Assembly (NCBI GenBank): GCA_905182095.1
Contig: CAJJAQ010000014.1
Coordinates: 1-61,328, forward strand
Direction of reading: 5' to 3'
Origin: an uncultured Pseudomonadales bacterium
Lineage (GTDB): Bacteria > Pseudomonadota > Gammaproteobacteria > Pseudomonadales > Azotimanducaceae
DNA: 61,328 bases
The translations under genes and the position numbers were made by a program. The notes under the pieces were generated by a model. It made no database searches, had not been told where the DNA came from, and saw only the letters and a program-made list of their open reading frames with translations. Shown here piece after piece: positions 1 through 61,328 of the stretch (positions within the stretch are counted from its first letter, which is position 1; each line of letters starts with the position of its first letter).

Positions 1-460
1 ACGATGGTTATTTGTAAAGTATTTTCCGACGACAAAACACCAAAAATTGAATTATGAAAGCACCAACAAAATCGGGCATTTCTAGCTTTTTGGTAGCCGC
101 GTAGATTTTTATCGCACATCGCTGAAATCCTATTTCCTCAGGCACACCATCAAAAAACTGGTTATATTGAAGCAATCTAGAAATCCAGGAACGAGGCGCC
201 ACAAGTCGCCGTTAAGCGGCAAAGATCTTAGGCACACGGACTACGCTGAATGCATTAGCATGTCGCAAAGGGTTGTTCTGTAATTCCTCCGTGAGCAACC
301 TCACAAAGACCATAATTCAGCATGCCGATCCAATTGACCTAGTCGGCAAATAGTTATAATAAATCTTACGTTAACATCGCAACAGAGCCGGCGATGTCAA
401 AGCAATGAATACTTAGCTGACCAAATGGGCCACACGCATAGCGCGTGAATTGCATGCGGA

Positions 461-1288
461 TTAGCTTGGATCTTTTTGCGCCATTTGCAGTGCAATTTGA
501 TAAGCCTCCTTTTTGCGTACGCCACAAATGCTGGCAGCAATTCGAGATGCCTGGGTAGGCGGCAATTCTTTCAGCAACGCTTCGAGCACATGGGCGACTT
601 CGAAGCCAGCGGTGACCTGCTCGCCTGCCTCAACAATACAAACAAACTCACCTTTGGGTTGTTCCGCTAGCTCGCCCAGCAGTTGCTCGGCGGGGCCCAC
701 CAAAAAAGTTTCAAATTGCTTGGTCATTTCCCGCCCAACCAACATCCGTTTGTTACTTAAGCCGGCAATATCTGCAAGCGTGGCGCGAATTCGATGGGGA
801 GATTCTAGGAACACCAACGCTTCTGGCATCAACAACCACTGACCAAGCGCCTGTTGCCTGACCTTTGCTTTAGACGATAAAAAGCCAACAAAACGAAACG
901 GCTGGCAGGGAATTGGGCAAACGCTCAGGGCTGTAGTAATAGAACAAGCACCGGGAATAGGTACTACACGAATTTTCTCCTGCCAGGCCAGTTGCAATAA
1001 TTGAAAGCCTGGATCGTTAATCAACGGTGTACCCGCATCGGATACCAAGGCCACATCATCACCAGCTTTTAAACGTCGCACCAAGCTTGCGCTTATCCGA
1101 TCTTCGTTATGCTCATGCAAACTGAGTAGATCACAGCCTTTATGGCCAATATGCGTTAACAGCACTCGCGTACGTCTGGTATCCTCTGCTGCTATTATCT
1201 GCACCTGATTAAGGACTTCTGCCCCTCGCGTAGTAAAGTCCCCAAGGTGTCCAATAGGTGTGGCTACCACATAGAGTATTCCTGACAT
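461..1288 (-). CDS. rsmI: 16S rRNA (cytidine1402-2'-O)-methyltransferase RsmI; start probably MSGILYVVATPIGHLGD, internal to the 461..1348 ORF
   Basis: ORF; VVATPIGHLGDFTTRGAEVL and AAEDTRRTRVLL motifs; adjacent to lpoA/yraN. Confidence 0.93.
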   Translation of the reverse strand: MSGILYVVATPIGHLGDFTTRGAEVLNQVQIIAAEDTRRTRVLLTHIGHKGCDLLSLHEHNEDRISASLVRRLKAGDDVALVSDAGTPLINDPGFQLLQLAWQEKIRVVPIPGACSITTALSVCPIPCQPFRFVGFLSSKAKVRQQALGQWLLMPEALVFLESPHRIRATLADIAGLSNKRMLVGREMTKQFETFLVGPAEQLLGELAEQPKGEFVCIVEAGEQVTAGFEVAHVLEALLKELPPTQASRIAASICGVRKKEAYQIALQMAQKDPS

Positions 1289-3188
1289 GCCCAATCGCTC
1301 GATAGTTCTTTGTTTGATCATTCTGACCATGAATGGCTGCCAAAGCACCCAAGAATCTGCAGAAGTGCAAAATAATATGCCACGTGAACGTGGAGATGCC
1401 GTTGCGAGTGCTAAAAACAGTGCAATTTATTCGCTCAGCGACTATCCATCAGAAACTTTAATCCTCAATAGGGCTGCGACAAAATTTGACGCCGAGCGCA
1501 GCCTGGAAGGCTTAGAATTGCTCCAAGACTTAAACCCAGAGATTTTGCCTGCACCCCTAAAAGATCAATACCAGCGACTCTCTGCTCAGGGATACAACCA
1601 GCTTGGCGAACCATTACGGGCTCTGGAACTGATTCAGTTAATAGCCAACCCAACCAAACTAGACCGAAATTTTATTGTTCAGCTGTGCAACGACTTAAGC
1701 AACTATTCGTGTAGTGCCCACAACCTGATTCGTAACCAGCAAGAATATGCGGAATTATCTATAACCATCCAGAACGACATTTGGTCCGCGTTGCTGTTAG
1801 CAGATTCGCCAGATCAAATTTTCGCCAGCGCATCAGAGAGCGCTTGGTGGTCGTTGCGCAACGACATCTTTAATGCTGGATCAGTAGATCAGGCAAAACT
1901 TGTTCTCAGACGCTGGCTAGATCTCAACCCTAATCACAGTGCAGCACAACAGTTGCCAACGATGCTAAAAAACCTAACAACTTATGCACCGCCAAAAATT
2001 GCCTTATTACTGCCATTAAGTGGCCGCCTAAGTGGCGCTGGCGAGGCAGTTCGCGACGGTTTTCTAGGCGGCTATTTTGTTGATAGTCCATTGCATTCCA
2101 TACCAACCATATCAGATCAAACTTTCGTCTCTGCGCCGACGGCTGCTAGAAAAATGCCCTCTGATTACCTTGGTCGAGCCCTGCGGGTAGGGGAACAGCC
2201 AAGCGCCACTAGATCGTTAGCCATATTCGATTCCGCCAGTGCGCCGCTTGACGAACTAGTGGCTAGAGCCAAGGCTAGTGGTGCTGACCTAATTATTGGC
2301 CCGCTGCGCAAAGACAGAGCCATGACCGTCGCCGCTCTCGCACGTCAGGTAAACATACCAACCTTGTTGCTTAACTATATAGAGCCAACTTCCGCAGTTC
2401 TCGCAGGCGGCAACTCGAGCGGTAGCAGCGTTTATCAATTGGCGACGGCAATAGAAAACGAAGCAGCCACCCTGGCAAGATCCCTCATGGACAGTAATCA
2501 CAAGCGTGTGCTCGTAGTCCACAGCGGACAAAATTGGTCCCAGAGGGCATTGCTAGAATTCCAAGCGCAATGGCCTTTCGTTATCAGCGTCGCAAGGTTT
2601 GATGAGATTAAAGAAGTTACCAGTGCCATAGGCGGCACCATGGGTGTAGCCGACAGCGTTGCGAGAAAAAGTGAGCTTAGCCAACTATTTGACCAAGAAA
2701 TTCAATTCCTACCTCGGGCAAGAGAAGATTTAGATGCAGTTATCGCATTCACTTCTAACGTTGAATCTAGAGCGTTAGTGCCAGCCTTGCGCTTTCACTT
2801 TGCCGATAAGTTACCGATTTACGCAACATCACAAAGTATTCGAGGGGAGGGTAACAATAAACAACTCGCAGGGTTTACAGTTACTGAGTTACCTATTCTC
2901 GCCAATCCGAATAGCAAAATGGATAGCTTGGTACACACTTACGCCCTGAAAGACTCGCCCTTAGTCGAACTTTATGCGCTGGGCTACGACGCTTATCAAC
3001 TGGCAACTTGGATCCACATGCTGGACCGCAATAACCTCAACGAACGTACAGGCTCGCAACAACCTTGGAGGCTATCAATGGCCACCGGCGTCCTTCAACT
3101 ACGGCCTGACGGGCGCTTTAAGCGCACTCTTGAGTTGGCAAATATCGACAGGCGAGGACGTCTTAGGGTTGTAACAAAGTCGCTGTAA
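1287..3188 (+). CDS. lpoA: LpoA-like penicillin-binding-protein activator lipoprotein (YraM family)
   Basis: Signal peptide ending ILTMNGC; periplasmic-binding-like C-terminal domain; synteny rsmI-lpoA-yraN. Confidence 0.85.
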   Translation: MPNRSIVLCLIILTMNGCQSTQESAEVQNNMPRERGDAVASAKNSAIYSLSDYPSETLILNRAATKFDAERSLEGLELLQDLNPEILPAPLKDQYQRLSAQGYNQLGEPLRALELIQLIANPTKLDRNFIVQLCNDLSNYSCSAHNLIRNQQEYAELSITIQNDIWSALLLADSPDQIFASASESAWWSLRNDIFNAGSVDQAKLVLRRWLDLNPNHSAAQQLPTMLKNLTTYAPPKIALLLPLSGRLSGAGEAVRDGFLGGYFVDSPLHSIPTISDQTFVSAPTAARKMPSDYLGRALRVGEQPSATRSLAIFDSASAPLDELVARAKASGADLIIGPLRKDRAMTVAALARQVNIPTLLLNYIEPTSAVLAGGNSSGSSVYQLATAIENEAATLARSLMDSNHKRVLVVHSGQNWSQRALLEFQAQWPFVISVARFDEIKEVTSAIGGTMGVADSVARKSELSQLFDQEIQFLPRAREDLDAVIAFTSNVESRALVPALRFHFADKLPIYATSQSIRGEGNNKQLAGFTVTELPILANPNSKMDSLVHTYALKDSPLVELYALGYDAYQLATWIHMLDRNNLNERTGSQQPWRLSMATGVLQLRPDGRFKRTLELANIDRRGRLRVVTKSL

Positions 3189-3208
3189 AAAGCGCCCTAA
3201 GAGGTCGT

Positions 3209-3616
3209 TTGGCTGAGCGATTGGCGGCTTGGTATCTTTGTCGTCACGGGTTATCTAGGCTTGAGAAGAATTTTCATTCGACCTGGGGTGAAATCGATAT
3301 AGTTATGCTGGATAAAAGATCTCGCATTCGAACTGACAGCGAACCAGCTTTCGACAATTGGCGAGCGGAAGATACTCTCCATGCTGAGGGTGGAATTTTA
3401 GTTTTTGTGGAGGTACGGTTCAGAAGTAACCATACATTCGGAAGCGCCGAGGAAACCGTCGACTGGCGCAAACAAGAAAAAATAAGGCGCACTGCTCTAG
3501 TGTATTTGGCCAAGCATAACGAGTATATGAACCTGCCAGTTAGATTTGACGTCGTTGCGGTAACACAGCGAAACTATAGACCTAAAATTATGTGGATAAG
3601 AGACGCCTTTCAATGA
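3209..3616 (+). CDS. yraN: YraN/UPF0102 family endonuclease-like protein, TTG start
   Basis: AERLAAWYLCRHG...WGEIDIVMLD...LVFVEVRFR motifs; synteny. Confidence 0.85.
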   Translation: MAERLAAWYLCRHGLSRLEKNFHSTWGEIDIVMLDKRSRIRTDSEPAFDNWRAEDTLHAEGGILVFVEVRFRSNHTFGSAEETVDWRKQEKIRRTALVYLAKHNEYMNLPVRFDVVAVTQRNYRPKIMWIRDAFQ

Positions 3617-4170
3617 TGAATAAGATATCAACCAATTTTCTTCTGCTGCTTTGCCTAAGCCTCGTAGCCTGCACAAGTAATCCAGAGAGACAAAGATCTG
3701 CTGGCACTATCATTGACGACAACGTACTCGAGATTGTTATAGGCAAAGAAATACGCGCTGCAGACGAAGGCTATAAGGGCGCGCACATTGTGGTTACAGT
3801 TTACGATGGTCTGGTCTTACTGCTTGGACAGGTGGCAAGCGAGGAGCTTAAGCGCTTAGCGACCGACACTACTGAAGGCTTGAGTAAAGTAGACGCCGGC
3901 AGCGTGCACAATCACTTAACGGTTGAAGGCCCTATTTCTCTTTTAGCCAGAACCAATGACAGTGTACTAAGCGGCAAAGTGAAAACACGCTTATTGGCAG
4001 AAAAATCGGTGCCCGGCACCAAAATTAAGGTCAAAACGCAAAATGCCATCATCTATCTACTTGGCAAGATTACCGTGGAACAAGCAGATGCTGCGGTTGC
4101 AGCCACACAAAAATCTTTCGGCGTGAGAAAAATCGTTAAGGTTTTTGACTATGTAGAAAGCGCCGAATAA
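3613..4170 (+). CDS. dolP: BON-domain outer-membrane lipoprotein (DolP/YraP-like)
   Basis: Lipobox LSLVAC; two BON-like repeats (KTRLLAEKSVPGTKIKVKTQNAIIYLLGKI); synteny. ORF track starts upstream at 3592; ATG at 3613 preferred. Confidence 0.8.
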   Translation: MMNKISTNFLLLLCLSLVACTSNPERQRSAGTIIDDNVLEIVIGKEIRAADEGYKGAHIVVTVYDGLVLLLGQVASEELKRLATDTTEGLSKVDAGSVHNHLTVEGPISLLARTNDSVLSGKVKTRLLAEKSVPGTKIKVKTQNAIIYLLGKITVEQADAAVAATQKSFGVRKIVKVFDYVESAE

Positions 4171-4373
4171 CACAGGTTTTATATAGGCTAGAAAAGGCGA
4201 AATAGCATATGCGTAGGCAGCGCCTATGCCACCTTACAACAAGTTGACAATGCAGATGTGTAAGCTGTGTAACGGGAAAAATACAGAACCATCACTGTAG
4301 AACAAGTTTGCGCTGCAATCATTAGTGGCAAAATTACTAATGATTCGAACTTATACTTAGCGCAGTGCTTTAC

Positions 4374-4499
4374 GACTATTGCTTAAATACTATTGATTAA
4401 GAGCTATTGATTAAGAACTAATAGCCTACAATTCTTACCTTAGAACTCTTGCCTTAGAACTCTTGCCTTAGAACTTATCCCCTAGAACTTATACCAATC
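4374..4499. repeat. About nine degenerate 14-bp tandem units (best unit AACTCTTGCCTTAG)
   Basis: Direct reading: units step every 14 bp from 4374 to the sspB stop; two adjacent identical copies at 4444-4457 and 4458-4471. Confidence 0.8.
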
Positions 4500-4923
4500 T
4501 AAGCGAGGGCTTACTCGGCCCACCTTTGGGTGCGGGTGGTTCATCGTCCTCAATATCGCTCGGCCCAACTGGCTTAAACGCCGTGATATTTTCGCTCTCA
4601 ATCTCTATTGGATAGTCTTCGTCCTCAAAGGCCAAACCTTGACCACTACCACGACAATAAATTGCGCGAATGCTCTGCATAGGAAGAATCACTTCGAAAC
4701 TGCGACCTGAAAACCGACCTTCGCACATTAGAAAATCGTCGGTTATAGATAAGCCGCGAACGGCTTCAGGGGAGATATTCAGGACAATCTGTCCGTCTTG
4801 GACAAATTCTCGCGGCACGATAACGTCATCGCTTTCAGTATCAACTAGTATATTTGGCACTTCGTCGCTATCAAGAATCCAATCGTAGAGAGCCCTCAAT
4901 AAATAAGGGCGGCGGGCTTTCAC
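4489..4923 (-). CDS. sspB: ClpXP protease specificity-enhancing factor SspB
   Basis: RRPYLLRALYDWILDSDEVPNILVDT motif; adjacent to sspA. Confidence 0.92.
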   Translation of the reverse strand: MKARRPYLLRALYDWILDSDEVPNILVDTESDDVIVPREFVQDGQIVLNISPEAVRGLSITDDFLMCEGRFSGRSFEVILPMQSIRAIYCRGSGQGLAFEDEDYPIEIESENITAFKPVGPSDIEDDEPPAPKGGPSKPSLRLV

Positions 4924-5552
4924 TCGCGCATCTCCATTTCCGTCTCGGTAAGGCTTGCGCGGAACGCATCGCGCTCAAACATCGTTTGCATATACTTATG
5001 CAAAGGCCGAGTAGATTTTTCTGGGAGCGTGATATCAACTTCTTTAAGACGCCACAAAATAGGCGCAACACAGCAGTCGACTAACGAAAACTCATCATTC
5101 ATGAAGTACGGCTTTTCCGCAAAAATCGGCGCAATTGCAATGATGCTTTCACGCAACTCTTTGCGCGCCTTTGTCAGAATTGTTTCGCGACCTTTACCTG
5201 CCATGAGAATATCTAGGCGACTACTCCACTCTTTTTCTACCCGGGTAATCCACAAACGCGATAGCGCACGCTGTACTGGATAAACGGGTAACAAAGGCGG
5301 ATGTGGAAACCTTTCGTCAAGGTATTCCATGATGACGTTGGCTTCGTAAAGCGCAAGGTCACGATCAGCTAATGTTGGCAGAGTGTTGTAGGGGTTTATC
5401 TCGGCGAGATCTTCAGGCTCTTTGCCAGAAATCACATCTATGATTTCAACGGTAACGCCTTTCTCAGCCAGAACCATGCGTACGCGATGGGAATAGTGAT
5501 CTCTGGGATCAGAAAAAAGTGTCATCGACGATCTTTTTGTAACAATACTCAT
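4920..5552 (-). CDS. sspA: Stringent starvation protein A (GST-like)
   Basis: MTLFSDPRDHYSHRVRMVLAEKGV...PTLADRDLALYEANVIMEYLDERFPHPPLLP. Confidence 0.93.
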   Translation of the reverse strand: MSIVTKRSSMTLFSDPRDHYSHRVRMVLAEKGVTVEIIDVISGKEPEDLAEINPYNTLPTLADRDLALYEANVIMEYLDERFPHPPLLPVYPVQRALSRLWITRVEKEWSSRLDILMAGKGRETILTKARKELRESIIAIAPIFAEKPYFMNDEFSLVDCCVAPILWRLKEVDITLPEKSTRPLHKYMQTMFERDAFRASLTETEMEMRE

Positions 5553-5629
5553 TCGCTTCTCGCTTTCTAAATTTCTAGACGGTCAGACTACAATGCTGTA
5601 ACCGCTAGCGGCTACCGCAGAATCACTCT

Positions 5630-6352
5630 TTAATGGCCGTCGATGTCTTTCCAATATTCACGATTAAGCAAGTACGTAAAACATCCCAAAATGATGAGGA
5701 ATAAAAGAACGTAGATACCTGTGCGCTGACGCTCTAAACGTGTCGGCTCACCTGTGTAATAAAGAAAATTGGTCAGGTCATAAATAGCAGCGTCAAACTC
5801 TTCCGCTGACATCTTGCCAGTGCCTGAATCTAGCGCTAACTGGTCACAATGACCATCGCTACAGATTTCTCGTTGCACACCTTGCAGATCTAACAATACG
5901 TTGGGCATACCCACATTCGGATATACCTTATTGTTCACGCCCATGGGTCGATCGGCATCAGCATAAAAAGTCTTGAGATAATTGTAGACCCACTCCGGAG
6001 ACCGAACCCGGGTAACCAAGGTCAAATCTGGGGGCGATGCACCAAACCAACCTTTAGACTGTTCCTTAGGCATTGCATTAGTCATCAACGAGCCAATTTT
6101 TTGACCTGTGAAAACGAGATTTTCTAGCGCTATGTCATGGGGGATGCCCAAATCATCTGCAGTACGCTCGTAGCGCTGAAACTGCAGTGAGTGACAACCT
6201 AAACAATAGTTGGCATACAACTGGAAACCATTCTGCAGACTAGGGAGGTTTTCCAAGTCACCTTCAAACTCTTCCATGGGCCAGTTATTCGTACTGGCAG
6301 ACCAAGCCGTTAACGGCAGCAATATTAGAATTGATAGTAATAACTTCTTCAT
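5630..6352 (-). CDS. petC: Cytochrome c1 subunit of bc1 complex
   Basis: NYCLGCHSLQFQRY CxxCH haem site; C-terminal TM; operon with petB/petA. Confidence 0.93.
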   Translation of the reverse strand: MKKLLLSILILLPLTAWSASTNNWPMEEFEGDLENLPSLQNGFQLYANYCLGCHSLQFQRYERTADDLGIPHDIALENLVFTGQKIGSLMTNAMPKEQSKGWFGASPPDLTLVTRVRSPEWVYNYLKTFYADADRPMGVNNKVYPNVGMPNVLLDLQGVQREICSDGHCDQLALDSGTGKMSAEEFDAAIYDLTNFLYYTGEPTRLERQRTGIYVLLFLIILGCFTYLLNREYWKDIDGH

Positions 6353-7620
6353 TATCCCGTTACCCTCTCCGGTTCAGGCTTGGTTTTTTCTATCCTGGTG
6401 TACCAAGGCATCAGGATAAAGTAAGCAAAATAAATCGTGGTGCAAATCTGCGCCATAATTGTGCCTATTTTGGAAGGTGCCTGGGTGCCCAAGTAGCCTA
6501 ATATAAAGAAGCTGATTACGAACAATGAAAGCATCGTTCTTGACCAGAGGCCTTTATAGCGCATGGACCTAACCGGGCTACGATCTAACCAAGGTAATAC
6601 AGCCGGAATAACAATAGCGCCAGCCATTACAACAAATCCCCAAAACTTAGCGGACATACCAAACAATGGATAAGTTGCTGCGCGCAACATCGCGTAGAAC
6701 GGTGTGTAGTACCAAACTGGTGCAATATGATCTGGTGTCTTCAGCGGATCAGCCATATCAAAGTTCGGCTTCTCTAAGAAGTAGCCGCCCATCTCTGGCG
6801 CAAAGAACACAACGGCGCAGAAGATGAACAAAAACACCACCATGGCGTGAATATCATGCACTGTGTAATAAGGGTGGAAGGGAATGCCGTCTAACGGAAT
6901 GCCGTTCGCATCTTTATTCTTCTTGATCTCAATACCATCTGGATTGTTAGATCCAACGTGGTGCAATGCCACCAAGTGAACGAAGATCAAAATACACAGC
7001 ACAAGTGGCAGGGCTACAACGTGCAGGGCAAAGAATCGGTTCAACGTGGTTTCAGACATTAAGAAGTCGCCACGAATCCATTCCATCAAATCAGGTCCGA
7101 TGAATGGGATTGCACCAAACAACGAGACAATCACTTGAGCACCCCAATAGGACATATTGCCCCATGGTAGGAGGTAGCCGAAGAAACCCTCGGCCATCAA
7201 CGCAATAAAGATCGCCATACCAATGAGCCAAAGCAATTCGCGAGGTCCGCGGTAAGAGCCGTAGCGCAAAGCGCGATACATATGCAAATAGATAACTATA
7301 AAGAAGAACGATGCACCTGTTGAGTGCAGGTAGCGTAAAAGCCAACCGTATTCAACGTCGCGCATAATATATTCCACTGAGGCAAAAGCGCCTTCGCCAC
7401 TAGGAACATAGTTCATAGTCAGCCAAACACCTGTAACCAGCTGATTGACCAGTACAAACATGGCTAAGAAGCCAAAGTAATACCAAAAATTAAAATTCTT
7501 AGGCGCATAGTACTTCGACATGTGATATTCAAATGTCTCAGTCGCTGGAAAGCGCTTATCTACCCAACCCATAACTGCTTCCAGTTTGGTTGGCCCAGTT
7601 TCAGATTTCGTCTTATCCAT
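6352..7620 (-). CDS. petB: Cytochrome b subunit of bc1 complex
   Basis: Polytopic protein with RYLHSTGASFFFIVIYLHMYRALRYGSY and LPWGNMSYWGAQVIVSLF motifs. Confidence 0.95.
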   Translation of the reverse strand: MDKTKSETGPTKLEAVMGWVDKRFPATETFEYHMSKYYAPKNFNFWYYFGFLAMFVLVNQLVTGVWLTMNYVPSGEGAFASVEYIMRDVEYGWLLRYLHSTGASFFFIVIYLHMYRALRYGSYRGPRELLWLIGMAIFIALMAEGFFGYLLPWGNMSYWGAQVIVSLFGAIPFIGPDLMEWIRGDFLMSETTLNRFFALHVVALPLVLCILIFVHLVALHHVGSNNPDGIEIKKNKDANGIPLDGIPFHPYYTVHDIHAMVVFLFIFCAVVFFAPEMGGYFLEKPNFDMADPLKTPDHIAPVWYYTPFYAMLRAATYPLFGMSAKFWGFVVMAGAIVIPAVLPWLDRSPVRSMRYKGLWSRTMLSLFVISFFILGYLGTQAPSKIGTIMAQICTTIYFAYFILMPWYTRIEKTKPEPERVTG

Positions 7621-8273
7621 TAAGCAGCACCTTCTTCGCCAATAACTATTACCGTGTCGGATACGAACCGATAAGGCGGTACCTCTAAATTATCCGGCGC
7701 AGGAACGCCCTTAACCACACGGCCAGCTAAATCAAATTTCGAACCATGACAGGGGCAAAAGAAACCACCTTGGCCAGAGGCCTCGAAATTGTCTGTTACT
7801 ACATACTTAGGCGAACAACCTAAGTGTGTGCAAATCCCTAAATAGACGCCAACCTCAGGCTTTGCAGATCTCCATGCGTTCACTGCAAATTCGGGCTGTT
7901 GTTCTGGGTTTTGAGAATCTGGATCAGCAAGCTCAGCTGTGTCTGATTTGAGAGATTCGATGGTTTGATTGTCTCGGGAAACGACAAAAATCGGCTTCCC
8001 TCTCCAAGCAACGATGGGGCTTAACATTTCGCCCGGAGCTAACCTAGAGAAATCAACCTTAACAGGGGCACCAGCTGCGCGAGCTTTGGCACTTGGCGTC
8101 CAATACTTGACGAAAGGCCAAGCTGCTCCAACGGCACCAACCGCCGCTACCGCCGATGTTGCTTGGATGAGAAAGTATCTTCTACCTGAATTAACGCCAC
8201 CTGATGTTGCGTCATTATTATTGTCTTTATTATCGTCTTTGGCTGAATCTATAGCCACATCGCCATCGCTCAC
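7620..8273 (-). CDS. petA: Ubiquinol-cytochrome c reductase Rieske iron-sulfur subunit
   Basis: CTHLGCSP and FFCPCHGSKFDLAGRV Rieske motifs; TAT-like N-terminal region. Confidence 0.95.
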   Translation of the reverse strand: MSDGDVAIDSAKDDNKDNNNDATSGGVNSGRRYFLIQATSAVAAVGAVGAAWPFVKYWTPSAKARAAGAPVKVDFSRLAPGEMLSPIVAWRGKPIFVVSRDNQTIESLKSDTAELADPDSQNPEQQPEFAVNAWRSAKPEVGVYLGICTHLGCSPKYVVTDNFEASGQGGFFCPCHGSKFDLAGRVVKGVPAPDNLEVPPYRFVSDTVIVIGEEGAA

Positions 8274-8542
8274 GGCAGTTAGCTCCCATAATCTGATGAT
8301 TTGTCCTTGACCGGAGTAACGTTAAACACGTCCCGTAGCCAAGATTTTTTAAATGCCGGCTCCATAAAAGATCCAACATCTGCGACCCGGTTACCTAGGT
8401 CGTGATTAAAGCGGAGCACGAAAGTCCCCCGCTATTGGCACCCAATCCTATAAAAGGAATGGCTTCCTCGAACTTAAAAAGCTTACCACATATCCAAGCG
8501 GGGCAACCGCTTGGTAAACTTTTAGCGAGAAAAAACGATGTA

Positions 8543-8932
8543 TTATCGTTTTGAGAACTGTGGACGCTTACGCGCTTTGCGCAGGCCGACTTTCTTTCTC
8601 TCTACAGCACGAGCGTCACGAGTTAAGAACCCAGCTTTACGCATTGGTACGCGGAAGTTCTCATCGAGTTCGACTAATGCACGAGCAATACCATGTCGAA
8701 TAGCACCGGCTTGACCGGAGTTACCACCACCGCGAACAGTGAGCATAACATCGAGCTTGTCGGTCATATCTGCTACTTCAAGAGGCTGACGAACAACCAT
8801 GCGAGAAGTCTCACGACCAAAAAATTCTTCTAATGACTGAGCATTTACCGATATTTTTCCAGTACCGCTGGAAAGGAATACTCTTGCTGCCGCAGTCTTT
8901 CTACGACCAGTTCCATAATTATAATCTGTCAT
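8543..8932 (-). CDS. rpsI: 30S ribosomal protein S9
   Basis: [15 protein letters not shown]...[14 protein letters not shown]. Confidence 0.97.
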
Positions 8933-9366
8933 CTGCGTAGCTCCAGAGCCTGGGGTTGCTGAGCAGCATGCGGATGTTCACCGCCTGCATAAACTTTTAA
9001 CTTGCGGAACATTGCGCGACCCAATGGGTTTTTTGGCAACATGCCCCTCACCGCGATTTCAATCATTCGCTCAGGGTGTTCAGCTCGCATGGAAGAAACA
9101 TCAGTGCTGCGAATACCACCGGGATAACCGGAGTGTCGCCAGTACAGCTTGCCTTTTTCTTTGTTACCCGTGACACGCACTTTCTCTGCGTTAACAACGA
9201 CAATGAAATCTCCAGTGTCGACGTGCGGGGTGAATTCTGGCTTGTGCTTGCCGCGAAGCCTGCTGGCTATCTCGGTTGCTATGCGACCAAGGGTCTGATC
9301 TTCGGCGTCTATAATCCACCAAGATCTTTCCACGTCTTGCTCGCGCATACTCACTGTTGTCTTCAT
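8929..9366 (-). CDS. rplM: 50S ribosomal protein L13
   Basis: [47 protein letters not shown]; overlaps rpsI start. Confidence 0.97.
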
Positions 9367-9741
9367 TCTGTGCCTCTTTTGCTCAGCGTTGACCTTTTAA
9401 GCCAACCTATAATCAACGCTGTCGTGCGTCATTTGCTCTGTGTTTGCTCTTCTATCAACCCAACTCCCTTAAGAGTTAGAATCGATCACTTATTCACCAC
9501 TTGTTTGTTTCTATGTTTCTTTACATCAAAGACGCCGTATTTCTTTCGCCATTCGGCGTAAACGTCTATTTTGTCTTTCTATTCTTTTGTAGTTTTTTTC
9601 AACTACTCAAACCAACATCACACCCTGTACAACCTATTCAGCGGACATCGCCCCGAATTTTGACCTTCTCAAAAGATCGCCGACCATAAAACGTAGCCGT
9701 AAAGACGGGGCGCGAATGATAGAGGAGCACCAAGCGCTTTA

Positions 9742-9776
9742 CAACTTAGAATTCGACTCTTTCGAATTCTAAGTTG
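9742..9776. terminator. Perfect 15-bp inverted repeat with 5-nt loop spanning the zapE stop codon
   Basis: CAACTTAGAATTCGA-CTCTT-TCGAATTCTAAGTTG read directly; no clear T-tract, so function is uncertain. Confidence 0.45.
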
Positions 9777-10891
9777 ACAGCGTGGTGGGCACCAGCCAAA
9801 TATTCTTTCGATTGCATCTCCAATAATCGACTTTGAGTACGCTCAAATTCAAAGGACAACCGCTGGCCTTGGTACAATGTTGTTATAGATTCTTCGGCGG
9901 AGACGATCAACTTTACGCCACGATCATAAAATTCATCGACCAGACTAATAAAGCGTCGAGCCGCATCTTCTTTGCTGGTCGTAAGGGCCGGTATGCTGCT
10001 GACGAACACAGTGCTAAAAATTGTTGCCAACTCAATATAATCATTTTGGCTTCGAGGCCCTTCGCAGATGTCCGAAAACTCAAACCAAACAACGTCACCG
10101 GCCAACTTTTGCGTGAGTATTTTCCTATTCTCCACCTCTAAAGCAACGCCAAGGCTTTCTACCTCTGAAGCCAATGCGCTAAAACTCGCAGCCATACCCC
10201 GCTGTGCAGAGGCATTTAAAGGAAAGTGATACAACTCCGCCTGCTGGAGCGTACGCAGGCGAAAGTCTTGGCCTTGGTCAATTTCCCAGATATCACAACA
10301 TTCATAGATTTGGTCGATTGCCGGCAGGAAGCGGGATCGCTGCAAACCATTAAGATACAAGTTTTTCGGCTCCACATTCGACGTAGCCACTAAACTAACG
10401 CCCCTGGCAAACAACGCGGTCATCAACTCACCAAGAATCATGGCATCGCCGATATCAGAAACAAAAAATTCATCGAAACATAGAATGTCTGCCTCAGCGG
10501 CAAATTCATCGGCTACCTTATACAAGGGGTTGGTGGTCCCGGAATGCCGCCCAAGGCTGTCATGGACTCTGCGCATAAACCTATGAAAGTGCATACGCAG
10601 TGCCCGATCCTCAGGCAAGCAGGTGCAAAATAAGTCCATCATCATGGTCTTGCCGCGACCGACACCACCCCATAAGTACAGACCTCGCTGTGGCCGAACC
10701 GGAGCATTTGAAAATAATCCTGCTACCCAACCCGTTAACTTGGCGGCAACGCCTTTATCTTGATTGTCTGCCTGCTCAATGCGCTGGTACAGGTCTGTCA
10801 AACGTCGCATCACCTGCGCTTGGGCCGGATCTGGCAACATCTCGCCCGCGCTTATGCTGTGTTGATATTTTTCTTCAGGACTTTGACGCAT
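9746..10891 (-). CDS. zapE: Cell division ATPase ZapE (AFG1-like)
   Basis: RGLYLWGGVGRGKTMMMDLF Walker A; CFDEFFVSDIGDAMILG Walker B. Confidence 0.92.
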   Translation of the reverse strand: MRQSPEEKYQHSISAGEMLPDPAQAQVMRRLTDLYQRIEQADNQDKGVAAKLTGWVAGLFSNAPVRPQRGLYLWGGVGRGKTMMMDLFCTCLPEDRALRMHFHRFMRRVHDSLGRHSGTTNPLYKVADEFAAEADILCFDEFFVSDIGDAMILGELMTALFARGVSLVATSNVEPKNLYLNGLQRSRFLPAIDQIYECCDIWEIDQGQDFRLRTLQQAELYHFPLNASAQRGMAASFSALASEVESLGVALEVENRKILTQKLAGDVVWFEFSDICEGPRSQNDYIELATIFSTVFVSSIPALTTSKEDAARRFISLVDEFYDRGVKLIVSAEESITTLYQGQRLSFEFERTQSRLLEMQSKEYLAGAHHAVNLEFERVEF

Positions 10892-10966
10892 CTATCGAGT
10901 TTCTTTGATCTTAATCTGTAAAATGGGGACCTGTATGTGCTGGCTTACCCTCTCTAGGTTCACCCT

Positions 10967-12277
10967 CTAAAGAGGCACCTCGCCTTGGCCCCTTACGCGC
11001 GCCGCCAGTGCGTGCGCCTCCAATCCTTCACTGGTGGCCAAAAGGTCGGTCTGGGCCGCCAACTGCGCGGCACCCTTGCCAGACATTTGAATCATGGAGC
11101 TACGCTTTTGAAAATCATAAACGCCCAATGGCGATGCAAAGCGAGCTGTACCAAACGTCGGTAAAACGTGGGATGGCCCTGCAATATAATCGCCAAAAGT
11201 CTCACCAGTATGGGCGCCCATAAATATTGCCCCAGCGTGACGTATACCTTTAGCCCAAACTTCTGGGTCGGCAACAGCCAACTCTAAATGCTCCGGCGCA
11301 ATTCGATTAGCTATGCTTATTGCATCTTCAGCATCTGCGCAATGAATCAGAGCGCCGCGACCTAGTAACGATGCAGCAATAATTTCAGACCTTTGCATAG
11401 TGGGTAGCATTTCATCAATTTTATCTGCGACAGCCTTTATGAAAGCAGCGTCTGGACTGATCAATATGCTTTGGGCCGAAACATCGTGCTCCGCTTGAGA
11501 AAAAAGATCTAAAACAGCCCATTCAACCGACGTAGTGCCATCTGCGATGACCAATACCTCACTAGGCCCTGCGATCATATCTATGCCCACCTGACCAAAG
11601 ACCTGTTTCTTCGCCGCAGCCACAAACGCACTGCCGGGGCCGACAATTTTATCTACCTTACGAATGGTCTGAGTGCCGTAGGCCATTGCCGCCACGGCTT
11701 GGGCACCGCCAATAGTAAATACTTGGTCTGCGCCGGCTAAATGTAACGCCGCCAATACCATGTCGTTAACCACACCATCTGGCGTGGGCACTGTGACCAC
11801 AACCTCATCAACCCCTGCCACTTTTGCCGGTACCAGCGTCATAAGTACGCTTGAAGGGTAGGCCGCTCGACCACCGGGTACGTATACGCCTACTCGCTCA
11901 ATGGGGCTAATTCGCTGACCCAGCTGATTGCCCAAGTCATCTGTAAAAGACCAAGACACCTCAACCTGTTTTTCGTGGAATTGCTGAATGCGTCCAGCTG
12001 CTACTTGTAGTGCTTGCTGAGCATCAACGCCGATCTTTGACCACGCCGCAGCAAGCGTATCTTGGCTGATTTCAAGTTCAGCCACTGATGCCACTTTCAT
12101 GCGGTCGAACTTTTCCGTGTAAGCCAGCAAAGCCTCGTCACCGTTGGCCCGCACTTCAGCAATAATGTCGGCCACAACAACATCGACGTCGCTCGCTGTA
12201 CTCATATCCCAAGCAAGAAGTTCGTCTAGCTGTTGCGCAAAATCATCCGCAACGGAAGAAAGCTGACGCATGCTCAC
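10967..12277 (-). CDS. hisD: Histidinol dehydrogenase
   Basis: VGVYVPGGRAAYPSSVLMTLVPAKVAGV; GPSEVLVIAD; HLE; adjacent to hisG. Confidence 0.95.
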   Translation of the reverse strand: MSMRQLSSVADDFAQQLDELLAWDMSTASDVDVVVADIIAEVRANGDEALLAYTEKFDRMKVASVAELEISQDTLAAAWSKIGVDAQQALQVAAGRIQQFHEKQVEVSWSFTDDLGNQLGQRISPIERVGVYVPGGRAAYPSSVLMTLVPAKVAGVDEVVVTVPTPDGVVNDMVLAALHLAGADQVFTIGGAQAVAAMAYGTQTIRKVDKIVGPGSAFVAAAKKQVFGQVGIDMIAGPSEVLVIADGTTSVEWAVLDLFSQAEHDVSAQSILISPDAAFIKAVADKIDEMLPTMQRSEIIAASLLGRGALIHCADAEDAISIANRIAPEHLELAVADPEVWAKGIRHAGAIFMGAHTGETFGDYIAGPSHVLPTFGTARFASPLGVYDFQKRSSMIQMSGKGAAQLAAQTDLLATSEGLEAHALAARVRGQGEVPL

Positions 12278-12945
12278 TGCCCTGCCTGATCATTGTTGCC
12301 CAATGCTTCTTCGCCAATCGCATCAACAACTGCAGAAAGCTTTGCGATCAGTGCTTGAACTTCATCAAATTTAGTCTTCATGGACGCGCGATTTACGATC
12401 AAACGAGTACTGATATCACAAATAGTCTCGCGCTCCTCGAGGCCGTTGGCGCGCAGGGTATTACCCGTATCCACGATATCGACAATACAATCTGCCAACC
12501 CAAGCAAAGGAGCAATTTCCATCGCCCCGGAGAGCTTAATCAAAGAAACTTGGCGGCTTTGAGCTTGATAATATTTGCGCGTGATATTGACGAACTTAGA
12601 TGCCACCCTGAGTACATGCTCGGGTTCCGCAACCCCCACTGGGCCTGCCGTCATCATCTTGCACTGACCTATTTTGAGGTCCAAGCGCTCGTAGAAGCTC
12701 ATGCTCTCGCCATACTCAAGAATGGTATCTTTGCCGGTAATGCCTATATCCGCAACGCCGTTCTCCACATAAGTAGGGACGTCGGCAGAACGCGTAACGA
12801 TGAGCTTATGTCCGCCGGAAACGCTATCGAATATGAGCTTTCTGGAACGATCAGGATCCTCGCTTGGTTGGATCTGACAAGCTGCCAATAGTGGCAAGCA
12901 CTCTTTAAATATACGGCCCTTATTGAGCGCGATCACTAAACCCAT
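12274..12945 (-). CDS. hisG: ATP phosphoribosyltransferase (short form HisG)
   Basis: ALNKGRIFKECLPLL; VENGVADIGITGKD; DIVDTGNTLRANGL. Confidence 0.94.
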   Translation of the reverse strand: MGLVIALNKGRIFKECLPLLAACQIQPSEDPDRSRKLIFDSVSGGHKLIVTRSADVPTYVENGVADIGITGKDTILEYGESMSFYERLDLKIGQCKMMTAGPVGVAEPEHVLRVASKFVNITRKYYQAQSRQVSLIKLSGAMEIAPLLGLADCIVDIVDTGNTLRANGLEERETICDISTRLIVNRASMKTKFDEVQALIAKLSAVVDAIGEEALGNNDQAGQ

Positions 12946-13086
12946 AGTTCTAATCAGCCTTGAGTAAATTTACTGCAAAAATATTTAGGCCATGAGCAAC
13001 TTCCATTTTCACCCCCTGAAGAGGGCCACCCGCTCAAAGCCTACTGTGATGATTTGTTCAGCTCACCCTAGACATTCAAATAGAAG

Positions 13087-14579
<1,493 letters not shown>

Positions 14580-14836
14580 GATTGGGGTCTTTCTTTTGTT
14601 GTACGTTCGTTGAGCTTGAGTTGTGCTGAAGCGGCACCAATCAATTCTACCGCCCACATGGTACGCAATTCTAAGACGACAATCATGAACAGATTAACCA
14701 TTACCTAGCTATTTCTTCGACCATTAGAATATTGAAAAATACCCTCGAATCGCTTAAGCGACTTGGCTCGTGGGCAAGATCGGACTAAAGTGCATTTTCA
14801 TCAGCGGCCTGTTTTAAATAAGGACAGTCAATATCC

Positions 14837-15796
14837 ATGTGGATTCAACTTACACTACTCGTATTGGGCTTTGTTGCTTTGATATGGAGTGCCGACAAAT
14901 TTTTGTCGGGTGCGGCAGCAACAGCAACCAATATGGGCGTGTCAAAAATGATGATCGGCCTTACGGTTGTATCCATTGGCACCTCAGCACCAGAAATTGT
15001 CGTAGCCACAATGGCCGCATTAGACGGCAACTCACTGCTGGCTGTAGGTAATGCAATTGGCTCAAATATAGCCAATATCGGTTTGGTGCTGGGTATCACG
15101 GCGATCATTACCCCACTACCCTTTTCGCGCAACGTCCGGCGTAAAGAATTGCCATGGTTGTTGGGCGCAACATTTCTCGCAACTATCCTAATGTTTGATC
15201 GGCACCTGGGCTTTGTCGACGGCATAATTTTATTGCTCGGCCTAGCCTATATTCTCTGGCAGCTGGTGGCATCCCAAAAGGACCCCGAATATTCAACGGA
15301 AGCCATTTCAGACGAACTAGACGAACTGCCGGATATGACTAATAAACAGAGTATAATTTGGCTGGTCATTGGCCTTGTAGTGCTTTTGATCTCGGCACAA
15401 GTATTGGTTTATGCGGCGACAAATATTGCCTCCACACTAGGCGTAAGCGACATGATCATTGGCTTAACCATTGTTGCGGTAGGCACCAGTTTACCCGAAT
15501 TGGCCGCCACGGTAGGCTCTGCCATGAAGGGACAACCAGACATAGCCATTGGCAATGTCGTCGGTTCGAACATTTTAAATATACTGGCGGTTTTAGCCGT
15601 ACCAGGACTCATCCATGCAACAGATATGGATTACGCGGCCCTCTGGCGAGACAGCGGCATGATGTTGGCGCTAACGTTAATGCTTGCACTGTTCGCATAC
15701 GGCCTGAATTCTAGAGCAGTGATCACCCGCTTTGAAGGCGCAGTCATGCTCATGGCATGGATGGGCTATAACCTATTACTGATTCAGCAGGCCTAA
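14837..15796 (+). CDS. yrbG: Calcium/sodium antiporter family (YrbG-like)
   Basis: Two inverted alpha repeats: GLTVVSIGTSAPEIVVATMAAL...GNAIGSNIANIGLVLG and GLTIVAVGTSLPELAATVGSAMKGQPDIAIGNVVGSNILNIL. Confidence 0.9.
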   Translation: MWIQLTLLVLGFVALIWSADKFLSGAAATATNMGVSKMMIGLTVVSIGTSAPEIVVATMAALDGNSLLAVGNAIGSNIANIGLVLGITAIITPLPFSRNVRRKELPWLLGATFLATILMFDRHLGFVDGIILLLGLAYILWQLVASQKDPEYSTEAISDELDELPDMTNKQSIIWLVIGLVVLLISAQVLVYAATNIASTLGVSDMIIGLTIVAVGTSLPELAATVGSAMKGQPDIAIGNVVGSNILNILAVLAVPGLIHATDMDYAALWRDSGMMLALTLMLALFAYGLNSRAVITRFEGAVMLMAWMGYNLLLIQQA

Positions 15797-15799
15797 GTT

Positions 15800-16306
15800 A
15801 TGTCCACAGAACAAATAGCAAAATCTATCCAAGGCATTGTTTTTGATGTGGATGGTGTGCTTACAGATGGACGAATAATTTATGACGATGCGGGCAATGA
15901 AACCAAACAGTTTCATGTCCGCGACGGCGCAAGTATAAAGCTGCTGGCCAGCAAGGGCATTGCGATAGCAATAATCACAGGGCGCCAATCAGCAATGGTT
16001 AGCAGGCGTGCCGAAGAATTGGGCATAGTCCATATCATGCAAGGCGCAGATTCAAAAACCGATGCGCTAAAGGCTCTGATTGATAATGGCTTCCCCAGCC
16101 AAGACCTCTGTGCAATTGGCGACGACATCCAGGATCTGCAGCTGTTTAACCACCCAAGTATTACCTTGCGAGCAACCGTCGCAGACGCTCATCCTGTGGT
16201 GCTCGCCAAAGCCGACTTTATCACTCTCCGCGTAGGCGGAGCAGGTGTAGCATTAGAACTGGCTGAGCTAATACTTAAAGCTCAAGGCAAGTGGGATTTC
16301 GACTAA
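15800..16306 (+). CDS. kdsC: 3-deoxy-D-manno-octulosonate 8-phosphate phosphatase KdsC (HAD)
   Basis: VFDVDGVLTDGRI; IITGRQSAMVSRRAEELGI; GDDIQDLQ. Confidence 0.93.
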   Translation: MSTEQIAKSIQGIVFDVDGVLTDGRIIYDDAGNETKQFHVRDGASIKLLASKGIAIAIITGRQSAMVSRRAEELGIVHIMQGADSKTDALKALIDNGFPSQDLCAIGDDIQDLQLFNHPSITLRATVADAHPVVLAKADFITLRVGGAGVALELAELILKAQGKWDFD

Positions 16307-17070
16307 TGTCCACAACCCTAAAGCAGAAGCGCAGGCAAAAGCGACGACAAAGGCAACTGAGGCCGCAGACTCAAGCTCAATCAACGGCCCAACCACCGAA
16401 GGCCTTTCTGCTGCTAGAAATTTTCTTCCGCAGTAAGCAATTACAAATTGCCACCACACTCCTGAGCACACTAGTTTTGCTAGCCATCTTTATGCCTAAC
16501 TTTTTTCAAGGCATACAACAAGCAACCGTAGCCTTCGGCGAACAAACCCAGACAGTGGAAGAATCCGAGCGCGCGCCAGACAGCTTTGGCACAAACATGC
16601 TGCTCCAAACTTTTGCCGCTGACGGCACGCTACAGTATCAAGTGCGAGCCGAGTCCATGCAGCAATATTTGGACGCTAAATCAACAAACCTACAAACACC
16701 ATTTATAACCCTGAACAATCAAGGCAGTTCGCCTTGGACCATCAAAGCCCAAGATGGCCTTATTAGGCCGGCAAAAGGCACATTGGACGAGAACGAAAAA
16801 GTACTTTTACTTAACGGCGCGGTCTCGGTAACACAAAATCTTAGCAGCGACGACTATGTGCGCTTGAGTAGCGATGACCTAACGGTTTATCCAGCCTCGA
16901 AAATTGCCCGCACTGAACAATTTGTAATCGTTGAGACCTCGGCCTTTAAAACACAAGCCTTGGGGGTAATCGTAGACCTTTCCAGCGGTAGAATTGAATT
17001 TCCAAAAAATGATCGACAACGAGTAAAAAGCACCCTTATCCCCACACCCGCTTTTGAAGGAAAAATCTAA
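16306..17070 (+). CDS. lptC: LPS export system protein LptC with a basic, Gln-rich N-terminal extension
   Basis: Position kdsC-lptC-lptA-lptB; single TM then LptC-like beta-jellyroll domain; ATG overlaps the kdsC stop (TAATG). Confidence 0.82.
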   Translation: MSTTLKQKRRQKRRQRQLRPQTQAQSTAQPPKAFLLLEIFFRSKQLQIATTLLSTLVLLAIFMPNFFQGIQQATVAFGEQTQTVEESERAPDSFGTNMLLQTFAADGTLQYQVRAESMQQYLDAKSTNLQTPFITLNNQGSSPWTIKAQDGLIRPAKGTLDENEKVLLLNGAVSVTQNLSSDDYVRLSSDDLTVYPASKIARTEQFVIVETSAFKTQALGVIVDLSSGRIEFPKNDRQRVKSTLIPTPAFEGKI

Positions 17071-17660
17071 TGGTCGATAGAAAATTTATGCCGGTATCGT
17101 TGTTTAGCTATACCAACAGACAACGCTTACTTGCCGTTTTAACTGCATTTATGCTCTTGGCCTACCCAAGCATGGGCAACACTGCAACGGCCAATGATGC
17201 TGGTGAAATTGTTATCGAGGGCGCCAGCGCCGAGTTCGACAAGACGAACAACTCCATCACCTACACCGGCGATGTGGAAGCAAAAATGGACAGCGTTGCA
17301 ATCACAGGCGAGATACTTTTAGTCAACCTTGCCCAAGACAGAGTGCAACTTATTACCACCTCAGGTAATCCGGCTAGATTCACTCAAGCGGCCAGCCCGA
17401 GCAAAGGTCGCGCCAACGACACTTCTGCGGCAGCAGAAAAGATCATCTACTTCCCCGAAGACAATAAGTTAGAATTGGTGGGCAATGCCCGACTCACTCA
17501 AGGCAGCAATGTGATCAGTAGTCCATCCATTAGCTATGACATATTGGGTGGCGAAGTAGAGGCCGGGGATGGCGCCGGGGATGAACGAGTACAAATGCAA
17601 TTGTTATTGCCTAAGATCAATACAAACGCCGCTCAGCCGGATAGCGTTGTTGAAGAATAA
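17070..17660 (+). CDS. lptA: LPS transport periplasmic protein LptA
   Basis: Signal peptide; OstA-like [35 protein letters not shown]; synteny. Confidence 0.9.
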
Positions 17661-18385
17661 TGGCAAGTTTATCCGCTCAGCACTTACGCAAATCCTATGC
17701 CACTACCCTAGTGTTAGAAGACGTATCGCTGGAAGTAAATCAGGGTGAAATTGTCGGTTTGCTTGGGCCAAATGGTGCAGGAAAAACCACCTGCTTTTAC
17801 ATGCTGGTAGGTCTTATCAAACCGGATTCAGGAAGTATCAAGCTAGACTCACAAGACTTAACTACGGCACCTGTGCATGAAAGGGCCAAGGCCGGAATCG
17901 GTTACCTGCCCCAAGAAGCCAGCGTCTTCAAAACCCTTTCTACTGAAGACAATATTTTGGCTATTCTAGAGCTAAATGATCAGCTCAATGATCAACAGCG
18001 CAAGGCTCGTTTAGAAGAACTGATAGCTGAATTTAACTTAGGTGCGGTGCGCAAAAGCCTCGGCCAAAGCCTCAGCGGAGGCGAGCGAAGACGCTTAGAG
18101 ATAGCTCGGGCACTGGCCAGTAATCCGCAATTTATTTTATTAGATGAGCCCTTTGCTGGTGTGGACCCTATTTCAGTCAATGATATCAAAGACGAAATCA
18201 TTGACTTGGCAAAGCGCGGCATCGGCGTGTTAATCACGGACCACAATGTCAAAGACACTCTAGATATTTGTGACCGGGCCTATATTGTGCATCAAGGTCG
18301 GATCATTGCCGACGGCCAACCAGCAGAAATTTTGTCAAACAAAATTGTACAAAAGGTCTATCTTGGTGAGGGCTTTGGGGAATAG
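17660..18385 (+). CDS. lptB: LPS export ABC transporter ATPase LptB
   Basis: [61 protein letters not shown]. Confidence 0.97.
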
Positions 18386-18577
18386 CATAAAGGATCTAGA
18401 AAAGTATCATGGGTCGCGTGCGAACATGCAGCTAAAGAAACAACTACGGGTAAAGATCGAAAGTCTTGTCATGCCCCTCTCTGGTCTGCAATCTGGCAAA
18501 CTGTGCAGTAAAGAGCGCGGGGGAAAGGTCGGTAGGTTGGCCTGTAACCGCGCGCGCACAAGAGTGCGCGTCAGTTT

Positions 18578-20086
18578 ATGAAGCAATCTCTCTCCATGAA
18601 GCTTGGCCAGCAATTGAAGATGACACCTCAATTGCAACAAGCCATCAAACTTCTACAACTATCGGCCATGGAACTAAGCCAAGAAATTCAAACCACCCTA
18701 GACAGTAACCCTCTACTAGAAGTTGAGGATGACTGGGGTGATAATTCACCAGAAGTTGACGAAAGTACTGATAACTACGACACCTTTGACGCTGAGCCCG
18801 CGCCCGTTGACGATTACCCAGATGCGCAAGATTTAGAACAAGACGTCGGCGCGCAACTCTCCGAACCGTTGAGTGAAACATTAGCGGTGGATTCATCCTG
18901 GGACGACGTCTATCCCCAAGCACCCGCGGCGGCACCAGCCAGTGGCGAGTTCGACCTAGACCCTGGCGCCAACAATGTCACTGCACCCAGCCTCATTGAT
19001 CACCTTTTATGGCAACTCAACCTCACTCCCATGGCGCCATCTGACAGAGTAGTGGCAATGGCCATCATCGATGCTATTGATACAGATGGCATGCTCAGCG
19101 CCAGTATTAGGGAAATTAGCACCACGTTGTTTGACCCAAACTTAACCGAACATGAGCAAGTCAACGACGAAGACGTTATCCAAATTCTTCAGCGCGTACA
19201 GCAACTTGACCCCATCGGTGTGGGCGCACGAGATTTACGCGAGTGCCTGTTGTTGCAACTCATGCAACTAGATCCTTCGACCAAATGGTTGCAAGAAGCC
19301 ATCAGCGTGGTTGACGAGCACCTACATCTATTAGGCGCCAAAGATTTCGTTAACCTGATTAAGCGGACACGCCTGCAAGAGTCTCAACTCAGCGAAATAG
19401 TGGCGCTAATTCGAACACTGCAGCCCAGACCGGGGGCAGCATTTGACTCAGCCGACTCAGATTTTGTGTTACCCGATGTAGTCGTAAGAAAGCAAAACAA
19501 TCGTTGGCTGGTTGAGTTGAACCCTGAAACCCTGCCAAAGGTGCGGATCAATGATACCTATGCAGGCTATGTCAAAAACCTAACTTCCGGCGCAGATAAA
19601 GACTTCATTAAAGATAATTTGCAGGAGGCTCGTTGGTTTCTAAAGAGCCTACAAACTAGACACGACACTTTACTCAAAGTGGCGACAAAAATTGTCGAAG
19701 TACAACAAGGTTTCTTGGAACACGGCCCAGAGGCTATGAAGCCGCTCATTCTTGCCGACATTGCGGAGCAAGTGGAATTGCATGAGTCGACTATATCGCG
19801 GGTTACCAATCGCAAATATCTGGCAACGCCAAGAGGACTTTTTGAATTAAAGTACTTTTTTTCATCCCACGTTGGCACCACCAGCGGCGGCGAAGTTTCA
19901 AGTACGGCTATACGAGCGATCATCAAAAAACTCACGGCGGAAGAAAATCCAAGAAAACCATTGAGTGATAGCAAAATCGCCGTAATATTGCAGGAACAGA
20001 ACATTACCGTTGCTAGGCGCACCGTAGCAAAATACCGGGAGTCTTTATCGATCCCCCCATCTAACGAGCGCAAGCAATTAGTCTAA
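18578..20086 (+). CDS. rpoN: RNA polymerase sigma-54 factor
   Basis: LKMTPQLQQAIKLLQLSAMEL N-terminus; RpoN box ARRTVAKYRESL. Confidence 0.97.
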   Translation: MKQSLSMKLGQQLKMTPQLQQAIKLLQLSAMELSQEIQTTLDSNPLLEVEDDWGDNSPEVDESTDNYDTFDAEPAPVDDYPDAQDLEQDVGAQLSEPLSETLAVDSSWDDVYPQAPAAAPASGEFDLDPGANNVTAPSLIDHLLWQLNLTPMAPSDRVVAMAIIDAIDTDGMLSASIREISTTLFDPNLTEHEQVNDEDVIQILQRVQQLDPIGVGARDLRECLLLQLMQLDPSTKWLQEAISVVDEHLHLLGAKDFVNLIKRTRLQESQLSEIVALIRTLQPRPGAAFDSADSDFVLPDVVVRKQNNRWLVELNPETLPKVRINDTYAGYVKNLTSGADKDFIKDNLQEARWFLKSLQTRHDTLLKVATKIVEVQQGFLEHGPEAMKPLILADIAEQVELHESTISRVTNRKYLATPRGLFELKYFFSSHVGTTSGGEVSSTAIRAIIKKLTAEENPRKPLSDSKIAVILQEQNITVARRTVAKYRESLSIPPSNERKQLV

Positions 20087-20161
20087 AGGACCTGTTATGC
20101 CGCATAGACAACAGTAGTATTCTGGAACTGAAGGATTCATTGGAAAATAAGGAGATTAGCC

Positions 20162-20488
20162 ATGCAGCTAAACATAACTGGCCACCAAATTGACCTTACC
20201 GATTCTCTACAACTTTATATTCGAGAAAAATTCCAAAAATTGGAAAGACATTCGGATCAAATAACGCAAATTCACGTTGTCCTAAATATCGAAAAATTAG
20301 CTCATCAGGCAGAAGCTACCGCTCATGTGCCCGGCGCAGAACTATTTGCCAATGCCGAGGCGTCGGATATGTACCCAGCGATAGACCAACTATTAGACAA
20401 ACTCGACAGACAGCTGATTAAACATAAAGAAAAAACCGTAGCGCGCCATAATGGCAGTCACGACAGAACGCCTAATCACTCAATTTAA
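20162..20488 (+). CDS. hpf: Ribosome hibernation promoting factor
   Basis: MQLNITGHQIDLTDSLQLYIREKFQKLERH; downstream of rpoN. Confidence 0.92.
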   Translation: MQLNITGHQIDLTDSLQLYIREKFQKLERHSDQITQIHVVLNIEKLAHQAEATAHVPGAELFANAEASDMYPAIDQLLDKLDRQLIKHKEKTVARHNGSHDRTPNHSI

Positions 20489-20512
20489 TTTACCGAAAAG
20501 AGCCATTTGCCT

Positions 20513-21017
20513 CATGCCATCAATCGCCGAACTTCTACAACCAACCCAAGTGCACTGTAATTTTGCTGGCCACAGCCGCAAAAAAGTTCTGCAATTGGTG
20601 GCGGAATCCTTGGCCAAGGAATCCAATGATAAGGAAAGCTCCACTGATGAAATATACGACGGCTTAATGGAGCGTGAGCGCTTAGGCAGCACTGGACTAG
20701 GAGATGGCGTCGCTATTCCGCACTGCCGCATGAACTGCGCAACAATGCAGTGTGCATTCGTTTCGTTAAGCGAAGCAATCGACTACGAATCTGTAGACGG
20801 AGAACCTGTAGATCTGGTTTTTGTACTCATAGTACCCACTGACGAAAACACCGCGCACTTGGAGACTCTGGCAGTGCTGGCGCATATTTTTGGCGAAAGC
20901 GAATTTCGCCAACGACTTCGAGCAGCCAACACTGACGAGGAGTTGCGCATGACAATAATTACAATAGAAAGTGAACTAGCCGCACAGGCTGATGCACCGG
21001 CGGTGATTAACAGCTAA
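20513..21017 (+). CDS. ptsN: PTS IIA-like nitrogen regulatory protein PtsN (EIIANtr); start probably MPSIAELLQPTQ, near 20513
   Basis: GSTGLGDGVAIPHCRM active-site motif; rpoN-hpf-ptsN-rapZ synteny. Confidence 0.9.
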
Positions 21018-21880
21018 TGAAATTAATCATCATCAGTGGCCGGTCAGGCTCTGGCAAATCCACTGCGGTGCGTGCACTGGAGGATTCAGGTTATAACTGC
21101 ATCGATAATCTGCCCATCAGCCTCCTTGAAGCGCTGATCATTGAATACCTCAAGGAAGGCTCCACAGATTCCAAACTTGCTGTGTGTATTGATGCAAGAA
21201 GCAGATCGCTAGAGAAATTCCCAGATATTTTGATGGGACTAGACAGTAAGCTCATTGAAAGACAGATTATTTATCTCGATGCACTTGGCCCCTCGTTGGT
21301 CAAACGATTCAGTGAAACACGGCGCAAACACCCACTAACCACTGCGGACATCGACCTTCGCCAAGCCATTGATATGGAAGCACGCATACTCGGTAGCATT
21401 GCCGACCTTGCCAACTTGATCATCGATACAACTCATTTAAGCGCCAAGCAGCTCAGCGATCAGATCAAAGAAAGAATAATAACCCGTGAAGAATCTTCGA
21501 TTAGTTTGGTATTTAGATCCTTTGGTTTTAAGCATGGTGTGCCGGTAGATACGGATTTCGTTTTCGATTTACGCTGCTTACCTAATCCGCATTGGGAACC
21601 CAAGCTCAGACCGCTTACTGGACTCAACCAAGAAGTTCAGAATTATCTCAATGAGCAACCCATGGTTTTAGAGATGTTCGATGAGTTATCAGGGTTACTC
21701 AAACGCTGGATTCCTCGTTTTGAGGCCAACGAAAGAATTTATATGACTATTGGCATTGGCTGTACCGGCGGACAGCACCGAAGTGTTTTTATGGCTGAAA
21801 AGCTGGCCCACTATTTCAGAGAACATTTCGAGAATGTACTCGTTAGACATCGAGAGCTCGAGCGACTGAAAATTAAGTAG
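21017..21880 (+). CDS. rapZ: RNase adapter protein RapZ
   Basis: IISGRSGSGKSTAVRALED Walker A; GIGCTGGQHRSVFMAEKLA. Confidence 0.95.
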   Translation: MKLIIISGRSGSGKSTAVRALEDSGYNCIDNLPISLLEALIIEYLKEGSTDSKLAVCIDARSRSLEKFPDILMGLDSKLIERQIIYLDALGPSLVKRFSETRRKHPLTTADIDLRQAIDMEARILGSIADLANLIIDTTHLSAKQLSDQIKERIITREESSISLVFRSFGFKHGVPVDTDFVFDLRCLPNPHWEPKLRPLTGLNQEVQNYLNEQPMVLEMFDELSGLLKRWIPRFEANERIYMTIGIGCTGGQHRSVFMAEKLAHYFREHFENVLVRHRELERLKIK

Positions 21881-21968
21881 GCGTGGCCCAAACGTACCAA
21901 CTCTCTTAATAACACCTGTCATCAGCATCTGTACATTTGTGGCAGACACTAATGGGTTAGCTAACTGC

Positions 21969-21996
21969 GCTATGAGCTATGCGCTATGCGCTATGC
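21969..21996. repeat. Four tandem 7-bp units (GCTATGA then 3x GCTATGC)
   Basis: Direct reading between rapZ and ptsO. Confidence 0.85.
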
Positions 21997-22098
21997 GACG
22001 CTTTGTGCTGTGCAGCCTTGGGTAAACGCTTGTGTTATTTTGCGTTGTTCCAGCTACTATGCTGGGCGCTCCTTCTTAATGCTAATGATAGAGAACCT

Positions 22099-22371
22099 AT
22101 GCAACAGACAGTCCTCACCATTATCAACCCACTCGGTCTTCATGCCCGAGCAGCGTCCAAATTTGTTGATTGCGCAAAGCATTTTGAGTCAACCATTACA
22201 CTTGCTACGCACAGCGGCGAAGTGGACGGCAAAAGCATTATGAAACTATTGCTGTTGGGCGCGCCCATGGGCACGCAGATCACCTTACGGGTAGTCGGCG
22301 TTGACGAGGACAGTGCATTCCAAGCTACATGCGAACTCATCAATGCGGGTTTTGGCGAATTAGAAGAGTAA
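22099..22371 (+). CDS. ptsO: PTS phosphocarrier NPr (HPr-like); start MQQTVLTIINPLGLHARAA
   Basis: NPLGLHARAASKF phospho-His site; ORF-track start at 21979 lies in noncoding repeat DNA. Confidence 0.9.
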   Translation: MQQTVLTIINPLGLHARAASKFVDCAKHFESTITLATHSGEVDGKSIMKLLLLGAPMGTQITLRVVGVDEDSAFQATCELINAGFGELEE

Positions 22372-23714
22372 TGCTCAACACAGACCAGCAGCAGTTAGAG
22401 GACCTTCTACGTGGCCTTGGTCGCAGTAGTGTAGATGAAACGAAAATCCTCCTTACCTCGCTCCGCCCCAACGAAGTTGCCATGGCGTTAGAAGCCAATT
22501 TACCCAACACAAGGCGGGTGATTTGGCAGTTACTTGACGACGAGGCGCGTAACCAATGTTTGCAATATCTGCGCGAGGATGTGCGAGCTGAATTTCTAGA
22601 GGCCATGGATACCGCTCAATTGGTAGCTGCTGCAGAAAACCTAGATACCGATGATTTTGCCGATATTTTGCAGCAATTGCCCGCAACGATAACCAACCAA
22701 GTCTTAGAAAATTTGGATGCTCGAGATCGCGCCCGAGTGGAGTCTGTATTGTCCTATCCGGAGGACAGCGCTGGTGGACTAATGAACACCGACACAATAA
22801 CTGTCCGTCCACGCCACGCCATTGAATTGGTTTTACGTTATTTGCGACTACGTAAAGATCTACCGAAATCCACTGACTCACTCATCGTCGTCAACAGCGC
22901 CGACGAGTATGTGGGCATGCTACCTTTAGCAAAACTACTCACATCAGACCCAACAGTAACGGTCAGAGAAATCATGGCCGGCGACGTACCGGCAATTCAT
23001 GTGTCCGAGACAGATGCAGCCGTGGCAAAAATGTTCTCGGAGCGAGATCTTATTTCGGCGCCCGTCATAGATGACAATGGACTACTTGTTGGTCGTATAA
23101 CCATTGATGATGTTGTTGACGTTATTATTGAAGATGCGGAAGAGGCGGTATTGGCTCAGGCGGGACTAGACGTAGACGAGGACACCTTTGCACCAGTGCA
23201 CAAAGCAGTGCGCCGGCGCGCCGTATGGTTAGGTATTAATCTGCTTACGGCGCTCATGGCCTCAGGCGTGATTCACTTATTCGAAGAAGCCATTGTCAAA
23301 GTTGTCGCACTAGCGGTACTTATGCCGGTGGTCGCCAGTATGGGCGGCATCGCCGGGACTCAGACATTAACGCTAGTGATTAGAGGTCAAGCAACCGGAC
23401 AAATCGGTAAAAACAATCTACTTTGGATGCTCAACAGAGAGTTCATTGTAGCTGCCTTAAATGGATTGTTGTGGGCAACACTGGTAGCCGTTGCGGCAGC
23501 AACCGTCTTCGCAGATACCCTGCTCGGCTTCATTATCGCAGCGGCCATGATGGTGACCATTCTCGTTGCCGCTATTGCCGGTAGCCTTCTGCCAAGTATC
23601 CTGCGCAAGATGAACATCGACCCAGCTATTGCTGGCGGCGTGGTGCTCACCACCATCACCGACATAACCGGTTTCTTCGTTTTTCTCGGTTTAGCTACGT
23701 TGCTTTACAGCTAA
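22371..23714 (+). CDS. mgtE: Magnesium transporter MgtE
   Basis: N-domain, paired CBS domains, C-terminal TM region MPVVASMGGIAGTQTLTLVIRG; TAATG overlap with ptsO. Confidence 0.93.
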   Translation: MLNTDQQQLEDLLRGLGRSSVDETKILLTSLRPNEVAMALEANLPNTRRVIWQLLDDEARNQCLQYLREDVRAEFLEAMDTAQLVAAAENLDTDDFADILQQLPATITNQVLENLDARDRARVESVLSYPEDSAGGLMNTDTITVRPRHAIELVLRYLRLRKDLPKSTDSLIVVNSADEYVGMLPLAKLLTSDPTVTVREIMAGDVPAIHVSETDAAVAKMFSERDLISAPVIDDNGLLVGRITIDDVVDVIIEDAEEAVLAQAGLDVDEDTFAPVHKAVRRRAVWLGINLLTALMASGVIHLFEEAIVKVVALAVLMPVVASMGGIAGTQTLTLVIRGQATGQIGKNNLLWMLNREFIVAALNGLLWATLVAVAAATVFADTLLGFIIAAAMMVTILVAAIAGSLLPSILRKMNIDPAIAGGVVLTTITDITGFFVFLGLATLLYS

Positions 23715-23721
23715 CACAAAC

Positions 23722-23737
23722 TGGCCTACTGGCCAGC
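23722..23737. terminator. Bidirectional hairpin CTGGCC-TACT-GGCCAG between mgtE and pmbA, overlapping the pmbA stop
   Basis: Direct reading. Confidence 0.5.
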
Positions 23738-25057
23738 TATAGTCATTGCATCTAGCAACATACTGGGTGCGCGAATATTCCCACGCATATCAACATCATC
23801 ACCAATGGCAACAATGTTTAGCAGCATATCTTTAAGATTACCGGCAATTGTCAGCTCATCTACCGGGTACATAATTTCGCCATTTTCAACCCAAAAACCT
23901 GAAGCACCTCGGGAATAGTCGCCGGTTACTGCATTAACACCCTGGCCCATCAGTTCCGTAACCAGCAGGCCTGTATTCATTTGTTTGAGTAGATCAGCAT
24001 GAGTAGTCTGGGGCCCAATAACATCTAGGTTATGTACGCCGCCCGCATTACCGGTAGTTTGCATAGCCAACTTTCGCGCAGAATAGGTAGACAAGATATA
24101 GCTACTAACCGCGCCCTTAGTGACGAATTCGTTAATTTGTGTCGCCACACCATCGCCGTCAAAATAGGCGCTGCCTAAACTACCCATAATATGCGGGTCT
24201 TCTCTTAAGCTCATCCACTGGGGCAGTACTTGATTACCTAGGCTGTCTAGCAAAAATGACGCTTTGCGATATTGCGCACCACCGCCAATAGCACCGAGGA
24301 GGTGACCAAGGAGTCCACTGGCTAACTGTGGCGAAAGCAAAATGGGGAATTTGCCGGTGGGTGCTTTTTGCGGCGATAACCGAGCAACCGTACGCCGGCC
24401 AGCCTCTGCGCCCACGGCTAAGGCACTTTCAAGGGCACTGCTCTTGCGCGCCAAGGAATACCAATAATCCCGTTGCATGCCGTTATTGTCCTCACCTATC
24501 AAGACACAACTTAGACTATGCCGAGTACCACAATAACTGCCAATAAATCCGTGGCTATTGCCATAAACCCGTAATCCCTGCTGGGTACTCACTTCTGCGC
24601 CGTCAGAATTGACCAATCTATCGTCCACTCTTAAACCCGCAGCCTCGCACTCGATGGCAAGCTGAGTAGCTTCTTCTGGTTCAATAACCCAAGGGTGATA
24701 GAGATCCAAATCCATAGCTTGCGTAGGCATCAAGGCTTTGTCTGCTAACCCACTACAGTCATCTTCCTGAGTATGTTGCGCAATATTTTTTGCTGCTTTA
24801 ACAGTATCGCGAATAGCATCTATGCTACTGTCCGTGGTGCTGGCAGAGCCTTTGCGCTGGCCATAATAAAGGGTTATGCCAAAACCGCGGTCTTGGTTAA
24901 ATTCCAAGTTTTCAAGTTCGCCTTTACGCACTCGAACACCTAACCCTTGATCCATACTTACCGACACTTCAGCCTGGTTTGCACCTTGCTGCTTAGCTTC
25001 AGTAAGAATATCTTGCACAAGTTCCGTCAATTCTGTTTGATGATCTATAAAATCCAA
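23726..25057 (-). CDS. pmbA: Metalloprotease PmbA/TldE
   Basis: PmbA/TldD family: GFGITLYYGQRKGSASTTD; GGVHNLDV; TGDYSRGASGFWVENGEI. Confidence 0.93.
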   Translation of the reverse strand: MDFIDHQTELTELVQDILTEAKQQGANQAEVSVSMDQGLGVRVRKGELENLEFNQDRGFGITLYYGQRKGSASTTDSSIDAIRDTVKAAKNIAQHTQEDDCSGLADKALMPTQAMDLDLYHPWVIEPEEATQLAIECEAAGLRVDDRLVNSDGAEVSTQQGLRVYGNSHGFIGSYCGTRHSLSCVLIGEDNNGMQRDYWYSLARKSSALESALAVGAEAGRRTVARLSPQKAPTGKFPILLSPQLASGLLGHLLGAIGGGAQYRKASFLLDSLGNQVLPQWMSLREDPHIMGSLGSAYFDGDGVATQINEFVTKGAVSSYILSTYSARKLAMQTTGNAGGVHNLDVIGPQTTHADLLKQMNTGLLVTELMGQGVNAVTGDYSRGASGFWVENGEIMYPVDELTIAGNLKDMLLNIVAIGDDVDMRGNIRAPSMLLDAMTIAGQ

Positions 25058-25081
25058 TGAACTATTCCAAAAAAGTTAAAA

Positions 25082-25579
25082 ATGTCTGAAGACCTCTCAA
25101 AAACCGCACGTAAACGTGAAGCTGAGCGACTGCAACTTGTCGGTCATAAATTGACCGAAATGAAGCCCGACGTACTGGCGACCATTCAAATGTCGGTGGA
25201 GTTGCGCCAAGCAATCGCCACCCATCAACGTATCTCTAGCCGCGAGGGCGGACGCCGCCAGCTGCAATTTATCGGCAAACTCATGCGCAAGATAGACACC
25301 GAGGCCCTAGAGAAACAACTTGCCGACCTCGAAGGCCAATCTAATGATGCGCGCACGTTCTTTCACCAACTTGAACAGTGGCGCGATCGTTTGGTTGAAC
25401 AACCCGACTCTATGACGGACTTTATCGACCAATACCCACAAGTAGATCGGCAACAACTACGACAAATTGTGGTCAAAGCTGGCGCATCTAAACCCAGCAT
25501 CAGTGAGCCGCCCAGCGAGGCACACAAGCGCGCACTGAAACTGCTCTTCAAGTTTATACGTGACAGTGCCAGCGACTAA
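25082..25579 (+). CDS. darP: Ribosome-associated protein YjgA/DarP
   Basis: SKTARKREAERLQLVGHKLTEM; RREGGRRQLQFIGKLMR-like motif; divergent from pmbA. Confidence 0.9.
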   Translation: MSEDLSKTARKREAERLQLVGHKLTEMKPDVLATIQMSVELRQAIATHQRISSREGGRRQLQFIGKLMRKIDTEALEKQLADLEGQSNDARTFFHQLEQWRDRLVEQPDSMTDFIDQYPQVDRQQLRQIVVKAGASKPSISEPPSEAHKRALKLLFKFIRDSASD

Positions 25580-25585
25580 TTAACA

Positions 25586-27031
25586 TTACCCTGCTTGGGT
25601 GCCACCGACGATTATCTCATCTACTTTAAGAGTCGGTTGGCCAACGCCCACAGGGACCGATTGACCGTCTTTACCGCAAACGCCAACACCGCCATCTAAG
25701 CTGAGATCATTACCTACCATAGAAACTTTGTTCATCACCTCAGGGCCACTACCTATTAACGTGGCACCACGAATGGGCGCAGTGACTTTACCGTCCTCAA
25801 TTAAATACGCTTCTGTGGCAGAAAAAACAAAACGACCAGAGGTAATATCAACAGAGCCACCACCGAAGTTCACCGCGTAGACGCCCTTCTTAACCGAACG
25901 CAGTATATCCTCGGGTAAATCTTGACCTGGCAGCATATAGGTATTTGTCATTCTCGGCATCGGCACATGAGCAAAAGACTGTCGACGCCCGTTACCCGTT
26001 GCAGCTACATTCATTAGGCGCGCATTTAATTTGTCCTGCATATAGCCTTTTAGAATGCCGTCTTCTATCAGCACAGTAGATTGTGTCTGAGTACCTTCAT
26101 CGTCCACGGATAAAGAGCCGCGCCGACCTTGCATAGTGCCATCGTCAACTATCGTGCATAAGGTAGAAGCCACCTGCTCGCCGACACGGCCAGAAAAGGC
26201 TGAACTGCCCTTACGATTAAAATCACCCTCTAGACCATGACCCACCGCTTCATGCAGCAATACGCCCGGCCACCCTGGGCCCAAAACCACCGGCATTGGA
26301 CCTGCTGGAGCATCTATAGCCTCCAAATTAATCAATGCCATGCGCACAGCCTCTTTGGCTAAATCACCGGCCCAGTCGCCTTCGCCTAATGAAAACAGGC
26401 TACGTCGACCACCGCCGCCGGCACTTCCGCGTTCACGCCGGTCGCCTTGCACTACGATGACCGAAACGTCTAGGCGCACTAAAGGTCGAATATCTGCAGC
26501 CAAGGTACCGTCACTAGCCATCACCAGCATAGACTCATGACTGGCTGAAATGCGCACATTAACCTCTTTAACGCGAGAGTCTTCGGCCCGAGCAACCGCA
26601 TCTACTTGCCTGAGCAGCACTACCTTTTCTGCATCAGACAAACTAGAAATTGGATCGACGCCTTCATACAGTGCCGGATAGGCTGTGGCGTTAAAGGCTG
26701 GAACGTTTCTGCTGGCGCCTTTCTTAGCAATAGAGCGTGCTGCCTTTGCCGCCTGCTTAAGGCCGTCTAGGCGAATATCTTCGCTGTAAGCAAAACCTGT
26801 TTTCTCGCCAGCTAGCGCACGTACACCAATACCTGCATCAACGGAGAATGCCCCGTCTTTGACAATGCCGTCTTCTAACGCAAAAGACTCAGATCGCGTG
26901 CTTTGCACAAACACCTCACCATAATCGATTTCTCGGCTTAGCAAGTCGAATACTGTTTCTTCTATCTCGGCAAAGGCCATACCTTTGCTTTTCAGCAGGG
27001 TTTCTTCTGCTTGGCTGACTAAATCGCTCAT
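25586..27031 (-). CDS. tldD: Metalloprotease TldD
   Basis: [31 protein letters not shown] HExxxH motif. Confidence 0.96.
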
Positions 27032-27089
27032 ATCTAATTATTGCTCGGTATCATTTTGAATACGTAAGTTATTACTTTAACGCGAAGAC

Positions 27090-30000
27090 TCACTGATTAG
27101 CATCAATGTCCAACAACGGTCCTTGTTCCTTCGGCACTACATCCTGCTCTGGCGCATCTAAGTTGTCTTTGACATTTGCGGCTTTTTCAAACAAATCTGG
27201 CGATAGCCGTTCACCGGCTTCGGGCACAGCGTCAATAGACTGTCCCCAGAGGGTCAAAAACTTCACCTCTGGATCGTCTATGCTACCAGCCACTGAGAAT
27301 TTTGCGCTGCTCATACGCTGAATTGGCTTGCGCAAAATGCGCTCACCGATTGCCACGCCAATACCAGCAAGAGGATTAGCCAGCGCCACATAAGCGGCGT
27401 ACCAAGGCAAATTATCACTGACCGGCAGCGTCACGATCATTTCGTTATTCAAAGTCCCTTGCGCAAAGTCAACCATACCGCCCAATTCATACGTAGAAGA
27501 TGTACTTTTCACTATGAGGTTTTTGTTGAAAGACAATTGTTTGTTTTCTAATTGTATTTCCGCAGCCATACGACTAAAGCTTATACCCTCATCCACCACA
27601 TCTGAAAAATCTAGGTTGATACGTTTGGTGAGCGCAGAAACATTTAGCAAACTAACTAAGCGCAGACCATTTTGTCCCGCCTCCACATCTAAAAACCGGC
27701 CGTCTTTCGCAATGATAGCAATACCGCCTTCGCCGTCGACAATATTCAAATTCGCCGGCGACCCGGGCCAAGAAATATTACCTGAGAGTCGTGCAAACCC
27801 TGTTTCAACAACGGCAATGTAACCCCAGGCTGGCAGCGTGGTGATCAAGTTATCCAAATCCGCTGCCCCTGAAAAAGAGGTTCTATTACTGTCTAAATCC
27901 CAAAAGGCAACGCTGTCTTTTATATGCACTCCTTTAATGTCAATGGAGCGGATATCGAAGCGAATACCAGCGGCTTGAGGTTCGATATTAACTTCCCAAG
28001 CACCGAAAGATTCATCGCCCAGATGTAGTGAACCTACCCTCACATTTGCACGAGGAAGTGCCTTACCGATCTCTACCGGCATCGAATCTACGCGGGTAAC
28101 ACCATCCTCGGCAAACTGACTAACTTGAGGAAGGCGCAGAAAAGACAGATCGATATCAATAATTTCTGCATCGGAGAGATCTACACGACCGATAATGTCA
28201 TCGGACTTTAAAACAAAGCTTAGTTCTTCAGCAATATCCTGCCCGTTGAGCGTAACGTCGTCGAAAACAAAGTCTGCAACCACCAACTCACCTACGTTAA
28301 GGTCTTGGATTTGCCAATCGAATGGTAGAACTACCGCCGCTTCACCGTCCTCAGTAATCCAATCTGCAATATCTAAACGTGGTAACTGGCCAACAATTTT
28401 TAATCCTTTTGCTGCCAACTCAGGCATTGGCGGCGTGGCGGAAATGCCGACACCACCAGAAATTTTTCCACTCAAAGGGTTGCCCTGTTCTGTCGGCGGC
28501 ACCAGTAACCAACCTTGAGTACTCTTAAACTGCCAATCTAACTGTTGAGCTTCAGGCAAAAATTTTAAGTTAAATTCGCTTTGTTCAGCGACTTCCTGAG
28601 GTTTGCCAAATTCTGCAGGCAAATTCACATGCATTCCCAACAGGTCCGTGTTCACAGCTAAGTTCGATACACCGCCATTCATAGACAGATTCAGCAGCGA
28701 AGAAAATTCTGCATCACCCTGCAATACCCCTGGTGCATCTATGCCCAGCAACTGGGTGATTTTTGCCGCATCGATCTGTCCATCAACACTGATCTTTAAC
28801 CACTGCTCATCACTATCTGAAGTGATTACTGCCGGTTGGTCAAACATTGACGCTTTCAGCTGGCCATGAAAATGATGAGGAAGAGTAAAACTCGCCGCAC
28901 CTTGGATATCCTCAACGGATATTTTATAGCTAGGCATATCTAGAGAAACGCCAGACACCTGCAAACTCAGATTAGCCAACAACCCCGTTGGTGAAAGATC
29001 TGCTATTGCCGTGGTGCCGGTGGGTTCGGCGTTAACTGGCGTTAACGCTTGGACTAGAGGAACCTCTATGTGGGCTACAGTCGCAACAAAACCTTCGCCG
29101 TAAACCCGCCAATCATCTTCAACGAAAAGCATATGCTCCTGTAACGGCGAAGAGCGGATGAAATCTAGTATTGCTTGAGCAGTCGGTTCGGCGGAAAAGT
29201 CTACGGCAATAACACCGGCTCTATCGATCTTGGCTGTTGCTTGAGTAAAATCAATACCCAACGATTGTCCCTCAAGATTTTCTAATAGCGTTTCTTGCCC
29301 CAATACTTTGAGGTGCCCTCGAGCGTTAGAAATCTTTGGCCAACCCTGAAGGTAACGGACTTGAACCGAACTGAAATCACCCAGCAACTCGAATCTTCGG
29401 TCAAACTTACGCTCGGGCAAAACATGAATTTGACTTTGAAGAGCCAATTCAACATTGTCAAACCGGCCTTTTTCTGGGGCGGTTTTCAACCAATTATAAA
29501 GACCAGGGCTGAGCTTATAGGGTACATAACTTTGCCCGTGATCCAGCCCCGCCGTGTCCACCTGTACCGTTGCCGCCACTCTCTGCTCGTACTTAGCTTG
29601 AGGCCTAGTGGTCGCAAATTCACCGGTAATTGTCGAGTCGCCTCTCACGGCGACAATATTTTCACCCCGTAACGCCACATACCCGGGCCGAATAATCAGC
29701 GAAAGTTCACCCTCGGCGCTATCCAATTGCCACTCATCTTTAAATAGATCAGGAAAAAGCATGGTCATATCTTCGCCATGGACCATTAAACCTATGTTGC
29801 GCGAATCACCCCAAATTTGCCCACCCGCGTTATTCAATGCCGGAACTCCACGATAACCGTGGAATTGGACGTTCTCCACTGCAAATGCATACCCAAAAGC
29901 TAATTTGGAGTCGGCAAACAGATGAAGGTTTTTAGCGACACCCGATGCGCTGAGCGCACTGAGCCATTCTGACAAGGGTTGGGATGGTTGCGTAGTGCCT

Positions 30001-31076
30001 ATCAGGAAATCACTTACTTCACCAATATCTTGCTGTTCGGACCAGAGCTGCACAGCCGGTGAATTAGCCAAATTGATGAAAGGATCGTTACCTCTGCTGG
30101 GGTCTAAACGAAGAAGAAAGTCTGACAATTCAATCGACTTAGATGCATTGAACAAAGTAATTTTCGACACAGCGCCAATAAGGTGGCGATCCAGACTCTG
30201 CAGTCGCAAACCAAAATCTATACCAACGTCTGCGCTTAGCAGGAGCGAGTCAGATGCAACAATACGAACATTAGTTTGGCCAGTAGTTTGAATACCGTCT
30301 AATGTTTTCAGGTAGCCGTTACTCAGGGACAACAGAAAATCGCTGTCTGCAATTATTCCCCGAGGGACAGTCAAACTACCGCCAACGAAGTATTCTTCGG
30401 AATAACCTGGGGCAAAAGCTCCAGGGTTCTTTTGCAGATAACCAACTGTGAGCGACTGCAGATCAGTACCCGAAAGAGCTTGGTCTAGAATCACTTTGTC
30501 CGCAAAAGCGATATCAACTAAAACTATGCGCTCAGCGCTCGTATTAACTAGATCTAAACCCAACAAATAGGTCTGACTAGCAGCGCCTACCGGCGTGAGA
30601 TGCACTTCTATATCACCAAATATGCGACCGCCCCGCCTAGCGATTTTCTCTAGGTCAAACGGAAGTTCTGCATTGCCCTGATCGCGCAGGCGCCAACCTA
30701 ATGCCGTTTGATCCACATATAGATGAAATTGATCCCAATGAAGAACAGCGGGTACCCAAGCACCCTCAATTAGACTAGCAAAAAAATCAATTTCTAATTC
30801 TAGGGCTTCAATCTGGCCCGCGCCAAATTTTAGTTTAGCAATCTCGACAATTGGATTGAGGCCCCGCCATGAAGCTGTGAGACCGACAACTTTCACGTTA
30901 AGAGGTGCAAGGGTCGCATTAACTCGAGGAGTGAGGCCGGAAACAAAACTGACGCTAATCCTGCCGAAACTTTGAGTTAGCGCTAGGATCACCACCATTG
31001 TAGTCATGGCCAAAAGAACAGGGCGAATGAGGAATTTGTGTAACAAGTTCGCTATGTTGGGTTTAACTAAATTCAT
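27090..31076 (-). CDS. yhdP: YhdP-family AsmA-like inter-membrane protein
   Basis: 1328 aa, single N-terminal TM, AsmA-like C-terminus; tldD-yhdP-rng synteny. Confidence 0.87.
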   Translation of the reverse strand: MNLVKPNIANLLHKFLIRPVLLAMTTMVVILALTQSFGRISVSFVSGLTPRVNATLAPLNVKVVGLTASWRGLNPIVEIAKLKFGAGQIEALELEIDFFASLIEGAWVPAVLHWDQFHLYVDQTALGWRLRDQGNAELPFDLEKIARRGGRIFGDIEVHLTPVGAASQTYLLGLDLVNTSAERIVLVDIAFADKVILDQALSGTDLQSLTVGYLQKNPGAFAPGYSEEYFVGGSLTVPRGIIADSDFLLSLSNGYLKTLDGIQTTGQTNVRIVASDSLLLSADVGIDFGLRLQSLDRHLIGAVSKITLFNASKSIELSDFLLRLDPSRGNDPFINLANSPAVQLWSEQQDIGEVSDFLIGTTQPSQPLSEWLSALSASGVAKNLHLFADSKLAFGYAFAVENVQFHGYRGVPALNNAGGQIWGDSRNIGLMVHGEDMTMLFPDLFKDEWQLDSAEGELSLIIRPGYVALRGENIVAVRGDSTITGEFATTRPQAKYEQRVAATVQVDTAGLDHGQSYVPYKLSPGLYNWLKTAPEKGRFDNVELALQSQIHVLPERKFDRRFELLGDFSSVQVRYLQGWPKISNARGHLKVLGQETLLENLEGQSLGIDFTQATAKIDRAGVIAVDFSAEPTAQAILDFIRSSPLQEHMLFVEDDWRVYGEGFVATVAHIEVPLVQALTPVNAEPTGTTAIADLSPTGLLANLSLQVSGVSLDMPSYKISVEDIQGAASFTLPHHFHGQLKASMFDQPAVITSDSDEQWLKISVDGQIDAAKITQLLGIDAPGVLQGDAEFSSLLNLSMNGGVSNLAVNTDLLGMHVNLPAEFGKPQEVAEQSEFNLKFLPEAQQLDWQFKSTQGWLLVPPTEQGNPLSGKISGGVGISATPPMPELAAKGLKIVGQLPRLDIADWITEDGEAAVVLPFDWQIQDLNVGELVVADFVFDDVTLNGQDIAEELSFVLKSDDIIGRVDLSDAEIIDIDLSFLRLPQVSQFAEDGVTRVDSMPVEIGKALPRANVRVGSLHLGDESFGAWEVNIEPQAAGIRFDIRSIDIKGVHIKDSVAFWDLDSNRTSFSGAADLDNLITTLPAWGYIAVVETGFARLSGNISWPGSPANLNIVDGEGGIAIIAKDGRFLDVEAGQNGLRLVSLLNVSALTKRINLDFSDVVDEGISFSRMAAEIQLENKQLSFNKNLIVKSTSSTYELGGMVDFAQGTLNNEMIVTLPVSDNLPWYAAYVALANPLAGIGVAIGERILRKPIQRMSSAKFSVAGSIDDPEVKFLTLWGQSIDAVPEAGERLSPDLFEKAANVKDNLDAPEQDVVPKEQGPLLDIDANQ

Positions 31077-31087
31077 AAAGAATTTGA

Positions 31088-32608
31088 TTAGCTGCCTCGA
31101 CGCAGCGAGTCATCGGAAAATCTAATAGCAAAATGCCCGACAGCAAAAGCTGGATCGTTTTGTAACGTAATTGAACACTTGAGGGTCGCAGAAAGTTGCG
31201 CCAGAAATTTAGCATCCTCATCTAGAAACCGCTCAATGACCGCTTCGGTAGCAATGACAGTGTACTCGCCGGCGCCCTTGCCAGGCGCATCACTCAGCGA
31301 GTATTGGGCAAAAATTTCACGCAAAATTTCCATGCAAGTAGACTCAGCGGATACAACACTGCCTGATCCAGAACAATTGTCACAGGGCACACAAACCGTT
31401 TGCTCTAAGCTCTTACGCGTTCGCTTTCGACTCATTAGCACCAGACCAAGCTGGGAAAATTCATCACAAAAAGTTTTGCATGGATCCATCGCCAATCCTT
31501 CTTTTAAGGCCTGCAAAACTTGCTGTCGATGCTTCGATTCGAGCATATCGATAAAATCGATAACAATTATGCCACCCAAATTGCGCAAACGAAGCTGCCG
31601 CGGAATACTTTGAGCAGCTTCTAAATTTGTTCTAAACACTGTTTCTTCTAGGTCTGCACCGCCAACAAATCCACTAGTGTTAACATCAATGCTGACCAAA
31701 GCTTCGGTTTGCTCAATAACTAACGAGCCACCATTCGGCAAGCGCACTGTCGGTTCAAGAGCTCGGGTAATTTCACCGTCCACAGCATAACGTTGAAAAA
31801 TCGGAATTTGATCTTGGTAGGAAAATAGACGCGACAAGTACTCTGGCGCATATGTTTGCATGTACTCACGAATCTGTTGCAGTGTTGCCGCATCATCCAC
31901 AGCAATACGCTCGGTTGTGTTACCAACCAAGTCACGAATCAATCGATTTTCCACCGGCAGCTCTGCGTATACGATATTCGGCGGGTTGAGTTTTTTTAAG
32001 TCGCCCTGGATCGTCGACCAAATACGCTGCAACAAGGCAAAATCTTCCAGCAACACATGATCTTCAGCGCCGTCACTGAGTGTTCTGGCGATCACACCAA
32101 TTCCGGCCTTATCCACCAACGGACCAAGCACGCGATAAAGGCGGGTTCGCTCACTCTCATCCTCTATACGCTGCGATATCCCAACATGCTTCTCATATGG
32201 CGTTAACACCAAAAACTTCGCTGCAATGGCGATACGCGTGGTAAGTCGCGGGCCTTTTTGGCCCAATGGGTCTTTGCTCACTTGGACGAGAATATTCTGC
32301 CCATCGTGTAAAAGGCTGCGAATATTTGGCTTAGATTTCGTCGACACTGCACTAGCCGGGGCAGTAGCAGATAGCAACAACGAGGACTGAATGTCTGACG
32401 CATGCAGAAATCCAGGCCGCTCAAGGCCAATATCTACAAAAGCTGCCTGCATACCAGGAACAATGCGTACTACTTTGCCAAGATATATATTCCCCGTAGC
32501 ACTGTAGCCATTGGAGCGCGCCATATGAATTTCTTGTAACGCGCCGTTGGCAATCAAAGCTACTCGTGTCTCAAAAGAGCTGACGTTAATGAGCAGTTCT
32601 TCAGACAT
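31088..32608 (-). CDS. rng: Ribonuclease G; start MSEELLINVSSFETRVALIANG
   Basis: S1 domain GNIYLGKVVRIVPGMQAAFVDIGLERPGFLHASDI; GGIIVIDFIDM; CPxC-type zinc motif. Confidence 0.95.
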   Translation of the reverse strand: MSEELLINVSSFETRVALIANGALQEIHMARSNGYSATGNIYLGKVVRIVPGMQAAFVDIGLERPGFLHASDIQSSLLLSATAPASAVSTKSKPNIRSLLHDGQNILVQVSKDPLGQKGPRLTTRIAIAAKFLVLTPYEKHVGISQRIEDESERTRLYRVLGPLVDKAGIGVIARTLSDGAEDHVLLEDFALLQRIWSTIQGDLKKLNPPNIVYAELPVENRLIRDLVGNTTERIAVDDAATLQQIREYMQTYAPEYLSRLFSYQDQIPIFQRYAVDGEITRALEPTVRLPNGGSLVIEQTEALVSIDVNTSGFVGGADLEETVFRTNLEAAQSIPRQLRLRNLGGIIVIDFIDMLESKHRQQVLQALKEGLAMDPCKTFCDEFSQLGLVLMSRKRTRKSLEQTVCVPCDNCSGSGSVVSAESTCMEILREIFAQYSLSDAPGKGAGEYTVIATEAVIERFLDEDAKFLAQLSATLKCSITLQNDPAFAVGHFAIRFSDDSLRRGS

Positions 32609-33197
32609 TGGCGCGCATCGCCCAAGTATCGATGCCGAAACTTTGCAGTAAAACCTCTGTTTCAAATACAGGCAGCCCAACTATCGCCGTATAGCTGCCC
32701 GCTATTTTTTCACAGAACACCGCACCTAAGCCTTGAATACCGTAGCCACCCGCTTTGTCTTTGGCTTCGCCAGAGCGCCAGTAAGCTTGGGCTTCCTCTA
32801 GACTGATTGCGCGAAATGAAACATCACTGGTAACAACAACCGACTCAAAGTGCAGACCATCATAAAGGGCTACCCCGGTCATTACCTGATGAGTTTGCTC
32901 AGAAAGGCAACGCAACATCCAAATACCCTCGGCAGCGCTATCGGGTTTCCCCAACAATTTTCCATCATGAACGACTATGGTATCGGCGCCCAAAGAGACA
33001 AAACCTTCAGCCCACCCAGCTTTAGATTTAGACAACGCCAGACGCTCAACATAGGCGTCAGGAGCCTCGTTTTGCATAGGGGTTTCGTCGACCTGCGGGT
33101 GACTAATGGAAAACTCAAGACCAATTTGCTTGAGCAGATCTGCGCGACGCGGAGAACTTGAAGAGAGCACTAATTGCTTAGCCGGGTAGTCAGCCAC
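32601..33197 (-). CDS. maf: Maf-family nucleotide pyrophosphatase
   Basis: LVLSSSSPRRADLLKQIGLEF; SLGADTIVV; KDKAGGYGIQG. Confidence 0.95.
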   Translation of the reverse strand: MADYPAKQLVLSSSSPRRADLLKQIGLEFSISHPQVDETPMQNEAPDAYVERLALSKSKAGWAEGFVSLGADTIVVHDGKLLGKPDSAAEGIWMLRCLSEQTHQVMTGVALYDGLHFESVVVTSDVSFRAISLEEAQAYWRSGEAKDKAGGYGIQGLGAVFCEKIAGSYTAIVGLPVFETEVLLQSFGIDTWAMRANV

Positions 33198-33754
33198 TAG
33201 TTATATCCCGGACCTATAAGCCGTAATAATACTCGACTCAAAATAGGCCATAAGAGGGCACTGGAAATCGCCCTTGTCAGCGGTAAAATATCCCAAGGTT
33301 GATCGGCAACAAAAAACATAACAAAAGCGCGGAACACTTCTGCCAAAAAGACAATTAGAAAAATCATCATCGCTTGCTGCACCATTGAATGCATCTGATG
33401 GCGTTGGTGAAAACGCCACACAAAGAAAGTTATTGAAGCAAAAATGGCGCCATTAACACCAAAAGGCTCATTCAAAACGACATCTGCAAAAAGGCCAAAA
33501 ATCCAGCTGAAAATAATGCCACGACGATAAGTCGTTTGATCATCTGACTGCCGAGGCGCACCAAAGAGTAAGGCAAAAAACAAACCTCTTCGAGACGGCA
33601 ACTGTTGTGCCCAAAAAAAGCAAATTAGCAAAATCCACTGCGGGCGGATGTACGTGAGCCACACATTCGGCTCACCTGGCAGTCGCGCAACAGCCAACAC
33701 AAAACTCAGCAGTACACTTAAAGTCAGCACGATGCCTAAGCCGGGAGAATTCAT
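33197..33754 (-). CDS. mreD: Rod shape-determining protein MreD
   Basis: Polytopic small membrane protein; mreBCD synteny. Confidence 0.88.
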   Translation of the reverse strand: MNSPGLGIVLTLSVLLSFVLAVARLPGEPNVWLTYIRPQWILLICFFWAQQLPSRRGLFFALLFGAPRQSDDQTTYRRGIIFSWIFGLFADVVLNEPFGVNGAIFASITFFVWRFHQRHQMHSMVQQAMMIFLIVFLAEVFRAFVMFFVADQPWDILPLTRAISSALLWPILSRVLLRLIGPGYN

Positions 33755-34680
33755 TTAACTGACGCCTCCCTCGTATCAACATTAGTGTTGCTCTCGGCCA
33801 CGGCCTTATTGCTTTGCAGATCAGGCATTATAACTAACACGTGACCTGTGCTTTTAAGTCGGGCACTAGGACTAAGTTCAACTTGGGCATAGGTTAGGCC
33901 AGAGCCATTAGACACGGAGTAAACTTTCCCTACAGGGTAACCGTCTGGAAACCTGCCGCCAAAGCCCGAAGTTTCGATTAAATCACCAACAACAACATCT
34001 GTAGATATGGGAACATTTTCTAACAACAGCGTTTCTTCTTCGCCGGTACCACCAGCTATAAGTCGAGTACCCGTACGATTTATCCGGGCAGGCACAGCGT
34101 GGTCGCGATCAATCAACAGGAGCACGCGACTTGAATATTTACCCACACTGACTACCTGCCCAAACAGACCCTGAGCATCTACTACGCCCAATCCATCGAC
34201 AATGCCATCGACGCTACCTTTATCGATGAAGACTTGGCGCGAATAAGGGTTCGGCACTGAGCCAATAATTTCTGCGATAACCGCGTTACCCGGCAGCTTT
34301 TTACGCGACCCGAGCAAATCGCGTAGTCGATTATTCTCTGATTTCAAGGCGGTGTAGCGTTGGAGTTGCAGCGATTGAATTGCCAACATTTCTTTCATCT
34401 GTTGGTTTTGCTCTTGCAATAATGACCGGTCAGAAGCCAGATCTTGGACATTGTCTGTGGCTAAGTAGGGTATTTCAGCCAAATAGTAAATAAAGGCCGC
34501 GGGAGTGGAAAGAGTTGCCCTTGCTGCTTTCAAAGAATGCTTAACAGAAAAAGATGCAGAGTCTTGTGTCTCGAAAGATTGTTTCCAAAAAGCGTCTAGA
34601 TAAATCAGAGCGAAAGACAGCGCAAGCAGGCTTAGTAGAATGAAGCCGGCACCGGACTGTTTAGCAAACAGAGTCTTAAT
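33751..34680 (-). CDS. mreC: Rod shape-determining protein MreC; proposed ATT start (MKTLFAKQSGAGFILLSLLAL...)
   Basis: MreC family; N-terminal TM helix is encoded in-frame upstream of the ORF-track TTG (34533); no ATG/GTG/TTG between the upstream in-frame TAA and 34533; AAGAGGG SD 9 nt before ATT. Confidence 0.8.
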   Translation of the reverse strand: MKTLFAKQSGAGFILLSLLALSFALIYLDAFWKQSFETQDSASFSVKHSLKAARATLSTPAAFIYYLAEIPYLATDNVQDLASDRSLLQEQNQQMKEMLAIQSLQLQRYTALKSENNRLRDLLGSRKKLPGNAVIAEIIGSVPNPYSRQVFIDKGSVDGIVDGLGVVDAQGLFGQVVSVGKYSSRVLLLIDRDHAVPARINRTGTRLIAGGTGEEETLLLENVPISTDVVVGDLIETSGFGGRFPDGYPVGKVYSVSNGSGLTYAQVELSPSARLKSTGHVLVIMPDLQSNKAVAESNTNVDTREASVK

Positions 34681-34977
34681 TTTCGAGATCCCTCTTAATA
34701 AGGCTTATGCAACTGTCTCTGGCATTTTTCATGACTTTGGCTATGTGTTTGTCGTTGTTTTTTAGTCAACGCTTTAGTCAACTTCTGGAGCAATGCTTGT
34801 GTCTAGGCTAGTGCCAAGATTTTTCCGTGTCTTTGCTTCCGCTTTTGCTCAGACCCACGAACCCGCCTAATCGAAACATTGATTTATAAGGCGCCCTTTT
34901 TTGCACCTGCCACTGCGAAGCATTTCAATGCCCTGGACGTTATCAACTACGAGATAGATGGTATTTTTCGAACAACG

Positions 34978-36060
<1,083 letters not shown>

Positions 36061-36347
36061 TTACTAGGCATAAAAGCACGAAATCGGTGAACAAATACCG
36101 GGTTATTTTGGCATCAGAAACGATGACCTAGCAGGGCTGAGACGTCGCAGACTCAACAACATTGCGCTAAAACACAACAAACAAGCCAGAAAATTGATTG
36201 GCCGGAGAGAGAAGCTGATCAATGAGCGTATGAATTAGGGCAAAATTGCCCTGCTATTAACAACAATTCAGCATTTTTATAGGTCCTGGTTTACACTATG
36301 GTTTGTTCCAATAATGGCACTCATAACCCGCAGTGAATGAATCGCTT

Positions 36348-36644
36348 ATGACAGATCAAGACAAAACACAAATCAATATAACGCACCTTGCGCGCTTAGC
36401 CAGATTAGCCATACCGGCATCCAGTCACGCCAGCACTGCCGAAGATTTAGACAACATCATTGCCATGATAGACGCAATGCAAAGTGTCGATACCGAAGGT
36501 GTAGAGCCTCTTTCTCACCCACTAGATTCTAAGCAGTTACTACGCGCAGATGTGGTTTCAGAATCTGTCTCGCGAGAAGCCTTCCAGAACAATGCTCCAA
36601 AAACTGAAGACGGCTACTACTTAGTGCCTCGGGTGGTAGATTAA
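36348..36644 (+). CDS. gatC: Asp-tRNA(Asn)/Glu-tRNA(Gln) amidotransferase subunit C; start at MTDQDKTQ (36348) or upstream at 36333
   Basis: HLARLARLAIP; LSHPLDSKQLLRADVV; upstream of gatA. Confidence 0.92.
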   Translation: MTDQDKTQINITHLARLARLAIPASSHASTAEDLDNIIAMIDAMQSVDTEGVEPLSHPLDSKQLLRADVVSESVSREAFQNNAPKTEDGYYLVPRVVD

Positions 36645-36647
36645 ATC

Positions 36648-38114
36648 GTGACTATAGAAAAATTTGCCTCTTTAAGAGACATGAGTGCTGGATTAGAAGC
36701 CGGCGAATATACCAGTGTAGAACTCACTAACGCTCACCTAGACGATATCGAGCAAAGAAATGCCGAGAGCAATTGCTTTATTACAATAGCCCGCGAGCAT
36801 GCGCTGGCTCAGGCAAAAGCTGCCGATGCACAAAGGGCCAAGGGGGATACAACACCTCTCACGGGCATTCCTATCGCCCATAAAGATATTTTTTGTACCG
36901 AAGGTCTTTTGACCACCTGCGGATCAAAAATGCTGAGTAACTTTCACGCACCTTACAATTCAACCATGGTTGAACGACTTAACGCCGCTGGCATAGTCAC
37001 TGTTGGTAAAACCAATATGGACGAATTCGCCATGGGTTCGTCCAATGAAAATAGCTTTTTTGGTGCAGTCACCAACCCATGGGATCGAACCCGGGTACCT
37101 GGCGGGTCATCCGGCGGGTCTGCTGCTGCGGTAGCCGATGGACTAGTTGCTTGTGCGACCGGTACGGATACTGGCGGCTCTATTCGCCAACCCGCAGCTT
37201 TCTGCGGCATTACTGGACTAAAGCCCACCTACGGACGGATTTCTCGATATGGCATGATTGCTTTCGCTTCAAGCCTCGACCAAGCAGGGCCGATGACAAG
37301 AACCGCAGAAGATGCCGGGCTTATGTTGAGCTATATGTCTGGCTTTGACCCGCGAGATTCTACCAGCGCTAACCGCGAAGACGAATGGTTAAGGGCTATT
37401 GCCCACAACGGCATACCCAAGTTAGATCGACCTCTGACCATAGGCCTACCCAAGGAGTACTTTGCCGATTTAGCCAATGCACAAGTCATCGAGGCGGCCC
37501 AAGCAGAGCTAGCAAAAAACGGCCACACCTTTAAAGAAGTCAGCCTACCGCATACTCAAGCGGCGATACCCACCTACTACGTATTAGCATCAGCAGAGGC
37601 TTCAACAAACTTGTCTCGCTACGATGGCGTACGTTATGGCCACCGCTGTGAAAACCCTACTTCGTTGCAGGATCTCTACGAGCGCTCAAGAAGTGAAGGT
37701 TTTGGCGAAGAAGTTAAACGCAGAATTTTGACCGGCACCTATACGCTTTCGGTAGGCTATTTCGATGCCTACTACATTAAAGCACAGAAAATTCGCAGAT
37801 TGATCTCCGAAGATTTCAACAAAGTATTTGAAGAAGTAGATTTGCTGATGACCCCAACCAGCCCAACGCCGGCATTTGCACTAAACGAGCACGCCAAAGA
37901 CCCGGTAGCAATGTATCAGCAAGATCTATACACGGTGCCTACTAGCTTGGCGGGGCTGCCAGCTTTATCAATGCCTTGTGGGTTTGTAGATAATTTGCCC
38001 GTTGGTCTGCAACTTATTGGCCCGGCTTTTCGTGAGGATACGATCCTCTCTGTAGCTGCACAATTCCAACAGATTACCGATTGGCATCAACGCCACCCAG
38101 GAGAAAAAGCGTGA
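36648..38114 (+). CDS. gatA: Amidotransferase subunit A, GTG start
   Basis: [46 protein letters not shown] amidase signature. Confidence 0.98.
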
Positions 38115-39547
38115 ATTGGGAAAGCGTCATTGGACTAGAAATACATGTTCAGCTAGCCACTAATAGCAAAATTTTTTCTGGCGCCAGCACCAGTTATGGC
38201 GCCGAGCCTAATGCCCAAGCCTGCGCTGTAGATTTAGGTTTACCCGGGGTATTGCCAGTACTCAACGAGCGCGCAATTGAAATGGCCATAAAATTTGGTT
38301 TAGCCATTGGAGCGAAAATTAATCTACATTCTGTTTTTGACAGAAAAAATTATTTTTACCCTGACCTGCCAAAGGGCTATCAGATCAGCCAGTTCGAGAC
38401 GCCAATTGTTGGCGAAGGCTCTATTGTTATTGCCCTAGAAGACGGCGAAGAACGCACAGTTGGCATTACCCGGGCACACCTCGAAGAAGATGCAGGCAAA
38501 TCCATTCATGATTTGTTTCCCGAACAAACGGGCATCGACCTAAACCGCACCGGCACACCGCTATTAGAAATTGTTTCTGAGCCGGATATCCGTACGTCGA
38601 AACAAGCCTCCGCCTACTTCCGTCAGATGCACACCTTAGTCCGCTATCTGCAAATTTGTGACGGCAACTTGGCCGAAGGCAGTATGCGCTGCGATGCCAA
38701 TGTTTCTGTACGCCCTTACGGACAGGAAGAGTTTGGTGAACGCACAGAAATCAAAAACATTAATTCCTTTCGCTTTGTCGAACGCGCTATCGATTATGAG
38801 ATTGGCCGACAGATCGATGTCTTAGAAAGCGGCGGCATTATTGAAAGAGAAACCCGCCTGTTTGATCCAGACAAAGATGAAACCCGCTCAATGCGTAGCA
38901 AGGAATTCAGCGAGGATTACCGCTACTTTCCCGACCCTGATTTGCTGCCACTAACATTCAGCCAAGACCTAGTGGACAAAATCGCTCTAACACTGCCCGA
39001 GTTGCCTGATGCAAAACGCCTACGCTATATCGAGGCGTTAGGTCTTTCTGAATACGACGCTCGAGGCCTAAGTAGTGATTTAGATCGTTCTGAATACTTC
39101 GAATTAGTGGTTAACGCCTGTAACAACGCCAAGCAAGCCACCAATTGGATTATGGGGGATCTGTCTGCGTATCTAAATCGGAACAATTTGGATATCAGTG
39201 CTAGCCCAGTTTCAGCCGCCCAGCTAGCCGCACTCATTGCACGCCTGGACGACCAAACACTGTCTTCGAAAACCGCCAAAGCATTGTTTGATGGACTGTG
39301 GAATAAGGCAGATGCTAATCAGGACGTTGATGCGCTAATAGAGGAAATGAATCTGGCCCAGGTCAGTGATGACGGAGAACTCACCGGCATTATCGAAAAA
39401 CTCATTAATGATAATCCCTCGCAATTTGCAGAGTTGCGTAGCGGAAAAGAAAAAATGCTCGGTTTTTTCGTCGGCCAGGTTATGAAACTGACTCAAGGCA
39501 AAGCCAACCCACAGCAGGTCAACGAAATCATCAAAGCTAAGCTATAG
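38111..39547 (+). CDS. gatB: Amidotransferase subunit B, GTG start overlapping gatA stop
   Basis: [52 protein letters not shown]-like motif. Confidence 0.98.
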
Positions 39548-39598
39548 ATAGGACTAAATCGAATCTATAGCTGGCTTAATGATCTGCGACATTGGACA

Positions 39599-40006
39599 TT
39601 AAGTTGCGGCCTTTGGACGAAATTCAGAGGCAGCGCGCAGCACATCTCTTCGCGAAATTTGACCAACCAAAACACCACCATCCACTACCGGGTAGCGGCG
39701 TCGATGTTCTCTGATGAATTTTTCAGCAAGCGTAAATATGTCAGTGTCCGAGGTCACCGTTTCAACATTAGCGCGCATAAAATCAGCGACAATACCAACT
39801 GGCTCATTGTAGTAGCTGTCTTGCACTACCACTTGTATCAAATCCACCTCTGACACAATACCCACTAACGTCCCTTCACCATCAATTACTGGCGCGCCTG
39901 AAATGCCGTGTTTGAGCAACAAGTCCATCGCCTCTACAACGTTGGTAGTTAACGAAAAAGTCAGCAGATTCGCGCTCATACAATCTTTCACTTTGAGAGA
40001 TTTCAT
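39599..40006 (-). CDS. Two-CBS-domain protein
   Basis: Paired CBS repeats: MSANLLTFSLTTNVVEAMDLLLKHGISGAPVIDGEGTLVGIVSEVDL; RRYPVVDGGVLVGQISRRDVLRA. Confidence 0.88.
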   Translation of the reverse strand: MKSLKVKDCMSANLLTFSLTTNVVEAMDLLLKHGISGAPVIDGEGTLVGIVSEVDLIQVVVQDSYYNEPVGIVADFMRANVETVTSDTDIFTLAEKFIREHRRRYPVVDGGVLVGQISRRDVLRAASEFRPKAAT

Positions 40007-40020
40007 ATCAACTTTCTCCT

Positions 40021-40036
40021 AGCTTGCTAGCAAGCT
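40021..40036. promoter_or_regulatory. Perfect 16-bp palindrome AGCTTGCTAGCAAGCT upstream of the CBS gene
   Basis: Direct reading; 14 bp from the start codon. Confidence 0.4.
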
Positions 40037-40659
40037 TACGGGTCCTAAAATATCTTACGCCTATTGCTAAGGATAGCGTTAAAAACTGTGCAAAAGGCAA
40101 GTTACGCCCCTCTTAACCCCAATAAATTTGCAACTCGATTGCTCCAAAGCGGTAAAGTCAGCCCAAAACCACATTTTGCTGATCAGCAGGGAGCATTTTG
40201 ATACCAAGCGATGGAATAAATTGCGAATAGAGAAAGACCAACGAGCAAAAAAATATTCTCAGCTGTGCTGAACTAAATTTTCGGCTTCGAGCTTGATGAT
40301 TTTGCAGCGTTCAAGCAAGACCCGCAAAGGCACCGCTAAAGCAGCTCATAGGTAGCGCGTAGCCTAACGGAGAAGCAACCTGAGAAGCCGCAAAACAAAG
40401 ATATTACTCGCGCGCTAAATAAGGATCTTGGCCCAGTTAGCGGTAAGGGGCAGGCAAAGATATCCACCTACAGACCTTGCAACGACCACTACCGGGGAGC
40501 TAGGCGTACAGCTCAATTTCTAGGAGTATTTAGCCCCCTATACTTGGGTATATTGGCCCGGCCAAACTTCGATGCCTAAATGCTCGAATATTGGCCAATT
40601 CGGACCTCTATAAAATTACCCACTTACCCATCCGCAGAAATTAAAAGTTAACGTGGTAA

Positions 40660-41406
40660 CTAACTTTCGATGCCGTTCAAAATTTCTCGAATACGCTTGG
40701 CGTTAGCACCTAAATCGGACTGGCCAACACGCGAGACACTACGAACATCAACAATAGAGCCGGTTGCTGTGGAGCGAATGCGCACAACCACATCGTCTTT
40801 GAAGCCAAACCAGAACGTGGTGGCAGTGGCTTCAATAACGCCAGCTGCAGTATCTTCATTTACTATCTCTAGGCCCAAATCTTGTAGAACCAGCATTGCT
40901 TGATTGAACGAAACGTTAGTCGGCTGAGAGCTAACCAGAGTTTTTACTTCTGGATAAGCGGCTTGTTGTTGCTCGGCTAAGACGGCAGCATCATAGGCCA
41001 AGGGGTTGGCATCTTCCGCTTCACGAATAGCCACCAACTTATTGAAGATCGGCGGCTCTGCTGTATCTGTAGAGATATTATGGATCATCGGTACAGCGGC
41101 TACCGCAGCATATTGCGCACCAAGTTGAGCAAGAATCACAGCACCCAAAACAATGCCAATCAAAATGCCGGAACGCTCCGCTCGCAGACCTTGGCGTAAA
41201 CATACAACGTAGGCGATGATGCCTAAAAACACGCCAATTACCGACAACACTGCGCCGCCGGTCAAGAACATAAACCCGGTGCCATAGGGCCATAAGCCGA
41301 TGCGCACACCTATTGAACCAACTAATACACAGCAGATAGCGACAACGCCACCAACCAATATTGCTTTAGACCACCAACGGCGTTCATCAATCATCGAATC
41401 AGTCAT
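40660..41406 (-). CDS. DUF1499-like membrane protein
   Basis: N-terminal TM helices followed by a domain resembling DUF1499 (ATATTFWFGFKDDVVVRIRSTATGSIVDVRSVSRVGQSDLGANAKRIREIL). Confidence 0.8.
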   Translation of the reverse strand: MTDSMIDERRWWSKAILVGGVVAICCVLVGSIGVRIGLWPYGTGFMFLTGGAVLSVIGVFLGIIAYVVCLRQGLRAERSGILIGIVLGAVILAQLGAQYAAVAAVPMIHNISTDTAEPPIFNKLVAIREAEDANPLAYDAAVLAEQQQAAYPEVKTLVSSQPTNVSFNQAMLVLQDLGLEIVNEDTAAGVIEATATTFWFGFKDDVVVRIRSTATGSIVDVRSVSRVGQSDLGANAKRIREILNGIES

Positions 41407-41495
41407 TCCTAATTTCCTCTAAAAGCACGCAAACTACTGAGCCTTAAGTAGCTTCGCTATTGTTAAAAATAAATCCAAAAAATTTCTCTGCCGCT

Positions 41496-42287
41496 TTAAC
41501 CGATAGTGGCACCACCATCTACAACAAAGTTCTGTCCGGTCGTGAATGAACCAGCTGCTGAAGCCAGATAGACAGCAGCCCCTGCAATCTCGCGAGGTTC
41601 GCCAATGCGCTTAAGTGGATCACCGGCTGTACGCACCCGCAAAACTTCAGGATCTTCCCACAATGCTCTGGCGAAATCGGTACGAACCAAACCAGGTGAT
41701 ATAGCATTGACCCGAACATTGTCGCGACCATACTCTGTAGCGAGGTTGCGTACCAGTTGTAGATCAGCGGCTTTAGATATGCAGTAGGCGCCAAGTACTG
41801 GACTACCGCGTAAACCACCAATACTAGAAACAATAATAATGGAGCCGTCTTGGCGCTCTTTCATTTCTGGTAGAACCATATTTACCAACCAATGGTTGGA
41901 CTTTATGTTCACGCTCAAGATTTTGTCGAATGCATCGTCGGGCAAATCTTGCATAGAACCGTAGAAAGGATTTACTGCTGCATTACAAATCAGAATGTCA
42001 ATTTTACCGAACTTTTCCCGAGTCGTATCCACCAAACGCTGGAGCTCTTCTTTGTGACTGATATTTGCGGGTATTGCCACTGCAGCGCCTGTGTTGTTGC
42101 TGGCATCCCCAGCTATCTCGGCGTTAATCGCACTGGCCACTTCTTCGCAGATATCCGCTTTACGACTGCTGATCACTACCTTGGCGCCATGTCGCGCCAT
42201 TTCTTCAGCGATAGCCCGCCCGATACCTTTACTAGAACCGGTTATAAGAGCGACTTTATTAGAGAGGTCGAAAAGATTACTGGACAT
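41496..42287 (-). CDS. SDR-family oxidoreductase
   Basis: ALITGSSKGIGRAIAEEMARHGAKVVISSR; NAAVNP; YCISKAA; SPGLVRTDFA. Confidence 0.93.
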   Translation of the reverse strand: MSSNLFDLSNKVALITGSSKGIGRAIAEEMARHGAKVVISSRKADICEEVASAINAEIAGDASNNTGAAVAIPANISHKEELQRLVDTTREKFGKIDILICNAAVNPFYGSMQDLPDDAFDKILSVNIKSNHWLVNMVLPEMKERQDGSIIIVSSIGGLRGSPVLGAYCISKAADLQLVRNLATEYGRDNVRVNAISPGLVRTDFARALWEDPEVLRVRTAGDPLKRIGEPREIAGAAVYLASAAGSFTTGQNFVVDGGATIG

Positions 42288-42483
42288 GAGCGTGGCCTAT
42301 ATTGTGTGGTGATTGAAATTCAGATGCGTGAGCAAAACAAAATACGCCAACAATTTCCACTTTTTTGCCGCACAAATACCTAGGTTAGATACGTTTTAGC
42401 CTATTTGGTTTATAGTGCCGCGATTGGCGAACAAGTAATATTGTAAGCTGGAAACCGCAAAATAACTTCGATAGGAAAGAATC

Positions 42484-43851
42484 GTGACCGCACAATCTAT
42501 GGACGAGTTGGTATCTCTGGCTAAACGCAGAGGTTTTATTTTTCAATCCAGTGATATTTATGGCGGGCTTCAAGGTGTTTACGACTACGGCCCACTGGGA
42601 GTAGAACTGAAAAACAACCTTAAAGCGGCTTGGTGGCGGGCAATGGTTTATGAGCGCGATGATATTGAAGGGTTAGATGCGGCCATTTTAACCAACCCTA
42701 CAACCCTCAGACACTCCGGTCACGAGGCAACGTTTACCGATCCATTGGTGGATTGCCGAACCTGTAAAAGCCGCTGGCGCGCAGACCACTTAGAGGGCAA
42801 CACCTGCCCGGGCTGTAATTCGGAAGACCTAACCGAGCCAAGACCCTTTAACTTAATGTTCAAGACCCAGGTGGGTCCTGTGCAAGATGATGGTGGTAAT
42901 TTTGCCTACTTACGCCCAGAAACTGCTCAAGCGATCTTTACTAATTTCAAAAATGTAGTGGACTCAACGTCGCCTAAATTACCTTTTGGTATTGCGCAGA
43001 TCGGCAAAGCATTTCGTAACGAAATAACGCCGCGCAACTTCATCTTCAGGGTCAGAGAGTTCGAACAAATGGAACTAGAATTCTTCGTCATGGCTGGTGA
43101 GGACGAGGAGTGGCATAAAACTTGGATTGACACCCGCTTGGCCTGGTGGGCAGACCAAGGCGTAGATTCTGACAACTTGGAGCTATATCACGTTCCCGCA
43201 GATGAACTGGCCCACTACAGCAAGGCCACTGTGGATGTGATGTACAAATTCCCCCACGGCGTTGAGGAACTTGAAGGCATAGCCAATAGAACAGACTTCG
43301 ACCTAGGCTCACACACGAAGAATCAAGGCGACTACGACATTAGCGCTAAAGTGGAACCCAACGCAGATTCCAACGCTAAACTGGTGATGCAAGATCTGGA
43401 GAATAAGAGGTGGCATATTCCCTTTGTGATTGAACCTTCAGCTGGGGTTGATCGTGGCGTACTCGCCATTATGAATGAAGCCTACAAAGTTGAGACCTTG
43501 GAAAACGGCTCAGAACGTACAGTGATGTCATTTAAGCCGCATTTAGCGCCCATCAAAGTTGCCATTTTGCCTTTGAAACGAAACCACGAAGGTATCGTCA
43601 ACAAAGCCAAAGCCATTAAGAAAGATTTGATGAAACTTGGCTTAGGCAGAATTTTTTATGAAGATACCGGCAATATCGGCAAAGGTTATCGACGGCACGA
43701 CGAAGTGGGCACACCATTGTGCGTAACTGTAGATTTTCAGACCGTTGAGGAAGATGACACAGTGACCATTCGCAACCGCGATACTATGGCCCAAGAAAGA
43801 ATCGCCGTTTCTGAACTGCCAGCTTACGTCACAGCGTTTATGCAGGGCTAA
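42484..43851 (+). CDS. glyS: Glycyl-tRNA synthetase, single-chain (alpha2, class IIa) type; GTG start
   Basis: [57 protein letters not shown]; CxxC zinc pairs. Confidence 0.95.
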
Positions 43852-43911
43852 AAAGAATCGGCCGAGAATAAGGGCCTCTGCAATAGAGGTCTGTGCAATA
43901 GATATCTGGGC

Positions 43912-43938
43912 ACGCCTGCATGCCAACGGCAGAGGCGT
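43912..43938 (+). terminator. Putative Rho-independent terminator of glyS
   Basis: ACGCCT...GCC AAC GGC...AGGCGT followed by ATTTTC. Confidence 0.5.
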
Positions 43939-44221
43939 ATTTTCAGACGACCCATGTATGCCTAAGCACAATTGTTACGTTTTCTAGCCGCGTTAGATTG
44001 TGTCTTTTGCAGATGTATTAGGGAAAAACGATTCTTGTGAGGTTCTTATGGGATTTTGCTCAACAAGGAAGCACAATCTACCTGTGGCTCTCTTTATTGT
44101 TACAGCGTCTGCTGGTGCCGACTGCTTGCTCCGCTTTGAGCAGAGCTTTCTTGGTGGGTATTTTGCTCGGTAACGCAGAGAGGGAACTGTTCACTTTGGC
44201 GAACAACCTTGCTGTTTTTAA

Positions 44222-44332
44222 GGTTTCTATTTGAGGTTTTCTATTTGAGGGTTTCTATTTAAAGGTCCCTATTTAGGGGTCCTTTTTAGAGCTTTCTTTT
44301 TAGAGGTTTCGTTTTAGAGATTTCTTTTTATC
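44222..44332. repeat. About eight degenerate 14-bp tandem units (e.g. GGTTTCTATTTGAG, GGTTTCGTTTTAGA)
   Basis: Direct reading; units step every 13-14 bp. Confidence 0.8.
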
Positions 44333-44372
44333 TTATCAACTTCTCTTTTGAAGATTTTTCTATCTTCTTCTA

Positions 44373-44410
44373 GCTTTTGACGGCTTTTGACGGCTTTTGA
44401 CGGCTTTTGA
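44373..44410. repeat. 3.8 perfect tandem copies of GCTTTTGACG (10 bp)
   Basis: Direct reading, adjacent to tRNA 3' end. Confidence 0.9.
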
Positions 44411-44452
44411 TATGGTGGGCCCACCAGGACTCGAACCTGGGACCAATGGATT

Positions 44453-44801
44453 CACATTCTCACTGCCTTTCGACAATGTGCGGACTATCTCATCTCCCTC
44501 GCCAACTTATCACCAAGTAACTTATCACCAAGTAACTTAGTACTAAGAATCGTTAGGGAGCGGGACGCTCTGGCCTGTTATTAAGAGCACTTGAAGCCTT
44601 CTTTTAGTCTCGGTTTAAACTATGTTTAAACTAGACCAAAATTCGGTTTCAGCTCTCAGGTAGTCTCTGCACCTTCCGACAGTGTACTGTCGGCTTGGCT
44701 CAGGATTGCCGGCGGCCCTGCGTTTATTGCAAGTTCGCTACGGTTTCCCTGAATTCATCCCGTTCATCCTGACCCTTTCGGTGTCAGGCGCACCTGTATT
44801 G
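44453..44801 (-). ncRNA. Group I self-splicing intron (349 nt) in the tRNA-Ile2 anticodon loop, no internal ORF
   Basis: Minus strand: P element AATTCAGGGAAACC, Q AATCCTGAGCCAAGCC, R GGTGCAGAGACTA, S GATAGTCC; P4 TTCAGG/CCTGAG, P3 CGGGAT/GTCCCG, P7 GACTA/TAGTC, P8 CTCCCT/AGGGAG; terminal G; exon U before intron; GTG guide at nt 9-11 complementary to CAU. Confidence 0.93.
44504..44539. repeat. 2.4 tandem copies of AACTTATCACCAAGT (15 bp) in the intron P8 loop
   Basis: Direct reading. Confidence 0.9.
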
Positions 44802-44989
44802 ATGAGTCCACTGCTCTAACCAACTGAGCTATAGGCCCCATATCATATCGCTATCATTTGTTTGTACGGCATGCCGCGCAAACTGTCATCGCACTTGGCG
44901 CAATTATTACACAAAGATGACAACACTGCTGTTCAGAAGTGATAATTCGCTCCTAGGATAGGCTTCCTCAATGCAAAAGCAGACTTCGC

Positions 44990-46894
44990 CTAAACGTTGT
45001 TTCTGCCTTTGCCACCTTCGACGCTTTCATCAAGAAAACTACGCAAGTGTTCCGAACGGCTAGGATGACGCAATTTGCGCAATGCCTTAGCCTCAATCTG
45101 ACGTATTCTTTCACGTGTTACATCAAATTGCTTACCTACCTCTTCCAGAGTGTGGTCGGTATTCATATCAATGCCGAAGCGCATACGCAGAACTTTGGCT
45201 TCGCGAGCGGTTAATCCACCCAACACATCTTTAGTCGCTTCTCTTAAGCCTTCGCCTGTAGCAAGGTCTATAGGAGAGCCAATTGTACTGTCTTCAATAA
45301 AGTCACCCAAGTGCGAATCTTCATCGTCACCAATTGGCGTTTCCATGGAAATCGGTTCTTTGGCAATTTTTAGTACTCGCCGTACTTTATCTTCTGGCAT
45401 CTCCATACGCTCGCCTAGTTCTTCTGGCGTTGGCTCACGACCCATTTCTTGCAGCATTTGCCGTGATACACGGTTTAGCTTATTAATGGTTTCTATCATG
45501 TGCACCGGAATACGGATGGTTCTGGCTTGGTCCGCAATAGAACGCGTAATAGCCTGACGAATCCACCAAGTAGCGTAAGTTGAAAACTTATAGCCGCGAC
45601 GATATTCAAACTTATCCACGGCCTTCATCAAACCAATGTTACCTTCTTGAATAAGATCTAAGAACTGTAACCCGCGGTTCGTGTATTTCTTCGCAATCGA
45701 AATAACCAAGCGCAAGTTCGCTTCGACCATATCTTTTTTCGCTCGGCGAGCTTTCGCTTCGCCCAATGACATACGTCGATTAATATCCTTAATTTCAACA
45801 ATGCTGAGTTCAGTAATTTTACTCAGAGCTTTCATTTTCTTTTGTGACCGGAGAATGTCTTCGCGCTGGTTTTCTAACGCAACGGCGTATTCTTTTTTGC
45901 TCTTGGAAATCTTGTTCATCCAAGTCACGCTGATTTCATTACCGATATATTCTTTGCGGAACAATTCGCGAGGCACCCGAGCACGCCTGACAACTGCGTT
46001 AGTAATAATACGCTCATGACGGCGCACAATACCTTGGGCCTCACGAGCCATGGCCACCATGCGATCAAAATGCTTTGGTACTAACTTAAAGCAGCAATAG
46101 GCTTCGGCCAGTTTAACCATCTGAGCTTCTGACTCTTTGCTGCTAGCACCTTTCTCTTCAATTATTTTCAGCGACTTATTGTATTGACGCTTAAGTAGAG
46201 AAAAACGCTTCTTCGCTTCAATGGGATCTGGGCCCTTATTCTCTTCTTCCTCTTCCTCAGCAACCACCGGAGTGCCATCTGGGTTCAGCGCTGGCGTACC
46301 GTCTGCATTTAATACAGGCTCTGGCTTCTTCGGCGGCTCTTGACCCACCTGAGTTGCTGCAGGAACATTATCTGTGGGGTCTAAATAGCCTACTAACAGA
46401 TCCGCAAGCTTTTCTTCTTTGGTTACATCCGCATAGGTATCGAGTAAGTAACTGACAGTGCCAGGGTAATAGGCCAATGCCGTTAAAACATCTCTTATGC
46501 CTTCTTCGATACGCTTAGCAATTGCGATCTCACCTTCTCTGGTGAGTAGCTCAACAGTACCCATTTCACGCATATACATACGTACTGGATCTGTTGTGCG
46601 ACCTGCTTCAGTCTCTACCGCTGCAAGGGCAGCCGCAGCTTCCTCCGCGGCTAGCTCATCAGCGGTATTTTCTTCATTAGAAAGCAATTCATCTGCATCT
46701 GGGGCTGTTTCATAAACAGTAATCCCCATATCGTTAATCATGCGAATAATGTCTTCGATCTGCTCGGGGTCAGAAATATCGTCGGGCAGGTGATCGTTGA
46801 CTTCGCCGTAGGTCAAAAAGCCCTGCTCTTTGCCCTTTTTAATAAGTTCTTTTAGGCGCGATTGCTGCTGGTCATTGGCAATTTGATTACTCAT
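44990..46894 (-). CDS. rpoD: RNA polymerase sigma-70 factor RpoD
   Basis: [101 protein letters not shown]. Confidence 0.98.
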
Positions 46895-47293
46895 AGCTTC
46901 TCATTTCTCGAATGTCTTAGATCTGTATAGATGCGAATCAATACACGGGGCGCTCTCACCGATTCATTGACCCCAATTAAGCCGACAGCAATCCACTTAA
47001 ACTGTCTAAAAGAATACTCTGCCTATTCAATAATAAGGCCATCTTCAAAGAACTAAACAAATGAGAGGAGTAGAACAAGAAGTCGCGTGTCTGAAGGGCT
47101 TTATTTAACCGCCTCACGTATACGCTGTTGGGCTGCTCTCTACGCTTTCACCTGGTAGGTCTTAATACAGGGTAAGAAAAGGATTATACCGGCGAGGCTT
47201 CTTTGACGCCACCCTTTGGTGCAATCTTTACACCTAAAAATACTGCTCTCCAGTGACAGTTTATGCGTAATCTAGAGTCACAGCCCCGCCACA

Positions 47294-49033
47294 TTAACTT
47301 TCGTCTGGTGCCTCAGATCGGCGCACGAAACTGCGTAGATCACTGATGCTTGGATCGTTTTGTTGCGCAAGCTGTGCTCTACGCTGGGCAGATTGATGAG
47401 TTTTTACAAGGTGGGCTAATCCTTCCGCGAACTCTTTTTCTAGCGCCGCGTCACCTAAGGCAGATGGCCTCTTTGCTAAAACAATGACCGCTTCGTAGGA
47501 GCTACCATCGGGCCAGCGGGCAATGACTTCCTCAGCATCAACACAACTTTGTTGCTGCAAAAGTAACATCAACGTACCCAGCAAACCCAAAGTGCCAACG
47601 TGGACTAAAGCTTGTTCTCTCAACTCAAGTTTTACAGAAGCCCACAACATTGGACTCTTAACCAAAATCCCTGCCAGGCGTTCGCTTAACGCAGCTTCGC
47701 CTCTTTTCGTTTGCGGCCGGGGGCGAGCAATGCGCGGGGCACCACCCACTGGCGCGGCCATGCCACTCATTTCGCGCACACGGGCAACAACAAGGTCCTT
47801 CAAAATGCCTTTCGACATTTTTTCTACGTAGGGATTAGCAACCCCCATAAATTTTGCTCTGCCATCTAAAGAGTTCAAATCCAAACCTTCGGCTAAGCGC
47901 TTTAAAAGAAACTCAATGCCTGGGGTGGCGTTATTGAGAAACCCATCAAATGCCTCGCGCCCCTGCGTGCGAATCAAAGAGTCAGGGTCCTCGCCATTGG
48001 GCAAAAACACAAATTTCAACTGGCGGTGCTCATTAAGAATCGGCAGTGCGCTTTCCAGTGCACGCCAAGCCGCAGAGCGCCCAGCCTTATCGCCGTCAAA
48101 GCAACAAACCACTTCGTCGGAATATTTATAAAGCTTTTGGAAGTGCGCCTCACCGGTAGCCGTACCAAGAGTCGCAACGGCATTGAGTACGCCATTTTGT
48201 GCCAAAGCTACAACATCCATGTAACCTTCAACCACAATCAGGCGCTGAATATTTCTTAACGCCTTGCGCGCCTCATAGAGTCCATATAATTCCTGACCTT
48301 TGAAGAACACTGGAGTTTCAGGAGAGTTTAGATATTTGGGCCCCTCTTCATCACCCAACTTGCGACCACCAAAGCCAATAACTCGCCCTCGAGTGTCGCG
48401 GATTGGAAACATAATCCGATGACGAAAGCGGTCATAAACATTGCCCTTGTCATTTTTAATGGTCAAGCCAGCCGTAAGCAGCTTAGTGGCATCGGGCGCA
48501 ACAACACCAGAGCCAGTGGCCGGCTCCGCAAGCAATGCATCACTCAAACTGTGCCAGCCAGGAGGGGCATAACCGACGCCAAAATCTCGAGCTACTTCCC
48601 CAGTCAGACCCCGTTGCTTCAGATAACCAACCGCATCACTGGATGATCGTAACTGCGAGCGAAAAAAGCGCTCGGCCCGCTCCAATACCTGAAACAAACT
48701 ATTATCGACTTCTACCCTAGGCTTACCATTTTCTTCACGAGGGACCTCTAAACCCAAATCTTTTGCCAACGCTTCAACCGCTTCGACAAATTCCATGCGC
48801 TCAAATTTCATAATAAAGGTCAGCGCGGTGCCACTTTCCTGACAGCCAAAGCAGTGAAAAAATTGTTTATCCGGACTAACCGAGAAAGAAGGGGATTTTT
48901 CGTCGTGAAACGGGCACAGCCCAGAATAATTTTTGCCGGTCTTTTTCAAAGCCACGCGGCCGTCGATCACTTCGACAATGTCTGCGCGATCAATTAGATC
49001 ATTAATGAAAGCTTGAGGTATTAGGCCAGCCAC
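47294..49033 (-). CDS. dnaG: DNA primase
   Basis: Zn-finger CPFHDEKSPSFSVSPDKQFFHCFGC; TOPRIM VEGYMDVVALAQNG; CFDGDKAG. Confidence 0.97.
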   Translation of the reverse strand: MAGLIPQAFINDLIDRADIVEVIDGRVALKKTGKNYSGLCPFHDEKSPSFSVSPDKQFFHCFGCQESGTALTFIMKFERMEFVEAVEALAKDLGLEVPREENGKPRVEVDNSLFQVLERAERFFRSQLRSSSDAVGYLKQRGLTGEVARDFGVGYAPPGWHSLSDALLAEPATGSGVVAPDATKLLTAGLTIKNDKGNVYDRFRHRIMFPIRDTRGRVIGFGGRKLGDEEGPKYLNSPETPVFFKGQELYGLYEARKALRNIQRLIVVEGYMDVVALAQNGVLNAVATLGTATGEAHFQKLYKYSDEVVCCFDGDKAGRSAAWRALESALPILNEHRQLKFVFLPNGEDPDSLIRTQGREAFDGFLNNATPGIEFLLKRLAEGLDLNSLDGRAKFMGVANPYVEKMSKGILKDLVVARVREMSGMAAPVGGAPRIARPRPQTKRGEAALSERLAGILVKSPMLWASVKLELREQALVHVGTLGLLGTLMLLLQQQSCVDAEEVIARWPDGSSYEAVIVLAKRPSALGDAALEKEFAEGLAHLVKTHQSAQRRAQLAQQNDPSISDLRSFVRRSEAPDES

Positions 49034-49199
49034 TTGGTTTATGCGTCTATTAGTAAATATTCAAAGGGTAGGCGAGAGTATCACAGGTAGGCGATTTGAG
49101 GAGACTAGCTGTGACGATATGAGCGAGCTTTAGACCTATTGATCAGCCACCTATGATTGACCGCCCAATTCCTGCTGGGCGTCTATTTGAGCTTAAAAA

Positions 49200-49658
49200 C
49201 TAGGCAAGTTGCGCTTTAACCAACGCGCTGGCTTTACCCATATCCACTCGACCTTCGCCTTGAGCTTTCAAGAGTGCCATGACTTTACCCATGTCTTGCA
49301 TGCCCGCAGCGGCAGATTGTTCAATTAGTGAAGCGACAAATGCGGCTAACTCGTTGGCATCCATCTGGGCAGGCAGAAAACCTTCGATAACAGTTATTTC
49401 GTAAGCCTCCACCTTCACTAGATCATCTCGACCAGCCTTGGCAAATTGACTTAATGCATCTTGCCGTTGTTTGAGCATTTTATTCAGAACAGTCATAACG
49501 TCGTCGTCGCTTACGTCACGGCGCTCGTCTATCTCTATTCGCTTAATCTCAGAATTGACCATTCGCAACGTTGCCACACGCTCTTTATCTCGAGCACGCA
49601 TGGCGTCTTTGGTAGCTTGGTTCAAAGTTAACTTCAATTCAGACTTTATTTCAGACAT
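49200..49658 (-). CDS. yqeY: GatB/YqeY domain protein
   Basis: KDAMRARDKERVATLRMVNSEIKRIEIDERR; between rpsU and dnaG. Confidence 0.92.
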   Translation of the reverse strand: MSEIKSELKLTLNQATKDAMRARDKERVATLRMVNSEIKRIEIDERRDVSDDDVMTVLNKMLKQRQDALSQFAKAGRDDLVKVEAYEITVIEGFLPAQMDANELAAFVASLIEQSAAAGMQDMGKVMALLKAQGEGRVDMGKASALVKAQLA

Positions 49659-49778
49659 GAGTTCTCACTCTTAAAATGGAGTATGAAGAAAATTCTGGAG
49701 GGAACATGCAGACCCAACATTAAGTTGAGTCTACCAGAGCAGCGCGGCTTAGCGCTTAACTCTCGAACTCTTTACTCT

Positions 49779-49994
49779 TTAATAAGAGCGTTCGAACTTA
49801 CGTGTTTCGCGCTGGAGCTTCTTAATATGACGCTTTACCGCTGCAGCAGCTTTACGCTTGCGCACAGCAGTAGGCTTTTCATAAAACTCGCGACGACGCA
49901 CTTCTGAAAGTACACCGGCTTTTTCACATGAGCGCTTAAAGCGACGTAATGCGATATCGAATGGTTCGTTCTCTTTGACTCTGACTTGAGGCAT
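49779..49994 (-). CDS. rpsU: 30S ribosomal protein S21
   Basis: [56 protein letters not shown]. Confidence 0.98.
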
Positions 49995-50353
49995 AACTTG
50001 TCTTGAAAGATGATAAGGGCGCGGATTCTACACATTGCCCGGTAAACCAGCAACTAACTTCACGCGGATTATGCAAACTAACGCATATTCCATTGCTTCG
50101 ACTGACCTAAATCGGTGCAATATCCCCTGCGCCGCCGACATACTGAACAAAATCTAAATATTTTGCTGTTCGGTATTTTTAACGGCCAGGGCATAAAGTT
50201 CCAGCTTACGCTCAGGCCACCGAACCGGGGCTGAGCCAATGACCGTAAGTAAACTAGCAAGCACCCTTAGGCAAAAATTATCCAAACTCGTCGCAAAAAC
50301 GGATTCTCTGCAATATCCACAGATATAAATAAGCAGATTAGGTAACATGCCCT

Positions 50354-50553
50354 ATCCTAATTTTAGGTGTTGAATCATCCTGAGACGAGACGGGCTTAAC
50401 CCAATGCTGACTTTAGGTATTGAACCATCCTTTGACGAAACGAGCTTAGCTCAATGCAAATTCCAAGTATTGAACCATCCTGTGACGAGACGGGCTTAAC
50501 CTGATGCTAGTTTTAGGTATTGAATCTTCCTGTGACGAGACGGGCTTAGCCCT
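50354..50553 (+). repeat. Four tandem 50-bp copies of the tsaD 5' end (last copy is the true gene start)
   Basis: Units at 50354, 50404, 50454, 50504; shared core TTGAAYCWTCCTKWGACGARACGRGCTTA. Confidence 0.95.
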
Positions 50554-51514
50554 CTACGACACCGAAAAGGGCTTAATCAGTCAGGCTTTACACAGCCAAG
50601 TAGACCTACACGCGGACTATGGTGGCGTGGTCCCTGAACTGGCCTCACGCGACCACGTGCGCAAAATAACGCCGCTCACCCGCCTGGTGTTAAACGACGC
50701 TAACAAATCATTATCCGACCTCGATGGCATCGCTTATACCGCAGGCCCCGGATTGATGGGCGCGCTATTGGTAGGCGCGTCTTTTGCCAAGAGTCTTGCT
50801 TGGTCATTAGATATACCCTCTATTGGAGTCCACCATATGGAGGCGCACCTATTAGCGCCTCTAATCGACCCTAGTAATGCACCCGAATTACCCTTTCTCG
50901 CACTGTTGGTTTCTGGCGGCCACACTCAACTAGTGCACGTCAAAGCATTTGGGGATTATGAGATTTTGGGCGAATCACTAGACGACGCTGCCGGCGAAGC
51001 CTTCGATAAGACTGCAAAATTGCTTGGTTTAGGTTACCCCGGCGGCCCAAAAATTGCTGCCAAAGCACAGTCTGGCGACCCCAAAAGGTTCAAATTTCCA
51101 CGCCCAATGACCGACCGACCCGGATTAGATTTTAGTTTCAGCGGCCTCAAAACCTTCGCACTAAATACGGTGCACAACAATTCACCCCTGAGCGAGCAGG
51201 ACAAAGCCGATATTGCGTTAGCATTTGAACTTGCTGCGGTAGATACCCTGACCATTAAATGTAAGCGCGCAATTGAACAAACCAAAGCAAAGCACCTAGT
51301 CATTGCTGGCGGCGTCAGTGCTAATACCCGCCTCAGAGAAAAATTATCCAGTAGCCTCAGTGCTGAAGTAATTTACGCACCATTGGAACTCTGCACCGAT
51401 AACGGCGCAATGATCGCCTACGCAGGCGCTTTGCGTCTTGCCGCCGGGCAGCGTAGCGACCTTGGCATTATGACCAAAGCGCGCTGGCCTATGGACCAAT
51501 TGGAACCCATTTAA
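50504..51514 (+). CDS. tsaD: tRNA N6-adenosine threonylcarbamoyltransferase TsaD
   Basis: [50 protein letters not shown]. Confidence 0.97.
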
Positions 51515-51521
51515 CGGTCAT

Positions 51522-51896
51522 GTGCAGAAAATGACTCAAGCCAGCCCAGACAAAATTTTTGTTAATAACCTGCGTGTGCAAGCCATATTGGGTATTTACC
51601 CCATTGAGCGAGAACAAGTTCAAGAAGTAGTTATTAGCCTGGAAATTGAAACCGATTGCAGCACAGCCGCCGCATCCAAAGACCTAGCAGATAGCTTAGA
51701 TTACGCCGCCCTAGCCGACGCCGTGGCCGCACTGACGATCAATGGCAAATACCTGCTGATTGAGACATTGATAGAAGACATCGCTCTGCATTGCTTGCAA
51801 CAACCGCTAGTACAGGGGGTCAGTGTTCAAGTGGAAAAACCCCAAGCCGTTGCGCGAGCAGACTCCGTGGGTATCAGAATTTATCGCTGCAACTGA
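51522..51896 (+). CDS. folB: Dihydroneopterin aldolase
   Basis: [45 protein letters not shown]; start may be 51531. Confidence 0.9.
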
Positions 51897-52951
51897 ACCC
51901 CGAGCCAAGCAATGCGCTTGGCCGCTAGTGCGTCGCCAAAAGCCTTGCCCTGAAGCCCTGCCTTTTCTTCACCTGTCATTTCCACTGTTTTAAGGTTTTC
52001 AGCAATAGGCGCTAACTCTGCAACCAATGTTTGTCGTTGCTTTGGGTCGGGTAACAAATTCAATACCGCCAATAGTCGCTGCTGGGAATGCAGCGCCTGC
52101 AAAGACAGCAAACTTGCATACAGTAATGCCGCTGATGTTTCACGAAACCCCATCAACCCAGGCAAATGTTGGCAACGATCTAAGGCCAGCTGTAGACAAG
52201 TGTTCGGTACACGCAAGCGCTCAGATAATGCACGATAACCGACCTCAGCTAGAGGTAAGTGCGCAAAAGACTGCGCCATTGAGTCGCCACGACTCGTACA
52301 CTGAGGCCAAATATCTAATAACTCGGGTAGCCAATCACGCAATGCGTTGCACTCGTTTAACACTTGAAAAAAGCGTCTGGGATTAGCCACTGCAAGGGCT
52401 TTAGACAACTCTTGCCAAATACGCTCTGCCGAAAGCGTCTTCAATTCGCCACTATTCGACATATCGCGCATCAGCGCCATGGTCTCATTGGCAACACTAA
52501 AATCTGTCAGCATCGCAGCGAATCTGGCCACACGAAATACCCGCAATGGATCCTCGGCAAAGGCAGGAGACACATGGCGGAGAACCTTTGCATGCAAGTC
52601 CGCTTGACCATTATAGGGGTCAATTAATGTGCCATCTGAAGTCTTCGCTATGGCATTTATGGTCAGATCTCTACGCTGCAAATCCTCCTCTAAAGTGACT
52701 AATGGGCTGGCGTCTACTTGAAAGCCAGTATGCCCTTGACCACGTTTACGCTCAGTTCTGGCTAAGGCATATTCCTCTTTGCTTTGCGGGTGCAAAAACA
52801 CCGGGAAATCACGCCCTATTTGCACAAAACCCAGGTTGATGAGTTGCTCTGGCGTACTGCCCACTACCACCCAATCACGATCGCCTGGCAAGCGCCCAAG
52901 CAGCTCGTCTCGTACGGCACCACCAACTATGTGACTTTGAATATTTTCCAT
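51881..52951 (-). CDS. cca: CCA-adding / tRNA nucleotidyltransferase
   Basis: [47 protein letters not shown]. Confidence 0.93.
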
Positions 52952-53091
52952 ACGCGGAGTTTACAAGATAGCGGCGAGTTACTGCATGAAGAAAATTCGG
53001 TTTTTGCCGGCGCAGCAATAAACCATAAAGATTCAGATTGGCCTAAAGGGCCGTTTGCATGCTACTCAGATAGCCCCAAAAGCAAACTGAA

Positions 53092-53922
53092 CTAATAGGC
53101 CGCCTGACGGGTAACCTCTTCGGTCTCCAAACAATAGGCGGTTAAGTATCGCCCCCAAACACAGCCCGTATCTAAGGCTACATGTGCGGTGGAATGCGTT
53201 ACGCCATTGAGTGAAGCCCAATGGCCAAAAAGAATTTTTTCGGCCCTATCTTCGCTCGGCGTTTGTGCAAACCAAGGCACAAAACCACTGGGGGTATCGG
53301 CAAGGCCGCCCTTCTCGGCAAAGTTCATGGCGCAAGTGGCATCAACATAACGCATACGAGTAAAATAATTAGTGATGATCCGCAAACGATCCATTCCGCC
53401 CAACGCCTCATCCCAACAAGGAGGTTCATTGCCATACATCTTGGCAAAAAATTCTTTGTAGTCTACTGCGCCAGCATGCATAACGTCGCCGGCATCCTGA
53501 CCGATAACAGCCTCCACTTGGGCTGCATAGCTTAGGGCTTGAACCGCACTCCAAAATCCTGGAATACCCGCATGGACCATAATATGACCCTTAGCTTGGT
53601 GTACGAGTTTTTGCTTGCGCAGCCAATGCCCTATTTCGAAAACATCTTCGGCCTGAAGCAAATCCGCAAAGGTATCTTTGCCACTGGGCTTATGGCCGCC
53701 AAAGAGAATCGCCAAAAAATGCAGGTCGTGATTACCCAAAACAATCTGACATTGGCTCGAAAGGTCTTTAACGCGACGCAACAGCTGCAACGAATCCGGA
53801 CCTCGATTGATCAGGTCTCCTGCCAACCAAAGCTCATCTTCAGAGGAAAAATTCAGCCGCTCTAACAGTGCATCGAACTCGCGAAGACAGCCTTGTATGT
53901 CACCTATTGCATAAGTTGCCAT
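53092..53922 (-). CDS. apaH: Symmetrical bis(5'-nucleosyl)-tetraphosphatase
   Basis: MATYAIGDIQGCLREFDALLERL; LAGDLINRGPDSLQLLRRVKDL; VLGNHDLHFLAI. Confidence 0.96.
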   Translation of the reverse strand: MATYAIGDIQGCLREFDALLERLNFSSEDELWLAGDLINRGPDSLQLLRRVKDLSSQCQIVLGNHDLHFLAILFGGHKPSGKDTFADLLQAEDVFEIGHWLRKQKLVHQAKGHIMVHAGIPGFWSAVQALSYAAQVEAVIGQDAGDVMHAGAVDYKEFFAKMYGNEPPCWDEALGGMDRLRIITNYFTRMRYVDATCAMNFAEKGGLADTPSGFVPWFAQTPSEDRAEKILFGHWASLNGVTHSTAHVALDTGCVWGRYLTAYCLETEEVTRQAAY

Positions 53923-53933
53923 ATCAATTGCTA

Positions 53934-54305
53934 CTAATGCAAAGAGTTAGGAACCAACAGCGAGAATATTGGAATAGGCACATCTACTTTAACACCCTCA
54001 TCCGTCTGAAACTCATAACTGCCTTGCATTGAACCGACTGGGGTTTTCAAGATCGCCCCACTTGAGTAGCGAAAGGCCTCACCTGGTTTTAACCAAGGTT
54101 GCTGCCCAATCACCCCAGGCCCCGTGACTTCTTCAACTTGACCCTGACCATCAGTAATAGTCCAGTGCCTATTCAACAACTGACTGCTTTGCTGAGTATT
54201 ATTTTTAATGGTGATGGTATAACCAAAAACGAAGCGCTGAGCTTCTGGATCTGATTGATCCTCTAAATACTGGGATTCAACGTTAACTTGGATGTATTTT
54301 TCCAC
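53934..54305 (-). CDS. apaG: ApaG (Co2+/Mg2+ efflux) protein
   Basis: YTITIKNNTQQSSQLLNRHWTITDGQGQVEEVTGPGVIGQQPWLKPGEAFRYSSG. Confidence 0.95.
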   Translation of the reverse strand: MEKYIQVNVESQYLEDQSDPEAQRFVFGYTITIKNNTQQSSQLLNRHWTITDGQGQVEEVTGPGVIGQQPWLKPGEAFRYSSGAILKTPVGSMQGSYEFQTDEGVKVDVPIPIFSLLVPNSLH

Positions 54306-54361
54306 TGAAACTTTCCGACCTATGTTGGTTTAAACCTATTCGCCCAAAAATTGTTTTTTGC

Positions 54362-55162
54362 TCAGATATTCACCGGATTAGCAGAAGTCCATTGAGCCAG
54401 CTGGATAAACTGCTCCACAGTGACATCGTCCGCTCTTAGGCCAGCGTCGACATCTACTTCCTGCCAATTAATCGCAAGGTTTTTCAGCGCGTTTGAAAGC
54501 CTTTTGCGCCGAGCAGAAAATGCCATGCGAAGAACCAGATCCAACGCTTGCCTGGCAACGGGTAAGTGCGCATCGGCAAGGGGAGTCATACGAATAACCG
54601 AAGAATCCACTTTAGGTGGCGGCGAAAAACTTTCGGGGCCCACATCAAACAAATAGTCGACTCTAGCCGTGACTTGAATCATTACGCTGAGCCGCCCCCA
54701 TGCTTTGGTGCCGGGCAGAGCACTCAACCTACTGGCCATTTCTTTTTGCAACATGAAGTGCATATCAGCAATGGTGCCAGGTGCCGCCAGCACATGGTCT
54801 ATTAATTTAATAATCAAGGGTGATGAAATGTTATACGGCAAATTACCCACAACTCGCCAAGGTGGCCCTGCAACGGTCTCCTTTGAGGAAAAAACCTCGT
54901 TTAAATCGACGCGCAGAATATCCTGATTAATGACGTGGATATTTGGGTAGCGACGGGGCAAAAGCGGCGCTAAATCGCGATCAATTTCCACGGCTAGGTA
55001 GTGCATGCCTTCATCAGCATACAAATAATCCGTTAGCGCCCCCTGACCCGGGCCGATTTCCAAAACTCTATCACCAGTCTTCAGGCGTATAGCGTCAGCC
55101 ATACCCTGCAACACACCTTGATCATGTAAAAAGTGTTGTCCGAAGCGTTTACGAGGTCGCAT
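54362..55162 (-). CDS. rsmA: 16S rRNA dimethyladenosine transferase RsmA (KsgA)
   Basis: RKRFGQHFLHDQGVL; VLEIGPGQGALTDYL; VVGNLPYNISSPLI. Confidence 0.97.
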   Translation of the reverse strand: MRPRKRFGQHFLHDQGVLQGMADAIRLKTGDRVLEIGPGQGALTDYLYADEGMHYLAVEIDRDLAPLLPRRYPNIHVINQDILRVDLNEVFSSKETVAGPPWRVVGNLPYNISSPLIIKLIDHVLAAPGTIADMHFMLQKEMASRLSALPGTKAWGRLSVMIQVTARVDYLFDVGPESFSPPPKVDSSVIRMTPLADAHLPVARQALDLVLRMAFSARRKRLSNALKNLAINWQEVDVDAGLRADDVTVEQFIQLAQWTSANPVNI

Positions 55163-56129
55163 TAATTTCCTTATTAGAGGTCAACTCTGAGGCTACGCGA
55201 AGGGCAGCTAAAAGACTGCCCATGTCTGCATCTCCAGATCCTGCTATATCTAGGGCGGTTCCGTGATCTACAGAAGTTCGCACGAAGGGCAAACCCAATG
55301 TGACATTAACCGCCTCACCAAAACCCGAGTATTTCAATACTGGCAAGCCTTGATCGTGAAACATAGACATCACTGCATCTGCTTGGGTCAAATATTTTGG
55401 GGTGAACAACGTATCTGCCGGCAACGGTCCGACAAGATTCAGACCTTGGTTACGCAAGCGCTCACAGACAGGCTGAATAATCTCTATTTCCTCACGGCCT
55501 AGATGGCCACCTTCACCTGCATGAGGATTTAGCCCAGCAACCAATATACGAGGCTGCGCGAGAGCAAATTGCTCACGTAATGCTTTATTCAATATATGCA
55601 AGCGGCGCTCTAGCAAAGCCTGGGTTAATGCTTGTGAGACTTTTGCGAGAGGCAGATGGGTGGTTGCCAATGCAACACGCATTGCTTGGGTCATTAACAA
55701 CATGACCACATCTTCTACCCCGGCCTTTTCGGCGAGGTATTCAGTATGTCCAGAAAAGGCTATGTCAGCATCATTAACCACTGATTTTTGCATCGGACCG
55801 GTTAGCAACGCAGTGAATTCACCCTTCATGCACCCAGCTATTGCTCTATCAAGGGCGGCCAATACACCTGGGACATTTGCCGTATCCAACTGGCCGGGAA
55901 TTACCTTATTCGCCAGAGGGGTATGCAACACGGTCATATGACCGGGTTGCAAAGAAGGGCTTGCGAGATTTTCGTCTAAGCTCAAGGGCAGTTGCAGCGT
56001 ATGCGCACGCGCAGTCAGCATCTGTTTATCTGCTATCACCAACCAAGGCACTTGACGTTCGCGCTGCGCAGCTTGCACAACCAAGTCAGGACCAATCCCC
56101 GCGGGTTCCCCAGGGGTGATGGCAATCAT
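55149..56129 (-). CDS. pdxA: 4-hydroxythreonine-4-phosphate dehydrogenase
   Basis: ITPGEPAGIGPDLVV; GHTEYLAE; GLNPHAGEGGHLGREE; MFHDQGLPVLKY. Confidence 0.97.
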   Translation of the reverse strand: MIAITPGEPAGIGPDLVVQAAQRERQVPWLVIADKQMLTARAHTLQLPLSLDENLASPSLQPGHMTVLHTPLANKVIPGQLDTANVPGVLAALDRAIAGCMKGEFTALLTGPMQKSVVNDADIAFSGHTEYLAEKAGVEDVVMLLMTQAMRVALATTHLPLAKVSQALTQALLERRLHILNKALREQFALAQPRILVAGLNPHAGEGGHLGREEIEIIQPVCERLRNQGLNLVGPLPADTLFTPKYLTQADAVMSMFHDQGLPVLKYSGFGEAVNVTLGLPFVRTSVDHGTALDIAGSGDADMGSLLAALRVASELTSNKEINATS

Positions 56130-56156
56130 ATTAAGAAAGCGTCTTGATGAATAAAA

Positions 56157-57458
56157 TTAGAGGCGCAACTCAACAAAAGCCTCGTCGCGAATTTCCTTCA
56201 ACCACTCCTGACGCTCTTCTTCAAAACGGCGTCTATGGAGTAGATCTACAGCCATATTACGTCTAGCGTCTTCACTCATATCCTCTTCTCGACGTCCTTC
56301 TACAGTCAGCACGTGCCAACCATATTGGCTCTCAAACGGCTCGCTGATAGCGCCAATCGCCGTTGCGTCCATAGTCTGGGCAAAAATACCGACAAATTGA
56401 TCAGGGGTAGCCCAACCCAAGTCGCCACCGTTCAACGCACTGCCGGGGTCTTCCGAATATTCTTTTGCCAAGGCTTCAAAATCACCGCCAGCAACTAACT
56501 TTTCACGCACTTCAACCGCAATGGCTTGTGCTTCTTGCAAGGTACGAATTTCCGAAGGACGCAGCAAAATGTGTCTTACTTTCGTTTGATCTAACCGTTC
56601 AGTGCCTGCGCCGCGTTGCTCCAGCAACTTAATCACATGGACTGTACTACCGCTGACGATGGGGTCAGAAACGTCGCCAAGCTGCATTTCTAATACCGCT
56701 TCAGTAAATAACGTGGGCAATTCGCCCGCCTTACGCCAGCCTAAATCACCGCCTTCTAATGCCGAACTGGCTGAAGACCTAGCAATAGCAGTTTGCGCAA
56801 AATTTTCGCCGCCGCGCAAGTCCGCTACCATTGCATCAGCTGACTCAACAGCCTGCTGCACAATCTCGGAAGATGCTTCATCATCCAAAGTAATCATGAT
56901 ATGCCCGACCCGATATTCGTCGGAAAAAAGTTGCTTATAAAAGGGTGAATTTAACAGTCCTTGAACATCTTGATCGCTGATTGATATACGTCGATTAATC
57001 ATCGCTCGCTGCAAACGTGAAATGACCATTTCTGCCCTTATGTCCTCGCGGAACTGGCGAAAACTGGTGCCGTCATTGATCAACTGTTGCTGGAAATCTT
57101 GCAAGGTCATGTTGTTATTCTGTGCAAATTGAGCCACTGCGCGGGTAAGGGTTTCATCATCGATGGTGACACCTCTGCGCTCAGCCTCTTGCTTCTGAAT
57201 ATTTTCAATAATCAAACGCTCGACGATTTGGCTAACCAAAATATCATTGGGTGGCGGCGTCACACCGTTGGTGAGCATTGACTGGCGAACAGCACCCAAA
57301 CGCGCCACTAACTCGCTCACTAACACCACGTCATCATCAACAACCGCAATAATAGCTTCCAGTTTTTCATAGGCGGCTAAGGTCATATTCACCGGAGCAA
57401 GAGCAAGTATGCTCAATGAAAGTATTCCGATTATGCTGCGATAGTTCATTCTGCCCAT
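56157..57458 (-). CDS. surA: Periplasmic chaperone/peptidyl-prolyl isomerase SurA
   Basis: Signal peptide; two parvulin domains (VRHILLRPSEIRTLQEA...EDPGSALNGGDLGWATPDQFV). Confidence 0.95.
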   Translation of the reverse strand: MGRMNYRSIIGILSLSILALAPVNMTLAAYEKLEAIIAVVDDDVVLVSELVARLGAVRQSMLTNGVTPPPNDILVSQIVERLIIENIQKQEAERRGVTIDDETLTRAVAQFAQNNNMTLQDFQQQLINDGTSFRQFREDIRAEMVISRLQRAMINRRISISDQDVQGLLNSPFYKQLFSDEYRVGHIMITLDDEASSEIVQQAVESADAMVADLRGGENFAQTAIARSSASSALEGGDLGWRKAGELPTLFTEAVLEMQLGDVSDPIVSGSTVHVIKLLEQRGAGTERLDQTKVRHILLRPSEIRTLQEAQAIAVEVREKLVAGGDFEALAKEYSEDPGSALNGGDLGWATPDQFVGIFAQTMDATAIGAISEPFESQYGWHVLTVEGRREEDMSEDARRNMAVDLLHRRRFEEERQEWLKEIRDEAFVELRL

Positions 57459-57667
57459 CCGTTTGTTAATTCATCTAATGAAATTGAACAATGGCCAAAT
57501 GGCCATTTTTTACTTCTGCGGCGGCAATATTACCGCCGTATCAAATTATTTATGTGCTGCTATGTGGCCGCTTTTTTTCAACCCAAGCCAAAGAACTGAC
57601 CTTAAGTATAAATGGCAGCTTACGCAAAAACATGCATAGAGCACTTTTCTCGCCACCCTTATAACGC

Positions 57668-60208
57668 TCATTGGGAAACGGGTCTATAGCCGCGAACACC
57701 GCGCTCGAGAATTCTATCAATTTTGTTGCCAAAACCCGCCAACCCTTTGAACACAACTTGCAGGTATACGCTTCGGTCTTTACGCAACAAGTCATCAGCG
57801 AGAAAAGGGCTTTGATTGTTGCCTTGAAGCTGACCGGCAAAGGCAGGGTTATCCAAATATTGGCGTAGCATAAGCCGTACACGCAAACAGCAGTCGTCAT
57901 ATTCTAACCCGGCAAAGCCCTCGAGGGTTCGGTCATCACCGATATCGTAGTGCCAACGCGCCATAACGCCTAGCTTATGACTCAGCGGCCAAAAGAAGGA
58001 CAATTCGGCTTGTTCAATATCTTCTTGAGCGCGACGGCGAAAACCCAAATTGAACAAGTGCTTATTATCACCACGGTAGCGCACCGTTGCGCCTAGTTCT
58101 TGCCACTGGCTTTGCTCGTAATCCCAAACCTCATTAGCAATGACCTGCCAGTGCGGGCTCAAATGTGCAGAAATCTCTCCGGCAAGGGCCGATGACTCAG
58201 GCAGGCTGTTGGCAAGCGGGTTATTAGCTAACGATACTCGAGGATCTGAAAATTGCTCAATTTGACCAAGACTGACACTAAACAATTCACGGCCATCTGC
58301 GGCGGATAAAAATCTTGAAGTAACGCCAAGGGTGATTTGGTCGGCATCGCCAATTCTATCTAAGCCAACAAAGCGATTGCTACGGAACAACTGAGCATAA
58401 TCTAAAGCAATAGACGTGGAGTCAAAAATGGGCAGAGTGTCCTGATCTTCATAGCCTTGTCGTAAGTAATAAATGCGCGGTTCTAAAGTTTGTGTGCCCT
58501 CAAGGCCAGCAAAATTATATTGCCTATCAAAAAACAAACCGGCATCCACGCTTAAGTAAGCTACTTCACGACTAGGGTCGGTGTCTGCAACGCTCTCAGC
58601 AAATAACGGGTCTGCATAATCAAGCTGATACTGACTGTACCTATAACCTGCTTCGGCGGCCCAAAAACCCGCAGACTTATGCTGGCCAACGCGCACACTG
58701 GGTTCAATGTGCAGGCGACTGCCCTCAGCAGAGGCAAGCCCCGTCAACCCTGTGGTACCGCGTTGAAAATCTGCCCATTGAGCATTCAAGCCAAATGTTG
58801 CTAGAGAGTTGCCCAAAGGCGATTGATAATTCATCAGCAATTGCGGCGCGCGCTCATAGCTTTCGGTGTTCAGTTCATCTAAGCGTTGAAAGCCTTGGCT
58901 CATCAAACGGACCTGTAATTTCGGCGAAATAAACGCCACTTGAGCAAAGCGCTGGAGATCTATGGGGTTAGCAACGCCAAGATTGGAATCAATATCGCGA
59001 AAATAGTCTCTGTCGCTGACCCGAGAAAAATCTACACGGGTTTGCACCGAACCGAATTGACCAAAGTGATCAACTGCTGCCAACCATCGATCAGCAGGAG
59101 CAAAGTTATCTGGCAAGTTAACACCACCACCCTGCACGTCGTTCAACGCCTGAAACGTGGAACGATCAATTACGCCATTGTACAAATCATCACTGGGCAA
59201 CAGGGCTAGATCTACGGCACTTTGTTGCCTTGGCGACAAATAACGAAGTTCACCTTCCAACCCCACACCCCTCTGGGTCATTACTCGAGGCACTATGGTG
59301 GCGTCCAAATTCGGTGCCAAGTTCAGATAATAAGGTACCGCTAAATCCAGGCCATCCTCGCTGGAATAACCAATTGCTGGCGTAAGCAGGCCTGATTGTC
59401 GTTGGTCATTCACCGGCACGCGCAAATACGGCGCATAAAATACAGGTACTGATTTGATCTTTAGTACAGTGCCTCTTGTAGTGGCGAAAACATCGCCATC
59501 CTTTATCTCCAAAGATTTGGTCTGCAAAGACCAGCCATTATTGTTTGGCGCACACCGAGTAAATTCTCCTTGCTTGAGTAACATGCTGCCGTCAGCTGAC
59601 TGGGACATGCTGACACCCTTGCCGCGCAAACCGACATCTGCAAAAACCATTTGCACGCCTTCCAGCGCCACTGTGCCTAAACCCGTAGCCATTTCTGCGC
59701 GGTCGCCCTGCACAAGCAGGTTCGGCTGACTAATACGTACGCCCTGGGGGAAGACTAACATTTGATTGGGTAAATCAATTGTGGCGAGGCTCGTTGCCAA
59801 TCTACGCTGTCCATATTCAATACTGACATTGCCCTGTAGGCGCAGGTCGCCGTCTACTTGCCCAGATAACTGATTCAAGTTTGCCCGGAGAATTTCTTCA
59901 CCACTGGGCGTCCTCAATGCAATAGGCAAAGCCTCCAGCGCGGCAATCTGGTAGCCGCCAGCACACTGGTGGGCAACGGCATCCAAGTCACTGTTAGGTG
60001 CAAGAGAGGGTAGGTAAGTAGAGGCCGCTAAATCTTCGAATAAGGCAAAGGAATTTGTCCCAACAGGGACAGTGACTGACGCGTGAGAACAACCATTAGC
60101 AGCCATGGGATCGCATATCTGCGAATCAGATATTTGCGCCTGTAGACCCATGCAAGACACGAAGCTAGAGACAAGTAGAGTTATCAAGGTATATTTCATG
60201 CCATACAT
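57668..60208 (-). CDS. lptD: LPS-assembly outer membrane protein LptD; start within MYGMKYTLITLL
   Basis: YFAPYLRVPV-like VFYAPYLRVPVNDQRQSGLLTPAIGYSSEDGLDLAVPYYLNLAPNLD; beta-barrel C-terminus; next to surA. Confidence 0.94.
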   Translation of the reverse strand: MYGMKYTLITLLVSSFVSCMGLQAQISDSQICDPMAANGCSHASVTVPVGTNSFALFEDLAASTYLPSLAPNSDLDAVAHQCAGGYQIAALEALPIALRTPSGEEILRANLNQLSGQVDGDLRLQGNVSIEYGQRRLATSLATIDLPNQMLVFPQGVRISQPNLLVQGDRAEMATGLGTVALEGVQMVFADVGLRGKGVSMSQSADGSMLLKQGEFTRCAPNNNGWSLQTKSLEIKDGDVFATTRGTVLKIKSVPVFYAPYLRVPVNDQRQSGLLTPAIGYSSEDGLDLAVPYYLNLAPNLDATIVPRVMTQRGVGLEGELRYLSPRQQSAVDLALLPSDDLYNGVIDRSTFQALNDVQGGGVNLPDNFAPADRWLAAVDHFGQFGSVQTRVDFSRVSDRDYFRDIDSNLGVANPIDLQRFAQVAFISPKLQVRLMSQGFQRLDELNTESYERAPQLLMNYQSPLGNSLATFGLNAQWADFQRGTTGLTGLASAEGSRLHIEPSVRVGQHKSAGFWAAEAGYRYSQYQLDYADPLFAESVADTDPSREVAYLSVDAGLFFDRQYNFAGLEGTQTLEPRIYYLRQGYEDQDTLPIFDSTSIALDYAQLFRSNRFVGLDRIGDADQITLGVTSRFLSAADGRELFSVSLGQIEQFSDPRVSLANNPLANSLPESSALAGEISAHLSPHWQVIANEVWDYEQSQWQELGATVRYRGDNKHLFNLGFRRRAQEDIEQAELSFFWPLSHKLGVMARWHYDIGDDRTLEGFAGLEYDDCCLRVRLMLRQYLDNPAFAGQLQGNNQSPFLADDLLRKDRSVYLQVVFKGLAGFGNKIDRILERGVRGYRPVSQ

Positions 60209-60243
60209 GATAAAAGAATTGTCTCCCCGGTTATAATACTCCC

Positions 60244-61311
60244 GTGAAAAACTCAAAAAAAACAATCCTAGCTTGGTGCAGAGAAGTCACAGGCGTGAAG
60301 ATCAGCTTACTCTCCCTCAGAGTAGAAGCCAGCCATAGAGTATTTTATCGTGCAACTGGAAGTAGCCCCGTCAGCTGGGTCGCCATGTCTAGTCCACCTA
60401 AGTTAGAGAATAACGACCAATTCCTAGCGCTGGCTGAACTATTTCATACCAATGGCCTTGGCGTGCCCCAGATCATCCATAAGGATTTAGCGTTGGGATA
60501 CTTTCTAATGCAAGACCTTGGCAGCACGCATTTAGAAGACCTTTACCCAGCAACCCCAATAGCAACTGCTCTACATACAAATTCTGCGACCCACCCACTG
60601 GCCGAGCATGCCATTAAGTCAGCCCTTGATACCCTGCAGCAACTACAACCAATACGCAGCGAGCTAATACCCAGCTATGACCGCGCCCGCATGGAAATGG
60701 AGTTTGATCTCTTTGGCGAATGGTTTGTACAAAAGTTACTCGGCGTTAAGATCACCAATGAGCAACTGCACCTGCTTGCAAACGCAAAACAAGTGCTGGT
60801 TAGCGCAATGCTAGAACAGCCTCAAGCCTGCGTGCATCGCGACTACCACTGCCGCAATTTACTCTATCAAAATGACAATTCAGGCCAGCAGCAAAAGATC
60901 GGCATTGTAGATTTCCAAGATGCACTTATTGGCCCGGCACTCTACGACCCCGCATCGCTACTTCGCGATTGCTATTATACGTTCTCAGAACAAGACATCG
61001 ACTCAATGCTTGGGCACTACATAAGCACCAGCGCCCTATTTGCCAAGTACGACTACGACGCCCCAGAAGACAATGCAAAAATTAAGACTTGGTTCGACTT
61101 CACCGCCATGCAACGACAAATAAAAGCTGTGGGCATATTCGCTCGTCTACATTTACGTGATGGCAAGTCTAGCCACCTAGAACACATACCCACGGTAATG
61201 AAGCATCTAGCTGGTGTCGCAACCGGTTACAGCGAAACCCAAGATTTAGCGCAATTCTTCCAAAGTTTACAAGCGCCGATGAAAAACTGTCAGGCCTTGA
61301 CGCACATATGA
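60244..61311 (+). CDS. amgK: AmgK-like sugar (MurNAc/GlcNAc) anomeric kinase, APH family
   Basis: VHRDYHCRNLLY; GIVDFQDALIGPALYDPASLLRD; divergent from lptD and followed by a murU-like start. Confidence 0.88.
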   Translation: MKNSKKTILAWCREVTGVKISLLSLRVEASHRVFYRATGSSPVSWVAMSSPPKLENNDQFLALAELFHTNGLGVPQIIHKDLALGYFLMQDLGSTHLEDLYPATPIATALHTNSATHPLAEHAIKSALDTLQQLQPIRSELIPSYDRARMEMEFDLFGEWFVQKLLGVKITNEQLHLLANAKQVLVSAMLEQPQACVHRDYHCRNLLYQNDNSGQQQKIGIVDFQDALIGPALYDPASLLRDCYYTFSEQDIDSMLGHYISTSALFAKYDYDAPEDNAKIKTWFDFTAMQRQIKAVGIFARLHLRDGKSSHLEHIPTVMKHLAGVATGYSETQDLAQFFQSLQAPMKNCQALTHI

Positions 61312-61328
61312 AAGCAATCATTTTGGCC
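61308..61328 (+). CDS. murU: Start of a nucleotidyltransferase, probably MurU (truncated by window end)
   Basis: ATGAAAGCAATCATTTTGGCC = MKAIILA, overlapping the amgK stop. Confidence 0.65.

Follow-up and report, generated by a model that had tools for sequence, protein, structure and literature searches.

How does a bacterium maintain a tRNA for AUA codons when the only tRNA-Ile2(CAU) gene detected in its genome is broken inside the anticodon loop, and what kind of element breaks it? The question arises from a 61,328-nucleotide stretch of DNA, here called the window, whose host, a marine gammaproteobacterium, falls within or close to the K189A (HTCC2089) clade of the OMG group; the rpoD gene of an HTCC2089-labelled MAG (L089) is 97% identical to that of the window. 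The usual example of a bacterial tRNA-Ile2 group I intron is the Azoarcus IC3 ribozyme.

A tRNA-Ile2 gene split after its anticodon

Positions 44838-44413 of the minus strand hold a tRNA-Ile2(CAU) gene of 37 + 40 nt that a group I intron of 349 nt interrupts after C34-A35-U36 (Table 1). Joined in silico, the exons give a 77-mer with a perfect cloverleaf that ARAGORN, which labels every CAT tRNA 'Met', accepts as a CAT-anticodon tRNA; the expected spliced junction is CTCATAATCC. The coordinates, exons, intron and helices listed in an initial annotation of this DNA all agree with the sequence and with the ARAGORN result on the joined exons, and its expectation that the intron-deleted sequence would be recognized as a tRNA is borne out. 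The Rfam model RF00028 matches 44813-44461(-) with 76.4 bits (gathering score 50; E 1.2e-17), confirming the proposed group I identity, and this is the sole above-threshold Rfam match in the whole 61-kb window.

The gene is hidden from standard scanners, as had been predicted: ARAGORN in its default (no-intron) mode calls no tRNA in the 61-kb window, and in intron mode the ambiguity of the intron boundary leads it to shift that boundary and report tRNA-Gln(CTG) instead. The ORF list contains no ORF of at least 80 aa inside the 349-nt intron, in line with the earlier statement that it carries no homing endonuclease. Directly 3′ of the split tRNA, at window positions 44372-44409, the 10-mer TCAAAAGCCG (minus strand) is repeated in tandem about 3.8 times.

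Table 1 Features of the split tRNA-Ile2 locus in the window, and viral loci split at the same position (viral coordinates refer to their own loci)
Feature	Position	Strand	Evidence or remark
rpoD, upstream on same strand as split tRNA	44990..46894	-	syntenic in relatives with and without the intron
tRNA-Ile2(CAU) 5′ exon, 37 nt, 3′ end = anticodon CAT	44802..44838	-	sequence, ARAGORN; same in congeners
Group I intron, 349 nt, between position 36 and A37	44453..44801	-	RF00028 76.4 bits; covariation
Internal guide GTG (P1 with CAT; U.G at splice site)	44791..44793	-	GGTG invariant, 55 introns
P2 hairpin, GAAA loop	44768..44788	-	two-sided changes at 7/7 pairs
P3 5′ strand CGGGATG; 3′ strand	44756..44762; 44567-44561	-	99.5% paired, 55 introns
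P7 5′ strand GACTA; 3′ strand TAGTC	44661..44665; 44487-44483	-	pairing invariant
P7.1/P7.1a domain CCTGAG...CTTAATAACAGG, between P7 and P3′	44574..44660	-	P7.1a covaries; phage terL motif
P8, enlarged loop with about 2.3 copies of a 15-nt tandem repeat	44493..44560	-	sequence, 55-intron alignment
P9 hairpin, GAAA loop	44461..44478	-	two-sided changes at 6/6 pairs
Terminal (omega) G, 3′ splice site	44453	-	sequence
tRNA-Ile2 3′ exon, 40 nt including encoded CCA	44413..44452	-	sequence, ARAGORN; congeners
Viral split tRNA-Ile2 loci, same position	L208:2501-2810, L209:2483-2793, L233, L211-L218, L220-L227		both intron types

The intron contains P2, P3, P4, P7, P8 and P9 and is preceded by a U at the 5′ splice site; like other group I introns it has a P3-P9 core with a P3/P7 pseudoknot, a U.G pair at the 5′ splice site and a terminal G, and across the genus the intron ends in GTG or GCG. 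When 55 homologous type-B introns (defined below) are aligned to the proposed structure, 98.1% of cells hold standard pairs and two-sided changes occur in 29 pairs. We observed 437 two-sided cells, compared with 128 ± 12 in shuffled controls and at most 85 in controls with slid partners; helix covariation is far above chance. The covarying helices are P2, P6a, P7.1a, P8 and P9, with one P7.1a pair, for example, being A-U in 28 introns, G-C in 25 and C-G in 2. P7 and P7.1 are invariant in the 55 introns and are therefore uninformative by covariation. Although every helix named in the initial annotation is present, a conserved hairpin domain between P7 and P3′ (44660-44574) had been missed, and the classification of the intron therefore changes.

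The class of the ribozyme

Two types of locus can be distinguished by what follows the R motif and P7. In type A, P3′ comes immediately after R-P7 (GGTGTAGAGACTAGACGGC), an arrangement that we take to be that of the Azoarcus ribozyme, and in type B the motif is GGTGCAGAGACTA, followed by a hairpin domain. The window intron is type B, with R motif GGTGCAGAGACTA and the domain CCTGAG...CTTAATAACAGG. By this rule 78 bacterial and 7 viral loci are type B and 17 bacterial and 6 viral loci are type A, some loci being listed twice, once per collection. P7.1 between P7 and P3′ is a hallmark of group IA, and subgroup IC3, to which the Azoarcus and Anabaena tRNA introns belong, has no P7.1/P7.2 extension there. 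The window intron has an 87-nt P7.1/P7.1a domain at this point, lengthened by an AT-rich loop in the window's clade and with no separate P7.2 resolved. A near-identical domain motif occurs in a Vibrio-phage terL intron, and the T4 nrdD intron, annotated as group 1A, also has a P7.1 domain.

The remainder of the core leads to the same assignment. To keep the extra domain from driving the grouping, we removed the P7-to-P3′ stretch and built a FastTree phylogeny of 120 cores from the 110 columns used. The tree shows an exact split (support 0.972) with type A tRNA-Ile and tRNA-Arg(CCU) introns on one side, and type B tRNA-Ile introns, phage protein-gene introns, T4 nrdD and one tRNA-Leu(CAA) intron on the other. 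The window core lies with T4 and other phage IA introns, opposite the introns that we take to be Azoarcus-type and used as stand-ins for Azoarcus (L134, L131, L100 and L167); node supports within the phage side are modest. Insertion at the Azoarcus position, as noted initially, is confirmed, but the implied identity with the Azoarcus intron does not hold: the window core is 59% identical to the Azoarcus type, compared with 79% to the terL intron of Vibrio phage 11895-B1, and belongs to another subgroup. Judged by P7.1 and the 110-column tree, the window ribozyme is phage-type (group IA), its formal subgroup is, by analogy, likely IA2, and P7.1 probably supports the core as it does in group IA introns. 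The tree split and core identities also indicate that two ribozyme subgroups share one tRNA-Ile2 insertion site.

An alternative is that the intron is an Azoarcus-type (IC3) ribozyme that descends from a common proteobacterial ancestor and later gained an extra hairpin, which would agree with the same insertion position, the similarly short spacer ahead of the GUG guide and the presence of both types in proteobacteria. We consider this unlikely, however, as the core stripped of the extra domain still joins the phage group IA introns across an exact split, is closer to the Vibrio-phage terL intron than to the Azoarcus type, and carries a domain that is near-identical in phage introns. On its placement in the core tree we also discarded the simpler view that a new host carries the Azoarcus intron.

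The window intron shares with the IC3 intron of Azoarcus BH72 pre-tRNA-Ile(CAU) the host tRNA, the position after U36, a short spacer, the GUG guide, GNRA-type P2 and P9 loops and the lack of an ORF, but the Azoarcus type has R motif GGTGTAGAGACTAGACGGC and no P7.1/P7.1a, whereas the window intron has the domain and GGTGCAGAGACTA. With the phage IA introns (terL of Vibrio phages 11895-B1 and R16F, T4 nrdD and psbA of Synechococcus phage S-CBWM1) it shares the P7.1 domain and the side of the tree, at core identities of at most 79%; unlike those introns of protein genes, it resides in a tRNA gene, lacks an ORF and has a GUG guide fitted to CAU.

Distribution in bacteria and probable function of the locus

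The same split tRNA-Ile2 lies beside rpoD in 19 of 37 congeneric genomes, corresponding to at least 19 species of the genus. Nine congeners have an intact gene (G003, G008, G009, G010, G019, G025, G026, G027 and G030), and nine could not be scored as split or intact. Exons are letter-identical in all congeneric loci with complete exons, and intron length ranges from 262 to 372 nt. In the rpoD tree the carriers make up a single clade of 18 plus G006, which sits at the base with intronless species between, a pattern that one gain with loss or two gains would fit about equally. Within the genus the intron appears to have passed down largely together with the rpoD-tRNA locus, and to have been lost at least once or gained a second time. 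A small contig of G010 (L049, G010:C402) carries a different split tRNA-Ile2 beside the end of rpoD; G010 also has its intact gene, and the contig is possibly a contaminant.

If the locus works, its route is best read, from the sequence, as self-splicing of the usual two-step group I kind, in which GUG/CAU forms P1. A pre-tRNA would be transcribed downstream of rpoD and the intron RNA would fold, its GUG guide pairing with the CAU anticodon. An external guanosine bound at P7 would then cut after U36, and the freed U36 would attack the bond that follows the intron's terminal G, so that CAU and AA become joined in a 77-nt tRNA. TilS would convert C34 to lysidine, enabling the tRNA to read AUA.

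Several observations bear on whether this occurs. The initial annotation had left room for a second tRNA-Ile2(CAU), and we detected none in the host's draft genome: at its GRCTCATAANC sites, the only ARAGORN-accepted tRNA is a tRNA-Met with GGCTCATAACC, of initiator type by sequence. This single-genome absence is weak alone because the draft is fragmented into 216 contigs and no more than 15 matches came out of the tRNA family search; an intact tRNA-Ile2 was, in addition, found in none of the congeners with the genus-type intron. The genome encodes tilS (173.4 bits versus a cut-off of 93.6), and among the 250 Ile codons of 12 neighbouring genes 40 are AUA, rpoD contributing 5. The locus could instead be a silent remnant, with an intron that no longer splices and AUA read by another tRNA-Ile2 or a UAU tRNA, and the many tRNAs unrecovered from the draft leave some room for this. 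Yet the exons are unchanged over the carriers and all core helices are kept with compensatory changes; together with the lack of an intact copy, the presence of tilS and the use of AUA, these features therefore make an unspliced dead gene unlikely, and we give a silent remnant very little credence. Least probable of all, to the point of being negligible, is an assembly or binning artefact that brought in an intron-bearing contig from a foreign organism: several congeneric contigs end close to tRNA-Ile2 and G010 combines a stray split gene with an intact one, but the locus lies inside a 61-kb contig next to core genes such as rpoD, and it recurs in 18 more congeneric genomes, with an rpoD phylogeny that matches. 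On this sequence evidence the locus is real and correctly placed, its function is very likely, and we infer that the intron splices.

Other tRNA genes of the host genome include a second interrupted one. At L002:1437-1740, on the minus strand of contig C80, a 229-nt group I intron that lacks P7.1 (intron match at C80:12909-13122) interrupts tRNA-Arg(CCU) after the anticodon; it scores 46.5 bits, under the Rfam cut-off. The joined exons fold as tRNA-Arg(CCT), and several congeners carry this gene (L050-L057). The host tRNA of the Agrobacterium intron is likewise tRNA-Arg(CCU). A tRNA-Thr(CGT)-like gene (L017:1501-1566) ends abruptly behind the variable loop, where an integrated element may have cut it or the assembly may be at fault, and L027:1433-1521 is a selenocysteine tRNA gene (RF01852, 71.4 bits). 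In another family of the order, tRNA-Leu(CAA) contains a group I intron (L047:1450-1850, 59.6 bits) with a phage-type core, inserted apparently after position 32.

A pattern scan of GTDB genomes found at least 120 split tRNA-Ile2 loci; apart from a few Bacteroidota records, the matches listed include Lysobacter, Luteimonas, Dyella, Rhodanobacter, Woeseiaceae, Methylotenera, Variovorax and Azonexus. When the class Gammaproteobacteria was sampled evenly, 14 of 369 genomes (about 4% of sampled species) had the split gene, and all 14 carriers look phage-type (type B). With these carriers and at least 19 species of the genus, the initial description of the gene beside rpoD as normally uninterrupted overstated the rarity of the interruption; the tRNAscan-SE 2.0 paper likewise reports 36 genomes with fMet or Ile2 tRNAs hidden by group I introns, the Ile2 cases being in Acidovorax and Burkholderia (PMC8450103). 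Those Ile2 genes, as described there, resemble the window gene in being hidden from scanners by a group I intron and differ in host, which for the window is the marine K189A clade of the Gammaproteobacteria. The kind of intron and its site are already known, tRNA-Ile2 group I introns having been published for Azoarcus, Acidovorax and Burkholderia; new here are the phage-type ribozyme at the tRNA-Ile2 site and the link to phages.

Split tRNA-Ile2 genes in phages and the possible spread of the intron

BLAST with the window gene led to the jumbo phages TH47, Turkey5, Muenster, KP13-7 and RCIP0023, which are Escherichia and Klebsiella phages; their records place TH47 in Asteriusvirus and Muenster in Alcyoneusvirus. 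The full records of TH47 and Muenster each contain an unannotated tRNA-Ile2(CAU) with a group I intron at the same point (100.5 and 104.1 bits), and Turkey5, KP13-7 and RCIP0023 match these two across most of the gene; the OU509535 intron scores 89.9 bits with RF00028. ARAGORN accepts the joined exons of TH47 and not those of Muenster. All five phages share the tRNA and the insertion point with the window, and the TH47 intron has a type-B core 75% identical to the window core; the jumbo-phage genes differ in being phage-borne and in having introns of about 230 nt rather than 349 nt. A scan of IMG/VR added 16 further uncultivated viral contigs with tRNA-Ile2 split there, by type A and type B introns. 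These viral contigs bear tRNA arrays, and those that were checked also have phage genes such as terminase; a further contig (L219) was dropped as a chance pattern match.

Endonuclease genes accompany several of these loci. An HNH gene adjoins the split tRNA-Ile2 in TH47 and lies nearby in Muenster, and endonuclease-like genes adjoin several phage introns. In Acinetobacter phage AM101 (L210:1501-2243), an insert of 666 nt interrupts tRNA-Ile2 at this position and contains an endonuclease-like ORF whose stop codon overlaps the tRNA 3′ exon; no group I core was detected in this type of insert. The arrangement occurs in nine records (AM101 and eight with near-identical full-length matches), and in AB-Navy1 (L274) the same tRNA-Ile2 site is empty and the gene uninterrupted.

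Taken together, the best explanation, which we hold with considerable confidence, is that a self-splicing intron restores tRNA-Ile2 and that this ribozyme is kin to those of phages and passed mainly vertically within the genus. Phage-borne split tRNA-Ile2 genes and site-directed endonucleases would form a plausible route between lineages. More tentatively, and with rather more doubt than assent, we propose that the anticodon loop is a homing site shared by IA and IC3 introns, at which phages and free-standing endonucleases may move ORF-less introns between phages and bacteria.

Genomes with a split tRNA-Ile2 appear to be without an AUA-reading tRNA, and the tRNA-Ile2 site, the textbook site of the Azoarcus IC3 intron, here holds a phage-type ribozyme. 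According to a 2014 review, all phage introns then known were in protein-coding genes and there was little evidence for horizontal movement of bacterial introns (PMC3984707); GIID describes IA2 introns as common to viruses and bacteria and suggests transfer (PMC11835236), and we found no paper describing phage tRNA-Ile2 introns in the open-access literature. The split tRNA-Ile2 genes of phages bear on both points of the 2014 review and make the question of transfer testable.

Follow-up and report, generated by a model that had tools for sequence, protein, structure and literature searches.

A P7.1-type domain between P7 and P3′ of a gammaproteobacterial tRNA-Ile intron marks a group I lineage shared with phages

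Why does a tRNA intron of a marine gammaproteobacterium, whose relatives bear the labels K189A clade and HTCC2089-like, carry 94 nucleotides between the 5′ strand of P7 and the 3′ strand of P3? Compact IC3 introns are the usual model for bacterial tRNA introns, and in a review the latter are described as group I introns found in cyanobacteria and in a few alpha- and betaproteobacteria (PMC4033280). In the Azoarcus intron, P3′ is described as following P7 directly, with no insert (PMC4498298). An earlier note on the window, which is the whole 61,328-nucleotide stretch of DNA analysed here, had placed the 94 nucleotides between GACTA (44661-44665) and GTCCCG (44561-44566), and these coordinates are right, on the minus strand. 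The gene, the intron and its core helices are as follows.

44413-44838, minus strand: intron-interrupted tRNA-Ile2(CAU) gene, with exons 44802-44838 and 44413-44452
44453-44801, minus strand: group I intron of 349 nt (RF00028 76.4 bits, P1 U-G, terminal G)
44453, minus strand: omega-G; the 5′ splice site follows the U of CAU and precedes C, and the exons restore the anticodon loop
44756-44762, minus strand: P3 5′ strand CGGGATG, 7/7 pairs with 44561-44567
44661-44665, minus strand: P7 5′ strand GACTA, pairing with TAGTC 44483-44487 (RF00028 alignment)
44561-44567, minus strand: P3 3′ strand CGTCCCG, the best P3′ partner, 3′ of the insert
44483-44487, minus strand: P7 3′ strand TAGTC (RF00028 alignment)
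44494-44560, minus strand: P8, CTCCC 44556-44560 with GGGAG 44494-44498, paired by inspection and used in model R1 (see below)

When the exons are joined, a single complete tRNA results, with the anticodon CAT, which ARAGORN labels Met by its anticodon. The spliced tRNA has the Ile2-type loop GACTCATAATC, also written GACUCAUAAUC (anticodon CAU, 44413-44838, minus strand), which gives its identity as Ile2(CAU). The interrupted gene was missed when ARAGORN was run on the window itself. The intron has the core helices P3-P8 and P7, a U-G pair in P1 and a terminal G, and its exons rejoin to a tRNA; it is a group I intron. The Rfam model RF00028 matches 44461-44813 on the minus strand over all 253 positions (76.4 bits, E 9e-19), and in this alignment the insert is a single long insertion after AGACUA. 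A search of the whole genome (97.75% complete) found no second intact copy of tRNA-Ile2(CAU). Thus, the cell most likely depends on the splicing of the intron in this sole copy. The intron is predicted to excise itself, for which the sole tRNA-Ile2 gene is the genetic argument. A second tRNA intron of the same genome (L002, G000:C80:12909-13122) lies in tRNA-Arg(CCU) and lacks the domain, its P3′ (GACGGATGC) directly following P7. Directly 3′ of the CCA end of the tRNA-Ile2 gene, a short tandem repeat TCAAAAGCCG occurs in about four copies (44370-44413, minus strand).

Is P3′ correctly placed? Every position was scanned for pairing with the P3 5′ strand in 168 insert-bearing introns. In nearly all of them, the best 7-nt partner lies 3′ of the insert and makes 7/7 pairs. 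A P3′ adjoining P7 was rejected, since such a strand makes 3-5 of 7 pairs in 165 of the 168 introns. P3 also shows compensatory changes across tRNA types (CGGGAUG/CGUCCCG, UCGGGUG/CGCCCGA, CUGGGUG/CGCCCAG, CUGGAUG/CGUCCAG, and CCGGGUG/CGCCCGG). The window intron has a P3 of the GGRUG/CRYCC class with P3′ 3′ of the insert, and GAAUU in J3/4.

The stretch from P7 to P3′ (44561-44665) folds with -31.3 kcal/mol (z -4.2), and none of 200 shuffled sequences is as stable. A stem closes the insert, as the earlier note had said; its helix GAGAGC/GCTCTT is better read as two helices, CCTG/CAGG and AGAGC/GCTCT, which gives the following parts.

44657-44660, minus strand: P7.1 outer helix, 5′ strand CCTG, complementary to 44574-44577
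44574-44577, minus strand: P7.1 outer helix, 3′ strand CAGG, from homologs and covariation
44652-44656, minus strand: P7.1 inner helix, 5′ strand AGAGC, covarying with 44584-44588
44584-44588, minus strand: P7.1 inner helix, 3′ strand GCTCT, from homologs and covariation
44578-44583, minus strand: 3′ bulge UAAUAA (URAUNA) between the helices, shared by nearly every homolog when the search did not demand the bulge
44589-44591, minus strand: 3′ bulge AGU (AGY), 5′ of the inner 3′ strand in most homologs
44592-44651, minus strand: variable P7.1 tip, a UGAA(A)CC/GG(C)UUCA stem enclosing a long hairpin, which folds in close relatives
44602-44641, minus strand: the long hairpin named in the earlier note, TTTTGGTCT-A-GTTTAAAC-ATA-GTTTAAAC-CG-AGACTAAAA, 40 nt

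The conserved part of the insert is its base, namely, CCUG/CAGG, the URAUNA 3′ bulge, AGRRC/GYYCU and the AGY 3′ bulge. In one homolog count, positions 1, 3, 4 and 6 of URAUNA were part of the anchor pattern, and the counts at these positions are no evidence. The window intron has the outer helix of the CCUG/CAGG type, URAUNA, the inner helix of the AGRRC/GYYCU type and AGY, by which the P7.1-bearing lineage is recognised below.

That a structured, P7.1-like domain lies between P7 and P3′ is borne out by covariation in homologs; both helices covary strongly, in bacterial and in phage sets. The bacterial set comprises 73 different domains, each with a tip of 6 nt, and their alignment over the domain is gap-free. 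Every one of the nine pairs is standard in 73/73 (100% paired), and two-sided changes occur in 5 of the 9 pairs, three of them among the five pairs of the inner helix (44652-44656/44584-44588). These changes fill 51 cells, compared with a mean of 15 for shuffled data, and none of 500 shuffles reached this. When the 3′ strand is slid by 1-3 columns, pairing falls to 27-62%. By mutual information over the whole intron in 142 tRNA-Ile introns, the pairs of the inner helix rank with those of P2, P5, P6, P8, and P9. Since the tRNA-Ile set was gathered by a pattern fixing CCTGRG, and with it the CCTG strand, the outer helix was tested on other sets. A tRNA-Lys intron (L166), which is an RF00028 match obtained without the CCTG pattern, has the outer helix GCGG/CCGC. 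Viral sequences were gathered by one scan with CCUG/CAGG fixed and one with the outer helix left open, which gave 138 distinct matches. The inner helix pairs in 122 of these, and the outer helix is fully complementary in 121 of the 122; the other 16 have 0-3 outer pairs and were taken as chance matches. Eight outer helices were found in phages, namely, CCUG/CAGG (80/122, partly from the fixed-pattern scan) and seven types free of that bias: CUGG/CCAG, CCGG/CCGG, GUGG/CCAC, GCGG/CCGC, UCGG/CCGA, CUUG/CAAG, and UCUG/CAGA.

Is the domain peculiar to this intron? With RF00028, introns were found in 33 of the genomes in a search of 98 relatives. A scan with AAGGTNCAGAGACTACCTGRG across 11.3 million genome contigs gave at least 120 stretches. 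Among the matches listed, nearly all belong to Gammaproteobacteria (Lysobacter, Luteimonas, Rhodanobacter, Dyella, Steroidobacter, Woeseiaceae, Granulosicoccus, and many MAGs), Hymenobacter and a Chloroflexi MAG contribute a single case each, and almost all have the order AGACUA - CCUG - AGRRC - U(tip)AGY - GYYCU - URAUNA - CAGG - P3′. The combination of P7.1 with a tRNA intron is not unique, and the same domain recurs in at least about 150 further introns of bacteria and over 100 of phages. The feature is more conserved and widespread, and less peculiar to the window intron, than the earlier note could know. A search across Pseudomonadota with model R1 found matches in 3 of 399 genomes besides that of the window, one of the three (L246) being an insert-free intron; with so few matches, the domain has a patchy occurrence among the sampled genomes. 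No additional sequences came from searches around the tRNA-Lys genome. In the available parts of the literature on group I introns, P7.1 and tRNA, no description of the P7.1 domain in a tRNA intron was found.

Several other introns were noted. A T-loop intron in the tmRNA gene of Hymenobacter (Bacteroidota; L086) carries the same P7.1 domain. Introns in tRNA-Thr(UGU) (L155, L157, L160, and L163) have a different insert at the P7-P3′ site, in which GGGGG/CCCCC (or AGAGG/CCUCU) closes a conserved loop that starts with UGA and ends with AUAAG. An insert-free intron (L211) lies at another site of tRNA-Ile(CAU), 5′ of the anticodon, between GGACU and CAUAAUCC. A supposed endonuclease ORF in the P7.1 of L209 was rejected, as the locus is actually what is left of the 3′ part of an intron and has no convincing ORF.

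The domain is also common in viral contigs, where the psbA intron of the cyanophages S-PM2 and S-RSM88 has the best annotation among the matches, and crAss-like phages carry the domain too. The S-PM2 psbA intron (AJ630128), which Millard is said to have described in 2004, has the same P7.1 domain (CCUGAGGGAUAUAGUUCCCUUAAUAACAGG) and the same type of P3 and J3/4 (GGAUGAAUU) as the window intron, and unlike the latter it lies in a phage protein gene and has a 6-nt tip; the comparison covers P3, J3/4 and P7.1. Model R1 was built from 26 bacterial introns, mostly of the tRNA-Ile type, with a tRNA-Lys intron and the Hymenobacter tmRNA intron. Since the P7.1 positions are part of R1, its scores in part repeat that the domain is there: 83 bits for the window, 80 for S-PM2 psbA, 84 for the crAss-like cr6_1, mostly 69-81 for viral contigs of the simple type and 33-42 for those with a second hairpin, 55-59 for the tRNA-Thr variants, 44-51 for tRNA-Leu(CAA), 16-31 for insert-free tRNA-Arg and tRNA-Leu introns, 14 for Twort, and none reported for T4. 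In trees of the cores with the inserts removed (about 150 columns, long branches, unrooted, Azoarcus BH72 absent, one bootstrap unsettled), insert-bearing and insert-free introns split with support of 100/100 and 99/98; the tRNA-Ile, tRNA-Lys, tRNA-Thr, tRNA-Leu(CAA) and phage introns and Twort stand opposite all insert-free tRNA introns. Thus, the P7.1 arm marks an intron lineage and is no peculiarity of the tRNA-Ile gene in the window. This lineage is common to phage protein genes, the gammaproteobacterial tRNA-Ile, tRNA-Lys and tRNA-Leu(CAA) genes, and at least one tmRNA gene. Some single viral contigs (L277, L330, L291, and L313) have two or three introns of the P7.1 type.

The earlier note read the locus as an Azoarcus-type IC3 tRNA intron that had independently gained an IA-like P7.1/P7.2 insert. 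Like the Azoarcus pre-tRNA-Ile intron and other compact IC3 introns, the window intron sits at the anticodon-loop site of a tRNA, here the same tRNA-Ile(CAU), with a similar P4-P6 sequence and GAAA-type L2 and L9. Unlike it, compact IC3 tRNA introns have no insert, P3′ directly after P7 and another class of P3 sequence; P3 and J3/4 are CGGGAUG/CGUCCCG with AUGAAUUC, as against GGAGUC/GACGGCUCC with UCAAAUUC. The core trees and the R1 scores set the window intron apart from insert-free tRNA introns, and the same domain occurs in phage introns, which makes the IC3-plus-insert reading unlikely. IC3 membership was rejected on the conserved 94-nt domain between P7 and P3′ and on a core apart from that of the insert-free tRNA-Arg and tRNA-Leu introns; judged by P3, J3/4 and the core trees, the rest of the intron, too, goes with P7.1-bearing phage introns and not with the compact IC3 type. 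The window intron should be classed as a member of the P7.1-bearing lineage shared with phages, and no longer as an IC3 intron with an IA element.

How does this lineage relate to the known kinds of group I introns? A group I intron with P7.1 is a known kind, and the domain in the window is a variant of a known arrangement. IA2 introns, such as those of phages T4 and Twort, also have an additional paired domain at this place, 3′ of the P7 5′ strand and 5′ of P3′. Theirs consists of side-by-side P7.1 and P7.2 hairpins with a GUA linker, then GAAA before P3′, with P7 within ACGACUA, a sequence unlike that of the window domain and an R1 score of 14 bits or none. IA2 membership was rejected, as the window has a single stem interrupted by two 3′ bulges, against the two GUA-linked hairpins of IA2. 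One interrupted stem, P7.1/P7.1a, is the arrangement of IA1, which the shape in the window resembles by description. The two-hairpin P7.1-GUA-P7.2 arrangement of IA2 is described in PMC3428280, and the label P7.1/P7.1a is used for the Bacillus nrdF intron (PMC3073962). Outside phages, P7.1 and P7.2 are reported from an rRNA intron of a cyanobacterium (PMC1995217), and tmRNA group I introns are reported to have a recognised P7.1 region that can host endonuclease genes (PMC11915505). Among tmRNA introns, that of Hymenobacter (L086) shares the domain of the window, while the gammaproteobacterial L203, L204 and L210 have a two-hairpin insert. The tRNA-Leu(CAA) introns of Colwellia, Spongiibacter and relatives (L029, L048, L110, L127, and L142) have the same P7.1 base and URAUNA bulge, and unlike the window intron they have an extra GUA-hairpin-GAAAC before P3′, reminiscent of the P7.2 of IA2. 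From their sequences, they look like a link, with the window-type stem followed by GUA, a second hairpin and GAAAC. These five introns are inserted 5′ of the anticodon.

A wider reading is possible and is offered tentatively: the psbA-type phage introns, the tRNA-Ile, tRNA-Lys and tRNA-Leu(CAA) introns and some tmRNA introns may form one subgroup by their P7.1, apart from IC3 and IA2, and tRNA-Ile(CAU) may have been colonised twice. If this is true, Azoarcus-type introns entered that tRNA on one occasion and the phage-type lineage on another. A second widespread gammaproteobacterial lineage with a phage-like P7.1 would change the classification and the presumed origin of tRNA introns, and it would also offer natural introns with and without P7.1 in the same tRNA as a means of testing P7.1 function.

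What might the domain do? In IA introns, the P7.1/P7.2 extension is described as associating with P7-P3-P8 (PMC4498298) and as part of the periphery that encircles and stabilises the guanosine pocket (PMC1995217). An IA-like role is suggested here because the position is the same, the bulges are conserved, and the base is constant with a free tip. The best explanation of the pairing, covariation, distribution and lineage split, and quite a probable one, is that the 94 nt are the P7.1 peripheral domain of the lineage shared with phages and would clamp P7-P3-P8 and steady the guanosine site. By analogy, such a clamp, as in IA introns, is the most likely role. The base of P7.1 would pack on P7-P3-P8 with the tip pointing outward, and the URAUNA and AGY bulges may make tertiary contacts with the core. 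With the base docked, the guanosine-binding site would be steadied, which would allow the pre-tRNA to splice; the long tip would be dispensable for splicing. A docking site was sought among the 142 tRNA-Ile introns by testing P7.1 for covariation with other parts of the intron, and nothing clear was found.

It is improbable that the domain is a neutral loop extension with no role, conserved from common descent only. The tip is plainly free (2-100 nt), and insert-free introns of tRNA genes, the crystallised one of Azoarcus among them, are reported to work without the domain (PMC4498298, PMC3984707). However, many introns keep both helices through two-sided changes, and these changes, together with the conserved residues of the bulges, speak for selection acting on the domain's base.

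The long hairpin described in the earlier note is indeed a stable fold; the 40 nt alone give -14.1 kcal/mol (z -4.9, 0/200 shuffles). It is not the conserved feature, being a fast-changing, lineage-specific tip, with comparable rods only in the closest relatives. Four of these (L020, L024, L025, and L030) have long AU-rich tips that fold into rods unlike in length and sequence. Among homologs, the tip ranges from 2 to 100 nt, and it is 6 nt long in about half. Thus, the long AU-rich hairpin is a grown P7.1 tip, the least conserved part of the domain, and it is of little weight except as a sign that the tip tolerates growth. The near-perfect palindrome, with GTTTAAAC twice, and the rapid change of the tip in length and sequence among close relatives might recall a mobile or repetitive element (MITE/REP-like) that landed in the P7.1 loop; this is very improbable, as the hairpin occurs once in the 2.57-Mb genome and the four close relatives show gradual change at the same place, with no clean presence or absence. 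It is scarcely credible that the hairpin serves in the pre-tRNA as a transcription terminator or a processing site: although stable, it is rich in A and U and is not followed by a U run, a terminator scan of 44300-45100 found none, and termination here would remove the sole tRNA-Ile2.

P8 is enlarged in the window intron alongside the P7.1 tip. On the minus strand, it contains CCCUAAC...GAGGG (44551-44560 with 44494-44501), which is presumably similar to the C7.2 GAAA receptor obtained by in vitro selection, and L2 forms a GAAA tetraloop (44772-44784). A literature search on the receptor term was fruitless, and the types of L2 and P8 are associated loosely at most. By a rough count, about 41 of the 142 tRNA-Ile introns have both CCCUAAC...GAGGG in P8 and GAAA in L2. 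The P8 loop of the window intron also has a tandem repeat TAAGTTACTTGGTGA of about 2.4 copies (44504-44539, minus strand), which is single or altered in close relatives.
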